The translations under genes were made by a program, and so were the position numbers. The notes beneath the pieces were generated by a model, which was not told the origin of the DNA, did no database searches, and saw only the letters and a program-made list of their open reading frames with translations. A stretch of 64,000 bases of DNA from an uncultured Aquimarina sp. (lineage in GTDB: Bacteria > Bacteroidota > Bacteroidia > Flavobacteriales > Flavobacteriaceae): contig CANLEM010000002.1 of assembly GCA_947489685.1 (NCBI GenBank), positions 558,001 through 622,000 on the forward strand. The letters run 5' to 3'. Below, piece by piece: positions 1 through 64,000 of this stretch; the stretch's first letter is position 1; every line of letters begins with the position of its first letter.

Positions 1-1
1 T

Positions 2-2644
2 TTTGATGGTTTATATACTATCGATAATTTGCAACCTGGCGTACATATACTAGAATTTAGTTTTGTTGGATACGAGACTCTTGATAAAGAGATCATCATT
101 ACTACAGGAGAAACTCTAACAGTTAATGCATCTATTGGTGCTAGTGCTGCGGCTCTAGATGAGGTTATAATTAAGACTACAACCAAAAAAGAGTCCGAAG
201 TTGCTATCTTATTAGAGCAAAAGAATGCGGTTACCATTCAACAAAAAATTGGTGCTCAAGAACTTTCTAAAAAAGGTGTTAGCGACGTAGCTACTGGATT
301 AACCAAAGCAACGGGTATATCTAAACAAAGCGACAAACTATATGTTCGTGGGTTAGGAGATCGTTATAACAATGCATACTTAAATGGTTTACCTATACCT
401 TCTTTAAATCCAAAATTAAAACTTATCGATCTTGGTATTTTTCCAACAGATATTGTTGAAAACCTTGGGATTTACAAAACATATTCTCCTGATATCTTCG
501 GAGATTTTGCCGGAGCCAGTGTAAACATTGATACCAAAGATCGACCAGGAAAAGGGTTTTTAGAATTCGGTTTTAATTCTGGAGTAAACTCTAAGGCTAT
601 TAGCAATGATTTTTTCTTACTTAACGGAGGACAATATGATGATTGGGGAATTGATGATGGTTCTAGAAGAGTACCTATTTTCTTAGATATTCCTAATTAC
701 AATTATGTAAGTACAGATATTGATTATTTCCCATTCGATACTTCTTTTAATCCAGAAAAAAGATTTAATGGTCCTGATGGCGGCATGAGTGTTGCCGCGG
801 GTAAAACATTTACCATTGCCGAAGATCAAAAGCTAGATGTTTTAGTGACAGGGTCATTTGGTCAAAATCACAGAACTGCTCTTGGCGGGAATCAAGCCGC
901 ATTTAACTCTCAAGGAGAAAGCATTACTGGTCTAGGTAATTTTAGAAATGTCGACCGATACCAATATAGCACAAACACTACTTTGCTAGGAAGTCTAGGT
1001 TATCGTTGGAATAACAACAATAAAATACTAGCTACGACCTTATTCGTAAATGACACTCAAGATGAATTAAGAGAATTTACAGATGGTGTAAGTAGTGAAG
1101 ATACAGATGTAGGTATTCGTTTACGAAGAGGCACCTATGAACAAAATAATCTGTTTACTCAACAATTAATAGGAGAGCACAAATTTAAAGATGGTAAATA
1201 CAAATTAGACTGGGGTGCAGCTTACAATAAAGCAAAAGGATTAATCCCTGATAGACGCCAGTTGGTATTTACAGAGTTACAAAACGGGAATCTTGTTTTA
1301 GGAAATCGTACAAGTCCGGATTTAGCAAATAATCAGCGTTTTTATCAAGAATTGAATGAAAATGATTATTCTGGAAAAATAGATTTCGATATTAACTTTG
1401 GAAAAGATGAAGATGATAATTTCAAAAACATTCTTACTGTTGGAGTCGCTGCCAGAGCCAAGGACAGAGATTTCGAATCTAATCAATTAAACTATAATCT
1501 AAATGGTTTTAGAAATACAAATGTAGATTTTAATAATCCCGATGCATTATTAAATGAAACTAATTTCTTGAATGGAGAATATGTTGTTCTAGAAAACCTA
1601 AATACCACTAGAATCTACGAAGCAGATTTACTAACTCTTGCCGGATTTGTAAATTTACAATACGCATTAACAGAGAAACTAACCTTTAATGGAGGTATTC
1701 GTACCGAATTGTTTGAGCAAAACGTATTCTATAGAGAACAACAAGATCTCGAAACTTCTCCTTTTAGAACACAAAAAATTGACGAAACATTTATTTTACC
1801 AAGTATCAGTTTAAAATATGTTGTAAATGAAAAATCTAACCTTCGTTTTGCAGCAAGTAAAACAGTTACTCTACCAAAATTTACAGAAGTTGCTCCTTTC
1901 TTAGATGAAGATGTTACAGAATCTACATTGGGTAACCCTATTCTTAAAAACTCTGATAATTATAATATCGACCTTAAATGGGAATATTTCCCTGAGCAAT
2001 CTGGAGAATTAATTGCTGCAACTTTATTTGGTAAGTATATTGAAAATCCTATTGAAAAAGTATTTGTAGCCTCTGCATCAAATGTAAATACATTTGTGAA
2101 CTCAGATAACGCAGTAATCTTTGGAGCAGAATTAGAATACCGTAAGAATTTAGGTAATCTTTTTAAAGTTGAAGAAACAACTTGGAATGATTTAAATTTT
2201 GGAATTAATGCTACTATCATGCACACGCAAGTAGAGATTGATCCTACCATTACTACATTTAATGGCTCTAATATTGCTCCTACTAATATAGAAAGACAAT
2301 TACAAGGTGCTTCTCCTTTTTTAATCAATGCAGATTTGGCATATGGTAAGAAATTCGAAAACCATAACATCACCACAGCACTTGATTTCAACATTTTTGG
2401 AGACCGGGTATACTCTGCTGGTGGAAATGGAGTTGGAGATATTTTTGAAAAAGGGTTTGGAGTATTAAACTTCAATTTTAAAGATGAAATAGGAGATCAC
2501 ATCGAAATCAGTTTTAAAGCTAAAAACTTATTAAATCCATCTATAGAAAGATTCCAAGATCAGGAAGATTTAAATCAAGAATTTACAACCTATAAATTTG
2601 ATAATGGTATCAATTTTAGTCTGGGAGTAACACTTAAATTATAA
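2..2644 (+). CDS. TonB-dependent receptor, 5' end outside the window
   Basis: Outer-membrane TonB-dependent transporter lacking its N-terminus: the frame is open from base 2, and the first in-frame TTG (29) is not a credible start. It opens in the last strands of a carboxypeptidase-D-like regulatory domain (motif HILEFSFVGYET), followed by a plug domain (VRGLGDRYNN, the GLPIPS loop, then DIFGDFAGASVNIDTK) and a beta barrel that runs to the C-terminal strand ending in TLKL. Over 870 residues are visible. The substrate cannot be read from sequence. A lipoprotein gene follows after 31 bases and is probably cotranscribed. No SusD-type partner is present, so it is not a classical Sus glycan pair. 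Confidence 0.93.
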   Translation, partial: FDGLYTIDNLQPGVHILEFSFVGYETLDKEIIITTGETLTVNASIGASAAALDEVIIKTTTKKESEVAILLEQKNAVTIQQKIGAQELSKKGVSDVATGLTKATGISKQSDKLYVRGLGDRYNNAYLNGLPIPSLNPKLKLIDLGIFPTDIVENLGIYKTYSPDIFGDFAGASVNIDTKDRPGKGFLEFGFNSGVNSKAISNDFFLLNGGQYDDWGIDDGSRRVPIFLDIPNYNYVSTDIDYFPFDTSFNPEKRFNGPDGGMSVAAGKTFTIAEDQKLDVLVTGSFGQNHRTALGGNQAAFNSQGESITGLGNFRNVDRYQYSTNTTLLGSLGYRWNNNNKILATTLFVNDTQDELREFTDGVSSEDTDVGIRLRRGTYEQNNLFTQQLIGEHKFKDGKYKLDWGAAYNKAKGLIPDRRQLVFTELQNGNLVLGNRTSPDLANNQRFYQELNENDYSGKIDFDINFGKDEDDNFKNILTVGVAARAKDRDFESNQLNYNLNGFRNTNVDFNNPDALLNETNFLNGEYVVLENLNTTRIYEADLLTLAGFVNLQYALTEKLTFNGGIRTELFEQNVFYREQQDLETSPFRTQKIDETFILPSISLKYVVNEKSNLRFAASKTVTLPKFTEVAPFLDEDVTESTLGNPILKNSDNYNIDLKWEYFPEQSGELIAATLFGKYIENPIEKVFVASASNVNTFVNSDNAVIFGAELEYRKNLGNLFKVEETTWNDLNFGINATIMHTQVEIDPTITTFNGSNIAPTNIERQLQGASPFLINADLAYGKKFENHNITTALDFNIFGDRVYSAGGNGVGDIFEKGFGVLNFNFKDEIGDHIEISFKAKNLLNPSIERFQDQEDLNQEFTTYKFDNGINFSLGVTLKL

Positions 2645-2675
2645 AAAAGAACACACATTAATAAGAAATAAAAAG

Positions 2676-3998
2676 ATGAAAACTAAAAACTTATTTGCGG
2701 GAATATTATTTAGTACAGCCATTTTATTTAGCGCTTGTACTATCCAAGAAGATAATATAGGAGATGTAATCATAAACCCTGGTGGTGGTGCCAACAGTGG
2801 AAGTATTGTTCTTGAAGGGCAAATCACTGAAAATTTAACCTTAACTTCAGACGAAGTATACGAATTAAGAGGCGGTGTATCTGTAGTAGATGGTGTAACA
2901 TTAACCATAGAAGCAGGAACAAGAATTATTGCTGGTGACGTTGGAGGTGTATTTTCTTATCTTGCTATCGAGCAAGGAGCAAGAATTTTAGCCGAGGGTA
3001 CAGCAAATCAACCTATCGTATTTACTTCTAACAAATCTACACCAAATCCTGGAGACTGGGGAGGATTATTATTAGCAGGAAGAGCACCTATTAATAGAGG
3101 AACTACAGCTACTACAGAGGTAGCTAACCTTACCTATGGAGGTACAAACCCAGCAGATAACTCGGGTATATTACGTTATGTACGTTTAGAATATACAGGT
3201 GGAAAAATTAATGATGATGCCGAGTACAATGGACTTTCTTTATATGGAGTTGGTAACGGAACTACTTTAGAGTTTATCCAAGCTTTTAATGGAAATGATG
3301 ATGGTATCGAATTCTTTGGTGGTACCGTAAACTTAAAATATGCTATTGTAACAGGTGCTGGTGATGATTCTTTTGACTGGACAGATGGTTGGGTAGGAAA
3401 TGGTCAATTCTGGATTGCTCAACAAACATCTGCCGCTGGTGATAAAGGAATCGAAGCTGATAATTTATCATCTGCTCCAGATGCTGCACCTTTCTCTAAC
3501 CCAACATTATCTAACATCACTTTAATTGGTGCAGAAGATGGTGATGGCGAAAATAAAGGAATCGAATTTAGAGCAGGTACCAAAGTAAGCATATACAATA
3601 CTATCATCAAAGCGTTTCCTGGAAAAGGAATTGAAGTTGACGATGACCAAACGCTTACCAACCTAAATAATAATGAAGTTATTGTTAGAAACTCTATCAT
3701 TGATAACGTTAATTCTTTCGATTTAGATCACGGCGGAGCTACAGTAGATCTTGCTGATTTTGCAACTTTCAATAATTTCACTTTGGATGGATCTGGTGCC
3801 CCTTTTAATAATGCCGGGACTGCAATTCCAACTGGTTTTGAAGTTACAGGTTTTAGAGGAACCTACCAATATACGGTTGCTACAGATGGTGTAGATAATT
3901 TTGACCCATCTACATTAAATTCATTCTTTGATGCTGCTAATTATGTTGGTGCATTACAGAATGGAGATTCTTGGACTTCAGACTGGACTCGTATATAG
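2676..3998 (+). CDS. beta-helix surface lipoprotein, partner of TonB receptor
   Basis: 440-residue lipoprotein of unknown function. Residues 1-20 form a signal peptide ending in a lipobox with Cys21 (ILFSAC). The Gly/Asn/Asp-rich remainder repeats strand-turn units (VTLTIEAGTRI, PGDWGGLLLAGRAPI, DDGIEFFGG, GIEFRAGTKVSIYNT) typical of a right-handed parallel beta helix. The C-terminus is aromatic (SWTSDWTRI). Proteins of this kind commonly follow TonB receptors in flavobacteria and are sometimes misnamed multidrug transporters, but nothing here resembles a transporter. I infer a surface-exposed binding or scaffold partner of the upstream receptor. A strong terminator follows. Confidence 0.85.
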   Translation: MKTKNLFAGILFSTAILFSACTIQEDNIGDVIINPGGGANSGSIVLEGQITENLTLTSDEVYELRGGVSVVDGVTLTIEAGTRIIAGDVGGVFSYLAIEQGARILAEGTANQPIVFTSNKSTPNPGDWGGLLLAGRAPINRGTTATTEVANLTYGGTNPADNSGILRYVRLEYTGGKINDDAEYNGLSLYGVGNGTTLEFIQAFNGNDDGIEFFGGTVNLKYAIVTGAGDDSFDWTDGWVGNGQFWIAQQTSAAGDKGIEADNLSSAPDAAPFSNPTLSNITLIGAEDGDGENKGIEFRAGTKVSIYNTIIKAFPGKGIEVDDDQTLTNLNNNEVIVRNSIIDNVNSFDLDHGGATVDLADFATFNNFTLDGSGAPFNNAGTAIPTGFEVTGFRGTYQYTVATDGVDNFDPSTLNSFFDAANYVGALQNGDSWTSDWTRI

Positions 3999-4020
3999 CA
4001 TTAGCAATTAATAGTAAAGA

Positions 4021-4044
4021 AAAAGCTGCCAGTTGGCAGCTTTT
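4021..4044. terminator. bidirectional intrinsic terminator
   Basis: A perfect 10-bp stem (AAAAGCTGCC, loop AGTT, GGCAGCTTTT) runs straight into a T tract on the plus strand and has A residues on the other side. It lies between the convergent lipoprotein and MATE genes and can serve both. Confidence 0.9.
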
Positions 4045-4075
4045 TTTATCAAAATTGGGTCCATTGATCCCCTAA

Positions 4076-5482
4076 CTACACCTTAACTTCTTTCCATTTT
4101 CCTTTTCTAAACCAGATAATACCAATTACTGCAATTAAGATTTCTGCAAAGGTGATCGACAAAAAGACGCCCATAGCACCCCATTCAAAAACCAAGGCGG
4201 CCAGGTATGCGAACGGTAATTGAAACACCCAAAAACAAAAGAAATTAATAATCGTTGGCGTTTTGGTATCTCCTGCTCCATTAAAAGATTGTATAATCAC
4301 CATACCGTAGGCATAGAACACATATCCCGCCGCGATTACCCGCAAACTCAGGGCTCCGTATTCTATAATTTGAGGTTCATCACTAAAGATTTTTATGATC
4401 ATTTCTGCAAATAACAGATAGAACAAAGATACGATCAACATAAAATAGGCATTATATTTACCTGTTTTCCATACTGATTGTTCTGCACGTTCTGGTTTTT
4501 GAGCTCCCAAATTTTGGCCAACTAATGTTGCGGCGGCATTGCTCATTCCCCAAGAAGGCATCAAGGTAAACATAAGTACTCGTATGGCAATGGTGTATCC
4601 AGCCAGAACTTCGCTACCAAATTCGGCCATGATCCGCATTAGAAACACCCAACTAGAAGTACCTATAATAAATTGACCTATACCTCCCAAAGAAACTTTG
4701 ACGAGATTCATCATAATCTCAGCCTGAAAAACAATATCTCTGAGTGCCACTTTGATTTTGCTCCAACCATAAAAAAGAATCAATAGTTGAAAAATCACCG
4801 CACTACCTCTACCTATAGTTGTAGCTATTGCAGCTCCCTGAACCCCAAAAGCAGGAATAGGGCCAAATCCAAATATAAACATCGGATCCAGAATAATATT
4901 TAATACATTAGAAAATATCAATACTCGCATTGCTACTGATGCATCTCCGGCACCTCGAAAAACAGCATTGATCAAAAACAAGAGCATAATAGTCACATTA
5001 CCTCCCAACAATACTTGAGTATATCCGTACCCACTTGCTATCAGATCAGGCTCTGCCCCCATCAATCCAAGAATTTCTTTGGGAAATATAATCCCAAGGA
5101 TACTTATAATAGTTGCTACACCAATACCTAATAATATAGATTGTATTGCGGTTTGTGACGCTCCTCTTGTATCTCCTTCTCCAGTCCTACGAGCTACAAT
5201 TGCAGTAACACCCATACTAAGGCCAATTGCCACAGCATATACCAAAGTAAGCACTGATTCTGTAAGACCAACTGTAGCAATAGCATTTGCTCCCAAGCTC
5301 GAAACGAAATATGCATCTACCAAAAAGAATACAGACTCCATCATCATTTCGAGCACCATTGGTACCGATAGCATAAAAATTGCTCTGCGAATACTTCCAG
5401 AAGTAAACTCCTGTTCTTTGCCAGATACAGCGGTTTTAAAATAAGAGAATAAACGTTGTAACGTGAATTTATTTTGAGTCAT
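4076..5482 (-). CDS. MATE family efflux transporter
   Basis: 468-residue inner-membrane protein with about 12 hydrophobic segments in two repeated halves, the size and layout of MATE (NorM/DinF) exporters, which expel cationic drugs or metabolites using H+ or Na+ gradients. Family-typical stretches are the first helix (LSVPMVLEMMMESVFFLVD) and the segment with FRGAGDASVAM in the N-half, echoed by FNGAGDTKTP in the C-half. A hydrophilic tail of about 30 residues precedes helix 1. The gene stands alone: it is convergent with the upstream lipoprotein and divergent from a T9SS-domain gene across 292 bases. Substrate cannot be predicted. Confidence 0.92.
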   Translation of the reverse strand: MTQNKFTLQRLFSYFKTAVSGKEQEFTSGSIRRAIFMLSVPMVLEMMMESVFFLVDAYFVSSLGANAIATVGLTESVLTLVYAVAIGLSMGVTAIVARRTGEGDTRGASQTAIQSILLGIGVATIISILGIIFPKEILGLMGAEPDLIASGYGYTQVLLGGNVTIMLLFLINAVFRGAGDASVAMRVLIFSNVLNIILDPMFIFGFGPIPAFGVQGAAIATTIGRGSAVIFQLLILFYGWSKIKVALRDIVFQAEIMMNLVKVSLGGIGQFIIGTSSWVFLMRIMAEFGSEVLAGYTIAIRVLMFTLMPSWGMSNAAATLVGQNLGAQKPERAEQSVWKTGKYNAYFMLIVSLFYLLFAEMIIKIFSDEPQIIEYGALSLRVIAAGYVFYAYGMVIIQSFNGAGDTKTPTIINFFCFWVFQLPFAYLAALVFEWGAMGVFLSITFAEILIAVIGIIWFRKGKWKEVKV

Positions 5483-5636
5483 GATATAAAGAATAAAAAA
5501 TTAGAAATAAAAAATAGAACAAGCTTCAGGAAGGAATCCTTAGCTTCTAAAATCCGATGGGTCTATTGCACAATTATGTACATAAATTCTTTATAATTTC
5601 ATGATAGAACAAATATGCGGCATTATTTTTGAATTT

Positions 5637-5650
5637 CAAAACTATATTTG
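5637..5650. promoter_or_regulatory. overlapping divergent -7 boxes (candidate)
   Basis: CAAAACTATATTTG can be read as TAGTTTTG on the minus strand and TATATTTG on the plus strand, both fitting the Bacteroidota -7 consensus TAnnTTTG. They would drive the MATE gene and the T9SS-domain gene. No well-spaced TTG -33 element is seen, so confidence is low. The rest of the 5483-5774 gap shows nothing clear. Confidence 0.3.
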
Positions 5651-5774
5651 AAGTAAAAACCGTAATTTGCGGGCAGGGTTACCGTTTTATAAGGTTTTAA
5701 CATAAAAGTGTGCACGTGATATACTCGATTTTTAATTTTAATATTGTATATTTATTGCCCCAAAATAATATTGT

Positions 5775-6122
5775 ATGAAAAAAATCTACTTGCTATTAAC
5801 ATTTGTCGGTTTGGTATGCTTGTCCTTCACTTCAGGAATTCAAGCACAGTCAAACACACCTCAGAGACAAGAATCAAAAGCCCTACAAAAGATTGACGGA
5901 TTACGAGTTTTTCCTAATCCTGCAACTGGAGATATTTTATATATTACTTCTGATTTACAACTAACCAAAACAGTTAAAATTTTCACCGTTCTTGGCAAAC
6001 AAGTTCTATTCAAAGTTCTTATAGGTAAAGAGTTAAATATTAGCAACTTAAACCCTGGTGTTTATGTAATTAAAATTGCAGAAGGTAATAATCAAGATAC
6101 TTTAAAACTTATTATAGAGTAG
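5775..6122 (+). CDS. small secreted protein made mainly of a T9SS type A sorting domain
   Basis: 115 residues. A Sec signal peptide occupies about residues 1-25 (cleavage probably after IQAQ). About 15 polar residues follow, and the rest is a type A C-terminal sorting domain of the Bacteroidota type IX secretion system: LRVFPNPATGD at the start, then VKIFTVLGKQV and NLNPGVYVIKIAEG. In known T9SS substrates this domain directs export through the outer membrane and is then removed or anchored. Here almost no cargo precedes it. It could be a remnant of a larger protein or a free-standing mini-substrate. It has its own ATG, no frameshift is visible, and the LuxE-like operon begins 114 bases later. 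Confidence 0.85.
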   Translation: MKKIYLLLTFVGLVCLSFTSGIQAQSNTPQRQESKALQKIDGLRVFPNPATGDILYITSDLQLTKTVKIFTVLGKQVLFKVLIGKELNISNLNPGVYVIKIAEGNNQDTLKLIIE

Positions 6123-6199
6123 TAAACTACGTGACTTTAGTTATTTAATTAATAGCGGATATCTTTTTAAAAACCTTTAAAAAGAGAGCGCCTTTTTTA

Positions 6200-6207
6200 T
6201 ACCTTTG
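6200..6207 (+). promoter_or_regulatory. -7 box for the acyl transferase operon
   Basis: TACCTTTG matches TAnnTTTG and lies 29 bases before the ATG at 6236. No TTG stands at the expected -33 position. Confidence 0.45.
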
Positions 6208-6235
6208 TTCTTCACTAAATTGTTGAACACACCTT

Positions 6236-7216
6236 ATGCTTGCGGATACTATTTTTTCTATTCAAAATGATAGTGATTTTGAGCAAGCCGCTATAAAAGT
6301 ATTCCGGCATCAATATATAAACAATAGTACGTATCAAAGATTTTGCAACCTCTTAGGGACTACAAAAACCTCTGTAACAAGTATCCATAACATTCCTTTT
6401 CTCCCAATACAGTTCTTTAAGCAAGAAAAAATAACCAGCACTTCTTCACTTATACAAAAAATTTTCAAAAGTAGTGGAACCACTGGTAGCATCGTGAGCA
6501 AACATTATGTTAGTGATCTTAGTATTTATGAAAAAAGTTTCAGGAAAGGATTTGCCCATTTTTATGGAGATATTTCAGAATACGTTGTATTAGCTTTACT
6601 TCCGTCGTATCTCGAAAGAGAAGGGTCTTCTTTGGTATATATGGCCGAAAAATTGATTGAGGACAGCCAACAACCTGAGAGTGGATTTTATCTTTACAAC
6701 ATCCAAAAGTTAGTAGATACACTTCGAAAATTAATTACAAACCAACAAAAAGTACTTCTCCTTGGTGTTTCTTTTGCTTTACTGGACCTTATAGAAAGTT
6801 ATTCTATAAAACTTAATGATAATGTGATTGTTATGGAAACCGGAGGAATGAAGGGAAGAAGACAAGAAATTATTCGAGAAGAACTGCACAAAACTCTTAT
6901 TCATAAACTTGGAGTTTCTAAAATTCATAGTGAATATGGAATGACCGAGTTATTATCCCAAGCATACTCCAAAGGAAATGGTGTATTTTATTGCCCCCCG
7001 TGGATGAAAGTTTCTATTCGAAACCCCGAAGATCCACTTTCGAATATTAAAGCTGGTAAAACCGGAGGAGTGAATATAATTGATCTGGCCAATATCAATT
7101 CTTGTTCATTTATTGCTACCCAAGACTTAGGGAAAGTAGAGAATGACAAAAGTTTTCAGGTTATAGGTCGTTTTGATCATAGTGATATTCGAGGATGTAA
7201 TTTAATGGCTTTGTGA
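6236..7216 (+). CDS. LuxE-like acyl transferase / acyl-protein synthetase family
   Basis: 326-residue cytoplasmic enzyme resembling LuxE acyl-protein synthetase and the ANL adenylating superfamily. It has the nucleotide-binding loop SSGTTG at residues 79-84, the segment VIVMETGGMKGRR, the YGMTEL motif (SEYGMTELLSQ), and near the end QDLGKVENDKSFQVIGRFDHSDIRGC, which resembles the hinge region of such enzymes. LuxE activates a fatty acid and passes it to a protein thiol. No lux partner genes are here, so bioluminescence is not implied; this family is widespread in flavobacteria and its substrate is unknown. It ends one base before the next gene, so the two are surely cotranscribed. Confidence 0.85.
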   Translation: MLADTIFSIQNDSDFEQAAIKVFRHQYINNSTYQRFCNLLGTTKTSVTSIHNIPFLPIQFFKQEKITSTSSLIQKIFKSSGTTGSIVSKHYVSDLSIYEKSFRKGFAHFYGDISEYVVLALLPSYLEREGSSLVYMAEKLIEDSQQPESGFYLYNIQKLVDTLRKLITNQQKVLLLGVSFALLDLIESYSIKLNDNVIVMETGGMKGRRQEIIREELHKTLIHKLGVSKIHSEYGMTELLSQAYSKGNGVFYCPPWMKVSIRNPEDPLSNIKAGKTGGVNIIDLANINSCSFIATQDLGKVENDKSFQVIGRFDHSDIRGCNLMAL

Positions 7217-7217
7217 T

Positions 7218-8258
7218 ATGACAAAAAATAGAGGATCAGGTTGTTTTCAGTTTCCGGCAATAGTTCTGACCTCGGTAGTATTGAGCGGTTTTATAAAATC
7301 CTTATTATCGGTTTCTACATTTACAGCTTTTAGTTTTTTACTATTATCAATCTCAATGATTTATGGTAGAATTGAGTATAAAAAAACCGAAAAACGTGCT
7401 TGGAAATATGTTTTATACAGTACTTTGTTACTTATTTCTCTGATGGGTATTAGATCTATACTCAACGGTTTACCGACATATCAAGAAGAAAAAGTGAAGC
7501 CAAATATTTCTGAGCATATTTATCGAGAAACTATTCTTGAAAAAGGGGATTCTATAACATTACTTAGTCAACAAAGAACATGGAAGGATAACTACGGAAA
7601 CTCTTTCGAAGGAAATTTCTCGGTAAGAGAAACGGACTATACCTTATCGAAAAAAGAATATTTTGACAATCGTCAAAATTATAGCAGATTTTCCTGGGGG
7701 AATTTATATCAATCACTAGCCACAGCCGATACACCCAGATTGGATCTAATTCTGCAAAAACTTGAAGAAATACAAGCATCTCGAACTCTTAATCGTTTCG
7801 AATTTGCTGATATGGTAGTCACATTTATACAAGATATCCCGTATGCTTTGGTTTTTGAAAGCAATTGCGAATCTCCCGAAAAATACGAACCATCTATTCG
7901 TACTATTTTAGAAAAGTGTCCTGATTGTTGCATAGGTGGTATTCCTCACGGAATTCAAAATCCCGTGGGGTTTATGGGGAATCTTAAAGGGGATTGCGAC
8001 ACACGAACCGTTATTATATATGCCATCTTAAGTCATTTTGGATATAATGTAGCTATTCTTAACAGCAATTACTACAAACACTCTATTCTTGGGTTAGAAA
8101 TCCCTGCCAAAGGCACATACAAACTTCATAACGGGAAGCGATATTATGTATGGGAAACCACTAATAAACATTTTACACTGGGCACATTACCTAGTGGTTT
8201 TAACAATATAAATCACTGGCAAATTATGCTTACTAATACTCAACATCATGCAAACTAA
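7218..8258 (+). CDS. membrane protein with transglutaminase-like domain
   Basis: 346 residues that I cannot assign to a named protein. Three hydrophobic segments lie in the first 80 residues, followed by a soluble region. Near the C-terminus a papain/transglutaminase-like core is recognisable: LKGDCDTRT (Cys260), YYKHSILG (His288) and VWETT (Glu313), in the order and spacing of a Cys-His-acid triad. Pairs of extra cysteines (CPDCC) precede the core. Transglutaminase-like domains act as peptidases, amidases or cross-linkers. The gene starts one base after the LuxE-like gene and overlaps the DUF350 gene by 11 bases, so the three products probably act together at the membrane. Assignment of the fold is inference from the motifs. 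Confidence 0.75.
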   Translation: MTKNRGSGCFQFPAIVLTSVVLSGFIKSLLSVSTFTAFSFLLLSISMIYGRIEYKKTEKRAWKYVLYSTLLLISLMGIRSILNGLPTYQEEKVKPNISEHIYRETILEKGDSITLLSQQRTWKDNYGNSFEGNFSVRETDYTLSKKEYFDNRQNYSRFSWGNLYQSLATADTPRLDLILQKLEEIQASRTLNRFEFADMVVTFIQDIPYALVFESNCESPEKYEPSIRTILEKCPDCCIGGIPHGIQNPVGFMGNLKGDCDTRTVIIYAILSHFGYNVAILNSNYYKHSILGLEIPAKGTYKLHNGKRYYVWETTNKHFTLGTLPSGFNNINHWQIMLTNTQHHAN

Positions 8259-8766
8259 ACTATTAACTCTCGCTTTTATAGAAATAGCATTAGCCATCAT
8301 TGTTTCTGTATTAATTTTATTTATTTCATTTAGAATACTTCAAAAAGTATTTTTTAAAAACATTTCCTTGGGAGAGAACAATATCGCCTTTTCGGTTTTT
8401 ACAGCGGGCATTATCCTCTCTATTGGAATCATACTTGGTGAAATTATCCCTTCTATAACAAATATGGTTCGTTTATCTATGTCATCTGCAAATGATATTA
8501 CATTTGGCGAAATCATACAATATTCTGGACTATACTTGCTCATCGGATTTGGATTTGCAGTGATCATTAATACATCTGTATTTTTACTCTTTTCGGCATT
8601 AACCAAAGGCGTAAATGAATTTAAAGATATCCAAAGAAACAATGTGTCTACAGCAATAGTAGTAACCGCAACGTTACTGTCTATTACTTTGATTGCAAAA
8701 GATAGTATTAGTTTATTGATTAGTGCATTGGTGCCTTATCCAGAAACTTCAAATTTTTTATTATAA
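8248..8766 (+). CDS. DUF350-like integral membrane protein
   Basis: 172 residues with about four transmembrane helices, arranged as two similar hydrophobic halves joined by a polar loop (NMVRLSMSSANDITFGE). It resembles the DUF350 (YjfL) family, whose biochemical role is unsettled. The start lies inside the end of the transglutaminase-like gene (11-base overlap), which indicates translational coupling. In gammaproteobacteria DUF350 proteins accompany polyamine or glutathionylspermidine-like peptide-bond enzymes. Here the partner is a transglutaminase-like protein, which may be a variation on the same theme. No terminator is obvious before the next gene. Confidence 0.7.
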   Translation: MQTKLLTLAFIEIALAIIVSVLILFISFRILQKVFFKNISLGENNIAFSVFTAGIILSIGIILGEIIPSITNMVRLSMSSANDITFGEIIQYSGLYLLIGFGFAVIINTSVFLLFSALTKGVNEFKDIQRNNVSTAIVVTATLLSITLIAKDSISLLISALVPYPETSNFLL

Positions 8767-8909
8767 CCCTAATTGTTACAAAAAAAATAATCCCTCTGAG
8801 CGGGCAATAAAATCAAGGCTTCCGACAGGTTCTTAAAACAGAATTGTGTAACACCTGTAATGATTTCATTTTTTTACGATCTAATTTCTAAACCATAAAT
8901 AATCGTAAA

Positions 8910-9359
8910 ATGAAATCATTAATCACCACACTTTTCTTTGTTTTTTCGATCAGTATAAGTGCACAACAAATAGATTACAACACAAACAAGGGATTTGTGG
9001 CAGAAGGCTATGATGTGACCGAATATTTTAATAAGAAAGCAGTAAAAGGTGACAGTAAATTTACTACCACACACGACAATGTAAAATACAAGTTTGTTAC
9101 CAAAGCAAACCTGGAAAAATTTAATAGTAATCCGAATAAATTTGTACCACAATACGGAGGGTATTGTTCTTATGCATTAGCCACAAAAGCAGACAAAGTA
9201 GATATTGACCCTGAAACTTTTGAAGTAAGAAACGGAAAGCTTTATCTCTTTTATAACTCTTGGGGCACAAACACACATGAAAAATGGAAGAAAGAAGGCG
9301 CTGAGAAATTAATACCAAAAGCCAATGCCAATTGGCAAAAAGTAAAGACCAAAAAATAA
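8910..9359 (+). CDS. YHS domain protein, copy 1
   Basis: 149 residues with a Sec signal peptide (cleavage near SISAQ) followed by a YHS-like domain containing AEGYDVTEYF, KYKFVTKANLEKF and the cysteine-bearing turn YGGYCSYALA. YHS domains are small metal-associated modules, and stand-alone exported forms like this one are common in Bacteroidota with unknown function. It is a close paralogue of the gene at 9598, with most residues identical and the same length. Its own terminator follows at 9416. The upstream 140 bases have no other gene but are recognisably similar to the region before copy 2. Confidence 0.85.
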   Translation: MKSLITTLFFVFSISISAQQIDYNTNKGFVAEGYDVTEYFNKKAVKGDSKFTTTHDNVKYKFVTKANLEKFNSNPNKFVPQYGGYCSYALATKADKVDIDPETFEVRNGKLYLFYNSWGTNTHEKWKKEGAEKLIPKANANWQKVKTKK

Positions 9360-9415
9360 TCAAATTCTTTGATAAAAATATAGACCGCTAAGTTTTAATT
9401 GATTGGTTAGTTTGT

Positions 9416-9448
9416 GAAGCCTGCTTAGAATATCATCTAGCAGGCTTC
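9416..9448 (+). terminator. terminator of YHS copy 1
   Basis: GAAGCCTGCT and AGCAGGCTTC form a perfect 10-bp stem with a 13-base loop, followed by ATTTTTT. It is homologous to the hairpin at 10121 with paired, compensated base changes. Confidence 0.88.
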
Positions 9449-9534
9449 ATTTTTTACAATAGGCGATTTGGCTCTTTAACAAGTAAAAAGATCTCTAAAA
9501 TCTACGCAACTATCTAAAAATCTTATAATTATGT

Positions 9535-9542
9535 TAAATTTG
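9535..9542 (+). promoter_or_regulatory. -7 box for YHS copy 2 (candidate)
   Basis: TAAATTTG fits TAnnTTTG. The surrounding bases (GTAATGATT, then a T run) align with the region before copy 1, where the same box reads TAACACCTG and has lost the consensus. There is no -33 TTG. Confidence 0.35.
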
Positions 9543-9597
9543 TAATGATTGGATTTTTTTCCGACTTACTAAATGAGCACATAAGATAACTCATAAA

Positions 9598-10047
9598 ATG
9601 AAAAATAAACTCACTATACTATTTCTGTTTTTTGCTTTCGCATTAAGTGCACAGCAAATAGATTATAATACTGCCAAAAGCTATGTTGCCGAAGGGTATG
9701 ATGTGACAGAATACTTTAATAATAAGGCTGTAAAAGGAGATAGTAAGTTTATTGCAACTCATGATAATGTGATGTATAAATTTGCAACAAAAGCTAATTT
9801 GGAAAAGTTTAATAGCAATCCCAAAAAATTTATACCGCAATACGGAGGATATTGTGCATATGCAGTAGCAGTAAATAGCGAAAAAGTAGATATCAACCCT
9901 AAAACTTTTGAGGTAAGAGACGGAAAACTCTATTTATTTTATAACTCTTGGGGGATAAATACTTTAGACAAATGGATCGAAGAAGATGCTAAAAAATTGC
10001 AAGTAAAAGCAGACGTAAATTGGCAAAAAATAAAAGCAAAAAAATAG
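9598..10047 (+). CDS. YHS domain protein, copy 2
   Basis: 149 residues, tandem paralogue of the protein at 8910. It has a signal peptide ending near ALSAQ, the same YHS-like domain (AEGYDVTEYF, KFATKANLEKF, YGGYCAYAVA), and the same C-terminal half with FEVRDGKLYLFYNSWG. The cysteine of the YGGYC turn is kept, so both copies are probably functional. Because the duplicated unit includes promoter-side sequence and terminator, the two genes are probably transcribed separately and may differ in expression. Function unknown; the family suggests an exported metal- or redox-related role. Confidence 0.85.
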   Translation: MKNKLTILFLFFAFALSAQQIDYNTAKSYVAEGYDVTEYFNNKAVKGDSKFIATHDNVMYKFATKANLEKFNSNPKKFIPQYGGYCAYAVAVNSEKVDINPKTFEVRDGKLYLFYNSWGINTLDKWIEEDAKKLQVKADVNWQKIKAKK

Positions 10048-10120
10048 AAAATACTTTTAATGCAGTTACGTCGAACTGTATTAATTGCTAAGTTTTTTTC
10101 AATAATTGATTGGTTAGTTG

Positions 10121-10157
10121 ACAAAGCCTACTTAGAAAATATTCTGGTAGGCTTTGT
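10121..10157. terminator. terminator of YHS copy 2, probably shared with tyrS
   Basis: ACAAAGCCTACT pairs with GGTAGGCTTTGT (12 bp, one G-T wobble) and a run of seven T residues follows. It lies between the convergent YHS copy 2 and tyrS. It is the diverged counterpart of the 9416 hairpin. Confidence 0.88.
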
Positions 10158-10170
10158 TTTTTTATTGTTT

Positions 10171-11466
10171 TTACACTGCTCTAATCACAAAGTAGTTTTT
10201 CTTTCCTCTTTGTAACAAAACAAATTGATCATTGATCAGATCTTTTTCTGATATCGAAAAACTATCATTTACTTTTTCTTTGTTTACGGATATAGAATTC
10301 TCTTTTAGTGCTCTTCTGGCTTCACCATTTGATTTTAAAAACCCGGTTTGTTCTGCCAATGCTCCAATAATATCAAGCCCTGTGGTTATTGTTCCTTTAG
10401 AAATTTCGGCTTGTGGTACGCCATCAAAAACATCTAAGAATGTAGCTTCATCCAAATCTTTAAGATCTGCAGAAGTTGATTTCCCGAAAAGAATATTTGA
10501 TGCTTTAATAGCATTATCAAGGTCTTCCTGAGAATGTACAATCACCGTAACCTCATCAGCTAGTCTTTTTTGTAAGATTCGCATATGCGGTGCTTCTTTA
10601 TGTTCGGCAATAAGACTTTCAATTTCATCTTTGGTCAAAAACGTGAAAATCTTAATATACTTCTCTGCATCTTCATCACTGGTATTTAACCAATATTGGT
10701 AAAATTTATATGGCGAAGTTCTCTTGGCATCTAACCATACATTTCCTCCTTCAGATTTCCCAAACTTTGAACCATCAGATTTTGTGATTAACGGGCAGGT
10801 AAGTGCATATCCTTTTCCTCCTGCAATCCTCCTGATCAACTCTGTTCCTGTAGTAATATTACCCCATTGATCACTACCTCCCATTTGCAAAGTACACTCA
10901 TGCGCTCTATACAAATGCAAAAAATCATATCCTTGCACCAATTGATAGGTAAACTCTGTAAATGACATCCCTTCGGATGACTCTGAAGAAATTCTATTCT
11001 TTACAGAATCCTTGGCCATCATATAATTTACGGTAATGTGCTTACCTACATCTCTGATAAAATCAAGGAATGAAAACTCTTTCATCCAGTCGTAGTTATT
11101 TACCAAAACTGCTGCATTAGGAGCATCACTCTCAAAATCCAGAAATCTTGCCAATTGCGATTTTATAGCTTCTTGATTGTGGCGTAATGTTTTTTCGTCC
11201 AAAAGATTACGTTCTGCCGATTTACCCGATGGATCTCCGATCATTCCAGTAGCGCCTCCAACCAAAGCAAAAGGCTTATGACCAGCTCTTTGATAATGCG
11301 CCAATAACATAATAGGCACCAGGTTACCAATATGTAATGAATCTGCTGTAGGGTCAAATCCAACATAAGCAGATCTCATTTGCTCCATAAGGTATTCTTC
11401 GGTTCCTGGCATTGCGTCGTGCAACATCCCTCTCCACTGTAATTCTTCTATAAAATTCTTGGCCAT
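10171..11466 (-). CDS. tyrS: tyrosyl-tRNA synthetase
   Basis: 431-residue class I aminoacyl-tRNA synthetase that charges tRNA-Tyr in the cytoplasm. The HIGH-type motif is HIGN at residues 45-48, and the KMSKS-type loop is KFGKS near residue 233, the form usual in bacterial TyrRS. The tyrosine-binding region ([21 protein letters not shown]) is intact, and the C-terminus carries an S4 RNA-binding domain ([19 protein letters not shown]). Length is normal for the TyrS1 type. It is transcribed alone from a TATCTTTG promoter at 11493 and ends at the terminator shared with the YHS gene. Confidence 0.98.
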
Positions 11467-11492
11467 TTCTGTATCATTCTTTTTAAGAGCGA

Positions 11493-11500
11493 CAAAGATA
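11493..11500 (-). promoter_or_regulatory. -7 box of tyrS
   Basis: The minus strand reads TATCTTTG, an exact TAnnTTTG match, 27 bases before the tyrS start. Confidence 0.55.
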
Positions 11501-11578
11501 AAAATATGGATAATATTACACTATGAATATAAGAGGAATCCTAAATATCCTTACTTTAGTATCGTATAATATACAGCT

Positions 11579-12586
11579 ATGATATTAGTCACAGGAGCAA
11601 CAGGGTTAGTGGGGACACATTTATTAATAAAACTGGTACAGCAAAAAGAACCTATTCGCGCCTTATACCGGTCTGATCGCAAAAAAGCATACGCAAAAAA
11701 AGTGTTTTCGTATTATTTCTCAGAGAGTAATGATCTTTTTGATCAAATTGACTGGGTACAAACAGATATAAACGATATCCCATCACTATCTGCTGCCTTT
11801 GACCAAGTAACAAAGGTATATCACTGTGCTGCCAAAATTAGTTTTAATCCCGCTCATTATAAAAAACTACGTCGGGTAAACATTGGCGGTACCGCTAATA
11901 TTGTAAACTTATGCCTGATACATACTGTAGAAAAACTATGTTATGTAAGTTCAATAGCCACTTTGGGCGAAAGTATTACAGGAAAACCAATTGATGAGAA
12001 TGAAGAATGGAATCCCGAAGTTCCTAATTCGGTATATGCAATTACCAAATACGGGGCAGAAATGGAAGTCTGGAGAGGAGTTCAAGAAGGACTAAATGCA
12101 GTTATTGTAAATCCTGGAATTATAATTGGTCCCGGGTTTTTTGATGGAGGTAGCGGGTTTTTATTTAAAAGAATTAATGCTGGTATGAAATATTATACTA
12201 CCGGGGCATCGGGGTTTGTAGGTGTAACCGACGTAATCCAAATCATGTGTAGCCTTATGAACGGTGATTATACAAACGAAAGATATATTCTGGTAGCAGA
12301 AAATTTAAATTACCAAAATGCTTTTGGTATGATTGCAAAAGGGTTAAAAAAACCGGCTCCTACCAAAAAAGCTTCCCCTTTTATGATGAACATGGCCTAT
12401 TATGTGCAGCAGATAAGCCATACTCTATTTAGAACCAAGCAATCTATATTTAAATCTTCAATACGAAGTGCTTTTTCTATTTCTCATTATAAAAATGAAA
12501 AAATCAAAAAGGAATTAAATTATGAATTTATAGCTATCGAAAAAGCAATTGAAGAAACGGCTACTCTTTTCCTGAAGGGTTTCTAA
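11579..12586 (+). CDS. NAD(P)-dependent epimerase/dehydratase (extended SDR)
   Basis: 335-residue extended short-chain dehydrogenase/reductase. The Rossmann loop TGATGLVG is at residues 5-12, the YxxxK catalytic pair is in YAITK, and the upstream serine is in YVSSIATLG. The substrate domain contains NPGIIIGPG, as in dihydroflavonol-reductase-like and NDP-sugar epimerase-like enzymes. The substrate cannot be deduced. The gene is convergent with the DUF4296 lipoprotein and overlaps it by 26 bases, so both coding ends share DNA on opposite strands. The arrangement SDR/DUF4296/dihydroorotase/DPM synthase is, as I recall, common in flavobacteria. Confidence 0.88.
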   Translation: MILVTGATGLVGTHLLIKLVQQKEPIRALYRSDRKKAYAKKVFSYYFSESNDLFDQIDWVQTDINDIPSLSAAFDQVTKVYHCAAKISFNPAHYKKLRRVNIGGTANIVNLCLIHTVEKLCYVSSIATLGESITGKPIDENEEWNPEVPNSVYAITKYGAEMEVWRGVQEGLNAVIVNPGIIIGPGFFDGGSGFLFKRINAGMKYYTTGASGFVGVTDVIQIMCSLMNGDYTNERYILVAENLNYQNAFGMIAKGLKKPAPTKKASPFMMNMAYYVQQISHTLFRTKQSIFKSSIRSAFSISHYKNEKIKKELNYEFIAIEKAIEETATLFLKGF

Positions 12587-13088
12587 ACCTCTTACTTTTT
12601 GCACGCTCCATTTCAAGTTCCATCTCATTTTCGATTTCGCTTTTTGATCCTTCTAACTCCTCTAATTCCTGAAGTTTTTCTTTATCGCTTAGCGTATCCT
12701 TTACTTTCTTGATCGAATCTTGTATTTTTTTAATAGAGTCTTCTTCTTTTTTGAGCTTCTCATATTTTATTTTTGACTGCTCGATATTATTTTTTACTCT
12801 AGTAAACATTTCGGCATACCGTTCTAATTGATCAGAGTACCAAACATTATTTTCTGCAAAGACAATACTATCGATCCCATATTTTCTAAGAATATAGTTT
12901 TCGGGGTTAATCGCTTTTTCGTCAAAAACCTTTCTGCTAGACATTTTGGCCGCTTGTATAAAAGCTATATCCGTAAGGATATCAACCATCAAATCTTCTT
13001 CTAACATTACTTTTGGCTCTGCAGGTTTTTCGATGCTTTGACACGCAAAGAAAAACAAAACTGCAATACTGTATAGTACAACTCTCAT
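12561..13088 (-). CDS. DUF4296 lipoprotein
   Basis: 175 residues. The signal peptide ends in FFFAC with the lipidated Cys at 16. A DUF4296 region follows (LVDILTDIAFIQAAK, YGIDSIVFAENNVWYS), and a long charged coiled coil (residues 110-170, repeating Lys/Glu/Asp heptads) closes the protein. DUF4296 proteins are Bacteroidota envelope lipoproteins of unknown role. Its ATG overlaps the dihydroorotase stop (TAATG), so translation is probably coupled. The 3' end overlaps the convergent SDR gene by 26 bases. Confidence 0.85.
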   Translation of the reverse strand: MRVVLYSIAVLFFFACQSIEKPAEPKVMLEEDLMVDILTDIAFIQAAKMSSRKVFDEKAINPENYILRKYGIDSIVFAENNVWYSDQLERYAEMFTRVKNNIEQSKIKYEKLKKEEDSIKKIQDSIKKVKDTLSDKEKLQELEELEGSKSEIENEMELEMERAKSKRFRNPSGKE

Positions 13089-14434
13089 TATCTTGTAAAA
13101 GTTAATCTACGTGCATTTTTAACATCATAGAATTTAAAATTCTTATACACCAAACTACCATTAACAAAGGTATGCGTGATTCTTGATTTAAATGTTGTCC
13201 CTTCAAAAGGAGACCAACCACATTTATACGCAATGTTATCCTTATTCACCGTCCAGGGCGCATTAATATCTACCAATACCGCATCTGCAAAATATCCTTC
13301 TTTTATATATCCTCTTTTTTCTACCTGAAATAAAATAGCTGGGTTATGACACATTTTTTCGACAATCTTTTCTATACTAATTTTGCCTTGGTGATAAAAC
13401 TCTAGCATCGCTGGTAAGGCATGCTGAACTAATGGCCCACCAGAAGGAGCTTTGGTATATACATTATCTTTTTCTTCGGCAGTATGTGGCGCATGATCAG
13501 TAGCAATCACATCTAATTTATCATCTAACAATGCCTGAAACAATGCTTCTCTATCCTTAGCCGTTTTTACGGCTGGATTCCATTTAATCAAAGTTCCCTT
13601 TTCTTTATAATCCTTATCCGAAAACCATAAATGATGAATACAAACTTCGGCTGTGATTTTTTTATCTTTTAAAGGGATTTTATTCGTAAAAAGCGATAAC
13701 TCTTTTGCCGTAGACAAATGAAATACGTGCAATCTAGCTCCTGTTTTTTTTGCCAATTCAACTGCTTTTGATGATGACAAATAACAAGCTTCTTCACTTC
13801 TTATAATAGGGTGTAATTCTATCGGGATATCATCCCCATATTCTTCAACATATTTGGCAGTGTTTTCTCTGATCGTTTGCTCATCTTCGCAATGTACTGC
13901 AATCAATAAGTTGGTAGAAGCAAATATTTTTTCGAGCACCTCGGGGTTATCCACCAACATATTTCCGGTGGATGATCCCAAAAACAATTTAAGTGCAGCA
14001 ACTTTTTTAGGGTCAACCTTTAAGATTTCTTCAAGGTTATCGTTCGTGCCTCCAAACATAAAAGAATAATTGGCATAACTGGTTTTTGCAGCAATCTCAA
14101 ATTTTTCTTCTAGTTTTTCTACAGTTGTACTTTGCGGTACCGTATTGGGCATTTCTATAAAAGAGGTAATCCCTCCTGATAAAGCGGCTCTAGACTCTGT
14201 AGCAATGGTTGCTTTATGCGTTAATCCAGGTTCTCTAAAATGCACTTGATCATCTATCACTCCTGGCAAAAGGTATTTGCCTTCGGCATCAAAAATGTGA
14301 ACGTCTGGAGATTTTGCACTTATCTGCGGCGCAATTTCTTTAAAAATTCCGTTTTCAATATACACATCTGCATTAAAAATTTCTCCTTCATTAACGATGT
14401 TGGCGTTTTTAATAAGCACACTATCCATGATCAT
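13088..14434 (-). CDS. pyrC: dihydroorotase
   Basis: 448-residue amidohydrolase of pyrimidine synthesis, closing carbamoyl-aspartate to dihydroorotate. Visible sites are DDQVHFREPG (residues 61-70), the lysine in AALKLFLGSS, VHCEDEQT, HVFHLSTAKE and ATDHAPHT, which together give the metal-binding set. In most dihydroorotases the first motif is DxHxH; here the first His is Gln63. The other ligands are intact, so I regard the enzyme as active and the change as lineage-specific. The start overlaps the DPM-synthase stop by four bases (ATGA). A second ATG two codons later (MDSV) is equally possible. The operon order is DPM synthase, pyrC, DUF4296. Confidence 0.93.
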   Translation of the reverse strand: MIMDSVLIKNANIVNEGEIFNADVYIENGIFKEIAPQISAKSPDVHIFDAEGKYLLPGVIDDQVHFREPGLTHKATIATESRAALSGGITSFIEMPNTVPQSTTVEKLEEKFEIAAKTSYANYSFMFGGTNDNLEEILKVDPKKVAALKLFLGSSTGNMLVDNPEVLEKIFASTNLLIAVHCEDEQTIRENTAKYVEEYGDDIPIELHPIIRSEEACYLSSSKAVELAKKTGARLHVFHLSTAKELSLFTNKIPLKDKKITAEVCIHHLWFSDKDYKEKGTLIKWNPAVKTAKDREALFQALLDDKLDVIATDHAPHTAEEKDNVYTKAPSGGPLVQHALPAMLEFYHQGKISIEKIVEKMCHNPAILFQVEKRGYIKEGYFADAVLVDINAPWTVNKDNIAYKCGWSPFEGTTFKSRITHTFVNGSLVYKNFKFYDVKNARRLTFTR

Positions 14435-15162
14435 ATCTCGTAACGATTAAATAAGCTTTTAAATTTCATTTTTATTACTCCAAAAACGGCTTCAGAAATA
14501 ATTCCTTTACTCATTTTCGAATTTCCTCTGGTTCTATCTGTAAATACAACCGGGACTTCTTTTATTTTAAATTTCAGTAAATAGGCCTTAAATTTCATCT
14601 CAATCTGAAACGCATATCCAACAAACTTAATTTTATCCAAATTGATTTTCTCTAATACCTCTCTTTTATAACAGATAAATCCGGCAGTTGTGTCATGAAT
14701 ATCCATTCCGGTAACAAAACGAACGTATTTTGAAGCCAACCAAGACATCATTACTCTACTCATTGGCCAGTTAACTACATTTACTCCTGTTACATACCTA
14801 GAACCAATTGCTACCTGCGATGTTCCTTTTGCACAGGCATTATACAATCGGATAAGATCATTGGGGTTATGAGAAAAATCAGCATCCATCTCGAATACAT
14901 ACTCGTATTGTCGTTCTAACGCCCATTTGAAACCCGAAATATACGCTGTTCCCAAACCTAGTTTACCTTTCCTTTTTACTAAAAACAAACTTTCGGGATA
15001 TACCAATTGTAACTTCTCTACTTCAGAAGCTGTTCCATCTGGAGAATTATCATCTACAATAAGAATATGAAAATCCCTTTGCAGCGAAAACACATTCTTA
15101 ATGATACGTTCTACATTTTCAATCTCATTATAGGTTGGAATTATGACTAAGGCGTCTACCAT
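14431..15162 (-). CDS. polyprenol monophosphomannose synthase (DPM1-like)
   Basis: 243-residue family 2 glycosyltransferase that moves a sugar (mannose in characterised members) from its GDP form to a polyprenyl phosphate on the inner face of the membrane. The N-terminal IPTYNEIENVERII, LIVDDNSPDGT and the metal-binding EMDADFSHNP are the DPM1 hallmarks. There is no C-terminal membrane domain, so it is the short soluble type. The donated sugar probably supports lipoprotein or surface glycosylation, which is inference. It is the first gene of an operon with pyrC and DUF4296 and has a promoter at 15180. Confidence 0.93.
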   Translation of the reverse strand: MVDALVIIPTYNEIENVERIIKNVFSLQRDFHILIVDDNSPDGTASEVEKLQLVYPESLFLVKRKGKLGLGTAYISGFKWALERQYEYVFEMDADFSHNPNDLIRLYNACAKGTSQVAIGSRYVTGVNVVNWPMSRVMMSWLASKYVRFVTGMDIHDTTAGFICYKREVLEKINLDKIKFVGYAFQIEMKFKAYLLKFKIKEVPVVFTDRTRGNSKMSKGIISEAVFGVIKMKFKSLFNRYEI

Positions 15163-15179
15163 CTGGGCTATTTTTCACG

Positions 15180-15187
15180 CAAATATA
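15180..15187 (-). promoter_or_regulatory. -7 box of the DPM-synthase/pyrC operon
   Basis: The minus strand reads TATATTTG (TAnnTTTG), 17 bases before the start at 15162, so the leader would be short. Confidence 0.5.
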
Positions 15188-15351
15188 ACTAAATAATCAT
15201 ACCTATTATAAAATGAAATGAGAGGAAAGTAGCATCTCATATTTTTCATTTCATTATGCCTCAATTTCTAAATATTTAGATGGATCAACATAACAATAAC
15301 TAATTAAACAAACTAGATTTTATACAGAGATGGTATTATCTGGTCATTTTT

Positions 15352-15383
15352 TTGTTTTTATACGGTAATTGATTGTAATTTTG
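15352..15383 (+). promoter_or_regulatory. full -33/-7 promoter before the DUF4271 gene
   Basis: TTG at 15352-15354 and TAATTTTG at 15376-15383 are 21 bases apart, inside the 17-23 window of Bacteroidota promoters. The ATG at 15396 is only 12 bases after the -7 box, so the transcript would have a very short leader. Confidence 0.55.
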
Positions 15384-15395
15384 TAGTTACGTTTT

Positions 15396-16049
15396 ATGGA
15401 ATTTATTACACGAGAAATAGTATCTAATAATTGGCTTACCATTATACTTCTAGTATGTTTAAGCTTACTTGTTATCGCAAAAGGAATAAATACCCTACGA
15501 TTTGCTGATTTTATAACTCTTTTTAGCAACAATAAATATATTATTGCTTACCAAAAACCTAATAGACTCTCTACATCATTCAATAGTATTTTATTGGTAT
15601 TTCAGGTTGTATCAGTATCTCTTTTTATATACTTATGTTTTGATGTTTTTGAATGGCAAACTGCCGCTTTTGACATCAATCTATATTTTAAAATTGCCAT
15701 TATATATACGGTTATAGTGGTATGTAAATTATTAATTGAAAAAATTGTCGGCACCATTTTTTCAATAGACGTTATTATAGACGAGTATCTGTTCTATAAA
15801 GTTTCTTATCGCAATTTTATGGGAGTAATTCTGTTGCCCATAAATATTATATTCATATATGCCTTACAACCCTCTGGTATTCTTTTTATTATTTTATTAG
15901 GAATCTTGATCATTCTAAACTTAATTATACTTATTTCTTTTTATAAGAAAAATGAAAATATCATTTTAAACAATATATTTTATTTTATTTTGTATCTTTG
16001 CGCACTTGAAATCGCGCCTTATTTTATACTATATAAGCTCATAGGTTAG
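15396..16049 (+). CDS. DUF4271 membrane protein
   Basis: 217 residues with about five or six transmembrane helices and few charged residues, matching DUF4271 in size, topology and place: in flavobacteria this family sits directly before the uroporphyrinogen-III synthase gene, as here. Function is unknown; the conserved pairing hints at a role linked to tetrapyrrole metabolism or simply a conserved transcript. A full promoter precedes it. A TATCTTTG element inside its last codons may start a separate hemD transcript. Confidence 0.8.
   Translation: MEFITREIVSNNWLTIILLVCLSLLVIAKGINTLRFADFITLFSNNKYIIAYQKPNRLSTSFNSILLVFQVVSVSLFIYLCFDVFEWQTAAFDINLYFKIAIIYTVIVVCKLLIEKIVGTIFSIDVIIDEYLFYKVSYRNFMGVILLPINIIFIYALQPSGILFIILLGILIILNLIILISFYKKNENIILNNIFYFILYLCALEIAPYFILYKLIG
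15983..15990 (+). promoter_or_regulatory. internal -7 box before hemD (candidate)
   Basis: TATCTTTG, an exact TAnnTTTG match followed by CGC, lies inside the DUF4271 coding region, 88 bases before hemD. It could give hemD its own transcript. Confidence 0.4.
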
Positions 16050-16078
16050 ATAGCTAGGAACGTAAGAAAAGAATATAT

Positions 16079-16825
16079 ATGAAAGTGAAAACAATTTTGG
16101 TCTCGCAACCGGAGCCTAAAGTAGAAAATTCACCTTATTTTGATCTAGAAGAAAGGGAAAAAGTGAAAATTGATTTTATCCCATTCATTCATGTAGAAGG
16201 AGTTGATGCAAAGGAAGTAAGGTTACAAAAAGTGGATTTATCGCAGTACACTGCAATTATTCTTACTAGTCGTAATTCTGTCGATCATTTTTTTAGAATT
16301 GCAGAAGAAATGCGATTCAAGGTGCCAGATACTTTGAAATATTTTTGTCAAAGTGAAGCTGTGGCGTATTATCTACAAAAATATGTAGTTTATCGCAAAC
16401 GAAAGATTTATGTAGGTAAACGTACTTTCCAGGAGTTATCTCCATTAATAAAAAAGTATAAGAACGAGAAATTCTTATTACCATCATCAGATAAATTAAA
16501 GCCCGAAATCCCAAACACATTAGATAACTTAAAAGTAGATTGGAAACAAGCAGTTTTTTATAAAACTGTAGTAAGTGATTTATCTGATCTTAGAGATGTG
16601 TTTTATGACATATTGGTTTTCTTTAGTCCTTCAGGAATAAAGTCATTATTCGAGAATTTTCCTGATTTTAAGCAAAACGATACTCGTATAGCTGTTTTTG
16701 GAAACTCGACAGTAAAGGCTGCCGAAGAGCATAATCTTGTTGTTAATATACAAGCACCTACTCCAGAAACGCCATCAATGACCATGGCACTTCAGAAATA
16801 CATAAAAGAAGCAAACAAAAAGTAA
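16079..16825 (+). CDS. hemD: uroporphyrinogen-III synthase
   Basis: 248-residue HemD family protein, which closes hydroxymethylbilane with inversion of ring D to give uroporphyrinogen III, the precursor of heme and other tetrapyrroles. HemD is poorly conserved. The recognisable parts are the N-terminal ILVSQPEP, the TAIILTSRNSVDHFF segment, YVGKRTFQEL, and the second-domain LVFFSPSGIKSLFENFP and IAVFGNSTVKAAEE. The size and two-domain layout fit. It follows DUF4271 by 29 bases and ends at a bidirectional terminator shared with pckA. Confidence 0.9.
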   Translation: MKVKTILVSQPEPKVENSPYFDLEEREKVKIDFIPFIHVEGVDAKEVRLQKVDLSQYTAIILTSRNSVDHFFRIAEEMRFKVPDTLKYFCQSEAVAYYLQKYVVYRKRKIYVGKRTFQELSPLIKKYKNEKFLLPSSDKLKPEIPNTLDNLKVDWKQAVFYKTVVSDLSDLRDVFYDILVFFSPSGIKSLFENFPDFKQNDTRIAVFGNSTVKAAEEHNLVVNIQAPTPETPSMTMALQKYIKEANKK

Positions 16826-16865
16826 TATCTGACTCGGTTTTAATCAGCTATTACTAATGTGATAT

Positions 16866-16900
16866 AAAAAAAGTCCCGAAATAAATTTCGGGACTTTTTT
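16866..16900. terminator. bidirectional terminator between hemD and pckA
   Basis: GTCCCGAA and TTCGGGAC, extended by A/T pairs, form a stem of more than 12 bp with A and T runs on both sides, serving two convergent genes. Confidence 0.92.
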
Positions 16901-16919
16901 ATGTATATATGTGTTTTAT

Positions 16920-18536
16920 CTAGAATCCGTAACGTTGGGGTCCTCCTCTTCGGATTTCCTCGTTAGCATAGGATTCAAACTTTTTAAAGTTCTCTCTAAA
17001 TGCATTAGTTAACTTAAATGCTGTTGAGTAATATGCCTCATCATCATTCCAAGTTGCTCTAGGACTTAATACACTATCTGGAACACCAGGACACTGTCTT
17101 GGCTGTGCTACTCCAAATACAGAATGGATATGGTAATTATCATAAGAATACAATCCTAAATCACCATTTAATACCGCTTGGATCATTGCTCTGGTATACT
17201 TTAACTTAATTCGTGTTCCCACTCCATAAGGTCCACCAGTCCAACCAGTATTAACCAGCCATACATTTACACCCGTATCTTTCATTTTTTTAATTAACAT
17301 CTCTGCATACTCTGCAGGGTGTAATGGCATAAAAGGAGCTCCAAAACAAGCCGAAAACGACGGTTGTGGTTCTACAACACCCGCTTCTGTACCTGCAACC
17401 TTGGCTGTATATCCTGATATAAAGTGATATGCCGCTTGACTTGGTGTAAGCTTAGAGATTGGAGGCATTACTCCAAACGCATCGGCAGTTAAAAAGAAAA
17501 TATTCTTAGGATTTTTACCTATAGACGGCTCCTTGATATTTTCGATATGATGAATAGGGTAACTAACCCTAGTATTTTGAGTGATCGATGTATCAGCAAA
17601 ATTTACTGTATCATCATCATTAAGAATTACATTTTCGAGGATTGCACCTTTTTTGATTGCACCATATATTTCTGGCTCTTTTTCTGCAGATAAGTCAATT
17701 ACCTTTGCGTAGCAACCTCCTTCAAAATTGAATATGGTATTTTCTTTGGTCCAACCATGTTCATCATCTCCAATCAATTTACGATTTGGATCTGTTGACA
17801 ACGTCGTTTTACCTGTTCCCGAAAGTCCGAAAAATATCGCGGTATCTCCTTCTTCTCCAACATTGGCAGAACAGTGCATTGGAAAACAATCACGTTGCAC
17901 CGGAAGAATAAAGTTTAATGCAGAAAAGATTCCTTTTTTGATTTCTCCTGTATATCCTGTACCCCCGATAAGCGCTATTTTTCTATCAAAATTTAAAATA
18001 GCAAAATTATGCTGTCGAGTACCGTCTTCTTTAGGATCTGCCATAAAACCTGGCGCATTAACCACTGTCCACTCTGGATCAAAGTTTTTCAACTCCTCGT
18101 TAGTAGGTCTCAAAAACATATTATATGCAAACATGTTTGACCAAGGATATTCATTGATCACTCTGATATTCAACCTATATTCGGGATCGGAACAAGCATA
18201 ACTATCACGCACAAAGATTTCTTTTCCAGAAAGATACTTTGTTACCTTATCGTAAAGTTTATCAAAAGCAGCCGAATCGAAGGGGATATTAATATCTCCC
18301 CACCATATCTTATCTTTGGTGATATCGTCTTTAACAATAAAGCGATCCATTGGTGAGCGACCTGTAAACTCTCCTGTGTTGATAGCAATTGCTCCTGATT
18401 TTGTTATTTTCCCTTGGCCTTTTTGCACTGCCTCATTCTCGAGATCTTCTGGAGATAATTGGTAGCGCATTGTAGCATTTTCAATACCGTAATGCTTTAA
18501 CGAAAACGTTTTCGTAGTTGGATACAGTGATTCCAT
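16920..18536 (-). CDS. pckA: phosphoenolpyruvate carboxykinase (ATP)
   Basis: 538 residues from the chosen start. It makes phosphoenolpyruvate from oxaloacetate and ATP, the entry to gluconeogenesis, and in some anaerobes works in reverse. The P-loop GLSGTGKTTLS, the metal-site GDDEHGW, the GYTAKVAGTE segment and NTGWTGGPYG are all present and normal. An in-frame ATG at 18569 would add 11 residues, but it falls inside the predicted -7 box at 18567, so MESLYP at 18536 is preferred. A perfect 16-base palindrome lies within codons 8-13 (18500-18515). It is probably monocistronic. Confidence 0.97.
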   Translation of the reverse strand: MESLYPTTKTFSLKHYGIENATMRYQLSPEDLENEAVQKGQGKITKSGAIAINTGEFTGRSPMDRFIVKDDITKDKIWWGDINIPFDSAAFDKLYDKVTKYLSGKEIFVRDSYACSDPEYRLNIRVINEYPWSNMFAYNMFLRPTNEELKNFDPEWTVVNAPGFMADPKEDGTRQHNFAILNFDRKIALIGGTGYTGEIKKGIFSALNFILPVQRDCFPMHCSANVGEEGDTAIFFGLSGTGKTTLSTDPNRKLIGDDEHGWTKENTIFNFEGGCYAKVIDLSAEKEPEIYGAIKKGAILENVILNDDDTVNFADTSITQNTRVSYPIHHIENIKEPSIGKNPKNIFFLTADAFGVMPPISKLTPSQAAYHFISGYTAKVAGTEAGVVEPQPSFSACFGAPFMPLHPAEYAEMLIKKMKDTGVNVWLVNTGWTGGPYGVGTRIKLKYTRAMIQAVLNGDLGLYSYDNYHIHSVFGVAQPRQCPGVPDSVLSPRATWNDDEAYYSTAFKLTNAFRENFKKFESYANEEIRRGGPQRYGF

Positions 18537-18566
18537 AAATAATATGTTGTGTATGTTATGTACGTG

Positions 18567-18600
18567 CAAAATTATAAATAATAATTACACCAACCACCAA
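18567..18600 (-). promoter_or_regulatory. promoter of pckA
   Basis: On the minus strand TTG (18598-18600) and TAATTTTG (18567-18574) are 23 bases apart, matching TTG-N17-23-TAnnTTTG. This supports translation from 18536 rather than 18569. Confidence 0.55.
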
Positions 18601-18605
18601 AAAAT

Positions 18606-18989
18606 TCACTTAATCTTAACAAGGGAAATAATAAAGAAAATCCATCCTAAAATTAACAAAAATCCTCCCAAAGGTGTAATAAAACCAATACTTGACAAAG
18701 AAATCCCTAAAACACTATCTATCACCAAAAGGTATATCGAACCCGAAAAAAGGGTTATTCCCCCCATAAAAAGATAAAAGATTCGTTTCTGTGACGATGC
18801 ACTTAAAACAGTCATATTTCCTAAAATAATGCATGCAATAGCATGATACATTTGGTATCGCACCCCGGTTGTAAAAGAAGCAACACTATCTGCATCTACT
18901 AATTTCTCCAAGCCATGGGCTCCAAAAGCACCCAAAAGCACTGCTATTAATGCGGTAACCGCACCTGTAATCAAAATTGTTTTATTCAT
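18606..18989 (-). CDS. DUF423 family membrane protein
   Basis: 127 residues with four transmembrane helices. The N-terminal GAFGAHGLEK and the following YQMYHAIACIILG segment are the signature of DUF423 (YgdD) proteins. No biochemical function is established. It lies upstream of pckA on the same strand, but pckA has its own promoter in the gap, so the two need not be cotranscribed. The region to the divergent gene at 19142 holds a CAAAGTTA element (minus TAACTTTG, 19117) that could be its promoter. Confidence 0.88.
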   Translation of the reverse strand: MNKTILITGAVTALIAVLLGAFGAHGLEKLVDADSVASFTTGVRYQMYHAIACIILGNMTVLSASSQKRIFYLFMGGITLFSGSIYLLVIDSVLGISLSSIGFITPLGGFLLILGWIFFIISLVKIK

Positions 18990-19141
18990 TCTTGTTTAAT
19001 TAATATTTGACTTTTCAAGTCTACAAATTCATGTTTTTAGACATATTTTTTAAAGAAACATAATTAATCCAGTAAAAATGAGATCCGATTTTTTAAGGTA
19101 TTTATTACATTCGTATCAAAGTTATCAAAATATAATCTGGT

Positions 19142-20512
19142 ATGCGAAAAATCCTAGTCATTGGTGCGGGTAAATCTACCGCCGTATTAATTAAATATTT
19201 TCAGGATAAGTCTATTTCTGAAAATCTACATATCGTTATCGGCGATATTTCATTAGAAAATGCCAATAAACTAGCCAATAATCACTCTCATAGCGAAGCA
19301 ATGCTGTTAGACGTTTTTGATAAAGCTTCTCGTGAGAAAGCAATTCAAAACGCAGATATTGTTGTATCAATGCTTCCTGCAAGATTTCATATTGAAGTTG
19401 CTAAAGATTGTTTACGATTCGAAAAATGCATGGTCACAGCTTCTTATGTAAGCAAAGAAATGCAAGAATTAGATGCCGAAGTTCGCAAAAAAGGACTCAT
19501 TTTTATGAACGAAATTGGTGTTGATCCAGGAATTGATCATATGAGTGCAATGCAGGTAATTGATCGTATCAGAAATAAAGGTGGTAAAATAATTTTATTC
19601 GAATCATTTACAGGAGGACTTGTAGCACCCGAAAGTGATACCAATTTATGGAACTATAAATTTACATGGAATCCTCGAAATGTAGTTATCGCAGGACAAG
19701 GAGGAGCGGCCGAATTTTTACAGGAAGGCACCTATAAATACATCCCGTATCACAAATTATTTAGAAGAACCGAATTCCTCGAAGTAGAAGATTATGGTCG
19801 TTTTGAGGCATATGCCAATCGAAATTCTTTAAAATATCAAAGTATTTACGGCCTAGAGGATATTTTAACTTTATACAGAGGAACAATACGACGTGTTGGT
19901 TTTTCAAGAGCATGGAATACTTTTGTACAATTAGGAATGACTGCAGATGACTATGTTATGGAAAACTCTGAGAATATGAGTTATAGAAGTTTTACAAATT
20001 CTTTTTTAGCCTACTCTCCAACTGATTCTGTAGAACTCAAACTTAGGCATTACTTAAAAATTGATCAAGACGATATTATGTGGGATAAACTTTTGGAGCT
20101 TGATCTTTTTAATCCTAATAAAAAAATAGGCATTGCCAATGCCACTCCAGCGCAAATTCTTCAAAAAATATTAATGGATAAATGGACACTGGATCAAGGA
20201 GACAAGGATATGATAGTCATGTATCACAAGTTTGGATATGAACTTAATGGTGTTCGCGAACAAATTGACGCTACTATGGTGAGTATAGGAGAAAATCAAA
20301 CCTATACAGCTATGGCCAGAACAGTAGGATTACCTGTAGCCATGGCTACACTTAAAATATTGAATAGAGAAATCACATCTACGGGTGTTCAAATCCCTAT
20401 CCATAAAGAGGTGTACGACCCTATACTCAAGGAACTTGAGGAATACGGCATCGTATTTAATGAAAAGAAACGAGATTATCTCGGATACAATCCTGATGGT
20501 GTGAAAGGGTAA
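19142..20512 (+). CDS. saccharopine dehydrogenase-like oxidoreductase
   Basis: 456 residues. An N-terminal NAD(P)-binding Rossmann domain (ILVIGAGKSTAVLI, DIVVSMLPARFH) is followed by the saccharopine dehydrogenase catalytic domain (NEIGVDPGIDHMSAM, FTGGLVAPESDTN). Characterised relatives interconvert saccharopine with lysine or glutamate plus aminoadipate semialdehyde. In flavobacteria without the aminoadipate route a role in lysine breakdown is more likely, but that is inference. An Lrp/AsnC regulator follows after about 100 bases on the same strand and may control it. Confidence 0.87.
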   Translation: MRKILVIGAGKSTAVLIKYFQDKSISENLHIVIGDISLENANKLANNHSHSEAMLLDVFDKASREKAIQNADIVVSMLPARFHIEVAKDCLRFEKCMVTASYVSKEMQELDAEVRKKGLIFMNEIGVDPGIDHMSAMQVIDRIRNKGGKIILFESFTGGLVAPESDTNLWNYKFTWNPRNVVIAGQGGAAEFLQEGTYKYIPYHKLFRRTEFLEVEDYGRFEAYANRNSLKYQSIYGLEDILTLYRGTIRRVGFSRAWNTFVQLGMTADDYVMENSENMSYRSFTNSFLAYSPTDSVELKLRHYLKIDQDDIMWDKLLELDLFNPNKKIGIANATPAQILQKILMDKWTLDQGDKDMIVMYHKFGYELNGVREQIDATMVSIGENQTYTAMARTVGLPVAMATLKILNREITSTGVQIPIHKEVYDPILKELEEYGIVFNEKKRDYLGYNPDGVKG

Positions 20513-20586
20513 TCTTTATTACATCTATAAACTTAAAAATCATAAGTTTAACAGCTTTTAACATTTCAAATTTGAATCATTAATCG

Positions 20587-20594
20587 TATTTTTG
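20587..20594 (+). promoter_or_regulatory. -7 box for the Lrp/AsnC gene (candidate)
   Basis: TATTTTTG fits TAnnTTTG, 26 bases before the ATG. Just upstream lies the palindrome TTCAAATTTGAA, a possible autoregulatory site for an Lrp-type dimer. Confidence 0.4.
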
Positions 20595-20619
20595 ATTGAT
20601 ATTTGAAACTATGTAGCGT

Positions 20620-21090
20620 ATGAAAGGTCAGGGCAACTCATTAAAAATTGATGGTATTGATAAAGAAATTCTTAGAAGTTTTATGGAAGACGCTCGTATA
20701 CCTATATTAGAAATTGCCCGAAAAGTAGGGATTTCTGGGGCTGCTATTCATCAAAGACTTCGAAAAATTGAGGCTTCTGGGCTAATTGCCGGATCCAAAT
20801 TTATAATCGATCCAAAAATACTTGGATATAAAACCATGGCCTTTGTGGGTGTATTTTTAGACAAAGCCGTAAGCAATCCAAAAGCTGTTAAACAACTTAA
20901 AGACATCCCAGAAGTAATAGAGTGTCATTATACTACAGGAAATTGGTCTATTTTTATCAAAATCCTTTGCAAGGATAACGAACACTTAATGAACGTTTTA
21001 AACAAAGATATTCAGGCTATAGATGGGGTATCCCGAACGGAAACTTTTATATCATTAGACCAACAAATCGATAGGCAAATTAAAATATAA
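20620..21090 (+). CDS. Lrp/AsnC family transcriptional regulator
   Basis: 156 residues. An N-terminal winged helix-turn-helix (ILEIARKVGISGAAIHQRLRKIEASG, about residues 25-50) is joined to a C-terminal RAM/AsnC ligand-binding domain (MAFVGVFLDK, ECHYTTGNWSIFIKI). Such proteins form octamers that bind amino acids and regulate amino-acid genes. The saccharopine dehydrogenase-like gene upstream and alanine dehydrogenase 0.9 kb downstream are plausible targets. A terminator shared with the convergent peptidase gene follows. Confidence 0.93.
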   Translation: MKGQGNSLKIDGIDKEILRSFMEDARIPILEIARKVGISGAAIHQRLRKIEASGLIAGSKFIIDPKILGYKTMAFVGVFLDKAVSNPKAVKQLKDIPEVIECHYTTGNWSIFIKILCKDNEHLMNVLNKDIQAIDGVSRTETFISLDQQIDRQIKI

Positions 21091-21092
21091 AG

Positions 21093-21123
21093 AGGTCTTA
21101 AAAGTAACACACTCTTAAGACCT
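21093..21123. terminator. terminator between Lrp and zinc peptidase genes
   Basis: AGGTCTTAA and TTAAGACCT form a 9-bp perfect stem with a 13-base loop, followed by TCCTTTTTCT on the plus strand. Confidence 0.75.
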
Positions 21124-21148
21124 TCCTTTTTCTATTTAAGATTGTATA

Positions 21149-21841
21149 TTAATCTCTTCTTCCTAAAAAAATCGAAATAAAATATAGTAAGGTTGCCAAA
21201 GAACCTAGGGCCGCTACAACATAAGTTCGTGCTGCCCATTTTAAAGCATCTTTGGCCCCGGCATACTCCTGAGTAGTTACCATATTTTTATTCTCTAACC
21301 ATGCTAATGCCCTATTACTGGCATCATATTCTACAGGCAGGGTAATGAATGCAAATAATGTGGTCACAGCAAATAACAGAATTCCTGCAAGGAAAACTGT
21401 ATTTCCAAAAACCATTCCTGAGGCAGATAAAACCAACCCTCCCATAATCACAATATTCGAAAGTTTACTAGCTACTCCAACTGCAGGTACAATTTTAGAT
21501 CTCATCGTTAGCCATCCATACGCCTTAGCATGTTGTACTGCATGACCTACCTCATGTGCCGCTACCGCTGCTGCTGCTGCGTTACGTTGACTATATACCC
21601 CTTCACTTAGGTTTACTGTTTTTTTCAAAGGATTGTAATGATCTGTAAGCATCCCTGGTGTAGAAATTACCTGCACATCACTTATTCCATTATCCTGCAA
21701 CATTTTTGTTGCAATCTCTGCTCCACTCATTCCGTTTTGTAAGTGCAAATTTGAATACTTCTTAAATTTACTTTTAAGCCTATTACTCACAAATGAACTT
21801 ACTAAAAAAATAATCCCTGCAATGATATAATATCCCATCAT
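21149..21841 (-). CDS. membrane zinc metallopeptidase (YugP family)
   Basis: 230-residue membrane protein with the zinc motif HEVGH (in AAHEVGHAVQHAKAY), an N-terminal membrane helix and three more helices after the active site. This matches the neutral zinc metallopeptidase family including Bacillus YugP, whose substrates are unknown. The segment TPGMLTDHYNPLKKTVNLSE before the motif is typical of the family. It lies downstream of ald but is separated from it by a terminator, so it is probably transcribed independently. Confidence 0.9.
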   Translation of the reverse strand: MMGYYIIAGIIFLVSSFVSNRLKSKFKKYSNLHLQNGMSGAEIATKMLQDNGISDVQVISTPGMLTDHYNPLKKTVNLSEGVYSQRNAAAAAVAAHEVGHAVQHAKAYGWLTMRSKIVPAVGVASKLSNIVIMGGLVLSASGMVFGNTVFLAGILLFAVTTLFAFITLPVEYDASNRALAWLENKNMVTTQEYAGAKDALKWAARTYVVAALGSLATLLYFISIFLGRRD

Positions 21842-21889
21842 AACTTTATCTTTTTTGTGTTTGTTAAATGTACAATATTAAAAGCAAAA

Positions 21890-21910
21890 ACCTCGCCATA
21901 AAAGCGAGGT
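21890..21910 (-). terminator. terminator of ald
   Basis: The minus strand has ACCTCGC, a 7-base loop and GCGAGGT followed directly by TTTTTGCTTTT. It lies between the ald stop and the peptidase start. Confidence 0.88.
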
Positions 21911-21949
21911 CTTCAGTTAAATAAACTTGAGTTAGCCAATAAGTCGAGT

Positions 21950-23065
21950 CTACTTTATATACGTATCTACATCATATAATGGAAGGCCAAATGCCTCTGA
22001 TATAGCCGGATACACCACATCTCCATTAATAACGTTTAGTCCTTTTTTAAGTGGCTCATTTTCTGCACAAGCCTTTTTCCAACCTTTATTTGCCAATTGC
22101 ACGGCATATGGCAAAGTGACATTAGTTAATGCCAAAGTTGAAGTATACGGTACCGCTCCTGGCATATTTGCAACCGAATAATGCACCACATCATCAATAA
22201 TATAAACAGGGTCTTGATGTGTTGTTGGTTTTGTAGTTTCAAAACAGCCTCCTTGATCTACAGCTACATCTACCAACACGGTTCCTGGGCGCATATCTTT
22301 TAGCATATCACGAGTAATTAATTTTGGCGCTTTGGCTCCCGGAATTAATACTCCACCTACAATAAGATCTGATGTCTTTATATGTTTACGAATAGTATGT
22401 TCATTAGAATACTCTGTATTGATATTAGCTGGCATTACGTCATCAAGATATCGTAATCTTTTTGGACTAATATCTAATATCGTTACATCAGCTCCCATTC
22501 CTGCTGCCATTTTTGCAGCTTGCGTACCAACAACACCGCCTCCAAGAATCAAAACCTTAGCAGGAGCTACACCGGGTACTCCTCCTAGCAAAATCCCTCT
22601 TCCTTTTAGAGGTTTTTCAAGATATTTTGCACCTTGTTGTATCGACATTCTTCCTGCAACCTCACTCATAGGAGTTAACAGTGGTAAGCTACGATCAGGA
22701 TCTTCTACTGTTTCGTAAGAAATACACACAGATTTACTATCAATCATCGCATCCGTTAAGACCTCACTAGAAGCAAAATGAAAATATGTAAAAAGTAACT
22801 GATCTTTTTTGATCAATTTATATTCTGGTTCAATAGGCTCTTTAACCTTAATGATCATTTCTGCGGTCTGATATACCTCTTCAATTGTAGGTAAAATTTT
22901 TCCTCCTACACTAATATATTCATCATCGCTAAATCCACTTTGAAGACCAGCATTATGTTGAATGAAAACGGTATGACCATGTCTAACGAGCTCCATAGTC
23001 CCAGCAGGCGTCACACCTACTCTATTCTCATTATTTTTGATTTCCTTGGGAACACCAATTATCAT
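21950..23065 (-). CDS. ald: alanine dehydrogenase
   Basis: 371-residue enzyme that reversibly deaminates L-alanine to pyruvate with NAD. The N-terminal MIIGVPKEIKNNENRVG, the catalytic-region YFHFAS and the Rossmann stretch KVLILGGGVVGTQAAKMA are diagnostic, as is the closing GLNVINGDVVYPAIS. Length is exactly that of the family. Lrp-type regulators control ald in other bacteria, and one is encoded 0.9 kb away on the opposite strand. A strong terminator follows. Confidence 0.97.
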   Translation of the reverse strand: MIIGVPKEIKNNENRVGVTPAGTMELVRHGHTVFIQHNAGLQSGFSDDEYISVGGKILPTIEEVYQTAEMIIKVKEPIEPEYKLIKKDQLLFTYFHFASSEVLTDAMIDSKSVCISYETVEDPDRSLPLLTPMSEVAGRMSIQQGAKYLEKPLKGRGILLGGVPGVAPAKVLILGGGVVGTQAAKMAAGMGADVTILDISPKRLRYLDDVMPANINTEYSNEHTIRKHIKTSDLIVGGVLIPGAKAPKLITRDMLKDMRPGTVLVDVAVDQGGCFETTKPTTHQDPVYIIDDVVHYSVANMPGAVPYTSTLALTNVTLPYAVQLANKGWKKACAENEPLKKGLNVINGDVVYPAISEAFGLPLYDVDTYIK

Positions 23066-23199
23066 ATTCTTATTTTTTGGTCGAAAATAGATGTTTTTAT
23101 GAAATAATGCAATAAAACATACCTCAAAAATATCTTATTGATAATTTTGTAACACTTTCAGTTAATTTGTTAAAAAACGATAAGAATAATAGTCGTTAA

Positions 23200-23460
23200 T
23201 TAATTTTTATAACGACACTTAAAAAATATCAATAAGAAGCCTGATATCGCTGTAATAAAATTTGCCAAGATAATCGGAAAACTATCTATCAAAAAGCCAT
23301 AAACCAACCAACATAGAACACCTAGCACAAAGATTATTAACATAGATAAGGACAAACTATCTGCAGATTTTGTTTTCCAGGTTTTATAGACTTGCGGTAA
23401 AAACGCTGATGTAGTCAATAATGCAGCTACTAACCCTAAAACTTCTACAAAATTCATCAT
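23200..23460 (-). CDS. SemiSWEET family sugar transporter
   Basis: 86 residues from MMNFVEV; an upstream in-frame ATG at 23487 would add nine residues. Three transmembrane helices form one triple-helix bundle with the PQ-loop motif (TSAFLPQVYKTWKTKSADSLS), the hallmark of bacterial SemiSWEETs, which dimerise to move sugars passively. The second half ends in a positively charged tail. The gene stands alone between ald and the small GG peptide. The transported sugar is unknown. Confidence 0.88.
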   Translation of the reverse strand: MMNFVEVLGLVAALLTTSAFLPQVYKTWKTKSADSLSLSMLIIFVLGVLCWLVYGFLIDSFPIILANFITAISGFLLIFFKCRYKN

Positions 23461-23584
23461 ATACAATACAAAATAAGATATCAGCATACACTCTGTTTAC
23501 CTAAACCACTGAAAAATTGTTGCTTCACTAGTAAAAAATCAATATATTAATCAAATATAATTTTTTTTCTAAAACACTAAATCA

Positions 23585-23764
23585 ATGAAAAACAGAAATA
23601 ACAATTCGTTAAAAAAATGGGAGGTAGAAGCGCTGAACAGAAATGCTTTGGGAATGGTATTTGGTGGGACAGCTAGTACACCTCCAAAAGAAGATGAAGT
23701 TGTTGAATTTAAACAGGGAAATGACAGAGTTGTAAGAAAAAAACCCAGCAGAACAACTTACTAG
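23585..23764 (+). CDS. 59-residue peptide with double-glycine leader (putative RiPP-type precursor)
   Basis: ATG at 23585, TAG at 23762. The first 28 residues are charged and amphipathic (LKKWEVEALNRNALGMVFGG), with hydrophobic positions spaced before a Gly-Gly pair, as in Bacteroidota double-glycine leaders cut by C39 peptidase transporters. The rest (TASTPPKEDEVVEF and a basic tail ending in SRTTY) would be the core, and it lacks cysteine. There is no nearby peptidase, radical SAM enzyme, lanthionine enzyme or transporter, so it would be an orphan precursor matured in trans. Its length falls below common ORF cutoffs. The frame is clean and sits in an otherwise empty gap. Reality of the gene is likely; the precursor role is inference. 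Confidence 0.6.
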   Translation: MKNRNNNSLKKWEVEALNRNALGMVFGGTASTPPKEDEVVEFKQGNDRVVRKKPSRTTY

Positions 23765-23785
23765 TTCAACATATAACAAAAAAAT

Positions 23786-23820
23786 AAGACAGCTTTTCTG
23801 TTTAAAAGAAAAGCTATCTT
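23786..23820 (-). terminator. terminator of leuS, possibly also of the GG peptide
   Basis: AAGACAGCTTTTCT pairs with AGAAAAGCTATCTT (one C-A mismatch). On the minus strand it is followed by ATTTTTTTG, fitting leuS; on the plus strand T residues are fewer. Confidence 0.8.
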
Positions 23821-23852
23821 ATTCATCCTGTAATTTACGAGTAATAAATTCT

Positions 23853-26666
23853 TTATCCTACTACATTGACAATCTTACCTGGCACCACAATCACCTTTTT
23901 AGGTTCACGCCCTGCCAATTGTTGTTGAGTTTTTTCATGAGCCATAACGGCCGTTTCTATTTCTTCTTTATTAAGGTCCAAAGATAATTCTAAGGTAAAA
24001 CGCATTTTACCATTAAACGAAATTGGATATTGCTTTGTACTCTCTACCAAGTGTTTCTCTTCGAATACAGGAAATGGAGCTGCCGAAATAGATTGGTCAT
24101 GCCCTAGTTGACTCCATAACTCTTCTGCTATATGCGGTGCATAAGGAGATATTAGTACCAACAAAGGTTCTAAGATTGCTTTCGAATTACATTTTTGAGC
24201 AGTCAATTCGTTTACAGCAATCATAAAAGTACTTACCGAAGTATTAAATGAGAAATTCTCTATATCCTCTTCGACCTTTTTTATTGTCTTGTGCAAGGTT
24301 TTTAAATTATCTTTTGTTGGTTCTGTATTGGTAACCCCAAATACATCTCCATTATAATATAGTTTCCATAATTTTTTCAAGAACGAATGCACCCCGGTTA
24401 TTCCAGCTGTATTCCATGGTTTTGCCTGTTCTAATGGCCCCAAAAACATCTCATATAGACGTAAACTGTCTGCTCCATATTGTTCACAAATACCATCTGG
24501 ATTAACTACATTAAACCATCGCTTAGACATTTTTTCTACCTCACGACCAACGATATATTTATCAGACTCAAGTATAAACTCTGCATCTGCAAATTGAGGT
24601 TGCCATTGCTTTAATCCTTCTAAATCTAGTTCATCAGAGTTATTAATCAAACCTACATCTACTCTAAGTTCTTCGGTTTGATATTGATCTTTTAGCTCTT
24701 TGGTAACATAAGTATTAGTGCCACTTACCCTATAAATTATTGCACTAGTTCCCAAAATCATTCCTTGGTTGATTAATTTTTTGGCGAATTCATCAACGGG
24801 TACAACACCTCGATCAAACAAAAATTTCTGCCAAAAACGTGCGTACAACAAGTGACCGGTAGCATGCTCGCTTCCTCCTATATATAGATCTACTTCTTTC
24901 CAATAGTCGATCGCATCTTTAGAAAACACCTCATCTACATTGTTTGGGTCCATATAACGATTAAAATAATACGAACTTCCTGCCCATCCTGGCATGGTGT
25001 TTAACTCTAAAGAAAAGATGTTAGCATTATCAATTAGGGTATTAGAAACCACCTTATTGTTTACTGCATCCCATGCCCATACATCTGCACGGCCTAATGG
25101 CGGCTCTCCAGTTTCGGTAGGTAAATATTTTTCAACTTCGGGTAACTCTAAGGGTAAATATTTTAGATCGATCATCTGCGGCATCCCATCTACATAATAC
25201 ACCGGAAATGGTTCTCCCCAATAGCGCTGACGACTAAATACGGCATCACGCAATCTGTAATTAATTTTCCCTTCGCCTTGCCCTAATTTTTCTAATTCAT
25301 AAATAGCAGTTTTCACTGCCTTCTTATATTTTAATCCATTCAAGAAATCTGAATTCGCAATAATGGTATTGTCTTTATCTGCAAATGCTTCTTCAGAAAT
25401 ATCTATACCCTCAAAAATATTAGGAATCTCAATCCCAAAATGTTTTGCAAAATCATAATCTCTTTGGTCACCACAAGGCACGGCCATTACCGCTCCTGTA
25501 CCATATCCTGCTAATACATAATCCCCGATCCAAATAGGCACAGGCTTCTTAGTAAAAGGATGTTCTGCATAGGCACCAGTAAACACACCACTAATAGTTT
25601 TTACATCGGCCATACGCTCACGTTCACTCCTTTTGGCTGTAGCCTCAACATAAGCTTCTATTTCGGCCTTTTGTCTTGCAGTAGTTATCTTTTGTACTAA
25701 TTCGTGCTCTGGAGCAAGAGTCATAAAACTTACTCCAAAAATTGTATCGGGTCTGGTAGTAAATACCTCGATGATCTCATTATGATCCTGTACATTAAAA
25801 GTTACACTTGCTCCTTCGGATCTTCCGATCCAATTGGTTTGAGAATCTTTTAATGGTTGCGGCCAATCTATAGTATCTAATCCATCTAATAACCGTTGTG
25901 CGTATGCAGAGATGCGCATACTCCATTGCGTCATCTTTTTACGAATCACAGGATAACCTCCTCGTTCAGACACACCATTTACAATTTCATCATTTGCCAA
26001 TACAGTTCCTAATTGAGGGCACCAATTTACTTCGGTCTCTGCCAGATAGGTTAATCTATATTTAAGCAATATTTCTTGCTTTTCTTTTGATGAAAAATTA
26101 TCCCAATCTTCTGCTGTAAAATCATTTATATCTTCATCGCATACTGCATTTACCGTTTTATTTCCTTCAACTGCAAAAAGACTTTCCAGATCTTCAATTT
26201 TTCTCGCTTTTTTGGTATCATTATCATACCAAGAATTAAAAAGTTCTATAAAAATCCATTGTGTCCATTTGTAAAATTGAGGATCACTGGTTCTTACTTC
26301 TCGACTCCAATCAAATGAAAATCCTATTTTATCTAATTGCTCTCTATACCGAGCTATATTTTCTTTGGTAGTAATAGCTGGATGTTGACCTGTTTGGATT
26401 GCATATTGCTCTGCCGGCAATCCAAAAGAATCATACCCTTGAGGATGTAATACATTGAATCCTTTGTGGCGCTTGTAACGCGCATAGATATCACTGGCAA
26501 TATATCCCAGTGGGTGTCCTACATGTAATCCCGCTCCTGATGGATAAGGAAACATATCCAAAACATAATATTTTGGCTTTGCATTATTATTTTCGGCTTT
26601 AAACGTTTCCTTTTCTGCCCAATATTTCTGCCACCTGGCTTCAATTGTATTAAAATCGTAACTCAT
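23853..26666 (-). CDS. leuS: leucyl-tRNA synthetase
   Basis: 937-residue class I synthetase charging tRNA-Leu. HVGH (residues 48-51) within YPSGAGLHVGHPLGY and KMSKR near residue 713 are the two signature motifs. The editing domain (TTRPDTIFGVSFM) and the anticodon-binding and C-terminal domains are complete. At 937 residues it is longer than the E. coli enzyme (860); insertions between the N-terminal catalytic half and the editing domain, usual in Bacteroidota, probably explain this. Its promoter is at 26686. Confidence 0.98.
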   Translation of the reverse strand: MSYDFNTIEARWQKYWAEKETFKAENNNAKPKYYVLDMFPYPSGAGLHVGHPLGYIASDIYARYKRHKGFNVLHPQGYDSFGLPAEQYAIQTGQHPAITTKENIARYREQLDKIGFSFDWSREVRTSDPQFYKWTQWIFIELFNSWYDNDTKKARKIEDLESLFAVEGNKTVNAVCDEDINDFTAEDWDNFSSKEKQEILLKYRLTYLAETEVNWCPQLGTVLANDEIVNGVSERGGYPVIRKKMTQWSMRISAYAQRLLDGLDTIDWPQPLKDSQTNWIGRSEGASVTFNVQDHNEIIEVFTTRPDTIFGVSFMTLAPEHELVQKITTARQKAEIEAYVEATAKRSERERMADVKTISGVFTGAYAEHPFTKKPVPIWIGDYVLAGYGTGAVMAVPCGDQRDYDFAKHFGIEIPNIFEGIDISEEAFADKDNTIIANSDFLNGLKYKKAVKTAIYELEKLGQGEGKINYRLRDAVFSRQRYWGEPFPVYYVDGMPQMIDLKYLPLELPEVEKYLPTETGEPPLGRADVWAWDAVNNKVVSNTLIDNANIFSLELNTMPGWAGSSYYFNRYMDPNNVDEVFSKDAIDYWKEVDLYIGGSEHATGHLLYARFWQKFLFDRGVVPVDEFAKKLINQGMILGTSAIIYRVSGTNTYVTKELKDQYQTEELRVDVGLINNSDELDLEGLKQWQPQFADAEFILESDKYIVGREVEKMSKRWFNVVNPDGICEQYGADSLRLYEMFLGPLEQAKPWNTAGITGVHSFLKKLWKLYYNGDVFGVTNTEPTKDNLKTLHKTIKKVEEDIENFSFNTSVSTFMIAVNELTAQKCNSKAILEPLLVLISPYAPHIAEELWSQLGHDQSISAAPFPVFEEKHLVESTKQYPISFNGKMRFTLELSLDLNKEEIETAVMAHEKTQQQLAGREPKKVIVVPGKIVNVVG

Positions 26667-26685
26667 TAATCTAAAATTAAGATCG

Positions 26686-26693
26686 CAAATTTA
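26686..26693 (-). promoter_or_regulatory. -7 box of leuS
   Basis: The minus strand reads TAAATTTG followed by CGATC, 19 bases before the leuS ATG. It fits TAnnTTTG; no -33 TTG is evident. Confidence 0.45.
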
Positions 26694-26722
26694 CGATTTT
26701 ATGCGAGTTAAATAGTAGATTA

Positions 26723-27661
26723 CTATAAGTTCTTATAATTTGACCTTGCTTTGGTTTCCATAAGCTGTAAACAAGTGTAAATAAAAGTATTAACAGGAGT
26801 CTTTATGTTTAACCTTTCTCCTTCACTTACGATAAATCCATTAAAATTATGGAGTTCTGAAGGCCTTCCTTCCATAATATCTCTTTGTGTAGACGCAGTT
26901 GAACCATGCGGTTGTCTACCGATAAATCCTAGAGTGTTTCCAACAACATTTCTTGGAAATTTAACATTTTTAGCGATAGCTATTGCATAAATCTCTTGAG
27001 CTGTCTTTTCTAATATTTGCTGAAGTCCCTGATGATGATACATTTCTCCAATATTTGCCCTGCTTAAGGCTCCCAGACCACTAACGGTAGCAATAAACAT
27101 AAATTTTTTCCATATGTCTGTTATGATATTTTCAGAAATCCTATTTTGAAATCCAGCATAATTAAATGTTTTCTTAATAAGGTGTACCCTGGTCGTTTGA
27201 TCACCATTTACTTCACCAAAAATGATTTCGGGTTGATGTCCGAAATGAGAAATAACACCGGGAGCTTCTATCTTGCTATAAATCTTGCACAATCCTCCTA
27301 AAACATGTTTTGCGCCAATGATTGATTGTATTTTCTCAACATTATCCGCACCATTTTGTAACGGAATAACTACGGTGTCTTCATGCAATATAGGTTGGAT
27401 TAATTTTGCTGCCTCTACAACCTGCCAAGATTTTGTGCATATTAATATAAGATCTGCCTTTTCGACATTTTCTATAGCATCTGTAGCATTAAAAGGACGC
27501 GTTACGAAATCACCATCAATACTTTTAACATGTAATCCATGTTGTTGAATCGCTTCGAGGTGTTTTCCTCTAGCCACCAAAGTAACTTTTTGTCCAGAAT
27601 TTGAAATTTTCCCTCCAAAATATCCTCCTACACCACCAACTCCAATAATAACTATGTGCAT
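26723..27661 (-). CDS. ketopantoate reductase family protein
   Basis: 312 residues. The N-terminal Rossmann motif GVGGVGGYFGGK, the segment VVIPLQNGADNVEKI and the C-terminal region with STASTQRDIMEGRPSELHNFNG are those of 2-dehydropantoate 2-reductase (PanE), which makes pantoate for coenzyme A using NADPH. Many family members act on other 2-keto acids, and no pan genes are near, so I leave the symbol empty. It lies upstream of leuS on the same strand with a promoter in between, and is divergent from ftsX. Confidence 0.85.
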   Translation of the reverse strand: MHIVIIGVGGVGGYFGGKISNSGQKVTLVARGKHLEAIQQHGLHVKSIDGDFVTRPFNATDAIENVEKADLILICTKSWQVVEAAKLIQPILHEDTVVIPLQNGADNVEKIQSIIGAKHVLGGLCKIYSKIEAPGVISHFGHQPEIIFGEVNGDQTTRVHLIKKTFNYAGFQNRISENIITDIWKKFMFIATVSGLGALSRANIGEMYHHQGLQQILEKTAQEIYAIAIAKNVKFPRNVVGNTLGFIGRQPHGSTASTQRDIMEGRPSELHNFNGFIVSEGERLNIKTPVNTFIYTCLQLMETKARSNYKNL

Positions 27662-27768
27662 ATTAATTAATTTAATAGATAAGAATGTTTTTAAGTATAC
27701 GTTATTCGTATATAAACCAAAGTTAATTAACTATTCTTTATTATTTTTACCCGAAAATTAGGTAATCT

Positions 27769-28647
27769 ATGAGCTCATCCTTCGAAAAATATCAAAAACG
27801 TCGACTAATTTCTTCTTATTTTTCTGTAGTTATTAGTATTTCGTTGGTGTTGTTTTTATTAGGCTTACTGGGTTTACTGGTCTTAAACACCAAAAAAGTA
27901 GCTGACCATTTTAAGGAAAAAATAGCACTTACAATCTACCTAAAAGACACTGCTAAAGAGGTTGAGATAAAACAACTGGAAAAAACACTAGCTCTTGCAG
28001 AATACACAAAATCTACCACTTTTATCTCAAAAGATGAGGCTGCCGAAGAGCACAGTAAAGATATTGGAGAAAATTTTATGGATTTTCTGGGGTATAACCC
28101 TCTTCAAAATTCTATTGATATCTACCTGAAAGCTGATTTTGTTGATCCTGTAAAAATAGAGGGGATTACTACATCTATTACCAAAAAGAATTTTGTAGAT
28201 GAAGTTATTTATGACAAACCCTTAATTTCGTTATTGAACGATAATATCAAACGAATTAGTTTTTGGGTATTACTTATTAGTGGTATTTTCACTTTCATAG
28301 CGGTATTATTGATCAATAGCTCTATTAGATTATCGGTGTACTCCAAGAGGTTTATTATAAAAACCATGCAAATGGTAGGAGCCACAAAACGGTTTATCCG
28401 TAAACCTTTTGTATGGAAAAGTGTGCGTTTGGGGATGATAGGCGCAATTGTAGCTTTGATCGGTGTTGGTGTGGTATTATATTATTTAAACAAAACATTT
28501 CCAGAACTAGCTTTATTAGACGATAAAATCTTACTCATTGTACTATTCTTAGGAGTTTTTGGAATCGGTGTTCTTATCACATGGATAAGTACTTTTTTTG
28601 CAACGCAACGCTTCTTAAATTTACGAACGGACGAATTATATTATTAA
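27769..28647 (+). CDS. ftsX: cell division protein FtsX
   Basis: 292-residue inner-membrane permease-like protein of the FtsEX complex, which couples septal peptidoglycan hydrolysis to division. One N-terminal helix (about 20-42) is followed by an extracytoplasmic domain (residues 43-160) and three C-terminal helices, with the conserved cytoplasmic stretch FIIKTMQMVGATKRFIRKPF. The partner ATPase gene ftsE is not in the window, as is usual in Bacteroidota. It heads an operon of envelope genes, with lgt nine bases downstream. Confidence 0.93.
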   Translation: MSSSFEKYQKRRLISSYFSVVISISLVLFLLGLLGLLVLNTKKVADHFKEKIALTIYLKDTAKEVEIKQLEKTLALAEYTKSTTFISKDEAAEEHSKDIGENFMDFLGYNPLQNSIDIYLKADFVDPVKIEGITTSITKKNFVDEVIYDKPLISLLNDNIKRISFWVLLISGIFTFIAVLLINSSIRLSVYSKRFIIKTMQMVGATKRFIRKPFVWKSVRLGMIGAIVALIGVGVVLYYLNKTFPELALLDDKILLIVLFLGVFGIGVLITWISTFFATQRFLNLRTDELYY

Positions 28648-28656
28648 TTTATTTTT

Positions 28657-29484
28657 ATGGGAGCTATTGAATGGAATGTTGACCCCGAAATCATAACATT
28701 ATTTGGGACTTTCCCTATTAAGTACTATGGTCTTTTATTTGTTACCGGGCTCATTTTATCATACAAACTAGCCCAATACATCTATAAATCAGAAGGTATT
28801 CCGTTAGAAAATCTTGATAAGCTTTCTACATATTTATTTATTGGGATATTAGTAGGGATGCGGTTAGGGCATTGTCTTTTTTACGATTTTGAATATTTCT
28901 CTGCTCATCCTCTCGAAATATTTCTACCGTTTAAAATCACCAATGAAGGTTGGCATTTTACTGGTTTTACTGGCTTGGCAAGCCACGGAGGAAGTCTAGG
29001 CGCTATTTTGGCTATACTTTTATACTCAAGAAAGTATAAAACTTCTTTATTTGGGGTTTTGGATAGAATTGCAATTGTTACCCCGATCACAGCTGCTTTT
29101 ATTCGTTTTGGAAACTTTATGAATTCTGAAATCTACGGAAAACCAACCGGTGGCGATTTTGGAGTTATATTTATGCAAGATGATTTGATACCAAGACATC
29201 CAACTCAACTATACGAAGCCTTTTCTTATCTCTTAATTCTTGTTCTTTTGTGGTACCTCTACAAAAAAACTAATGCTATTGAGAAAAAAGGAAGAATTCT
29301 TGGTGTGTTGTTATCACTGTTATTTGCTGCTCGATTTTTTATTGAGTTTTTTAAAGAGAATCAAGTATCTTTTGAAGATCAGATGACATTGAACATGGGA
29401 CAAATATTAAGTATTCCTTTTATTTTAATAGGGATTATCCTATTGTTCTTACATAAGATTTACCCTAAAATCACAGCAGTATAG
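28657..29484 (+). CDS. lgt: prolipoprotein diacylglyceryl transferase
   Basis: 275-residue membrane enzyme with about seven helices that attaches diacylglycerol to the lipobox cysteine of prolipoproteins. Signatures are SHGGSLGAI, the Lgt motif RFGNFMNSEIYGKPT, and RHPTQLYEA. It sits between ftsX and the DUF3098 gene, which in the flavobacterial genomes I know are adjacent, so lgt and the next small gene look inserted into a conserved operon. It could be the only lgt of this genome or a second copy. Gaps of nine bases upstream and one downstream show cotranscription. Confidence 0.94.
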   Translation: MGAIEWNVDPEIITLFGTFPIKYYGLLFVTGLILSYKLAQYIYKSEGIPLENLDKLSTYLFIGILVGMRLGHCLFYDFEYFSAHPLEIFLPFKITNEGWHFTGFTGLASHGGSLGAILAILLYSRKYKTSLFGVLDRIAIVTPITAAFIRFGNFMNSEIYGKPTGGDFGVIFMQDDLIPRHPTQLYEAFSYLLILVLLWYLYKKTNAIEKKGRILGVLLSLLFAARFFIEFFKENQVSFEDQMTLNMGQILSIPFILIGIILLFLHKIYPKITAV

Positions 29485-29485
29485 C

Positions 29486-29893
29486 ATGGATAAAATTGGT
29501 AAAATATGGTTTTCGATTGTTTTTGTACTATTTATAGTTTTTATGTGGATTATGATACAAACGTTTAGACCTGTTAGAAATGTACAACCTGATGATGTAA
29601 TGAAAATAGAGGGCAATGTGGTTGATGTAAAAGAAGGACCAGGTTTTGATATTGTAATTACCCTAGAAAATGATAGTCATTACTACTATATTAATAGAGG
29701 GTTAATGAATGGGTTAACTATAGAGCAAGTTCAATCTAATATACTTAACAAAGTTGTTACTTTGTATCCTATTAAAAGATGGACTATATTTACCCGAGAT
29801 AGCAATATGGGACATATCTCAAAAATTATAATTAATAACAAGGTAATTTATAACGAGATTAATAACGATACACATGAAAAAACAATCCAATAA
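29486..29893 (+). CDS. hypothetical membrane-anchored protein
   Basis: 135 residues I do not recognise. One N-terminal transmembrane helix (about 8-27) is followed by a periplasmic-looking domain rich in beta strands (IEGNVVDVKEGPGFDIVITLE, HYYYINRGLMNGL, NKVVTLYPIKRWTIF). The alternating strand pattern suggests a small barrel, possibly OB-like. It starts one base after lgt, and its last 20 bases overlap the DUF3098 start, so it belongs firmly to this operon. The pairing with lgt suggests a function in lipoprotein or membrane biology, but nothing more can be said. Confidence 0.8.
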   Translation: MDKIGKIWFSIVFVLFIVFMWIMIQTFRPVRNVQPDDVMKIEGNVVDVKEGPGFDIVITLENDSHYYYINRGLMNGLTIEQVQSNILNKVVTLYPIKRWTIFTRDSNMGHISKIIINNKVIYNEINNDTHEKTIQ

Positions 29894-30137
29894 AAATATG
29901 CCGCCTAAGCCTGATTTTGTATTTGCAAAAAAGAACTATATCATGATGGCAATAGGAATTGCAGTTATCGCTCTCGGCTTTATTCTTATGGCCGGTGGAG
30001 GAAGTGATGATCCTAATGTTTTTAATCCTGAAATTTATAATTTTAGAAGAATCAGATTAGCTCCGGCAATTGTCTTGATTGGTTTCGGAATTGAAGTTTA
30101 TGCTATTCTATTAAATCCTAATAAGAAAAAAGAGTAA
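29874..30137 (+). CDS. DUF3098 membrane protein
   Basis: 87 residues with two transmembrane helices, a lysine-rich N-terminus (residues 1-20) and the loop MAGGGSDDPNVFNPEIYNFRRI, characteristic of DUF3098, a Bacteroidota-restricted family of unknown function found between ftsX and uppP. Its start overlaps the end of the upstream gene by 20 bases. A promoter for uppP begins right after its stop. Confidence 0.85.
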   Translation: MKKQSNKNMPPKPDFVFAKKNYIMMAIGIAVIALGFILMAGGGSDDPNVFNPEIYNFRRIRLAPAIVLIGFGIEVYAILLNPNKKKE

Positions 30138-30171
30138 TTGAACAGTTTCTCTTTTGTTAATCCTATATTTG
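30138..30171 (+). promoter_or_regulatory. promoter of uppP
   Basis: TTG (30138-30140) and TATATTTG (30164-30171) are spaced by 23 bases, matching the Bacteroidota consensus. The ATG follows 30 bases after the -7 box. Confidence 0.6.
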
Positions 30172-30201
30172 CATCCAATTTAAGAAAATCCTCAAGCTTA
30201 C

Positions 30202-30996
30202 ATGGAAATTATTGATGCTATCATTCTTGGTATAATTCAAGGTCTTACAGAATTCTTGCCTGTTTCTTCAAGTGGTCATCTTGAGATAGGGAAAGCTATC
30301 CTAGGTGATACTAGTATCCCTGAAGAATCTCTACTCTTTACTGTTGTATTACATTTCGCAACAGCATTAAGTACTATCGTTGTATTTAGAAAGGATATTT
30401 GGGATATCATTACTGGATTACTAAAGTTTAAGAAAAATGAAGAAACTCTTTTTTCATTAAAAATCATAATATCTATGATTCCTGCGGTAGTCGTTGGTTT
30501 ATTTTTTGAAGAATACCTAGAGCAACTTTTTGGAGGCAATATCATGTTTGTTGGATTTATGTTATTGATTACAGCCGCATTATTATGGTTTGCAGACAAA
30601 GCTAAAAGCACCCGTAAATCGGTAAGTAATAATAATGCATTTGTAATAGGTATTGCTCAAGCCATTGCTATGTTACCTGGTATTTCCAGAAGTGGTGCGA
30701 CCATATCTACCTCTGTCCTCCTTGGAAACGACAAAACAAAAGCAGCTCGATTTTCATTTCTGATGGTTATTCCGTTGATATTTGGTAAAATAGCTAAGGA
30801 TATCCTAAGTGGCGATCTCTCCTTTTCTTCAGAAAATAGTCTCCCTATCGCATTAGGCTTTGTAGCCGCGTTTATTTCAGGGCTTTTTGCCTGTACATGG
30901 ATGATTTCTATAGTGAAAAAGAGTAAATTAACTTATTTTGCCGTATATTGTATTCTTGTTGGCTTATTAGCCATCAGCTTTGGTTTTATTAAATAG
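30202..30996 (+). CDS. uppP: undecaprenyl-diphosphate phosphatase
   Basis: 264-residue polytopic membrane enzyme (BacA/UppP) that recycles undecaprenyl diphosphate to the monophosphate lipid carrier of peptidoglycan and other surface polymers. The N-terminal GIIQGLTEFLPVSSSGHL and the second motif PGISRSGATIS carry the catalytic residues. Length is typical. It is followed after nine bases by truB, a conserved pair in Bacteroidota. It probably also confers bacitracin tolerance, as known for the family. Confidence 0.97.
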   Translation: MEIIDAIILGIIQGLTEFLPVSSSGHLEIGKAILGDTSIPEESLLFTVVLHFATALSTIVVFRKDIWDIITGLLKFKKNEETLFSLKIIISMIPAVVVGLFFEEYLEQLFGGNIMFVGFMLLITAALLWFADKAKSTRKSVSNNNAFVIGIAQAIAMLPGISRSGATISTSVLLGNDKTKAARFSFLMVIPLIFGKIAKDILSGDLSFSSENSLPIALGFVAAFISGLFACTWMISIVKKSKLTYFAVYCILVGLLAISFGFIK

Positions 30997-31005
30997 CCCC
31001 CTATA

Positions 31006-31713
31006 ATGCTAACCGAACAAGACTATAAAGACGGTCAAATTATTTTGATCGATAAGCCGTTGCAATGGACTTCCTTCCAAGTTGTAAATAAATTACGTTG
31101 GCTAATTCGAAAAAACTTTAAGATCAAAAAAATTAAAGTAGGTCATGCCGGTACATTAGACCCTTTAGCATCTGGATTATTAATTATCTGCACAGGAAAA
31201 TTCACCAAACGTATCGAAGAATTTCAAGGTCAAATAAAAGAATATACAGGAACCCTAACTCTGGGAGCTACTACTCCTTCTTATGATCTTGAAACCGAAA
31301 TAAATAAAACATTCCCTATTGATCACATTTCAGAAAATAGTATTAAAGAAACTACATCCCATTTTATAGGAGAAATAGATCAGTACCCTCCTGTTTTTTC
31401 AGCTTTAAAAAAGGATGGAAAACGATTATATGAATACGCTCGAGAAGGCGAGGAAGTAAAAATAGAAGCACGAAAAATTACTATAAGCGAATTTGAAATT
31501 ACAAGAGTTGCATTACCCGAAGTAGATTTTAGAGTAGTTTGTGGTAAAGGAACATACATACGATCATTAGCACATGATTTTGGTAAAAAACTAAAAAGTG
31601 GGGCTCACTTAACTGCACTAAGAAGAACAAGAATAGGAGCATTTTCTGTAGAGAATGCCACCACTATTCAATCTTTTGAAAATCAGTTATCAACAAAAAT
31701 CGAAACTGCATAA
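31006..31713 (+). CDS. truB: tRNA pseudouridine(55) synthase
   Basis: 235-residue enzyme forming pseudouridine 55 in the T-arm of tRNAs. The catalytic aspartate lies in GHAGTLDPLASG, and the YEYAREG and GKGTYIRSLAHDFG motifs are intact. It is on the short side for TruB because the C-terminal PUA-like extension is minimal, as often in Bacteroidota. It is cotranscribed with uppP and probably with the TonB-like gene downstream. Confidence 0.97.
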   Translation: MLTEQDYKDGQIILIDKPLQWTSFQVVNKLRWLIRKNFKIKKIKVGHAGTLDPLASGLLIICTGKFTKRIEEFQGQIKEYTGTLTLGATTPSYDLETEINKTFPIDHISENSIKETTSHFIGEIDQYPPVFSALKKDGKRLYEYAREGEEVKIEARKITISEFEITRVALPEVDFRVVCGKGTYIRSLAHDFGKKLKSGAHLTALRRTRIGAFSVENATTIQSFENQLSTKIETA

Positions 31714-31746
31714 AATATTGTTTAATAAAAGTAGTTATAGATATCT

Positions 31747-32436
31747 ATGGAATTTATAGAGAAGCATAAAGCCCTGATTATCACATCTATGTTGATGGGA
31801 ATTGTTGTTCTTAGTTTGTACAACATCAACATGATCAAAAAGCAAAAAGAGCAATCCGAAATACTGATGGAAATCCCCGAAGAATTTCTTGCCGAAGAAG
31901 AACAACCTGAAGAAGAACCTCAACTCGAAGAAGCTCGTGATTTAATTGCTTCAAAAAGAACACACTCTGCGTATAACGAAGATTTTGAAGATCATGATGA
32001 GATAGAACAGCGTATTAAATCGTTGATGGAAACTGAACAAATCTCGCAAAGTGACGAAACACAAACTAGTGAAGGTGAAGTGCCTATAGAGGAAAAAATT
32101 GAAGGTAATGATCCTAAAAAAGAAGAACCTGAACCGGAAGGAAAAGAAAGTAATAATAGAAATAGCTCGCTTACATACAGCTTAAAAGGTAGAAACTCTA
32201 TTGATTTACCAAATCCAGTTTATACCTGTAACGGCAGTGGTAAAGTAGTGGTCAAAATAGAAGTAAATAAAAACGGATATGTTATCGATACGAAAGTGGA
32301 TAAGAAAAGATCCACAACTCGTAACGAATGCCTATTCGATAATGCTATGGATTATGCAAGGCAAGCTTTATTTTCTCGTTCTGATCAAGAAAAACAAGAA
32401 GGATCTATAACATACTATTTTAATTACTCTAATTAA
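31747..32436 (+). CDS. TonB-like energy transducer protein
   Basis: 229 residues. One N-terminal membrane helix (about 10-27) is followed by a very acidic linker (EEFLAEEEQPEEEPQ, then more Glu/Lys/Pro to about residue 140) and a C-terminal TonB-type domain (GKVVVKIEVNKNGYVIDTKV), with two cysteines (YTCNG, RNECL) that could form a disulfide. The layout is that of TonB-family proteins, but the linker is acidic rather than Lys-Pro rich, and no ExbB/ExbD genes are near. It could drive a specific receptor or span the periplasm structurally. Its last codons lie in a long perfect inverted repeat. Confidence 0.8.
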   Translation: MEFIEKHKALIITSMLMGIVVLSLYNINMIKKQKEQSEILMEIPEEFLAEEEQPEEEPQLEEARDLIASKRTHSAYNEDFEDHDEIEQRIKSLMETEQISQSDETQTSEGEVPIEEKIEGNDPKKEEPEPEGKESNNRNSSLTYSLKGRNSIDLPNPVYTCNGSGKVVVKIEVNKNGYVIDTKVDKKRSTTRNECLFDNAMDYARQALFSRSDQEKQEGSITYYFNYSN

Positions 32437-32445
32437 AATAGTATG
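32411..32445. terminator. 35-base perfect inverted repeat, probable bidirectional terminator
   Basis: CATACTATTTTAATTA, loop CTC, then its exact reverse complement: a 16-bp perfect stem made almost only of A/T pairs, straddling the stop codon of the TonB-like gene and facing the convergent thioredoxin-like gene. There is no separate T tract; the T runs are inside the stem. Confidence 0.6.
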
Positions 32446-32454
32446 CCACCAATT

Positions 32455-33069
32455 CTATTGAACTAATTTTGATAAATCTTCGGCAATATTTGTCCCTTTG
32501 TCTTTATTATACCAAACCTGTAAGTCCTCTTTAAATTGAGGATCTAAACTACCATGTTGTGCTTTATAATCATTAACCATTTGCGTAGCAATAGATGGTC
32601 TTGGTCCCCAGGTATCTATAACTTTTTTATTGTGAGAGTCATAAGCTATTAATTTGGGAATAGCTTTCCCTCCGTTGGTTAAAAAGTTACTCATTAATTC
32701 ATCATGCTTATCTCTGGATACAATTTTTAAATCGATTCCATCATTTAATTCAGCTAATTTATTAATAACAGGTAATGATTGTGCAGCATCACCACACCAT
32801 CCCTCGGTTAGTACAACCCAGGTTATATTACCATTAGTGGTTGCAAATGCATTTTTTATAGTCTCATCAATTTTAATAGTCTTATCCAACCGTTTCATTC
32901 TACGATCATTTAACATACTATAGTTTGTTAAGGCTTCAGATTGTTCATTACCTGTAGACTTACCTTCGGCTAATAAATCACTTACTAATTTTTTATATTC
33001 TTGATAGGTATAGGAATCTGCGATTCCATTTTCTATTAATTCGTTTATTTTACTGGTCATTGTTTCCAT
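32455..33069 (-). CDS. thioredoxin family protein with single active-site cysteine
   Basis: 204 residues from METMTSK; an upstream ATG at 33093 would add eight residues with no family support, and a start at 33060 is also possible. The first 80 residues are helical and charged. A thioredoxin fold follows, with the active-site loop reading GWCGDA instead of CxxC, so the resolving cysteine is replaced by alanine. The cis-proline region (AIPKLIAYD) is kept. This resembles the Thioredoxin_9 family, whose role is unknown. No signal peptide, so cytoplasmic. Confidence 0.85.
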   Translation of the reverse strand: METMTSKINELIENGIADSYTYQEYKKLVSDLLAEGKSTGNEQSEALTNYSMLNDRRMKRLDKTIKIDETIKNAFATTNGNITWVVLTEGWCGDAAQSLPVINKLAELNDGIDLKIVSRDKHDELMSNFLTNGGKAIPKLIAYDSHNKKVIDTWGPRPSIATQMVNDYKAQHGSLDPQFKEDLQVWYNKDKGTNIAEDLSKLVQ

Positions 33070-33175
33070 AAATCTTTTCCTAAATGTTATCATATAGGAC
33101 GTTTATTATATTTAAAACTTACAAACGATATGTTTCATCGCGAAAGTAATATATTTATACTTTAAAACTCAAACC

Positions 33176-33739
33176 ATGACAAAACATAGATGCGGCTGGT
33201 GTGTAGGAGATACACTATATGAATCTTATCATGACAATGAATGGGGCGTTCCGTTACATGATGAACAATTGTTATTTGAATTTTTGGTTCTCGAAACATT
33301 TCAAGCCGGGCTAAGCTGGATTACTATTTTAAGGAAAAGAGAAAATTTTAGAATAGCGTTTGATAATTTTGATTATCAAATAATTGCTAAATATGACGAA
33401 GCCAAAAAAGAAGAATTACTTCAGAATGCCGGCATTATTCGAAATAAACTTAAGGTCAATTCGGCAATATCTAATGCTCAAAATTTTATGAAAATCCAAA
33501 AAGAATTTGGGAGTTTTGATACTTATATCTGGGGATTTGTAGATGGAACACCGATTCGCAGTAATTATAAACATTACAAAGATTGTCCTGCTACCACAGA
33601 TATTTCAGACAAAATTAGTAAGGATCTCAAAAAAAGAGGCTTTAAGTTTGTAGGCTCTACAGTCATGTATGCATTTATGCAATCCATTGGGATGGTTAAT
33701 GATCATGTTGTAGATTGCTTTAGGTATAACGAAGTATAG
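33176..33739 (+). CDS. tag: DNA-3-methyladenine glycosylase I
   Basis: 187-residue base-excision repair enzyme that removes 3-methyladenine from alkylated DNA. RCGWC, HDNEWGVP, the FEFLVLETFQAGLSW segment and the C-terminal NDHVVDCF are the Tag signatures, and the N-terminal Cys and His with the C-terminal His and Cys supply its zinc site. Length is that of E. coli Tag. It is convergent with upp, with only three bases between stops and no clear hairpin. Confidence 0.96.
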   Translation: MTKHRCGWCVGDTLYESYHDNEWGVPLHDEQLLFEFLVLETFQAGLSWITILRKRENFRIAFDNFDYQIIAKYDEAKKEELLQNAGIIRNKLKVNSAISNAQNFMKIQKEFGSFDTYIWGFVDGTPIRSNYKHYKDCPATTDISDKISKDLKKRGFKFVGSTVMYAFMQSIGMVNDHVVDCFRYNEV

Positions 33740-33742
33740 TTT

Positions 33743-34396
33743 CTATAATTTTATTCCATAGGCTAAGTCACCTGCATCACCCAAACCAGGAACAATGTAG
33801 CTTTTAGAATTTAGTTTTTTATCAATCGCTGCTATCCATAGATGTGTATTCTCTGGAAATATTGTTTCCGCATAATTCACTCCTTGGCTCGAACCAATTA
33901 CAGACACAATATGAATTTGTTTAGGCACACCATGTGTTTTCAAAGCCTTAAATGTATTTTCTAAGGTTTTTCCTGTGGCAAGCATAGGATCAATCAAGAT
34001 TAAGGTTTTATCTTGTAATGAGGGAGCAGCCAAATATTTTACAACTACCTCAAAATCATCTTGATCATTTTTATGCTCACGATAAGCCGATATAAAAGCG
34101 TTTTCGGCTTTGTCAAAATAATTTAAAAGACCTTGATGCAATGGCAACCCTGCTCTTAGTATTGCACATAAAACTACATCATTTTTGGGAACAGAAATAG
34201 TTTTAGTTCCTAAAGGAGTTTGAGCAGTTTCAGTTTGATAATCCATTGTTTTACTCAATTCATAACCCAAAATTTCTCCTATACGTTCTATATTTTTTCT
34301 AAATCGTAAAGTATCTTGTTGTATACCAACATCCCTTAATTCTAAAACGAATTGATTTAAAACCGAATTCTCTAACCCCAAGTCATGAATAATCAT
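33743..34396 (-). CDS. upp: uracil phosphoribosyltransferase
   Basis: 217-residue salvage enzyme making UMP from uracil and PRPP. The PRPP-binding loop is LILIDPMLATGKTL, and the C-terminal uracil-binding region YIVPGLGDAGDLAYG matches the family. It lies downstream of aat on the same strand; a short imperfect hairpin (AACACT/AGTGTT at 34414-34433) in the 44-base gap might end the aat transcript. Confidence 0.96.
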   Translation of the reverse strand: MIIHDLGLENSVLNQFVLELRDVGIQQDTLRFRKNIERIGEILGYELSKTMDYQTETAQTPLGTKTISVPKNDVVLCAILRAGLPLHQGLLNYFDKAENAFISAYREHKNDQDDFEVVVKYLAAPSLQDKTLILIDPMLATGKTLENTFKALKTHGVPKQIHIVSVIGSSQGVNYAETIFPENTHLWIAAIDKKLNSKSYIVPGLGDAGDLAYGIKL

Positions 34397-34440
34397 AATT
34401 GATTTATTTTAAGAACACTAAAAAATCAGTGTTATATGGT

Positions 34441-35079
34441 TTACTTTAAAAAATTTAAAAATTCTTCTCTCGTAATTTCTTTTGCTCCCAAACTAGCCAA
34501 ATGATCTGTATGCACTTGGCAATCTATGATTTTAACTTCTTTCTGCTTCAACCACTCAACTAAAGCGATAAATCCATATTTGGAGGCATTGCTTACTGTA
34601 GAAAACATACTTTCTCCACAAAACACTTTTTTATCTTCTAACCAAACTCCATATAATCCTCCTACAAGATTTGAGTTTTCCCATACTTCTACCGATACCA
34701 CATGCCCTAAATCGAATAGTTTCTTATATGCATGCTGCATTTCTTTGGTAATCCATGTTCCTTCTTGATCTGGTCGTTTAACATGCGCGCAATTTTGAAT
34801 AACACCATCAAAATCTGTATTAAAAGTAACTTCAAATTGTTTTTTTCGAATAATTTGCTTCATGCTCTTACTAATTTTAAGATCATCGGGAAACAAAACC
34901 ATTCTTGGATCCGGGCAAAACCACAAAATAGGTTGCCCTTGGCTATACCAAGGAAAAATACCGCTATGGTATGCTACTAGTAATCTATCTATTGTAAGAT
35001 CTCCTCCTAATGCCAATAGCCCATCATCATCGGTATAATCAGCAGGCGGAAACGTTAAGGATTCTGTGAGAATAAACAA
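34441..35079 (-). CDS. aat: leucyl/phenylalanyl-tRNA-protein transferase
   Basis: 212-residue N-end rule enzyme that adds Leu or Phe from tRNA to proteins with N-terminal Arg or Lys, marking them for ClpAP. Family motifs are FPPADYTDDDGLLALGGDL, YHSGIFPWY, WFCPDPRMVL and GGLYGVWL. The best start aligned with homologues is a TTG (35077-35079, giving MFILTESL); no ATG exists upstream in frame before divergent sequence. The upstream 235 bases contain no gene. Confidence 0.94.
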   Translation of the reverse strand: MFILTESLTFPPADYTDDDGLLALGGDLTIDRLLVAYHSGIFPWYSQGQPILWFCPDPRMVLFPDDLKISKSMKQIIRKKQFEVTFNTDFDGVIQNCAHVKRPDQEGTWITKEMQHAYKKLFDLGHVVSVEVWENSNLVGGLYGVWLEDKKVFCGESMFSTVSNASKYGFIALVEWLKQKEVKIIDCQVHTDHLASLGAKEITREEFLNFLK

Positions 35080-35233
35080 AATATAATTATCAAGGTATAT
35101 ACAACGTTAAATATCAATCAGTTGTTTGAATTGACCAAAAAATTCACAATATTTGTTAAGGCCTTTTAAGATAAATTTTGTTCATCATTGCTTTTTTGAG
35201 TTTTATTAAAAGGTTAACCTAAACCACAATATG

Positions 35234-35263
35234 AAAAGTCCGATATTAAAATATCGGACTTTT
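35234..35263. terminator. strong hairpin terminator in the aat/DUF3127 gap
   Basis: AAAAGTCCGATAT, loop TAAA, ATATCGGACTTTT: a perfect 13-bp stem. The T run is longer on the plus strand (TTTTTACTTTT) than on the minus (TTTTCATATTG). It can end the minus-strand DUF3127 transcript, but no plus-strand gene feeds it. Confidence 0.85.
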
Positions 35264-35313
35264 TACTTTTACACTTCGACAAGCTTGGTGTTATATTTAT
35301 AGCTATTGATTTC

Positions 35314-35694
35314 TTAAAAAGGTAGATCGTCATGATCCTCCTCAGACAAATCATTTGCAGGTTCGAATGCATCTGCTGGTGGTGTTGGAGGAATATCAGA
35401 AGGAGCTGCAGCCGCAGGTTGTAAACTCTCGATTCTCCATCCTTGGATAGAATTAAAGTATTTTGTCTCTCCTTGAGGATTTACCCATTCACGACCACGT
35501 AAATTAATACTAATCTTTACATCATGACCTACTTGAAACGAATTTAAAAGATCACATTTGTCCTGAATAAATTCTACTAATATGTGTTGTGGATATTGTT
35601 CTTCTGTAGTTACCACAATTTCTCTCTTTCTAAAACCATTGCTTCCAAAGGTTTGAGTCTCACCGACCATCTTTACTTTACCTTGTACTTCCAT
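35314..35694 (-). CDS. DUF3127 protein with SSB-like acidic tail
   Basis: 126 residues. The first 90 form a beta-rich DUF3127 domain (VQGKVKMVGETQTF, RKREIVVTTEEQYPQHILVEF, DVKISINLRGREWVN) that looks like an OB fold. A Pro/Ala linker (AAAAPSDIPPTPPADAF) leads to an acidic tip, SEEDHDDLPF, closely resembling the C-terminal DDDIPF tip that SSB uses to recruit repair proteins. DUF3127 is uncharacterised; the architecture suggests a small nucleic-acid-binding or SSB-like protein. It is cotranscribed with the flavin reductase gene 13 bases upstream. Confidence 0.85.
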   Translation of the reverse strand: MEVQGKVKMVGETQTFGSNGFRKREIVVTTEEQYPQHILVEFIQDKCDLLNSFQVGHDVKISINLRGREWVNPQGETKYFNSIQGWRIESLQPAAAAPSDIPPTPPADAFEPANDLSEEDHDDLPF

Positions 35695-35707
35695 CTTAAA
35701 TGTATTA

Positions 35708-36580
35708 TTATTTTGCTGCTAATATGTTCCAAGCAGTATCCATATCATCCTGATCCAGATATTGCTTCGCAAATTTATGAATTTCTATCTGGTTAGCCTG
35801 CTGAATTTTATGCTTAATATCCTCTTTGTTATTAACAAATGTTATCGCATCACTTTTTTCTGGTATACGCTCTATATTAGCTAGTTTACCAAGGTCATTA
35901 CCTGTGAAAACACTACTTTTTCTTATTTCTTCAGGTAAGTTATCAATACCCATCCCAATTGTACTTAATGGTTTAGGAACCTCAAACATTCCTAAATTTG
36001 CTCTTGTATACCAATTTCCTCCCATTCGAGCAACTTGATCAATTTTATGTTGATCGATTTTACCGTTTTCATCAAGGATTTTCTCATCTATATGCATGAG
36101 TAATACTTCGCAAATAATAAGATTGCCCGCTCCTCCCTGATCTCCCATTGGGATTATCTCATTAACCTTGCACTCAAACTGCACTGGTGATTCTGCTACC
36201 CGAAAAGGCTTTACCTTCTCTGAGGGTTTCATACTTAACCCAGCTTTTACAAACTCATTAATATCCTTGGCATATTCTGTACTAGATAATGACATCTGTT
36301 GTACTATATCGTAATTAACAATATTTATGACAACTTCTTTGGTTTCTGCCGCGTTTTCTAATGTATGCTTGCTGGTATTATCTCTTACTCTTCTCGCAGG
36401 AGAAAAAATTAGAATAGGTGGATTAGCACTAAATACATTAAAAAAACTGAACGGTGATAAATTAGGGTTACCATTTTTATCAATCGTACTTGCAAAAGCA
36501 ATCGGCCTAGGACCTATTGCTCCCAACATAAAACCATGTAGTTTTCCGGTAGTAACCACCGAAGGGTCAATTGTAATCAT
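35708..36580 (-). CDS. flavin reductase family protein
   Basis: 290 residues from MITIDPSVV. A longer reading from 36601 would place the start inside the -7 box at 36599, so it is rejected. The FMN-binding flavin reductase-like domain covers residues 1-190 (GAIGPRPIAFASTID, NLSPFSFFNVFSANPPIL, GLSMKPSEKV), fitting the split-barrel family that reduces or binds FMN. The C-terminal 90 residues are a helical extension. The partner oxygenase, if any, is not here. It is upstream of DUF3127 in the same transcript. Confidence 0.88.
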   Translation of the reverse strand: MITIDPSVVTTGKLHGFMLGAIGPRPIAFASTIDKNGNPNLSPFSFFNVFSANPPILIFSPARRVRDNTSKHTLENAAETKEVVINIVNYDIVQQMSLSSTEYAKDINEFVKAGLSMKPSEKVKPFRVAESPVQFECKVNEIIPMGDQGGAGNLIICEVLLMHIDEKILDENGKIDQHKIDQVARMGGNWYTRANLGMFEVPKPLSTIGMGIDNLPEEIRKSSVFTGNDLGKLANIERIPEKSDAITFVNNKEDIKHKIQQANQIEIHKFAKQYLDQDDMDTAWNILAAK

Positions 36581-36598
36581 ATTTTGTTTTATCTTGAA

Positions 36599-36606
36599 CA
36601 AAGATA
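36599..36606 (-). promoter_or_regulatory. -7 box of the flavin reductase/DUF3127 operon
   Basis: The minus strand reads TATCTTTG, exactly TAnnTTTG, 19 bases before the ATG at 36580. It decides the start against 36601. Confidence 0.55.
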
Positions 36607-36715
36607 ACTAAAGTTTTGCCTCTTAATTAGAATAACAATGCCTTTTAGTATTCGATATATAAACAATAATATTGTTTAAAAACGTTTATATTTAGGATTT
36701 AGTTAACAAGTCTAT

Positions 36716-37903
36716 ATGAATTTCTCAGACGAGCGTAATTTTTCAAGCTATTTTATCATTATAGCTGTTCTAGTGATCACCATTCTGGTCTTATGGAATA
36801 CGTCTCTATTTTTACAAAGATTCAAAGATGATGAGCGTACAAAGATTGAAATTTGGGCGCAATCGCAAGAGGCAATTAACAGTGAACAATCCGACGATTA
36901 TCTTGACTTGGTACTTTTAATCGGTGGAACTAATAAATCTATTCCTATTATTATTACAGATGCAAAAGGAGATTTTATTCGAGATACATTAGGAAAACCT
37001 GATCCCAGTTATTTTCAGAACTTATCAGAGAATGTAATTAATAATGAATCGAAACTTAAATCATATCTTAAAAAAATAAAGTCAGAAAATGACCCTATCG
37101 AACTGGACTTAAAAGGTAATGTGCAATATATCTATTATGGGCACTCTGATGTTTTAAACAAACTCAAATACTATCCCATTGCAATAGCCTTAATTTTATT
37201 TTTATTGATCGGAGTAATCTATTTCTTTTTTACCACCTCCAAAGCAAGTGAACAAAATAAACTTTGGGCTGGTATGGCCAAAGAAACTGCGCATCAAATA
37301 GGAACTCCTCTATCTTCATTAGTAGGATGGAATGAAATTTTGAAAGTTGAAAACGTTAACCCAGAGTACATTGTCGAAATAGAAAAAGATATTTCTAGAT
37401 TAAAAGTAATTACCGAACGGTTTTCTAAAATAGGTTCTATTCCTAATCTTGAAGAGGTAGATATCATTGAGGAAACTCGAAATGCATATACTTATTTACA
37501 ATCTAGAAGTTCTAAATTGATCCATTTCTCTCTGGATTTACCAGAAAAACCGATTTATGTTTCTTTAAACTCTCAATTATATAGCTGGACCATCGAAAAT
37601 CTTGTGAAAAACGCTATCGATGCAATGCGTGGAAAAGGAGATCTTAAAATTGATCTTACCCAAGATGCTAAACGTGTATTTATACGAATAACAGATACCG
37701 GAAAAGGGATTCCTAAAGGAAAGTTTACAAAAATATTTGAACCCGGATACACCTCAAAAAGCAGAGGTTGGGGGTTAGGACTATCTCTTGCCAAAAGGAT
37801 AATAGAAGAGTACCATTCTGGAAGAATCAAGGTGCTTAAATCAGATATGGGCAAAGGGACAACTTTTCAAATTACACTTCTCAAAATTGAAACTAAGGTA
37901 TAA
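36716..37903 (+). CDS. membrane sensor histidine kinase
   Basis: 395 residues. Helices at about 12-32 and 152-175 flank an extracytoplasmic sensor domain of about 120 residues. The kinase core follows: the H-box AKETAHQIGTPLSSL with phospho-acceptor His193, N-box VKNAIDAM, G1 DTGKGIP and G2 WGLGLSLAKRI. Its HisKA region is of the short HQIGTPL type common in Bacteroidota. No response regulator is adjacent, so it is an orphan kinase and its stimulus is unknown. The small zinc-ribbon gene follows 44 bases later. Confidence 0.93.
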   Translation: MNFSDERNFSSYFIIIAVLVITILVLWNTSLFLQRFKDDERTKIEIWAQSQEAINSEQSDDYLDLVLLIGGTNKSIPIIITDAKGDFIRDTLGKPDPSYFQNLSENVINNESKLKSYLKKIKSENDPIELDLKGNVQYIYYGHSDVLNKLKYYPIAIALILFLLIGVIYFFFTTSKASEQNKLWAGMAKETAHQIGTPLSSLVGWNEILKVENVNPEYIVEIEKDISRLKVITERFSKIGSIPNLEEVDIIEETRNAYTYLQSRSSKLIHFSLDLPEKPIYVSLNSQLYSWTIENLVKNAIDAMRGKGDLKIDLTQDAKRVFIRITDTGKGIPKGKFTKIFEPGYTSKSRGWGLGLSLAKRIIEEYHSGRIKVLKSDMGKGTTFQITLLKIETKV

Positions 37904-37947
37904 CAATCTCCCACTGTATACGTTATATAGTTCCAAATCCAATTAAT

Positions 37948-38310
37948 GTGAAAACAGAATATATTATTCTTAAAGAGGCAACACTCACTAATAACTGTCC
38001 AGAATGCTACTCTACCGATGGGATGACTCTTGCTTTTAAACAAGAAAAGTTAAGATCAAAATTATTGATCAAAACAAATAAAAACGTAATCGAAAGTATT
38101 CATTGTGGTAAGTGCGAAACTCAAATTTTTGCAGGACAATGGACAAAAGATATAGAGCGCGTATACGAGTATCATAAAAAAACGATCTCATCCAAACCTT
38201 CTTCAATAAGGTTCACCGGACTGTTTTATGTACTATTATTTTTACTCTTACTATTAGTGAGTCTAGGATACACATACCTATATCATCCTAATATATTAGG
38301 CTTAAACTAA
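37948..38310 (+). CDS. small zinc-ribbon membrane protein
   Basis: 120 residues, start GTG at 37948 (the ATG two bases earlier is out of frame and runs straight into a stop). Two cysteine pairs, CPEC (17 and 20) and CGKC (53 and 56), form a likely zinc ribbon. A single transmembrane helix at about 88-110 anchors the C-terminus, with the ribbon presumably in the cytoplasm. I know of no function. It follows the orphan histidine kinase closely on the same strand and may be cotranscribed, so a link in signalling is possible but unproven. It ends three bases before the convergent thioesterase gene. Confidence 0.7.
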   Translation: MKTEYIILKEATLTNNCPECYSTDGMTLAFKQEKLRSKLLIKTNKNVIESIHCGKCETQIFAGQWTKDIERVYEYHKKTISSKPSSIRFTGLFYVLLFLLLLLVSLGYTYLYHPNILGLN

Positions 38311-38313
38311 CAC

Positions 38314-38724
38314 CTAATATCGAGACATTACTTGCTTAAGTTCTTCTGTGATTTTAAATGTTTTATCACTATTAAAATCAAAGCAAACGGCAACATCATG
38401 ACCCTCTGCACATAATACTCCTTCATCATTGTATAACTTGTGATATAGTCCAAAACTCGAGTTTTTTATAAACTCCACTTTTGTTTTAATCACAACATTA
38501 CCAGGAAAAAAGAGTGGGTGTTTAAAATCACATTTGGTCGAAACCAACATGGGTCCTTTTTTTGTCTCCTCATATAATTTTGCTAACCCGGTTACATCCC
38601 AAAATTGAACTCGTGCACTTTGCATGTATTTCATGAAATTTACGTTGTTCACATGTTGATACGTATCCATTTCACTCCAATCAATCCGAAGTTTTAAGGA
38701 TAATTTAAAATCTTTGTCCTGCAT
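38314..38724 (-). CDS. acyl-CoA thioesterase (4HBT/YbgC type)
   Basis: 136-residue hot-dog fold thioesterase. The catalytic region WSEMDTYQHVNNVNFMKYM, with an acidic residue before the HVNN motif, is typical of the 4-hydroxybenzoyl-CoA thioesterase/YbgC group, as are RVQFWD and GHDVAVCFD. The physiological acyl-CoA is unknown. It lies six bases downstream of the HIT gene and is cotranscribed with it. Confidence 0.9.
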   Translation of the reverse strand: MQDKDFKLSLKLRIDWSEMDTYQHVNNVNFMKYMQSARVQFWDVTGLAKLYEETKKGPMLVSTKCDFKHPLFFPGNVVIKTKVEFIKNSSFGLYHKLYNDEGVLCAEGHDVAVCFDFNSDKTFKITEELKQVMSRY

Positions 38725-38730
38725 GATACA

Positions 38731-39120
38731 TTATAAATTCGATTGAATTTGAGAGGCTAATGCTTCAAATTCTGAATTTGACATAGAAATTTTGTGCTGA
38801 AACGTCATTTCTTGCATCCCGTTTAACGGAATAAGATGTACATGCACATGCGGCACCTCTAATCCAACAACGGCAATCCCGATACGTTTACAAGAGACTG
38901 TTTTTTTAAGAGCTTTGGCTACTTTTCGCGAAAATCGCATCAAACCAAGATACTCATCTTCTTCTAGGTCAAATATTTTGTCTTCTTCCTTTTTAGGAAT
39001 GCATAATGTATGTCCTTTGGCATTAGGACTAATGTCTAAAAAAGCAAAGAAATTCTCATCTTCAGCTATTTTAAAAGACGGAATTTCACCATTAATAATT
39101 TTAGTGAATAGGGTAGGCAT
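38731..39120 (-). CDS. HIT family protein
   Basis: 129-residue histidine triad nucleotide hydrolase or transferase. The motif HVHVHLIPL carries the three histidines; the N-terminal LFTKIINGEIPSFKI and FLDISPNAKGHTLCIPK are classical for the HINT branch. It probably hydrolyses nucleoside phosphoramidates such as AMP-lysine. The order greA, HIT, thioesterase on one strand is, as I recall, common in flavobacteria, though a terminator after greA separates transcription here at least partly. Confidence 0.95.
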   Translation of the reverse strand: MPTLFTKIINGEIPSFKIAEDENFFAFLDISPNAKGHTLCIPKKEEDKIFDLEEDEYLGLMRFSRKVAKALKKTVSCKRIGIAVVGLEVPHVHVHLIPLNGMQEMTFQHKISMSNSEFEALASQIQSNL

Positions 39121-39186
39121 TAATAAAATTTTAGTCGGTTTATGAATTCGAAATATAATCTATTTATTTGTAAGTCTAAACCATAA

Positions 39187-39218
39187 AAAACCCTTTTTTG
39201 CAATTAAAAAAGGGTTTT
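39187..39218 (-). terminator. terminator of greA
   Basis: AAAACCCTTTTTT, loop of six, AAAAAAGGGTTTT: a 13-bp stem. On the minus strand it continues into TTATGG after a run of six T, fitting the end of greA just upstream. Confidence 0.85.
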
Positions 39219-39238
39219 AACATTACTAAAATTTATTT

Positions 39239-39715
39239 TTATTCTCTTGTGATCTCTACAACATCAAATTTCATGACACCATTAGGCACCTGAATCTCTG
39301 CTATTTCGCCAACACTTTTACCCAAAAGGCCTTTCCCAATTGGAGAATCTACTGATATTTTTCCTGTTTTAAGGTCGGCTTCACTTTGCGCAACCAGCTT
39401 ATAAGTCATCTCGGCACCATTTATTTGATTTTTGATCTTTACCGTAGAATGAATTAATGCTTTTGAGGTGTCTAATTGTGATTCATCGATTAAACGCGCA
39501 CCGGCTAGGGTTTCCTCTAATTTAGAAATCCTCATCTCTAGTAATCCTTGAGCTTCTTTTGCCGCATCATATTCGGCATTTTCACTCAAATCACCTTTAT
39601 CACGTGCTTCTGCTATTGCTTGAGAAGCCTTTGGGCGTTCTATATCCTTAAGATTATTTAACTCATCTCTTAATTTTTTTAGCCCCTCTGCAGTATAATA
39701 AGATACTTTGCTCAT
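39239..39715 (-). CDS. greA: transcription elongation factor GreA
   Basis: 158 residues from MSKVSYYT; the frame is open 25 residues further, but that stretch covers the promoter and leader hairpin and is not conserved. GreA rescues backtracked RNA polymerase by stimulating transcript cleavage. The N-terminal coiled coil (LRDELNNLKDIERPKAS, with DLSENAEYDAAKEAQ holding the acidic tip) and the C-terminal domain (ISVDSPIGKGLLGKSVGE) are normal. Its leader contains a terminator-like hairpin, a possible autoregulatory device. Confidence 0.96.
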   Translation of the reverse strand: MSKVSYYTAEGLKKLRDELNNLKDIERPKASQAIAEARDKGDLSENAEYDAAKEAQGLLEMRISKLEETLAGARLIDESQLDTSKALIHSTVKIKNQINGAEMTYKLVAQSEADLKTGKISVDSPIGKGLLGKSVGEIAEIQVPNGVMKFDVVEITRE

Positions 39716-39738
39716 AACTTCATCGTTTATATAAATAC

Positions 39739-39763
39739 AAAAAATCCCATAGGTATGGGATTT
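39739..39763 (-). promoter_or_regulatory. terminator-like hairpin in the greA leader
   Basis: On the minus strand AAATCCCA, loop TACCTA, TGGGATTT is followed by TTTG, giving six T after GGGA. It starts about where transcription should begin from the box at 39770 and ends about 20 bases before the greA ATG, so it resembles an attenuator. Confidence 0.5.
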
Positions 39764-39769
39764 GTTATT

Positions 39770-39777
39770 CAAAGATA
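39770..39777 (-). promoter_or_regulatory. -7 box of greA
   Basis: The minus strand reads TATCTTTG, exactly TAnnTTTG, 55 bases before the ATG at 39715. A second match, TAAATTTG, lies at 39800-39807. Confidence 0.55.
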
Positions 39778-39835
39778 ACAAAAATTTCATGGAAGATTAC
39801 AAATTTACGTAATTTGCCGATACAATAATAGTGTT

Positions 39836-40267
39836 ATGAAAAAGATAGTATTCGTAGTTAGTTTGATTTTAATAATATCGTGTAGTAGTGATGATGGCCC
39901 TGATAACAACCAGTTTTTACCTAATGTAAGTATTAACTATCAAATTAATCTTAATCTACCTCAATTTAACCAACTTGATTTTCCTGGAAATCATTTTATC
40001 GATAGAACTCAAAATGGTAGTATTAGAGGTATTATTATTTACAATGTTGACAATGTGCAATACAGCGCTTTTGAGTTAAGTGATCCTAATCATACACCCA
40101 ATACATGTTCTACACAATCTGTCGAGGGAATTACATCTACATGTGATTGTGATGATGGAAATAGTTATAATATAGTAACCGGACAACAAACCGCTGGAGA
40201 AGGTCAATTTGGATTGAGACGTTATAATATCCGCAGAGACGGAAACACTCTTACAATAACCAACTAA
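39836..40267 (+). CDS. small lipoprotein with degenerate Rieske-like region
   Basis: 143 residues. The signal peptide ends in LIISC with lipidated Cys16 followed by SSDDG, a Bacteroidota surface-export type sequence. The mature part is beta-rich. A stretch with two cysteine groups (NTCSTQSVEG and STCDCDDGNSYNIVTG) is laid out like the two metal loops of Rieske proteins, but the histidine ligands are missing, so it cannot hold a normal [2Fe-2S] cluster. Similar lipoproteins are common in flavobacteria. Function unknown; the Rieske relation is inference. Confidence 0.75.
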   Translation: MKKIVFVVSLILIISCSSDDGPDNNQFLPNVSINYQINLNLPQFNQLDFPGNHFIDRTQNGSIRGIIIYNVDNVQYSAFELSDPNHTPNTCSTQSVEGITSTCDCDDGNSYNIVTGQQTAGEGQFGLRRYNIRRDGNTLTITN

Positions 40268-40292
40268 CACTAAGATTAGTTATAGGTAAGTA

Positions 40293-41408
40293 TTATTTCC
40301 AATTATATGCCCAGTCTTTCCAGACAACATCTAGGCCTTTTTGCCTTAACATAGCTACCACAGCTTCTGTAGGCCGTTCGTCTGAGATTTCGAATTGTTC
40401 TAGAGATTGTGGTTCTACGACATAACCACCAGGATTTGTTTTAGACTCTGCACTAATTGATGTTATTCCTAAACCAACAACGTTTTCTCTAAACACTTCA
40501 CTCTCTCGAGTAGACATTGATAATTCTACGTCTTCATCTAATAACCTGTATGCACAAATTAATTGAACCAAATCTGAATCGGTCATAGCTACTTTGGGCT
40601 CTAAACCTCCAGAATGTGGCCGTAATCTTGGAAATGATATTGAATATTTTGTTTTCCAGTAGGTCTTTTGCAAATACTGTAAATGTAAGGCCGTAAAAAA
40701 GCTATCGGCTCTCCAATCTTCTAATCCAAATAATGCTCCTAACCCAATTTTATGAATTCCTGCACGACCTAATCGATCTGGTGTCTCTAGTCTATATTCA
40801 AAATTAGACTTTCGGCCCTTGGGGTGATGTTTCTTATATTCTTCTTTATGATAGGTTTCTTGATACACTAATACGGCATATAATCCGTTTTGGATTAGCA
40901 TTTCGTAATCTGTCTGATCCAATGGCTGTACTTCAATGGTAATATTGGCAAATTTTGATTGTATGAGTCTAATTGCATTATTAATATAATCTACTCCTAC
41001 TGTTTTGTTGGCTTCGCCTGTAACCAAAAGTATGTGATTATAGCCTTTAGATTTTAAGAAATCTATTTCTTTTAAAATTTCTTGATCCGTTAATGTTCTT
41101 CTGGGGATTTTATTAGTCATACTAAACCCACAATATGTACATATATTTTGGCATTCATTGCTCAAATACATCGGCGCATACATTTGTATTGTATTTCCAA
41201 AGCGCTTTTTGGTTATAGCACTACTTAGCTGCGCCATCTCTTCTAAATAGGGTTTGGCAGCAGGTGAAATTAACGCTTTAAAATCTTCGAGATTACGGCT
41301 GGATTTATGCAGAGCTTGCAATACATCATTTTCATTTTTTGCAAGAATTTCGGATAAAGTTTCATCCCAATTATACTGATCAAATATGTTTTTAAAATCA
41401 CTATTCAT
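40293..41408 (-). CDS. thiH: 2-iminoacetate synthase ThiH
   Basis: 371-residue radical SAM enzyme that cleaves tyrosine to dehydroglycine (2-iminoacetate) for the thiazole ring of thiamine, the oxygen-independent alternative to ThiO. The CxxxCxxC cluster motif is in [15 protein letters not shown], and the ThiH-type [14 protein letters not shown] follows near the C-terminus. The start overlaps the end of thiG by eight bases. It is the last gene of the thi operon. Confidence 0.97.
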
Positions 41409-42171
41409 TTAAAAAACTTGTTAACGGGCTGCTAGCCTCTGCATGTTGTTTCATTGGAGCTAATTTTGCATTATACGCCATCCGACCTGCCTCAACGGCC
41501 ATCTTAAACGCTTTTGCCATTTCTATAGGTTGTTGCGATACTGCAATAGCTGTATTTACCAGTACAGCATCAGCACCAATCTCCATAGCATGGGCAGCAT
41601 GTGATGGACTTCCGATACCTGCATCCACTATTACAGGCACATTGCTTTGTTCGATTATAATTTCTAAAAACTCTAATGTTTTTAACCCTTTATTACTACC
41701 TATTGGTGCTCCTAATGGCATTACACACTGGGCACCTACTTCTTCGAGACGTTTGCAAAGTACCGGGTCTGCATGAATGTAAGGCATAACTACAAATCCC
41801 AGTTTCACCAATTCTTCTGCAGCCTTTAACGTTTCGATTGGATCGGGTAATAAATATTTTGGGTCTGGATGAATTTCTAGTTTTATCCAATTCGTTTCTA
41901 AAGCTTCGCGAGCTAGTTGGGCTGCAAAAACTGCTTCCTTGGCATCTCGAACCCCTGATGTATTTGGTAACAAATTAATTCTGGGATGATCTAGGTGACT
42001 TAAAATATCATCATTTTCATTATTCACATCAACTCTTTTGAGAGCTACTGTAATCAATTCGCTCTCTGATTCGAGCAATGCTTTTCTCATCAAATCAGAA
42101 GAACTAAATTTTCCTGTTCCTGTAAATAAACGAGATGAAAATTCCTTATCTGCAATCTTTAGTTTATTCAT
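41401..42171 (-). CDS. thiG: thiazole synthase
   Basis: 256-residue TIM-barrel enzyme combining deoxyxylulose phosphate, iminoacetate and the ThiS thiocarboxylate into the thiazole phosphate. Recognised by [13 protein letters not shown], the [13 protein letters not shown] region, and the phosphate-binding [31 protein letters not shown]. Its ATG overlaps the thiE stop by one base (TAATG), so translation is coupled. Confidence 0.97.
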
Positions 42172-42803
42172 TACTTTAGACTATACGTGTTTTTTATATT
42201 TTCAATCTTTTCTTTTAAATTGTTTTGGTTCGTAAGCATTCCTGAAACTGCAACTCCAGACAAACCTACATCCATGAGGTCTTTAACATCCTTTTCGATT
42301 ATCCCTCCGATTGCGATTACTGGCACATTAGCACTAAAGTTTTTCAACTTTGAGAAAATACTTTTATATCCATCAATCCCCAATATTGGACTTAATTTAT
42401 TTTTTGTAGTTGTATGTCTATAAGGTCCTAGACCTATATAATCTACTCCTGATTCAATATGTTGTCTGCAATCATCAATAGTATTTGCTGTGCCACCAAT
42501 AATGAAATTGTTACCTAAAATTTTTCTTGCTTCATTGATACTAGTATCTGTTAACCCTAAATGAACACCATCTGCCAAAACCGCTTTAGCAACGCCAATA
42601 TTATCATTAACAATCATTATAGCTTCATATTGATCACAAATATTTCTACATTTCATAGCTGTCTCAAGATATGTAGCGATATCAGTATTTTTTAAACGTA
42701 ATTGAATCCATCTACCTCCCGCATCACAAACATTTTTAATATTAGAAAGATGCTCTTGAGGAGTAACCCCTTGTGATATGTATTGTAATTGAATTTCTTT
42801 CAT
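42171..42803 (-). CDS. thiE: thiamine phosphate synthase
   Basis: 210 residues. Joins HMP diphosphate with thiazole phosphate to thiamine phosphate. [43 protein letters not shown] and the closing [12 protein letters not shown] are the diphosphate- and thiazole-binding elements of true ThiE. It is the more canonical of two ThiE/TenI-fold proteins in this operon (the other is at 43600). It lies between thiD and thiG, and its stop overlaps the thiG start. Confidence 0.94.
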
Positions 42804-42814
42804 CTTAGTATTAG

Positions 42815-43579
42815 TTATATTTTATGATATCCTAATAATGTTTTGTTTGAACTCAATATCTTTTCTGTATATCTTTTTCCTCTGAAACATGCTTTAACCA
42901 AAGGAAAACCTAATACCAATTGAGCCGTAATTGCAGAAGAAAGGACACAACCGCTTCCGTGTTTGTCAGAACAGTTATTTCTTTTAGGTTTTAATACAAA
43001 ACGCTTTCCGCTCTTTGTGAATAATTCGTCTTTTCCTATATCTTCATTTCTATGACCTCCTTTTAAAAGCAGATTTGTTTTTGTACTTATATATTTTATA
43101 GTTTCTTGAATTGTTCTATCATGATATAATTTTTCAATTTCCAGATAATTTGGAGTCAATAAGTATATCTTACTTAAAATTGTATCAAACTGTTGTCTTG
43201 AATTTATTTGACTAGATGGATCATGAAAATCAAAACTCGAGCTTGAGCTTAATATTGGATCCCAAATTATGTTTAGTTTAGGATTTTTAGACAGTAATAC
43301 ATCAACAATTTCATGCAACACATTCCAATTTTCTATGATCCCGATTTTTACAAAATCAATGGCAAAACGATCAAATAGTAAATCAATCTGACGTTTCATC
43401 AATTCAATACTTGTCCAATGGCATGATGTAAAATCAATATCATTTTGAACCGTATTCGCTGTACAAACAGATAATCCATATACTTTTAATGCTTCAAAAG
43501 TTTTGACATCTGCCGTGATTCCTGCTCCATTAGATGGATCAAATCCAGCAATTGTTAGGGTATATGGACGTTGTTTCAT
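42815..43579 (-). CDS. thiD: hydroxymethylpyrimidine (phosphate) kinase
   Basis: 254-residue ribokinase-fold enzyme that phosphorylates hydroxymethylpyrimidine and its phosphate. The N-terminal TIAGFDPSNGAGITADVKT and the anion-hole motif DKHGSGCVLSSAI are clear. It is a little shorter and more diverged than E. coli ThiD but keeps the catalytic Cys-containing motif. Spaced 11 bases from thiE and 20 from the TenI-like gene, within the thi operon. Confidence 0.93.
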   Translation of the reverse strand: MKQRPYTLTIAGFDPSNGAGITADVKTFEALKVYGLSVCTANTVQNDIDFTSCHWTSIELMKRQIDLLFDRFAIDFVKIGIIENWNVLHEIVDVLLSKNPKLNIIWDPILSSSSSFDFHDPSSQINSRQQFDTILSKIYLLTPNYLEIEKLYHDRTIQETIKYISTKTNLLLKGGHRNEDIGKDELFTKSGKRFVLKPKRNNCSDKHGSGCVLSSAITAQLVLGFPLVKACFRGKRYTEKILSSNKTLLGYHKI

Positions 43580-43599
43580 CTGTGTTTTCTTAAAAGTAC

Positions 43600-44205
43600 T
43601 TATCTATCTTTTTTAATAGTTTTAAGCGTGTCATAAATGGCTTGAAAACTCTCTAAAGGTTTCTCTGCATTCCATATTCCGCCCAAAACACCAACACCTT
43701 TGTATCCAAGATCAAATGTTGCCTGTAAGGTCTTTTGGTTAATCCCGCCCATTCCTATTACGAATGCGTCTAGATCATTTACATCAAAACCTTTTCCTTG
43801 ATATCCCGCTTTTGAAATTGAACCAAAAACCGGACTCAGTAACACATATTCAAAATCAACAATACAATTTTTGATATCTTCTTTAGAATGAAAAGAACTG
43901 CTTACTTTCAGGCCTTTGTTTTCATAACTTTTCACATATTCTTCTAGTGTATTACCCAAATCCAATCGTGGTTGTTCTTGAATATGAATACCTCTAAGAT
44001 CAAACTCCAGACATAATTCATGAAACTGATGTAGCATTATTCGGTTGTGATATTTATCTTCTATCTCACCAAGTAACATCCTATACCCCTCAATATCCAG
44101 AGTCGGTTTTCTAAAATGGAGTACATCTAATCCTTTTCGAAAAAGTTCATTAATCTGATGAGATTCATTTTCTAATTCCCGTTCTGATGTAAGTATTATT
44201 AGCAT
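43600..44205 (-). CDS. second ThiE/TenI-fold protein
   Basis: 201 residues of the ThiE/TenI TIM-barrel fold, much diverged from the canonical ThiE two genes downstream. It keeps LDVLHFRKP, HQFHELCLEFDLRGIHI, SSSFHSKEDI, YVLLSPVFGSISKAGYQ and FVIGMGGI, but lacks the clean diphosphate-binding pattern. It could be a second thiamine phosphate synthase or a TenI-like thiazole tautomerase, which in Bacillus aromatises the ThiG product. The place between thiC and thiD is usual in Bacteroidota, so it is a conserved member, not a random duplicate. Confidence 0.82.
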   Translation of the reverse strand: MLIILTSERELENESHQINELFRKGLDVLHFRKPTLDIEGYRMLLGEIEDKYHNRIMLHQFHELCLEFDLRGIHIQEQPRLDLGNTLEEYVKSYENKGLKVSSSFHSKEDIKNCIVDFEYVLLSPVFGSISKAGYQGKGFDVNDLDAFVIGMGGINQKTLQATFDLGYKGVGVLGGIWNAEKPLESFQAIYDTLKTIKKDR

Positions 44206-44217
44206 TGCATGTTCTTA

Positions 44218-46125
<1,908 letters not shown>

Positions 46126-46326
46126 CTACCCACCTTGGGTGGCTTTTATAATCGTTATATTGTCGTTTTCCTCTACAATAGCCCGATCCCACCTTTCTTT
46201 TGTAATTATTTCATTATTAATAGCTATAGCTATTCCATTAGTAGCAATATTCAAATGCTTCAATAACATATAGACTGAAGTATTTTCTGAAATGGATTGG
46301 GATTGATTATTAACGTTTATGGTCAT
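46126..46326 (-). CDS. thiS: sulfur carrier protein ThiS
   Basis: 66-residue ubiquitin-fold carrier. It ends in the Gly-Gly needed for adenylation and thiocarboxylation (KATQGG), with IAIAINNEIITKERW and DNITIIKATQ as family landmarks. It is the first gene behind the TPP riboswitch. Codons 2-4 (46315-46322 on the minus strand, CCATAAAC) are complementary to a leader segment, so its translation is probably the controlled step. The activating enzyme ThiF is not encoded in this operon. Confidence 0.94.
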   Translation of the reverse strand: MTINVNNQSQSISENTSVYMLLKHLNIATNGIAIAINNEIITKERWDRAIVEENDNITIIKATQGG

Positions 46327-46398
46327 ATCATTGTTTAGATTAATCCATAAACTTTAGGCTACGTGCACCTTTTTAAAGAAGATAAATCACACGGTATC

Positions 46399-46496
46399 TG
46401 TGATATTAACTTTTCCCTTCGTCGGTACTAACCGCATCAGGTTCAAAGGGTATTTCTCAGACCTAACCTAAGTTAAGGACACCCCTAAAGTTTATG
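46399..46496 (-). promoter_or_regulatory. TPP riboswitch of the thi operon
   Basis: The minus strand shows the TPP aptamer in order: AGGGGTGTCC, GTCTGAGAAATACCC, GAACCTGATGCGG, ACGAAGGGA, with P1 formed by AACTTT (46492-46487) and AAAGTT (46413-46408). A near-consensus -7 box (TATTTTTA, 46500-46507) lies just upstream. The 5' arm CATAAACTTTAGG is fully complementary to 46358-46346, so P1 competes with a 13-bp alternative helix. Controls thiS through thiH. Confidence 0.96.
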
Positions 46497-46515
46497 TTAT
46501 AAAAATAGTAAAAAC

Positions 46516-46539
46516 CTATATATAATTAATACTATATAG
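46516..46539 (-). terminator. weak A/T hairpin after the thiamine TonB receptor
   Basis: CTATATA and TATATAG enclose a 10-base loop, and on the minus strand GGTTTTTACTATTTTT follows. A weak but plausible end for the receptor transcript before the thi promoter. Confidence 0.35.
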
Positions 46540-46547
46540 ACTCTAAA

Positions 46548-48935
46548 TTAAAATTTTAAAGTTGCACCCAGTAAGAAATTAATTCCTGCCTGAGGATAGA
46601 AACCTGCACCTTCGACTGTTGTTACTGTTCCTGGGTTTGAAAAATCATCATCAAATGTGAAAAAAAATCCGTTTGACACATATTCTTCATCAAATACATT
46701 ATTTACCAATCCAGTAAGTACAACCGACTTAAAAATTGGGATGTTTTTGATTTCATAAATAATATTGAGATCATTTATAAAAAAGCTATCTAATTTTGAT
46801 GTCTCGCTATCAATATTCCCCATATACTGTTCTCCTACAAATTTGGACAAGAATCCTAGTTGAAGATTTTTTAAAGGTTGATAAATAAACATATTACCTG
46901 CCACTACGTTTGGCGAATACGAAATATTGGTATTCCCAAGATTAACCAAACTACCATCTCTAGAGGTTACAAAATCTTTATTCTTATTTGTGCTTACAGC
47001 TACATTGGGTTTTACTACGAATTTATCCGAAAGTCTTATATCCGCGTCTATTTCAATTCCCAAACGAAAGCTTTCGCCGCTAGTCGCTCTAATTGGCGCT
47101 CCAACATCATCTAATGCTCCTGTTAATACCAATTGATCTTTATACCACATATAGTAAATATTAGTATTTACTATGGTCTTATTTTTTGAAAATCTCCAAC
47201 CTAACTCAATGTCATTTAATTGTTCGGCAGTATTAATACCATTTTCAAAATCACTTCTTCTTGGTTCTCTATTAGCCCTGGCATAAGAAACATACAATTG
47301 GTTGCCATCATTAACTTGATAAGTTGCTCCTAATTTTGGGTTGAAGAATTCGTATGTTTCATCTACTTCTAACGCAACTCTATCAGAAGTCAAACCAGAA
47401 GTTTCATAATCAACAAAACGCCCTTGCAAGTCTACAAAAGCTGACCATTTATCATCAATTCTATAGGTAGTTTTTCCAAAAATGGTAAATTCATTTTTTG
47501 TTCCATTACCAAAATAATAATTATCCCGTATCTCTGATCCCCCAGCATTTTGAGCCCAGATGACTTCGCCAAAATGATCTCCATCATAGTGGCTATAAAA
47601 AGCTCCAAAATCTACATCCCAATTACTGTTCTTATAATTGGCCGAAGCGTTTACTACATAGAAATCATTATCCAACCATCGCCTGCGGATCAAATCTGTT
47701 GTATTAATGGTTTCTCCTCCAATCACAATGGGTGTAAAATCATAAAATGCAAAATCTTCGTCTTCCTTATATTGCTCAAAAAAACCTCTTCCGTATGTAT
47801 AGTTTAGTCCTAAGTTTGTAGACCAATGGTTATTATATCGTTGATTCCAATGTAATTGATAATGATCTTGTTTATAGTTATCTACTTCATTATCATAGAA
47901 ACGAGTATCTCCATTTTCATCGGTATATAATCCGGCAGGATTAAAAGTTCGATCGGTATCTAATGTGGCTTGATCAATCCCAAACCACGATTGATAGGTT
48001 ATCTCATGCCCTCCAAAAGCAACGGCCTTGATCAATGTATTATCATCTACAAAAGACCCCTGTAAAAAGTAAGATTTTAAATCTGAAGAAGCTCGATCGA
48101 TATATCCATCTGATGCTATAGCAGATAAGCGCCCGGCAATCTCAATATGTTCATTGATCAATCCGGTACTAAATTTTACATTGTGTCTTCTGGTACCAAA
48201 AGAACCAAACGAATTTGATATTTCGGCATTTGCAACCTCAGAAACAGCATCTGTAAGCAAGTTTAAACTAGCTCCAAAAGCACCAGAACCATTTGTTGAA
48301 GTTCCTACACCACGTTGCAATTGTAAATTTTCTATCGAAGATGCAAAATCGGGCAAATTCACCCAAAACGTCCCCTGGCTCTCGGCGTCATTAAATGGTA
48401 TCCCATTTAAGGTAACATTTACTCTAGATGCATCACTGCCTCGAACTCTAATGTAGGTATACCCAATTCCTGTTCCTGCATCTGTAGTAGTTACTACTCC
48501 AGGTAAATAATTTAATAATATCGGAATGTCTTGACCTAGATTGCGCTCTGCCAACTCTTCTTTAGATAAATTCGAATGAGTAATTGGAGAATCGGCATCT
48601 ACACGAATTGATTTCACCAAAACTTCATCTAGTTTCTCTAGAACTTCTTCGAGCTGTACATTTATCGCATTGTCTTTTATTAAATCAACAATTCGCTCTA
48701 CTCTTTCTGTACCTTGGTAGCTAAAAACTAGGGTGTATGTTTCTTTTTCTAAATAAAAACTGAACTCCCCTTCGGTATTTGTTTGTATCCCCGTTGTAGT
48801 TCCTTTAATGCTAACTGTTACACCAGATATAGGTTGTTGATTTTGATCGGTAACTATACCCGATAACTGAAATTCTTGAGCAAGAATCTGACTACAGCAC
48901 AGCAAGATTGTAATGCAAAATATTATGTGTTTCAT
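46548..48935 (-). CDS. TonB-dependent receptor under TPP control, probable thiamine transporter
   Basis: 795-residue outer-membrane receptor. The signal peptide ends about residue 20 (LAQ). A carboxypeptidase-D-like domain (LSGIVTDQNQQPISGVTVSIKG) covers about 20-105, then the plug (LSKEELAERNLGQDIPILL, GYTYIRVRGSDASRVNVTLNGIP), then a barrel ending in LLGATLKF. A TPP riboswitch in its leader and the adjacent thi operon strongly suggest import of thiamine or a phosphate ester of it, as proposed for riboswitch-linked TonB receptors in Bacteroidota. The start codon lies in a hairpin (48934-48956), the likely point of control. Confidence 0.9.
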   Translation of the reverse strand: MKHIIFCITILLCCSQILAQEFQLSGIVTDQNQQPISGVTVSIKGTTTGIQTNTEGEFSFYLEKETYTLVFSYQGTERVERIVDLIKDNAINVQLEEVLEKLDEVLVKSIRVDADSPITHSNLSKEELAERNLGQDIPILLNYLPGVVTTTDAGTGIGYTYIRVRGSDASRVNVTLNGIPFNDAESQGTFWVNLPDFASSIENLQLQRGVGTSTNGSGAFGASLNLLTDAVSEVANAEISNSFGSFGTRRHNVKFSTGLINEHIEIAGRLSAIASDGYIDRASSDLKSYFLQGSFVDDNTLIKAVAFGGHEITYQSWFGIDQATLDTDRTFNPAGLYTDENGDTRFYDNEVDNYKQDHYQLHWNQRYNNHWSTNLGLNYTYGRGFFEQYKEDEDFAFYDFTPIVIGGETINTTDLIRRRWLDNDFYVVNASANYKNSNWDVDFGAFYSHYDGDHFGEVIWAQNAGGSEIRDNYYFGNGTKNEFTIFGKTTYRIDDKWSAFVDLQGRFVDYETSGLTSDRVALEVDETYEFFNPKLGATYQVNDGNQLYVSYARANREPRRSDFENGINTAEQLNDIELGWRFSKNKTIVNTNIYYMWYKDQLVLTGALDDVGAPIRATSGESFRLGIEIDADIRLSDKFVVKPNVAVSTNKNKDFVTSRDGSLVNLGNTNISYSPNVVAGNMFIYQPLKNLQLGFLSKFVGEQYMGNIDSETSKLDSFFINDLNIIYEIKNIPIFKSVVLTGLVNNVFDEEYVSNGFFFTFDDDFSNPGTVTTVEGAGFYPQAGINFLLGATLKF

Positions 48936-48956
48936 TCGTAAATGATTTTTACGAAT
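48934..48956 (-). promoter_or_regulatory. start-codon hairpin, expression platform of the second TPP riboswitch
   Basis: On the minus strand ATTCGTAAA, loop AATCA, TTTACGAAT: a perfect 9-bp stem that includes the first two bases of the receptor's ATG and the region just before it. Immediately upstream, ACCCCTTTT (48965-48957) is complementary to AAAGGGGT of the aptamer. Confidence 0.6.
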
Positions 48957-49060
48957 AAAAGGGGTAATTACTCTACTATTAAAATTGATTATAACACCTA
49001 CAGAATTAACTGAACAGTATATTTCACCCTATACTATAATATCTAAACATACTTATAGTT

Positions 49061-49158
49061 TTGGCAGTCCCTTGGCAGCATTACCTGCCCAGGTTCATCG
49101 GGTATGATCTCAGCTTAGTCCTGAAGTATAACCTTCAGGCGTTAGCACCCCTTTGAGA
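49061..49158 (-). promoter_or_regulatory. TPP riboswitch of the TonB receptor
   Basis: The minus strand carries CAAAGGGGTGC, an extended P3a arm (CCTGAAG, GTTATA, CTTCAGG), GCTGAGATCATACCC, GATGAACCTG, GGCAGGTAATGCTGCC and AAGGGA, the complete TPP aptamer. A promoter lies just upstream (49167). About 125 bases separate it from the receptor ATG. This accounts for most of the gene-free stretch 48936-49262. Confidence 0.96.
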
Positions 49159-49166
49159 TTTCTGCG

Positions 49167-49174
49167 CAAAAATA
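49167..49174 (-). promoter_or_regulatory. -7 box of the TPP-controlled receptor
   Basis: The minus strand reads TATTTTTG followed by CGCAG, an exact TAnnTTTG match placing the transcript start right at the aptamer's 5' end. Confidence 0.6.
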
Positions 49175-49262
49175 ATATGTTTTATTGATTTATTGTAACT
49201 TTATTAAGCATAAAACAATCCTTCTTGTTTTTTTCAGTTATCAAGTAAGGTGAATTAAGGAT

Positions 49263-51689
49263 ATGAAGAATACGAAAAGATCGGTAACTTTTAAAATTAT
49301 CTCGGGGTATTTACTAGCGGGTCTCCTTGCTGTAACTGCTTTTTGGGTTATTTATCAGCAATTAAATAATTACACCCAAACTACCGAAATGGAAAATGAA
49401 AACAACGAAAAACTCTTTTTGGTAGGAGAGGCTATTACCGGATTATATGAGGCTGAAAGTTTAACCAGAAATATTGTACAAACATACGACACTAATAAGT
49501 TTAAAACCTATAAGACAAAAATAGACACCATTTTATATACTATTCATAAGGTTTCAGAAATATCTGATGATACTTTGCAAACCAGAAAAATTGATAGCAT
49601 CAAATATCTTATAGATAGTAAAAATCAAAACTTTCAAGAACTTATTACTATATACGAGCAACGAAAGAAAAAAGGGCTCTATGAAACTGCAATTGATGAA
49701 TTAAAAAAATCCAATCCTAATTTTGGCAATTATACCGATTATGATAAAAGGTTTAAAGAATTTAGTGGAAGTGATCAAAAGCGCTTCATTAATATACTCG
49801 AAATGTCTAAAAAGGATAATGCCAAAAGATTAACAAATCAAACGGTAGATTCTTTGGCTACCTCGGTGAAACAAGTACTTGCAGAGCTTGAAGAAAAAGA
49901 TAAAAAATATAAGCGAGAAATATCGATTAAAGAAAATAACCTCTTAAAAAATGATCAGGTTATTACCAAACAGTTAAGAGACTTATTGGCAGCTATAGAA
50001 CGAAACGAAAGAAATCAATATCGTGAACGTTTGGAAGCTTCAACAAAAATATTGAATAACACCTCTAATATCATCCTTATCATTGCAGCAATAAGCGTAT
50101 TGATTGCAATTATCTTTCTGTTTTTGATCACCAAAGACATCTCTAAAAGTCAAAAGTATCGTAATGAGTTAGAGACCGAGAAAACGTATACAGAATCTCT
50201 TTTAAAAACTCGCGAATCTTTAATTAATACAGTTACTCATGACTTGCGGTCTCCCTTAAACACTGTGATTGGTTACTCTGATTTATTAGAACGAACGGGG
50301 CTTAACAATAAACAAACACACTACTTGGGTCATTTAAAAAAATCATCTGATTATATTCTTCATTTGGTTAATGATCTCCTTGATTTATCAAAACTAGAGG
50401 CCGGCAAAATGATTATCGAAGAATTACCGTTTTCTCCCAAAAAACTAATTGAAAACACTATTTCTAGTGTTATTCCAATAAACGACAAGAAAAATCTCGA
50501 TATACGAATTGTAACCGATGGTAAATTAAACAAGCAATTTTTAAGTGATCCTTTTAGAATAAAACAAATATTAACTAATCTGGTAAATAATGCCTATAAA
50601 TTTACTGATGAAGGGTCGATTACAATAGACAGTAAAATAATTGAGAACGGATTATCAGAAAAACAATTAGTAATATCTGTAAAAGATACCGGTATCGGAA
50701 TCACCAAACAACAACAAAAATATATTTTTGAGGAATTCTCTCAGGGAGATGAGAATACCGAAAAACGATTTGGAGGATTTGGTTTAGGTCTTGCCATCAC
50801 CAAAAAAATAATAAAACTACTAGATGGTAAAATAACCTTGGACAGTGAACCAGATAAAGGAAGTAATTTCACTTTCTATATCCCAATCAAACTTTCTAAC
50901 TCATTAATTCCTGAAGAAGAAACTGAAATTTCGGAAATACAGAACTTTTCTAACAAAAAAGTATTGATTGTCGACGACGACCCAAGTCAACTGGCATTAA
51001 CTAGTGAGGTTGTAACTCTAGCAGGTTTATCATATGATGTTTGTAAAAATGGTTTGGATGCTATTTCTTTATTACAAAATAATGAATACGATCTTGTTCT
51101 TACAGATATTCAGATGCCAAAAATGGACGGTTTCGAGCTTTTGAAATCAATAAAAACCAGCACAAATCATTTTGATGTCCCCGTAATTGCTTTATCAGGA
51201 CGAACTGACACTTCATTCTCTGAATATCAAGAAGCCGGATTTTTGGGAAATCTTAGAAAGCCATACGCTCCAAAAGAATTAATAGATCTTATCGCAGAAA
51301 TCTTAAGTGTAGATATAGTTGATTATGATGAACAACTGAAAGAGGAAGTATCGACCGATGAATATTCGTTAAACGATTTAATGCTTTTTGCACATGGTGA
51401 TTCTGATTCTTTATACGCTATCCTGGATACTTTTTATGAAAGTACTGTCGACAATATAGATGATCTAAAATTGATGGTCTCTGAGAGCAAAATTGATCAT
51501 ATAAAGAAAATTGCTCATAAGATGTTACCTATGTTTAAACAGATCAAAGCAAAAGAAGTAGTGCCTATATTAGTAAAATTAGAACATCCTGATCAATATA
51601 GTTTGGACAGTGCATCAATACTGGATTTGGCACAAGAGGGAATCACAAAAATAGAATCGCTAATAGACAAGTTGAAAGTAGAAAACTAA
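49263..51689 (+). CDS. hybrid histidine kinase with receiver and Hpt domains
   Basis: 808 residues. Helices near 9-29 and 270-292 enclose a long, helical, charged sensor region of about 240 residues. Then come HisKA (THDLRSPLNTVIGYSDLL, His326), HATPase (VNNAYKF, DTGIGIT, FGLGLAITKKI), a receiver domain (LVLTDIQMPKMDG, Asp615) and a C-terminal Hpt domain (KKIAHKMLPMFKQI, His752). This allows a His-Asp-His phosphorelay to an external regulator. The sigma-54 regulator encoded tail to tail, overlapping by four bases, is the natural partner. Stimulus unknown. Confidence 0.95.
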   Translation: MKNTKRSVTFKIISGYLLAGLLAVTAFWVIYQQLNNYTQTTEMENENNEKLFLVGEAITGLYEAESLTRNIVQTYDTNKFKTYKTKIDTILYTIHKVSEISDDTLQTRKIDSIKYLIDSKNQNFQELITIYEQRKKKGLYETAIDELKKSNPNFGNYTDYDKRFKEFSGSDQKRFINILEMSKKDNAKRLTNQTVDSLATSVKQVLAELEEKDKKYKREISIKENNLLKNDQVITKQLRDLLAAIERNERNQYRERLEASTKILNNTSNIILIIAAISVLIAIIFLFLITKDISKSQKYRNELETEKTYTESLLKTRESLINTVTHDLRSPLNTVIGYSDLLERTGLNNKQTHYLGHLKKSSDYILHLVNDLLDLSKLEAGKMIIEELPFSPKKLIENTISSVIPINDKKNLDIRIVTDGKLNKQFLSDPFRIKQILTNLVNNAYKFTDEGSITIDSKIIENGLSEKQLVISVKDTGIGITKQQQKYIFEEFSQGDENTEKRFGGFGLGLAITKKIIKLLDGKITLDSEPDKGSNFTFYIPIKLSNSLIPEEETEISEIQNFSNKKVLIVDDDPSQLALTSEVVTLAGLSYDVCKNGLDAISLLQNNEYDLVLTDIQMPKMDGFELLKSIKTSTNHFDVPVIALSGRTDTSFSEYQEAGFLGNLRKPYAPKELIDLIAEILSVDIVDYDEQLKEEVSTDEYSLNDLMLFAHGDSDSLYAILDTFYESTVDNIDDLKLMVSESKIDHIKKIAHKMLPMFKQIKAKEVVPILVKLEHPDQYSLDSASILDLAQEGITKIESLIDKLKVEN

Positions 51690-53038
51690 AGACTTATATC
51701 ATACTGTTTCAACTTATTATACAATGTTTTTCTATCAATAGATAACATTCTGGCGGCCTTCGCTTTATTGCCATTAGCTTTCTCTAGAGCATCAAGAATT
51801 AATTCTTGTTCGTTTTGATTCTTGAACAACCCATAAGTTTGCTTTGCATTTTGCGAAGCATATGCAATATCATTAGGTAAAATATCTTGTGTGATCATAT
51901 CACTTTGAGAAAGAAGAACTGATCGCTTTACAATATTTTTGAGTTCTCTTAGATTTCCCGGCCAATCATATTTTTTAAATGATTCTAATACCTCATCGGC
52001 AAAACCCACAACATGTTTATCCAATTCTTTATTAGATTCTTCGAGAAAATGATTAGCAAACAGCATTAAATCCTCAATCCTATCCTTTAAAGGAGGGACT
52101 TTGATCGAAAATTCATTAAGCCTATGATATAGATCTTCTCTAAATTCTCCCTCTTTTACCGCAAGACTAAGATCCTCATTGGTTGCAGCAATCACTCGTA
52201 TATCCACTTCAATTTCTTTATTACTACCAACGGGTTTAATTTTTCTTTCCTGAAGTGCTCTTAGCAATTGTACTTGTAATTCGTAACTAAGGTTACCTAT
52301 TTCATCCAGAAATAAAGTTCCCCCATTAGCGGCTTCAAAATGCCCCACCTTATCATTTACAGCTCCAGTGAAAGAGCCTTTAATATGTCCAAAAAATTCG
52401 CTTGAGGCAATTTCTTTTGGCACTGCTCCACAGTCTACAGCTACAAATGGCTTTTCTGATCTTTTACTTGCCTTATGAATACTACTGGCAACATATTCTT
52501 TTCCTGTTCCACTATCTCCTACAACCAAAACAGACATCCGTGTTGGAGCAACCAAAGCCACATATTCATTTAATTTTTTTGAGGCATCGCTTACTCCTCG
52601 AACAAAATTATCATTTGAGTTTTCGTCTATTCTTTTAATTCTGGATTCCTTTTTTTCAGACGTCTTGACTTTTGAAATAGTACCTTTCAAGGCTTTTTCT
52701 ATGGTTTGCAGAATAGTATCTGGATTAAAGGGCTTAGAGACATAATCAAAAGCTCCTTGTTTGATAGCATTTACAGCCATATTAACCTCGGCATAACCGG
52801 TCATTATAATAACTTGAGTATTGGAGTTGTTTTCAAGGATCTCGTCTAATAAAGTAGTTCCATCTCTATCTGGCAATCTTACATCTGCTAATACAATGTC
52901 AAAAGCGCTTTCTTTAATTTTGGGAATAGCTTCATTACCCGAAAATGCCGTAGAGACTTCATATTCATTTTTCTCTAAAAAAGTTTTGAGCATGGTGCAA
53001 AAAGCCACATCATCTTCAACAATAAGTATTTTAGACAT
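51686..53038 (-). CDS. sigma-54 dependent response regulator (NtrC family)
   Basis: 450 residues. Receiver domain with Asp52 (VLADVRLPDRDG), AAA+ domain with Walker A GDSGTGKE (174-181), GSFTGA loop (221-226) for sigma-54 contact, and Walker B TLFLDEIGNL (241-250). The C-terminal Fis-type helix-turn-helix is NKAKAARMLSIDRKTLYNKL. The usual GAFTGA is GSFTGA here, a tolerated variant seen in other family members. It should activate RpoN promoters after phosphorylation, probably through the convergent hybrid kinase's Hpt domain. Targets are unknown. Confidence 0.96.
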   Translation of the reverse strand: MSKILIVEDDVAFCTMLKTFLEKNEYEVSTAFSGNEAIPKIKESAFDIVLADVRLPDRDGTTLLDEILENNSNTQVIIMTGYAEVNMAVNAIKQGAFDYVSKPFNPDTILQTIEKALKGTISKVKTSEKKESRIKRIDENSNDNFVRGVSDASKKLNEYVALVAPTRMSVLVVGDSGTGKEYVASSIHKASKRSEKPFVAVDCGAVPKEIASSEFFGHIKGSFTGAVNDKVGHFEAANGGTLFLDEIGNLSYELQVQLLRALQERKIKPVGSNKEIEVDIRVIAATNEDLSLAVKEGEFREDLYHRLNEFSIKVPPLKDRIEDLMLFANHFLEESNKELDKHVVGFADEVLESFKKYDWPGNLRELKNIVKRSVLLSQSDMITQDILPNDIAYASQNAKQTYGLFKNQNEQELILDALEKANGNKAKAARMLSIDRKTLYNKLKQYDISL

Positions 53039-53111
53039 ATTCTATAATTTATTGAGCAAAAACTATGTTATAAAATTACAATTTAAAACACTTAATTTGG
53101 GTAAAAACATA

Positions 53112-53145
53112 AAAAAAGAGACTCTTGGGATTGAGTCTCTTTTTT
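53112..53145 (-). terminator. terminator of the small exported protein gene
   Basis: AAAAAAGAGACTC, loop of eight, GAGTCTCTTTTTT: a 13-bp stem with A and T runs on each side. It lies downstream of the 53208-53540 gene on the minus strand. Confidence 0.88.
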
Positions 53146-53207
53146 AGCACTAAACAACTTTATATCGTCCTTGGTTGCAAAACGATATCCTTTTTCTACC
53201 CCTAGAT

Positions 53208-53540
53208 TTAAGATTTATTGTCGTTTGGCGTAATCCATTCGCCATTAGCGCTTGCAAATACAACTTTTTTGTTGTTATTATTATCGTGTAAAATGATTTT
53301 ATATGTATTATCCTTGGACATAAAAGCTTTTACAACTCTTAGTTTTTGATAATCCCTAGCTACAGCTTCCTGTACCGATAAAGGCAATTCAACCACTTTT
53401 ATCTCAGTATATTCTTGTTGCTCATACTCATAATCCCAAAATTCGAAATCATCATTTACTGCTAATTCATCTTGAGCTAAAACACCCTGTGCCGAAAAGA
53501 TACTTACTACAATCGCTACTATCATTGGTAACTTTTTCAT
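53208..53540 (-). CDS. small exported protein, PepSY-like
   Basis: 110 residues from MKKLPMIV; the frame is open 21 residues upstream, but only this ATG gives a proper signal peptide (cleavage near GVLAQ). The mature part has an acidic, aromatic stretch (DDFEFWDYEYEQQEY) and then VVELPLSVQEAVARDYQKLRVVKA and YKIILHDNNNNKKVVFASANGEW, which resembles the PepSY-like or DUF2874 periplasmic fold. Function unknown. It is upstream of the response regulator gene but separated from it by a terminator. Confidence 0.75.
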   Translation of the reverse strand: MKKLPMIVAIVVSIFSAQGVLAQDELAVNDDFEFWDYEYEQQEYTEIKVVELPLSVQEAVARDYQKLRVVKAFMSKDNTYKIILHDNNNNKKVVFASANGEWITPNDNKS

Positions 53541-53736
53541 TGGGTTATTGGTAAAATTATTTCTACAGTTTAATAATAGTAATAATTGTTCCAAAGAAAT
53601 CAAGTATAGACTAATTCATGTAATTTGCTTATAATCAATGATTTGAGTATTTTACTAAATGAGATAATCCAGATCAAAAAGTGTGGAATACACATTAAAG
53701 TGTAGAAATATTACACGCTTTTGTTGTAGATAGAAA

Positions 53737-54138
53737 TTACAAAAGGGGTTTTTTTCGATTTATCTTTTTTTCGGATTGCTTTTGCTTACTGTCCAAACGT
53801 CTTTTAATAGCCGCTTTAGAAGGCTTTGTAGTCTTTCTTTTTTTGGGAATATGAAGATTGGTTTTTAGAATTTCTAAAAACCTTTTTATTACTAATTCTT
53901 TATTTCTGTGTTGACTTCGACTATCACCGCACTGAAGTATTAAAACACCTGCTTTGGTTAATCTTGAAGATAGTTTTTGGTTTAACAATAATTTCTCATC
54001 ATCAGTAAGTCCTAGGGAATCTCCTACAGCAAAACTAAGCTCAATTTTTGAAGACACCTTATTAACATGCTGCCCCCCAGCACCAGAACTCCTAATAGCT
54101 TTAAACTTTAATTCATGTATGATAATCGAAGTGTTCAC
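53737..54138 (-). CDS. arfB: alternative ribosome rescue factor ArfB
   Basis: 133-residue peptidyl-tRNA hydrolase that frees ribosomes stalled without a stop codon. The catalytic GGQ is in SSGAGGQHVNKVSSKIEL, and the basic C-terminal tail (AAIKRRLDSKQKQSEKK) is the part that probes the empty mRNA channel. Length and tail separate it from true release factors. It overlaps the DUF4301 stop by four bases and is the last gene of a tightly overlapped operon. Confidence 0.95.
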   Translation of the reverse strand: MNTSIIIHELKFKAIRSSGAGGQHVNKVSSKIELSFAVGDSLGLTDDEKLLLNQKLSSRLTKAGVLILQCGDSRSQHRNKELVIKRFLEILKTNLHIPKKRKTTKPSKAAIKRRLDSKQKQSEKKINRKKPLL

Positions 54139-55700
54139 GAAAATAATTTTACCTGATGCGCAGATTTCAGCAAATCATTTACTGATTTAACAGGATTAAA
54201 TGTAGTAAGAGGAACTTCTACAAAAATACTGATCCAGTTTGACATAGCTCCATTCCACAATCCCGGTAATTCAAGTGCCTTAAGGGTTTTACCGTTCATT
54301 GTCTTTTTGGTAATAAATCCTGCTTCGGGATCTACAAAATCCAATAAATTAAATTTATTGCCCTTATAATCTCTTACTCCACATACTAGATCCACCGGGT
54401 TAAAATGAGTAGCACTATTAAGAATATCTCTTTGCCGAGGGTCTTTTTTATTAATCTGTGGCGTTTCGATAATCTGAAGTATTAATCTGCCGTTTTCTTT
54501 TTTAATCCAAAATGGTCCTCCTCCAGGTTCACCCTCATTAATTACCATACCACAAACGCGAATTGGACGATTTAATGCTGCTCTTAAAAACTGAAGTTTG
54601 TACTTTTCTGAGAATTTATCAAAATCAATAGGGAGTCTAACATTTAACTGTTGTACTAATAATTTTTTGATATCTTTTAATTCGTCTTCTGTTGGATTTT
54701 TTTTGTCAATTGCATCGAGAATCTTAAAAACTTCATCTTGGATTTCAATTAATTTACCTGCCAATACTTTTTTATAACCAGAAACTTCGTTTTGGTACTT
54801 ACCCACTACAACATTATCAATGTTTTTAATATAAATAATATCGGCATCCAGATCATCCAGATTTTCAATAAGTGCACCATGCCCTCCCGGTCTAAACATT
54901 AACATTCCATCATCGGTACGAAAAGGTTCATTATCTTCATCTACAGCAATGGTATCGGTTTCAGGCTTTTGAAAGGAATAGGATATAATAAAGTTCGTTT
55001 TGGTTTTTCCTTCAACCTTCTTCTTAATTCTCTCAAATTCTCCTTTAAATCCCTGTAAATGTTCTTTAGAAATCGTGAAATGTAGTTTAGAATCACCATT
55101 TTGATTCGTATTATACCCCGCCGCCTCATATAAATGCTCTTCAAAAGATGTCGCTATACTGTCTGTATAATTGTGAAAAGGTAATAGCCCTTTGGGGTAT
55201 GCTCCAAAGTGCAATCCCTTTTCTTTTAACATCATTTCTATAAAGATATAAAGTTGCTTTCCTTCAGATAATGATTCAAATTTTGGATAAGCCTCACGCA
55301 CTTTACTCATTACCAAGTCATAAAAAGGAAATTTCTCTAACCCAATTAGAAAAAGACGAATGGCATCAGCTTTTTCATGATTTGTATATGAGTTTAAGCT
55401 TTCTTTATTATAATCGTAATTATCCAAAAATCTAAATAGATCTTTGAACATTCGCGTGGCTGCTCCAGAAGCTGGAACAAATTTTATAGTTTCAAGATTT
55501 GCCGACCTAGAATCATATATTTTAATAAGTTCGGATTGGTAATTTTCTGAGAATTTTAAAATCCCATTATCGTGGGTAGCAGGGCTTCTTAATGCTACAA
55601 AAGGAATTCCATTTTTAAATGTTTCTATTTGAGATAATACCTTGTCAACTGTTAAGCCTTTAGACTTAATAAGTTTAATATCTTTATCTGTTATGTTCAC
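54135..55700 (-). CDS. DUF4301 protein, possible nucleotidyltransferase fold
   Basis: 521 residues of the Bacteroidota family DUF4301, function unknown. FVPASGAATRMFK (residues 74-86) resembles the nucleotide-binding GGxGTR loop of sugar nucleotidyltransferases, and FRPGGHGALIENL (269-281) followed by YIKNIDNVV (290-298) resembles the PxGxGD and VDN motifs of UDP-sugar pyrophosphorylases. I infer a GT-A-type nucleotidyltransferase. It overlaps the ribosylnicotinamide kinase gene by 17 bases and arfB by four, so it belongs to the nicotinamide riboside operon. Confidence 0.82.
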   Translation of the reverse strand: MNITDKDIKLIKSKGLTVDKVLSQIETFKNGIPFVALRSPATHDNGILKFSENYQSELIKIYDSRSANLETIKFVPASGAATRMFKDLFRFLDNYDYNKESLNSYTNHEKADAIRLFLIGLEKFPFYDLVMSKVREAYPKFESLSEGKQLYIFIEMMLKEKGLHFGAYPKGLLPFHNYTDSIATSFEEHLYEAAGYNTNQNGDSKLHFTISKEHLQGFKGEFERIKKKVEGKTKTNFIISYSFQKPETDTIAVDEDNEPFRTDDGMLMFRPGGHGALIENLDDLDADIIYIKNIDNVVVGKYQNEVSGYKKVLAGKLIEIQDEVFKILDAIDKKNPTEDELKDIKKLLVQQLNVRLPIDFDKFSEKYKLQFLRAALNRPIRVCGMVINEGEPGGGPFWIKKENGRLILQIIETPQINKKDPRQRDILNSATHFNPVDLVCGVRDYKGNKFNLLDFVDPEAGFITKKTMNGKTLKALELPGLWNGAMSNWISIFVEVPLTTFNPVKSVNDLLKSAHQVKLFS

Positions 55701-56265
55701 TTTTTTGTTCTATTAATTGGTCAATACTAGTGATTGCCTTCTCTAAACGAGAAATTTGATCTCCTTTTATCACTATATACGGAAGGCCATAATTGTCCAA
55801 AACCGTTTTAAATTTGAAAAACATTTCTTCTCTATCATGAGGTTTATCTCTTAAATCATCTGGCACCCAAGGTGTATCAATATAAGTCAAAAGATACAAA
55901 TCATAAACGTTTTGTAATGAAATTTTATTTAGGCTTTCTGGGACTCTACCGTCATAATATACTTCTGCATATACTTTTAATTCTAAAAGGTTTGTGTCGC
56001 AAAACAATACTTTGTTACCTTTTTGAGCATACTTATTTTCTAATCGCATCTGACCTTTGGCAATAGGAAGCAGATCGACATAAGTACAACTCTCTTTAGT
56101 AATATCCCATTTTTCTTGAAGATATTCTCTCATATATTCTGGCACCCAATCGGTAGCATAATGTTTAGCTAATTGTTTTGACAACGTAGTTTTCCCTGTC
56201 GATTCAGGGCCAAAAAGCACTACTTTTATGCAGTCACTGGGTTTTTGTTTAAGCTTTTCTTCCAT
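55684..56265 (-). CDS. ribosylnicotinamide kinase-like ATPase (NadR C-domain type)
   Basis: 193 residues. Walker A GPESTGKTT at 19-27, then HYATDWVPEYMREYL and LLTYIDTPWVPDDLRDKP, which match the ribosylnicotinamide kinase domain of NadR. It phosphorylates nicotinamide riboside to NMN. The adenylyltransferase domain and the DNA-binding domain of enterobacterial NadR are absent. It overlaps pnuC by 40 bases, the classical transporter-kinase pairing, which traps imported riboside inside the cell. Confidence 0.92.
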   Translation of the reverse strand: MEEKLKQKPSDCIKVVLFGPESTGKTTLSKQLAKHYATDWVPEYMREYLQEKWDITKESCTYVDLLPIAKGQMRLENKYAQKGNKVLFCDTNLLELKVYAEVYYDGRVPESLNKISLQNVYDLYLLTYIDTPWVPDDLRDKPHDREEMFFKFKTVLDNYGLPYIVIKGDQISRLEKAITSIDQLIEQKSEHNR

Positions 56266-56858
56266 GCGAGGTAACCAAAAATTGCCATTACGGTAAACAA
56301 TACATACTGAAAACTAGTAAAAGTAAATCCCTTATAAAAATACAAGGGTATCGAAATTATATCTCCCAAAATCCAAAATATCCAGTTTTCAATTTTCCTA
56401 CGGGCCATTAACCACATCCCAACAAAAAATATAGCAGTAGTTAATGTATCTACATAGGCTGTCCAATCATTCCATTTATCAAAAGTAAGATATACAACGT
56501 ATACAAAAATCAAAGTTCCAACAAAAATTAAAACCTGGATTAACTTCTCCATAGAATTTGTTCTTGTAATAGGAGTTGTATGAGTTTCATCTACTTTTCG
56601 AGTCCATACATACCAACCATAAATGCTCATTACAAAATAATATCCATTGATCATCATATCACCCAATAACGACCATTGTAAAAGTAGGTACACATAAATA
56701 GCGGTACTTATAATACCTGTAGGATATACCCATATCTTATTAAACCATGCATAAAAAACACTTGCAACTCCAAAAAAAACAGCAATAATCTCAAGAATTA
56801 TATGCAAAGTCGAATATGTCGCATATTGTCCAAAGAAAAAGTCAAAAATTTGGTTCAT
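56226..56858 (-). CDS. pnuC: nicotinamide riboside transporter
   Basis: 210 residues with about seven transmembrane helices and the PnuC landmarks ASVFYAWFNKIWVYPTGII and MSIYGWYVWTRK. PnuC proteins carry vitamins by facilitated diffusion: nicotinamide riboside for PnuC, thiamine for the related PnuT. The kinase directly downstream favours the riboside, while the thiamine-binding-like gene upstream (17-base overlap) leaves thiamine as an alternative. No riboswitch precedes the operon. Confidence 0.93.
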   Translation of the reverse strand: MNQIFDFFFGQYATYSTLHIILEIIAVFFGVASVFYAWFNKIWVYPTGIISTAIYVYLLLQWSLLGDMMINGYYFVMSIYGWYVWTRKVDETHTTPITRTNSMEKLIQVLIFVGTLIFVYVVYLTFDKWNDWTAYVDTLTTAIFFVGMWLMARRKIENWIFWILGDIISIPLYFYKGFTFTSFQYVLFTVMAIFGYLAWKKSLNKNPVTA

Positions 56859-57102
56859 AATCGCTTCTATTGCTTTTTACCATTTTCATATATACCAATA
56901 CGTGCTCCATATCTCCAAATGCCTTTTTTATTTCTTGGGTCAAAAACGGCATTACCTCGTCATATTTACCGTAGACCTGAGTGCTTAATGGGTTTTCTAA
57001 AATGGTGAATTTTGATAATCTTAATTGCTTTATAAATCTAATAATATGATTCTCATAATCATTTTGTAGCGGTGTAAGTGTTAATTCAACAGAGATTTGC
57101 AT
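56842..57102 (-). CDS. thiamine-binding protein family (MTH1187/YkoF-like)
   Basis: 86 residues from MQISVEL; the longer frame from 57171 reads Cys-rich sequence without family resemblance. MQISVELTLTPLQ, IRFIKQLRLSKFTILENPLSTQVYG and VLVYMKMVKS fit the small ferredoxin-like fold of the thiamine-binding family (PF01910), which in YkoF binds thiamine or HMP. Whether this member binds thiamine is unknown. It overlaps pnuC by 17 bases. Confidence 0.8.
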   Translation of the reverse strand: MQISVELTLTPLQNDYENHIIRFIKQLRLSKFTILENPLSTQVYGKYDEVMPFLTQEIKKAFGDMEHVLVYMKMVKSNRSDYEPNF

Positions 57103-57143
57103 GCTTAAACTAAGTTTTAAATTATAAAAACAAAAATTACATT

Positions 57144-57779
57144 TTAGTGGGCCGGCGTTGCATATACACATGTAAAACCTTCGAATTCTATATAGACCAA
57201 ATCGTAATGACTTATTTTATTTTCATAATTAATTGCTCCAAAAACAAAAGGGTAGTCCAAGGTAAAAGAAGAAATATAAATATGCTGCTCAAAACTTAGA
57301 CCCGCCGTTCCATACAATTTATACAAAGACTCCTTTGCTCCCCATATTACTGTTAGCGCACGAACTTCATCCAAATTTTGAGTTTCTAAATACTCTTTTT
57401 CTCCAACATTCACGAATTTATGTGCAATTCGATTAATTTTTTCTCTTTGTTTTTCGATATCGATCCCTACCAATTTATCACTAACAATAATCCCGGCAAA
57501 TTCATAAGAATGAGAAATAGAAATTTGCCTACCATCTTTAAGGTGAGGTTTTCCAAATGTATCATAGCTCAAATCATAATCTGAGTAACCCAATACTGCC
57601 AGCAAATGCCGAACACTCATAAAACCTTTGCGATGCATTTCGGATTTCATATGATCAACTCGATCCTGACAATGTTGTGTTAATTGTATTCCTTCGCACA
57701 ACGTTTCGTATGATTCTTCAATCTTCCAAATCAACACATTAGTGCTTTCATCTACTGTTATAGTTTTGTAAAGAGGCAT
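57144..57779 (-). CDS. 4'-phosphopantetheinyl transferase
   Basis: 211-residue Sfp-type enzyme that transfers phosphopantetheine from CoA to carrier proteins. LVGIDIEKQREKI and VIWGAKESLYKLYG carry the magnesium-binding and catalytic residues. The N-terminal half (LAVLGYSDYDLSYDTFGKPHLKDG) is also typical. No polyketide or peptide synthetase is in the window; it may serve the fatty-acid acyl carrier protein. It lies 41 bases before the thiamine-binding-like gene and may head that operon. Confidence 0.93.
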   Translation of the reverse strand: MPLYKTITVDESTNVLIWKIEESYETLCEGIQLTQHCQDRVDHMKSEMHRKGFMSVRHLLAVLGYSDYDLSYDTFGKPHLKDGRQISISHSYEFAGIIVSDKLVGIDIEKQREKINRIAHKFVNVGEKEYLETQNLDEVRALTVIWGAKESLYKLYGTAGLSFEQHIYISSFTLDYPFVFGAINYENKISHYDLVYIEFEGFTCVYATPAH

Positions 57780-57801
57780 TTAAATTCTTAAAGTTATTGT
57801 G

Positions 57802-57809
57802 TATCTTTG
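57802..57809 (+). promoter_or_regulatory. -7 box of ahcY
   Basis: TATCTTTG followed by CAAACC, an exact TAnnTTTG match. It lies 104 bases before the ahcY ATG, so the leader is long. Confidence 0.55.
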
Positions 57810-57814
57810 CAAAC

Positions 57815-57890
57815 CGAAAATCGAAGGATTAACTTCTTTGTTTTCGAAAAACGAATTTAGAATAATTTAGTGCCAAATACTAGAATGCAC
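57815..57890 (+). other. potentially structured ahcY leader
   Basis: CGAAAA (57815) pairs with TTTTCG (57841) and inside it GAAG with CTTC. A second small stem, GTGC (57870) with GCAC (57887), follows. It does not match an SAH or SAM riboswitch that I recognise. Confidence 0.3.
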
Positions 57891-57913
57891 TTCATAAACA
57901 TAAAATAAATACT

Positions 57914-59230
57914 ATGAGCACCAAAACTGTACCTTATGTTCCTTACAAAGTGAAAGATATTTCTTTAGCTGCTTGGGGAAGAAAAGAAATCGAATTGGCT
58001 GAAGCAGAAATGCCTGGACTTATGTCTCTTCGCGAAGAATACAAGGATGAGCAACCTCTTAAAGGCGCTCGTATTGCAGGTTGTCTTCATATGACAATTC
58101 AAACCGCAGTATTAATCGAAACATTACAAGCTCTTGGAGCAGAAGTAACCTGGAGTTCTTGTAACATCTTCTCTACGCAAGATCAAGCAGCAGCAGCGAT
58201 AGCAGATGCTGGCATCCCAGTATATGCCTGGAAAGGGATGAATGAGGAAGAATTTGATTGGTGTATCGAACAAACATTATTTTTCGGAGAAGACCGTAAG
58301 CCATTAAACATGATTCTTGATGATGGTGGGGATTTAACAAATATGGTGTTAGACAAGTACCCAGAATTAGTAGACGATATCAAAGGTCTCTCTGAAGAAA
58401 CTACTACAGGTGTACATCGTTTATACGAAAGAATGAAAAATGGTACATTACCAATGCCTGCGATAAATGTAAACGACTCTGTTACCAAATCGAAGTTTGA
58501 TAATAAGTATGGTTGTAAAGAAAGTGCTGTTGATGCTATTCGTCGTGCAACCGATATTATGTTGGCAGGAAAACGTGTAACAGTATGTGGATATGGTGAT
58601 GTTGGTAAAGGAAGTGCTGCATCTTTTAAAGGAGCAGGAAGTATCGTTACTGTAACAGAAATAGATCCAATTTGTGCACTACAAGCTGCAATGGATGGTT
58701 TTGAAGTGAAGAAATTAGAAACCGTTATCGGTAACAGCGATATCGTAATCACTACAACTGGAAACAAAGATATTGTACAAGGTCGTCATTTTGAAGCATT
58801 AAAAGACAAGGCTATTGTTTGTAATATTGGTCATTTTGATAATGAAATTGATATGGCTTGGTTAAACGATAATTACGGTCATACAAAAGATACTATTAAA
58901 CCTCAGGTAGATAAGTACAATATCAACGGAAAAGATATTATTATTCTTGCAGAAGGACGTTTGGTAAATCTAGGTTGTGCTACAGGTCATCCAAGTTTTG
59001 TAATGAGTAATTCTTTCACAAACCAAACTCTAGCACAAATTGAACTTTGGAAAAATAGTGAAGAATATAACAATGAAGTGTATATGTTGCCGAAACATCT
59101 AGATGAAAAGGTAGCAAAATTACACTTAGCCAAAATCGGTGTTGAATTGACAGAATTACGTACCGATCAAGCCGAATATATTGGTGTTACTGTAGAAGGA
59201 CCATATAAGCCAGAACATTACAGGTACTAA
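57914..59230 (+). CDS. ahcY: adenosylhomocysteinase
   Basis: 438-residue NAD-dependent enzyme splitting S-adenosylhomocysteine into adenosine and homocysteine, which relieves product inhibition of methyltransferases. The NAD loop is [17 protein letters not shown]; the substrate region [16 protein letters not shown] and the C-terminal [10 protein letters not shown] are diagnostic. Length is that of bacterial enzymes without the mycobacterial insertion. It is monocistronic, with its own promoter, long leader and strong terminator. Confidence 0.98.
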
Positions 59231-59259
59231 AAAAATAACAACACTGTTATTTAATAAAC

Positions 59260-59290
59260 AAGAACCCTTATCTTTCGATAAGGGTTCTTT
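59260..59290 (+). terminator. terminator of ahcY
   Basis: AAGAACCCTTATC, loop TTTC, GATAAGGGTTCTT: a perfect 13-bp stem, then TCGTTTTTAC. Confidence 0.92.
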
Positions 59291-59396
59291 CGTTTTTACT
59301 CTTTTGTATTATAAGTACGATACATAACCGAATATAAAACTTGTAACAAAAAGACTACAGCATCGTCATATTAACTCAATCAAAAAGCAAACTTCT

Positions 59397-60281
59397 ATGA
59401 GTACTTTAAAAATCACTAATCTATCCAAAACGTATCCAAATGGTGTAAAAGCCTTAAATAATGTAAGTATAGAACTAGAAAATGGAATGTTTGGACTACT
59501 TGGACCAAATGGAGCTGGTAAATCATCTCTTATGCGTACTCTGGCAACCTTACAAGAAGCTGATTCTGGAACGGCAACATTAGACGACATTGACATTCTT
59601 AACCAACCTGCAGAACTAAGAAAAGTACTCGGTTATCTACCGCAAGAGTTTGGTGTTTACCCAAGAATATCAGCCGAACAATTACTAGATCATTTAGCTA
59701 TTTTAAAAGGGTTTATCAATGCCAAAGAGCGTAAAGAAATGGTAAAGTATCTTCTAGACAAAGTTAACTTATATGATAAGCGTAAAAAAAGCGTAAAAGG
59801 ATTTTCTGGAGGAATGAAACAGCGTATTGGTATAGCCCAAGCACTTATTGGAAACCCTAAATTGATCATCGTAGATGAACCTACTGCAGGTCTTGATCCA
59901 GGAGAACGAAATCGATTTTATAACCTTCTGGCTAATGTAGGCAAAGAAGTCATTGTGATTCTTTCGACTCATATTGTAGATGATGTAAGAGAACTATGTA
60001 CCAAAATGGCTATAATGAATTTTGGAGAAATTGTATACCACGGTGCTCCAGATACCGCCATAAACGAATTGCAGGATAAAGTATACCAAAAAATCATAGA
60101 GCTACAAGAATTAGAAGAATATGCTAGTAGATACAGTATTATTTCTAACAAAATGGTAGGCGGTAAGCCATTAATCCATATATCTAGTGATGCAAATCCA
60201 GGAGACGGTTTTGAAAAAGTAAAACCCAATCTTGAGGATGTGTTCTTTTCTAAAATTAACACAAACAATGTACTTGTTTAA
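59397..60281 (+). CDS. ABC transporter ATP-binding protein
   Basis: 294 residues. Walker A LGPNGAGKSSL, Q-loop LPQEFG, signature FSGGMKQR, Walker B LIIVDEP and H-loop LSTHIVDD are all intact, followed by a C-terminal extension of about 80 residues as in the CcmA/NatA-type exporter ATPases. It pairs with the permease-peptidase fusion starting 17 bases downstream. The transported substrate is unknown. Confidence 0.95.
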   Translation: MSTLKITNLSKTYPNGVKALNNVSIELENGMFGLLGPNGAGKSSLMRTLATLQEADSGTATLDDIDILNQPAELRKVLGYLPQEFGVYPRISAEQLLDHLAILKGFINAKERKEMVKYLLDKVNLYDKRKKSVKGFSGGMKQRIGIAQALIGNPKLIIVDEPTAGLDPGERNRFYNLLANVGKEVIVILSTHIVDDVRELCTKMAIMNFGEIVYHGAPDTAINELQDKVYQKIIELQELEEYASRYSIISNKMVGGKPLIHISSDANPGDGFEKVKPNLEDVFFSKINTNNVLV

Positions 60282-60298
60282 TCACTAAATCTGAGATT

Positions 60299-63200
60299 AT
60301 GTTTAAAAATTTCTTCGTATCAGAATTAAAATACACGCTGAAACAGCCCTTGGTATATATCATGCTATTATTAATGACTTTGATGGTATTTGGCGCTACA
60401 GCAAGTAACAATATACAGATAGGTGGTTCTATTGGTAACATATATAGAAACTCGCCATATACTATTACCTTATACACTACGGTAATGACCATATTTGGTT
60501 TAATGATAGCTACTGCTTTTTTTAATAATGCAGCTTTACGAGATCACAGTAACGGATTTCATGAGATCCTTTTTAGCACACCGTTAAGTAAATCAGGATA
60601 TTTCTTTGGACGATTCTTTGGGGCGCTATTATTATCTACCATACCTATGCTCGGAGTTTTTTTGGGATCTATAGTTGGTTCTGTTCTCGCTCCAATATTT
60701 GGATGGATGGAGCCTGATAGGTTTGGCGATTTCCATCTAGAAACCTTTATCAATAATTATTTTCTTTTTATACTCCCTAATATGTTTTTTGCCGGAACTA
60801 TTATATACACTATGGCAAATAAATGGAAAAGCACTGTAGTTTCATTTGTAGGAGCGCTAATCATTATTATCGCCTACATCGTATCGGGCACCCTTACTTC
60901 GGATATTGATAATGAAACTCTGGCTGCCATGACAGATGTTTTTGGAATTAGGACCTATTCGGTAGACACCAAATACTTTACTCCGGCAGAAAAAAACACA
61001 ATCAACCCAGGTTTTAGTGGTATTCTTTTGCAAAACAGATTACTATGGACTGGAGTTGGGATTGTAATTTTACTTCTATCCTATTTTAGCTTTTCGTTTA
61101 AAGAAAAAAACAAAAAAGTAAAGAAAAAAGACAAGGGAACTAGTGTCGAAAAAAAGGTTTTTTCTTTACCAAAATTAGATCCTCAATTTTCTGGAAAAAC
61201 AGAATGGATACAATTTAAAAGCTTCTTTCATACTAACTTTTTAAGCATTATTAAGAGTGTAACTTTCAAAATTCTATTCCTTTTTAGTGCAATAATTTTA
61301 GTCTCTGACCTCATAGGAGGATTTGAATATTTTGGCTTAAAATCATATCCTTTAACCTACAAATTAATCGATTCTATTAATGACAACACTTTGTTGTTTA
61401 CGATTATTATTCTCGTATTCTTTAGTGGTGAGTTGGTTTGGCGAGACAGAGAAAGTAAAATTAACGAAGTAGTCGATGCAACAGCGCATACATCTTTCAT
61501 TTCATTAGCTGCAAAAGCACTCTCTTTGGTAGGGATAACGGTGATACTACATGGGTTTTTTATTCTTTGTGGAGTTCTTTATCAATTAGGCAACGGATAT
61601 ACTCGCCTTGAATTAGATATTTACATTTTAGATTTTTTATATAGCAATCTACCCATATTTATTATATGGAGTGGCGTAATGATTATGATACAAGTATTAC
61701 TAAACAATAAATACCTGGGGTACTTTATATCTATACTTGTTATTTTCGTTTGGGCTTTAATGATGAATATTTTTGATATTGAATCTAATATGTTGACTAT
61801 TGGAGCAAGACCTTCTCTTGAGTATTCTGACATGAATGCTTTTGGTCCAGGATTTAAAGGTGCAATGTGGTTTAGTTTGTATTGGGTTTTATTTTCTGCA
61901 CTTTGCCTTATTATTGCAGGTGCTCTATGGAATCGCGGAGTCCTTAGCTCGTTATTAAATCGAATAAAAACAGCCAGAAAACAAGTACCTAAGGCGTATC
62001 GTGTTTCTATTGCCATTACTGCTTTTGCATGGATCGCAGTCGCAGGTTTTGTATATTATAATACTCAGGTATTAAATACCTATAAAACTTCGGATGAGTT
62101 AGAGAACTTATCCGCAGAATATGAAAAGAAATACAAAAAATATCAGGATATAAAAATTCCTAAAGTTACTGGTGTTAACTATTTTATCGACATATTTCCT
62201 TATGAAAGAAATGTTAACACAAAGGCAATTGTAAAGCTTACCAATGAAAATACTGTTGCCATAGATTCTTTACATTTTAATGTAGACAATGAATGGGACA
62301 CCACTTTTAATATCCCACAATCCGAATTGGTTTATGAGGATAAAGATTTTGGATATTTAATTTACAAACTCCAACAACCTTTAGCACCTAATGAGACTAT
62401 CAAAATTGAAATTACGAATAACTATCTCACCAAAGGGTTTACAGATGATAGGGGAAATACTCGAGTTATAAAAAATGGTACCTTTTTAAATAACTTCCAG
62501 ATACTTCCGGCTTTAGGATATAATGAAAGTGTTGAATTATCTGAAAAAAGTACTCGAAAAAAATACGGACTACCTCCTAAAGCAAGAGCTCCAAAATTAC
62601 AGAAAGGACCAAATCAATATCATATGAACAATTATCTTACTGATGGTCGTTCGGATTATATTGATGTAGAAACCATTATTTCTACTGCAGACGATCAAGT
62701 GGCTATAGCGCCTGGATCGCTACAAAAGAAATGGAAAGAAAATGGACGGAATTACTACCACTATAAAGTAGATCAAGCTTCGCAAAATTTTTATTCTTTT
62801 ATTTCTGCCAGATATGAAATTGCCACCAGAAAATGGAACGGTATTGATATAGAAGTATACTACGACTCCAAACATGATTCTAATGTAGAAATGATGTTGG
62901 ATGCAGTACAACGATCATTAGAATACTATACCAAAAACTTTGGGCCATATCATCATAAACAATGTAGAATTATTGAGTTTCCGAGATATGCTAGTTTTGC
63001 ACAAGCTTTTCCGGGTACCATGCCTTACTCTGAAGCAATTGGTTTTGTAATCAATCTAGAGGATGAAACCGAAAATAATGTAGTAGATGCCGTTATTGCT
63101 CATGAAATGGGTCACCAATGGTGGGCGCATCAGGTTGTTGGCGCCAATATGCAAGGAGGAACAATGATGAGCGAGAGTTTTGCAGAATACTCTTCTTTAA

Positions 63201-63877
63201 TGACTCTTAAAAGTATTGCAAAGACACCCATGAAAATGCGCGAATTCTTAAAATATGATCACAATCGATACTTGAGAGGTCGTAGTGGAGAAATAGAGAA
63301 AGAGTTGCCACTATACAAAGTAGAAAATCAAGGTTATATTCATTATGGTAAAGGAAGTGTAATACTATATGCTTTACAGGATTATATCGGAGAAGAAAAA
63401 GTAAACTCTGCAATGAAAGAATTTCTGGATGCATACAAATATAAGCATCCGCCATATCCGTCATCTTTGGACTTCATGGAGTACCTAGAGCCTAAAGTTC
63501 CCGATTCTATGAAATATCTTATCAAAGATTGGTTTAAAGAAATTACGCTTTATGATAATCGATTAAAAGAATCTTCATTTAAAAAATTAGACAACGGAAA
63601 ATACAAAGTCTCTATGACCGTAGAATCTTATAAAATCAAGGCCGATAGTCTAGGTAATGAAACTAAAGTTCCTATTAATGATTGGATTGATATAGGTGTT
63701 TTTGCTGATAGCGAAGAGGAAAAATTAGTGTATCAACAAAGAGTAAAAATAAATCAAAACGAAACTAATTTTACCTTCGAAATGGATTCTCTACCTGTAA
63801 AAGCAGCTATAGATCCTAAAAAACTACTTATCGATAGAGTATATAGTGATAACATAAAAAATATAGAGGGAGAATAA
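60299..63877 (+). CDS. ABC permease fused to M1 family aminopeptidase
   Basis: 1192 residues. The N-terminal half (about 1-590) holds two ABC-2-type permease blocks of about six helices each, joined by a charged loop (KKVKKKDKGTSVEKK). The C-terminal half (about 640-1180) is an M1-like metallopeptidase with AHEMGHQWW (His935, Glu936, His939), the third ligand Glu959 in SESFAEY and a likely catalytic Tyr in YIHYGKGSV. The exopeptidase GAMEN motif is replaced by MPYSEAIGF. The spacing to Glu959 is 19 residues, one more than classical M1. A transporter that carries its own extracytoplasmic peptidase suggests peptide or protein handling across the membrane. Confidence 0.93.
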   Translation: MFKNFFVSELKYTLKQPLVYIMLLLMTLMVFGATASNNIQIGGSIGNIYRNSPYTITLYTTVMTIFGLMIATAFFNNAALRDHSNGFHEILFSTPLSKSGYFFGRFFGALLLSTIPMLGVFLGSIVGSVLAPIFGWMEPDRFGDFHLETFINNYFLFILPNMFFAGTIIYTMANKWKSTVVSFVGALIIIIAYIVSGTLTSDIDNETLAAMTDVFGIRTYSVDTKYFTPAEKNTINPGFSGILLQNRLLWTGVGIVILLLSYFSFSFKEKNKKVKKKDKGTSVEKKVFSLPKLDPQFSGKTEWIQFKSFFHTNFLSIIKSVTFKILFLFSAIILVSDLIGGFEYFGLKSYPLTYKLIDSINDNTLLFTIIILVFFSGELVWRDRESKINEVVDATAHTSFISLAAKALSLVGITVILHGFFILCGVLYQLGNGYTRLELDIYILDFLYSNLPIFIIWSGVMIMIQVLLNNKYLGYFISILVIFVWALMMNIFDIESNMLTIGARPSLEYSDMNAFGPGFKGAMWFSLYWVLFSALCLIIAGALWNRGVLSSLLNRIKTARKQVPKAYRVSIAITAFAWIAVAGFVYYNTQVLNTYKTSDELENLSAEYEKKYKKYQDIKIPKVTGVNYFIDIFPYERNVNTKAIVKLTNENTVAIDSLHFNVDNEWDTTFNIPQSELVYEDKDFGYLIYKLQQPLAPNETIKIEITNNYLTKGFTDDRGNTRVIKNGTFLNNFQILPALGYNESVELSEKSTRKKYGLPPKARAPKLQKGPNQYHMNNYLTDGRSDYIDVETIISTADDQVAIAPGSLQKKWKENGRNYYHYKVDQASQNFYSFISARYEIATRKWNGIDIEVYYDSKHDSNVEMMLDAVQRSLEYYTKNFGPYHHKQCRIIEFPRYASFAQAFPGTMPYSEAIGFVINLEDETENNVVDAVIAHEMGHQWWAHQVVGANMQGGTMMSESFAEYSSLMTLKSIAKTPMKMREFLKYDHNRYLRGRSGEIEKELPLYKVENQGYIHYGKGSVILYALQDYIGEEKVNSAMKEFLDAYKYKHPPYPSSLDFMEYLEPKVPDSMKYLIKDWFKEITLYDNRLKESSFKKLDNGKYKVSMTVESYKIKADSLGNETKVPINDWIDIGVFADSEEEKLVYQQRVKINQNETNFTFEMDSLPVKAAIDPKKLLIDRVYSDNIKNIEGE

Positions 63878-63910
63878 GAGAGTTCTTTTTAAAGATTTGA
63901 TGTATCAAAA

Positions 63911-63943
63911 AATAACCCTTTTCAATGATTGAAAAGGGTTATT
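63911..63943 (+). terminator. terminator after the permease-peptidase gene
   Basis: AATAACCCTTTTCAA, loop TGA, TTGAAAAGGGTTATT: a 15-bp perfect stem followed by TATATT. The remaining 57 bases show no gene. Confidence 0.88.
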
Positions 63944-64000
63944 TATATTATAAAAGAAAGTTTATTTATGCTTCAAAAGGAACTATTGAAACATAAGATT

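Follow-up and report, generated by a model that had tools for sequence, protein, structure and literature searches.

The closest described counterpart of the leader considered here is the TPP riboswitch of E. coli thiC. According to the portions of the report drawn on here (PMC5234074), its TPP aptamer goes with a free-state anti-P1 helix incompatible with P1 and with the sequestering stem alike, its bound state hides the start codon, and its logic depends on the order of transcription: the anti-P1 form is not predominant in the free full-length RNA and is favored in a halted complex. In sequestor/antisequestor riboswitches more generally, as set out in the relevant part of PMC2258182, the ligand breaks an exclusive antisequestor pairing and the sequestor then forms, hiding the ribosome binding site. 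Nearer in phylogeny, B. thetaiotaomicron carries TPP riboswitches before thiS, OMthi and pnuT, and thus shares phylum, aptamer class and kinds of genes with the present case (excerpts of PMC5613172 and PMC7366714). There, the sections cited report that thi operon mRNA falls with thiamine, 9.2-fold for thiC and 2.7-fold for thiS, from which a part acting at the level of mRNA may exist, and they describe the mode of action of Bacteroidetes TPP riboswitches as uncertain as of 2017 (PMC5613172). Bacteroidia ribosomes do not use Shine-Dalgarno pairing (parts of PMC6847099 and PMC9976891), and in F. johnsoniae initiation is tuned by structure between -20 and +20 (PMC6847099, in part). A search of open-access full texts, in the portions available, returned no Bacteroidota TPP riboswitch described with a start-codon scheme and no flavobacterial or sphingobacterial leader with its pairings laid out, which leaves absence in print unproven. 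The title of a 2019 preprint by Costliow, Degnan and Vanderpool reportedly claims transcriptional or translational control in Bacteroides, and this preprint may already give a pairing scheme for that genus.

Here we describe a thi leader from a 64-kb stretch of the genome of an uncultured Aquimarina (the window), in which a TPP riboswitch probably shuts off the thi operon by hiding the thiS start codon; we put this reading, in which TPP would bind and drive the switch, at a probability of roughly 0.8. In mechanism it corresponds to the scheme of E. coli thiC, with the Shine-Dalgarno element replaced by the start codon and coding bases: whereas the E. coli stem hides the ribosome binding site and the AUG (PMC5234074, in the portions used here), and general sequestor riboswitches hide the ribosome binding site (PMC2258182, likewise), the elements hidden here would be the AUG and thiS codons 2-4. 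In keeping with the difference, no GGAG-like stretch was found among the bases between the switch strand B and the ATG (ATTAATCTAAACAATGAT). The anti-P1/P1/sequestor scheme is already known from E. coli thiC; what differs here is a sequestor that reaches into codons, in a phylum without Shine-Dalgarno pairing.

Architecture of the thiS leader and its operon

The sole match in the window at the Rfam curated cut-offs is a TPP riboswitch aptamer (THI element, RF00059) on the minus strand at 46397..46496. Its assignment follows from a score for aptamer sequence and structure above the curated cut-off (74 versus 54.3 bits) and from the thiamine genes thiS and thiC downstream on the same strand. All further features of the leader and operon are likewise on the minus strand. 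thiS, the first gene of the operon, spans 46126..46326 with its ATG at 46326-46324 (TIGR01683, 67.7 bits, cut-off 37.45). In the remaining thi operon (40293..46077), NCBIfam models identify ThiC (44218-46077), a clear ThiE (42171-42803) and ThiH (40293-41408) over cut-off, a ThiE/TenI-like protein (43600-44205) under every cut-off listed for the gene, and an HMP-P kinase-like protein (42815-43579) under cut-off. The product of 41401-42171 is named by no NCBIfam model and is presumably ThiG, a label taken from its position in the operon. Two genes of the ThiE/TenI type, 43600-44205 and 42171-42803, thus occur in one thi operon.

The leader begins with the aptamer 5' arm A (CATAAACTTTAGG, 46484..46496), which can pair with the P1 3' strand AAAGTT (46408..46413), recognized by inspection and folding. 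Directly 3' of P1 lies a hairpin found by local folding, H1 (ATCACA/TGTGAT, 46386..46404), and after it a U-rich tract (TTATCTTCTTT, 46375..46385) that might act as a pause site. A small hairpin E (AGGT/GCCT, 46356..46370), which shares part of its 3' arm with the start of B, appears in predicted folds of leader segments: it is weak in this genome, where one of two window segments folded gave another hairpin in its place, and stronger in several relatives. The switch strand B (CCTAAAGTTTATGG, 46345..46358) has two potential partners. Its core (CCTAAAGTTTATG, 46358-46346) forms a 13-bp helix with A in the ON state, and its segment GTTTATGG (46352-46345) pairs in the OFF state with C (CCATAAAC, 46322-46315), which covers the second and third bases of thiS codon 2 together with codons 3 and 4. 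In effect, the coding sequence thereby contains, as C, a partial copy of A. With A common to P1 and A:B, and B common to A:B and B:C, the helices are mutually exclusive, as expected of an anti-P1 arrangement.

On re-inspection, the letters and coordinates that an earlier, sequence-only reading had given for A, B, C, P1 and the start codon proved exact, and the perfect 13-bp A:B helix that it claimed is present; when the linker was dinucleotide-shuffled 5000 times, no shuffle gave a helix of this length, the longest being 11. In the 64-kb window, 22 13-mer positions have a perfect inverted repeat no more than about 160 nt away, so that such repeats are not in themselves rare and the weight of A:B rests on its conservation. 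Of 5000 shuffled versions of the start region, 91 gave a helix as long as the 8-bp B:C, which on its own is thus only mildly unusual and needs comparative support. That reading had also placed the start codon in a loop between B and C. Its sequestration is borne out by the predicted OFF fold, and the open loop gives way to an extension of the B:C stem, in which UUAAUC (46343-46338) pairs with GAU (46329-46327) and UGA (46325-46323). The start-codon side of the predicted sequestor accordingly comprises these stretches and C (46315..46343), with the U and G of the AUG in the stem (probability unpaired 0.27 and 0.23) and its A bulged.

A two-codon out-of-frame ORF, ATG ATA TGA (46331-46323), overlaps the thiS start codon (ATGATATGACC), and the same arrangement is found in three relatives (L157, L030 and L206). 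Near-start extra AUGs are under-represented in Bacteroidetes, according to the part of PMC6847099 used here.

Conservation, covariation and codon constraint among related leaders

Parsing of 258 loci gave 159 distinct thiS leaders, the rest being duplicates, other genes or unparsed (L007 and L119 are unparsed). One leader with a linker above 200 nt (L006) was dropped. The 158 used comprise a genus set of 40 (Aquimarina-type), 54 of the Pedobacter/Mucilaginibacter type, a group that includes a few metagenome bins assigned to it by title, and 64 others. Named loci are aptamer pattern matches among those listed and unnamed ones are mostly the best-scoring aptamers of each search; this choice of loci biases the sample toward similar aptamers. 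A quick tree built for the 40 genus-set leaders from their downstream thi genes makes Aquimarina sp. AU474 (L157; SH-aLRT 100) the sister of the window, which is accordingly Aquimarina-like. Just upstream of A (46497-46530) lies a TTTTATTACTTTTATAA-like stretch that is found again in most of the 20 genus-set leaders inspected for it and resembles the Bacteroidetes -7 promoter box; as such a box it would put the transcript start adjoining A.

The sequence-only reading had proposed an alignment of related thi leaders, and held that its scheme would fall if B and C were neither conserved nor covarying in them. Across the 40 aligned genus-set leaders, they are conserved and change together: 96.6% of the B:C cells are paired, versus 28.1-62.5% when slid by 1-3 columns, and 92.1% of the A:B cells, versus 27.9-64.9% when slid. 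B:C has eight cells changed on both sides (shuffled mean 2.4, matched by none of 500 shuffles, best slide 5). The corresponding count for A:B is five (shuffled mean 1.4, attained in 1 of 500 shuffles), with the qualification that a slide of +3 columns yields six, more than the true structure. The number of B:C pairs with double changes, two, is not unusual (315/500 shuffles). P1 cells are paired in 92.1% of cases; four of its six pairs never vary, there is no double change, and P1 hence carries no covariation information. Individual leaders illustrate the coordinated changes: in L025 and L034, B ending in TATAG is matched by C CTATAAAC, through a synonymous change of Thr ACC to ACT, and in L028, B ending in TATGA is matched by C TCGTAAAC, while its A (TTTG) is matched by B (CCCG). 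On the tree, the B site changed three times and the C site four times. Independent pairs of B and C changes number two on well-supported branches, in the same direction (p 0.5), and three on all branches, too few for significance. Three leaders (L017, L018 and L177), in one clade with L117 and L124, have no convincing A:B, and blocking B in L017 and L018 gave no gain in opening of the start.

The thiS codons 2-4 keep the codon versions required by B. In counts that ignore shared ancestry, the codon slot at the end of C has Asn as AAC in 38 of 38 cases, with Ser AGC in the other two of the 40 leaders, and the preceding slot has Ile as ATA (30/30) or Val as GTA (10/10). By comparison, in the 29 ORFs of the window with 250 aa or more, 208 of 796 Asn codons (26%) are AAC, 306 of 1124 Ile codons (27%) are ATA and 391 of 817 Val codons (48%) are GTA, and the Asn two codons downstream of the C slot is AAC in only 15 of the 40 leaders. 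Synonymous recodings of the first codons, made with matched codon use, that pair with B as well amount to at most 5 in 100 for 32/40 leaders of the genus set, 27/54 of the Pedobacter type and 18/64 of the others; in this last group C is often upstream of the ATG, where B:C is beyond the reach of a recoding test. Start regions taken from other groups were as good with B in at most 5% of draws in only 21/40, 39/54 and 28/64 leaders, respectively.

Across all 158 leaders, A pairs better with the linker than with an ORF stretch of the same length in 139; at most 1 in 100 shuffles gave an equally stable A-linker pairing in 54 leaders and at most 5 in 100 in 77. The median distance from the end of B to the ATG is 14 nt. 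To score the effect of B on initiation, B was defined by pairing to A alone, and the cost of opening a target region from 6 bases before to 12 into the ORF was computed with B occupied. In a first ranking against all windows along the leader, 51 of 155 leaders had B among the best 10% (three having been removed by size limits); windows that overlap B share its effect and blur this ranking, and it was therefore replaced by non-overlapping windows (eight removed) and position-matched shuffles (four removed). In the Aquimarina leader itself, occupying B lowers the opening cost by 6.5 kcal/mol and beats all 21 non-overlapping windows. B beats every such window in 121 of 150 scored leaders and at least 95% of them in 129, with a median gain of 4.6 kcal/mol versus 0.0 at other windows (L177 unscored); in 10 of the 150, more than 20% of the other windows did as well as B. 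Against position-matched shuffled linkers, the median gain is 4.9 kcal/mol for real versus 0.7 for shuffled sequences (154 leaders), with the real gain above all 30 shuffles in 78 leaders and equaled or exceeded by no more than one of the 30 in 104.

Order of folding and mode of control

Folding the leader with and without its aptamer pairs, a check suggested by the sequence-only reading, gave the contrast that it anticipated: the start region is predicted to close with the aptamer pairs enforced and to open with A:B enforced, the mean unpaired probability at 46330-46312 being 0.17 and 0.56, respectively. The bound-state stem is thus predicted to cover the translation start. The ensemble energies are -39.2 kcal/mol with the aptamer pairs and -49.6 kcal/mol with A:B, from which ligand binding must pay roughly 10 kcal/mol. 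The unconstrained ensemble lies at -51.2 kcal/mol with B:C formed, and in the full-length window RNA without ligand A:B is a minority form (0.11-0.12). A pure equilibrium switch was accordingly rejected for the window: full-length folding favors B:C even without TPP, so that A:B must win during transcription, before C emerges, and the switching scheme, as modeled, has to be kinetic.

Predicted folds of the lengthening transcript without ligand follow such an order. P1 stays at about 0.70 up to a 3' end at 46384 and is down to 0.09 by 46370, before B is made, a loss that speaks against the scheme; A:B then reaches 0.98 for 3' ends from 46346 to 46325, that is, from the completion of B until C begins to emerge; and once C is transcribed B:C dominates, with swings (0.82 at 46310, 0.43 at 46300 and 0.88 at 46290). 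Across the genus set, 37 of 40 leaders have an A:B probability of 0.5 or more once B has just been completed, and 9 of 40 have it at full length. By this analysis of transcript lengths, a bound aptamer must hold A until C is out, and an unbound one loses A to B.

The mechanism proposed from these results runs as follows. The aptamer would be the first part of the RNA to be transcribed, and H1 with its U-rich tail might, at a guess, impose a pause that gives TPP time to bind. With TPP bound, P1 would keep arm A occupied, and the emerging B would pair with thiS codons 2-4, in a helix extending through the AUG that would prevent ribosomes from starting. With no TPP, B would capture A on emerging; A:B would exclude P1 and keep B off C, leaving the start codon open, and ribosomes loading between the transcription of B and that of C could keep it so. 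The pairings, their conservation, some covariation, the codon constraint and the predicted order of folds were computed, and we infer TPP binding, ribosome exclusion, control of translation and the timing in cells. The earlier scheme of A:B as the ON state and P1 plus B:C as the OFF state thereby gains support from conservation, from covariation and from the opening of the start codon by B.

Other explanations were weighed against this one. The complementarity of B and C might be a by-product of a conserved MTIN/MTVN N-terminus and of start regions in general, with B conserved as a copy of the P1 3' strand. The ThiS start is indeed conserved as protein, some shuffles reach B:C, as counted above, and independent double changes are few; yet synonymous recodings in the genus set seldom pair with B as well, the codon versions are fixed within C and free two codons later, and in L025, L034 and L028 a change in B is accompanied by one in C, all of which makes this account very improbable. 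Transcription attenuation, with H1 and its U-rich tail as a terminator whose formation TPP would decide, is also unlikely, if slightly less so. Local folding gives a hairpin at the H1 position as the best structure in each of the 40 genus-set leaders, with a mean pair probability of at least 0.5 in the longer transcript in 35 and at least five T within eight bases after it in 30, and mRNA-level repression is described for the relative B. thetaiotaomicron in the part of PMC5613172 cited above. However, H1 is short and A+T-rich here and went unflagged by a terminator scan, which found no terminator-like site on the leader strand, where a terminating TPP riboswitch would carry a ligand-dependent intrinsic terminator. 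Its median probability in the 40 leaders is 0.935 with arm A free and 0.945 with it unavailable; a response to arm A is seen in the folds of L029 (0.43 to 0.94) and L177 (0.09 to 0.88). H1 as a ligand-gated intrinsic terminator is therefore unsupported in the window, with a negative scan and a probability of 0.97 in both states, and attenuation leaves the conservation of B and C unexplained.

A less easily dismissed alternative keeps the translation switch and attributes much of its output to loss of mRNA, by Rho or decay, following blocked translation or pausing near the start. Both effects are combined in E. coli thiC, where polymerase pauses at the start codon and Rho terminates transcription (PMC5234074, in the sections cited), and thi mRNA falls with thiamine in B. 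thetaiotaomicron (PMC5613172, as above), but both precedents come from other genera; we regard such a mixed mode as a possibility to be kept in mind, with the odds somewhat against it. The preferred reading remains the kinetic switch at the thiS start codon.

Distribution across Bacteroidota and significance

The same leader design appears to recur in many related bacteria, with a movable partner site: in Aquimarina C occupies codons 2-4, many Pedobacter have it in codons 1-5, and in several other leaders it adjoins or overlies the ATG. A deeper set of 90 loci from phylum and class searches, 74 of them parsed (27 thiS, 47 other genes) and 16 unparsed, gave a weaker signal: A:B was matched by at most 5 in 100 shuffles in 8/27 thiS and 10/47 other-gene leaders, and the gain test by at most 1 in 30 in 10/27 and 7/38, respectively. 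An extension to the whole class was accordingly rejected; the design is not universal in deeper Bacteroidota.

Other start-codon hairpins came to light beside it. Two thi leaders of another family (L031 of G036 and L003 of G049) have an apparent short sequestor hairpin, ATTCCTAAA..TTTAGGAATGG, over the start codon, whose 3' arm copies the TTTAGG of the aptamer. In the window, a second, weaker TPP riboswitch (49051-49162, minus strand; 42.2 bits, below the cut-off) precedes a gene for a TonB-type receptor (46548-48935), for which a predicted 13-bp hairpin, TTTTATTCGTAAA/TTTACGAATGAAA (48930-48960, minus strand), contains the whole start codon. Each of the 17 leaders that could be parsed among 19 loci scanned is predicted to form a hairpin of 11-13 bp in which all three bases of the start codon are paired.

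With slightly more confidence than doubt, we propose that, in bacteria that do not use the Shine-Dalgarno interaction, the hidden element of TPP riboswitches has been transferred to the start codon and the first few codons. The first gene would thus lend its coding sequence to the riboswitch, carrying a partial copy of the aptamer 5' arm and synonymous sites constrained by RNA pairing; the partner site would have shifted between the 5' leader and codons 2-5 across lineages with the logic kept, and the decision would fall in the short interval between the transcription of B and that of C. Such a scheme offers a concrete answer to how a riboswitch may control translation in a large phylum without Shine-Dalgarno pairing, namely by using coding bases to conceal the start codon. 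Synonymous sites at the starts of genes behind riboswitches would then be regulatory, with a bearing on annotation, on codon analysis and on the building of TPP-responsive gene control in Bacteroidota.
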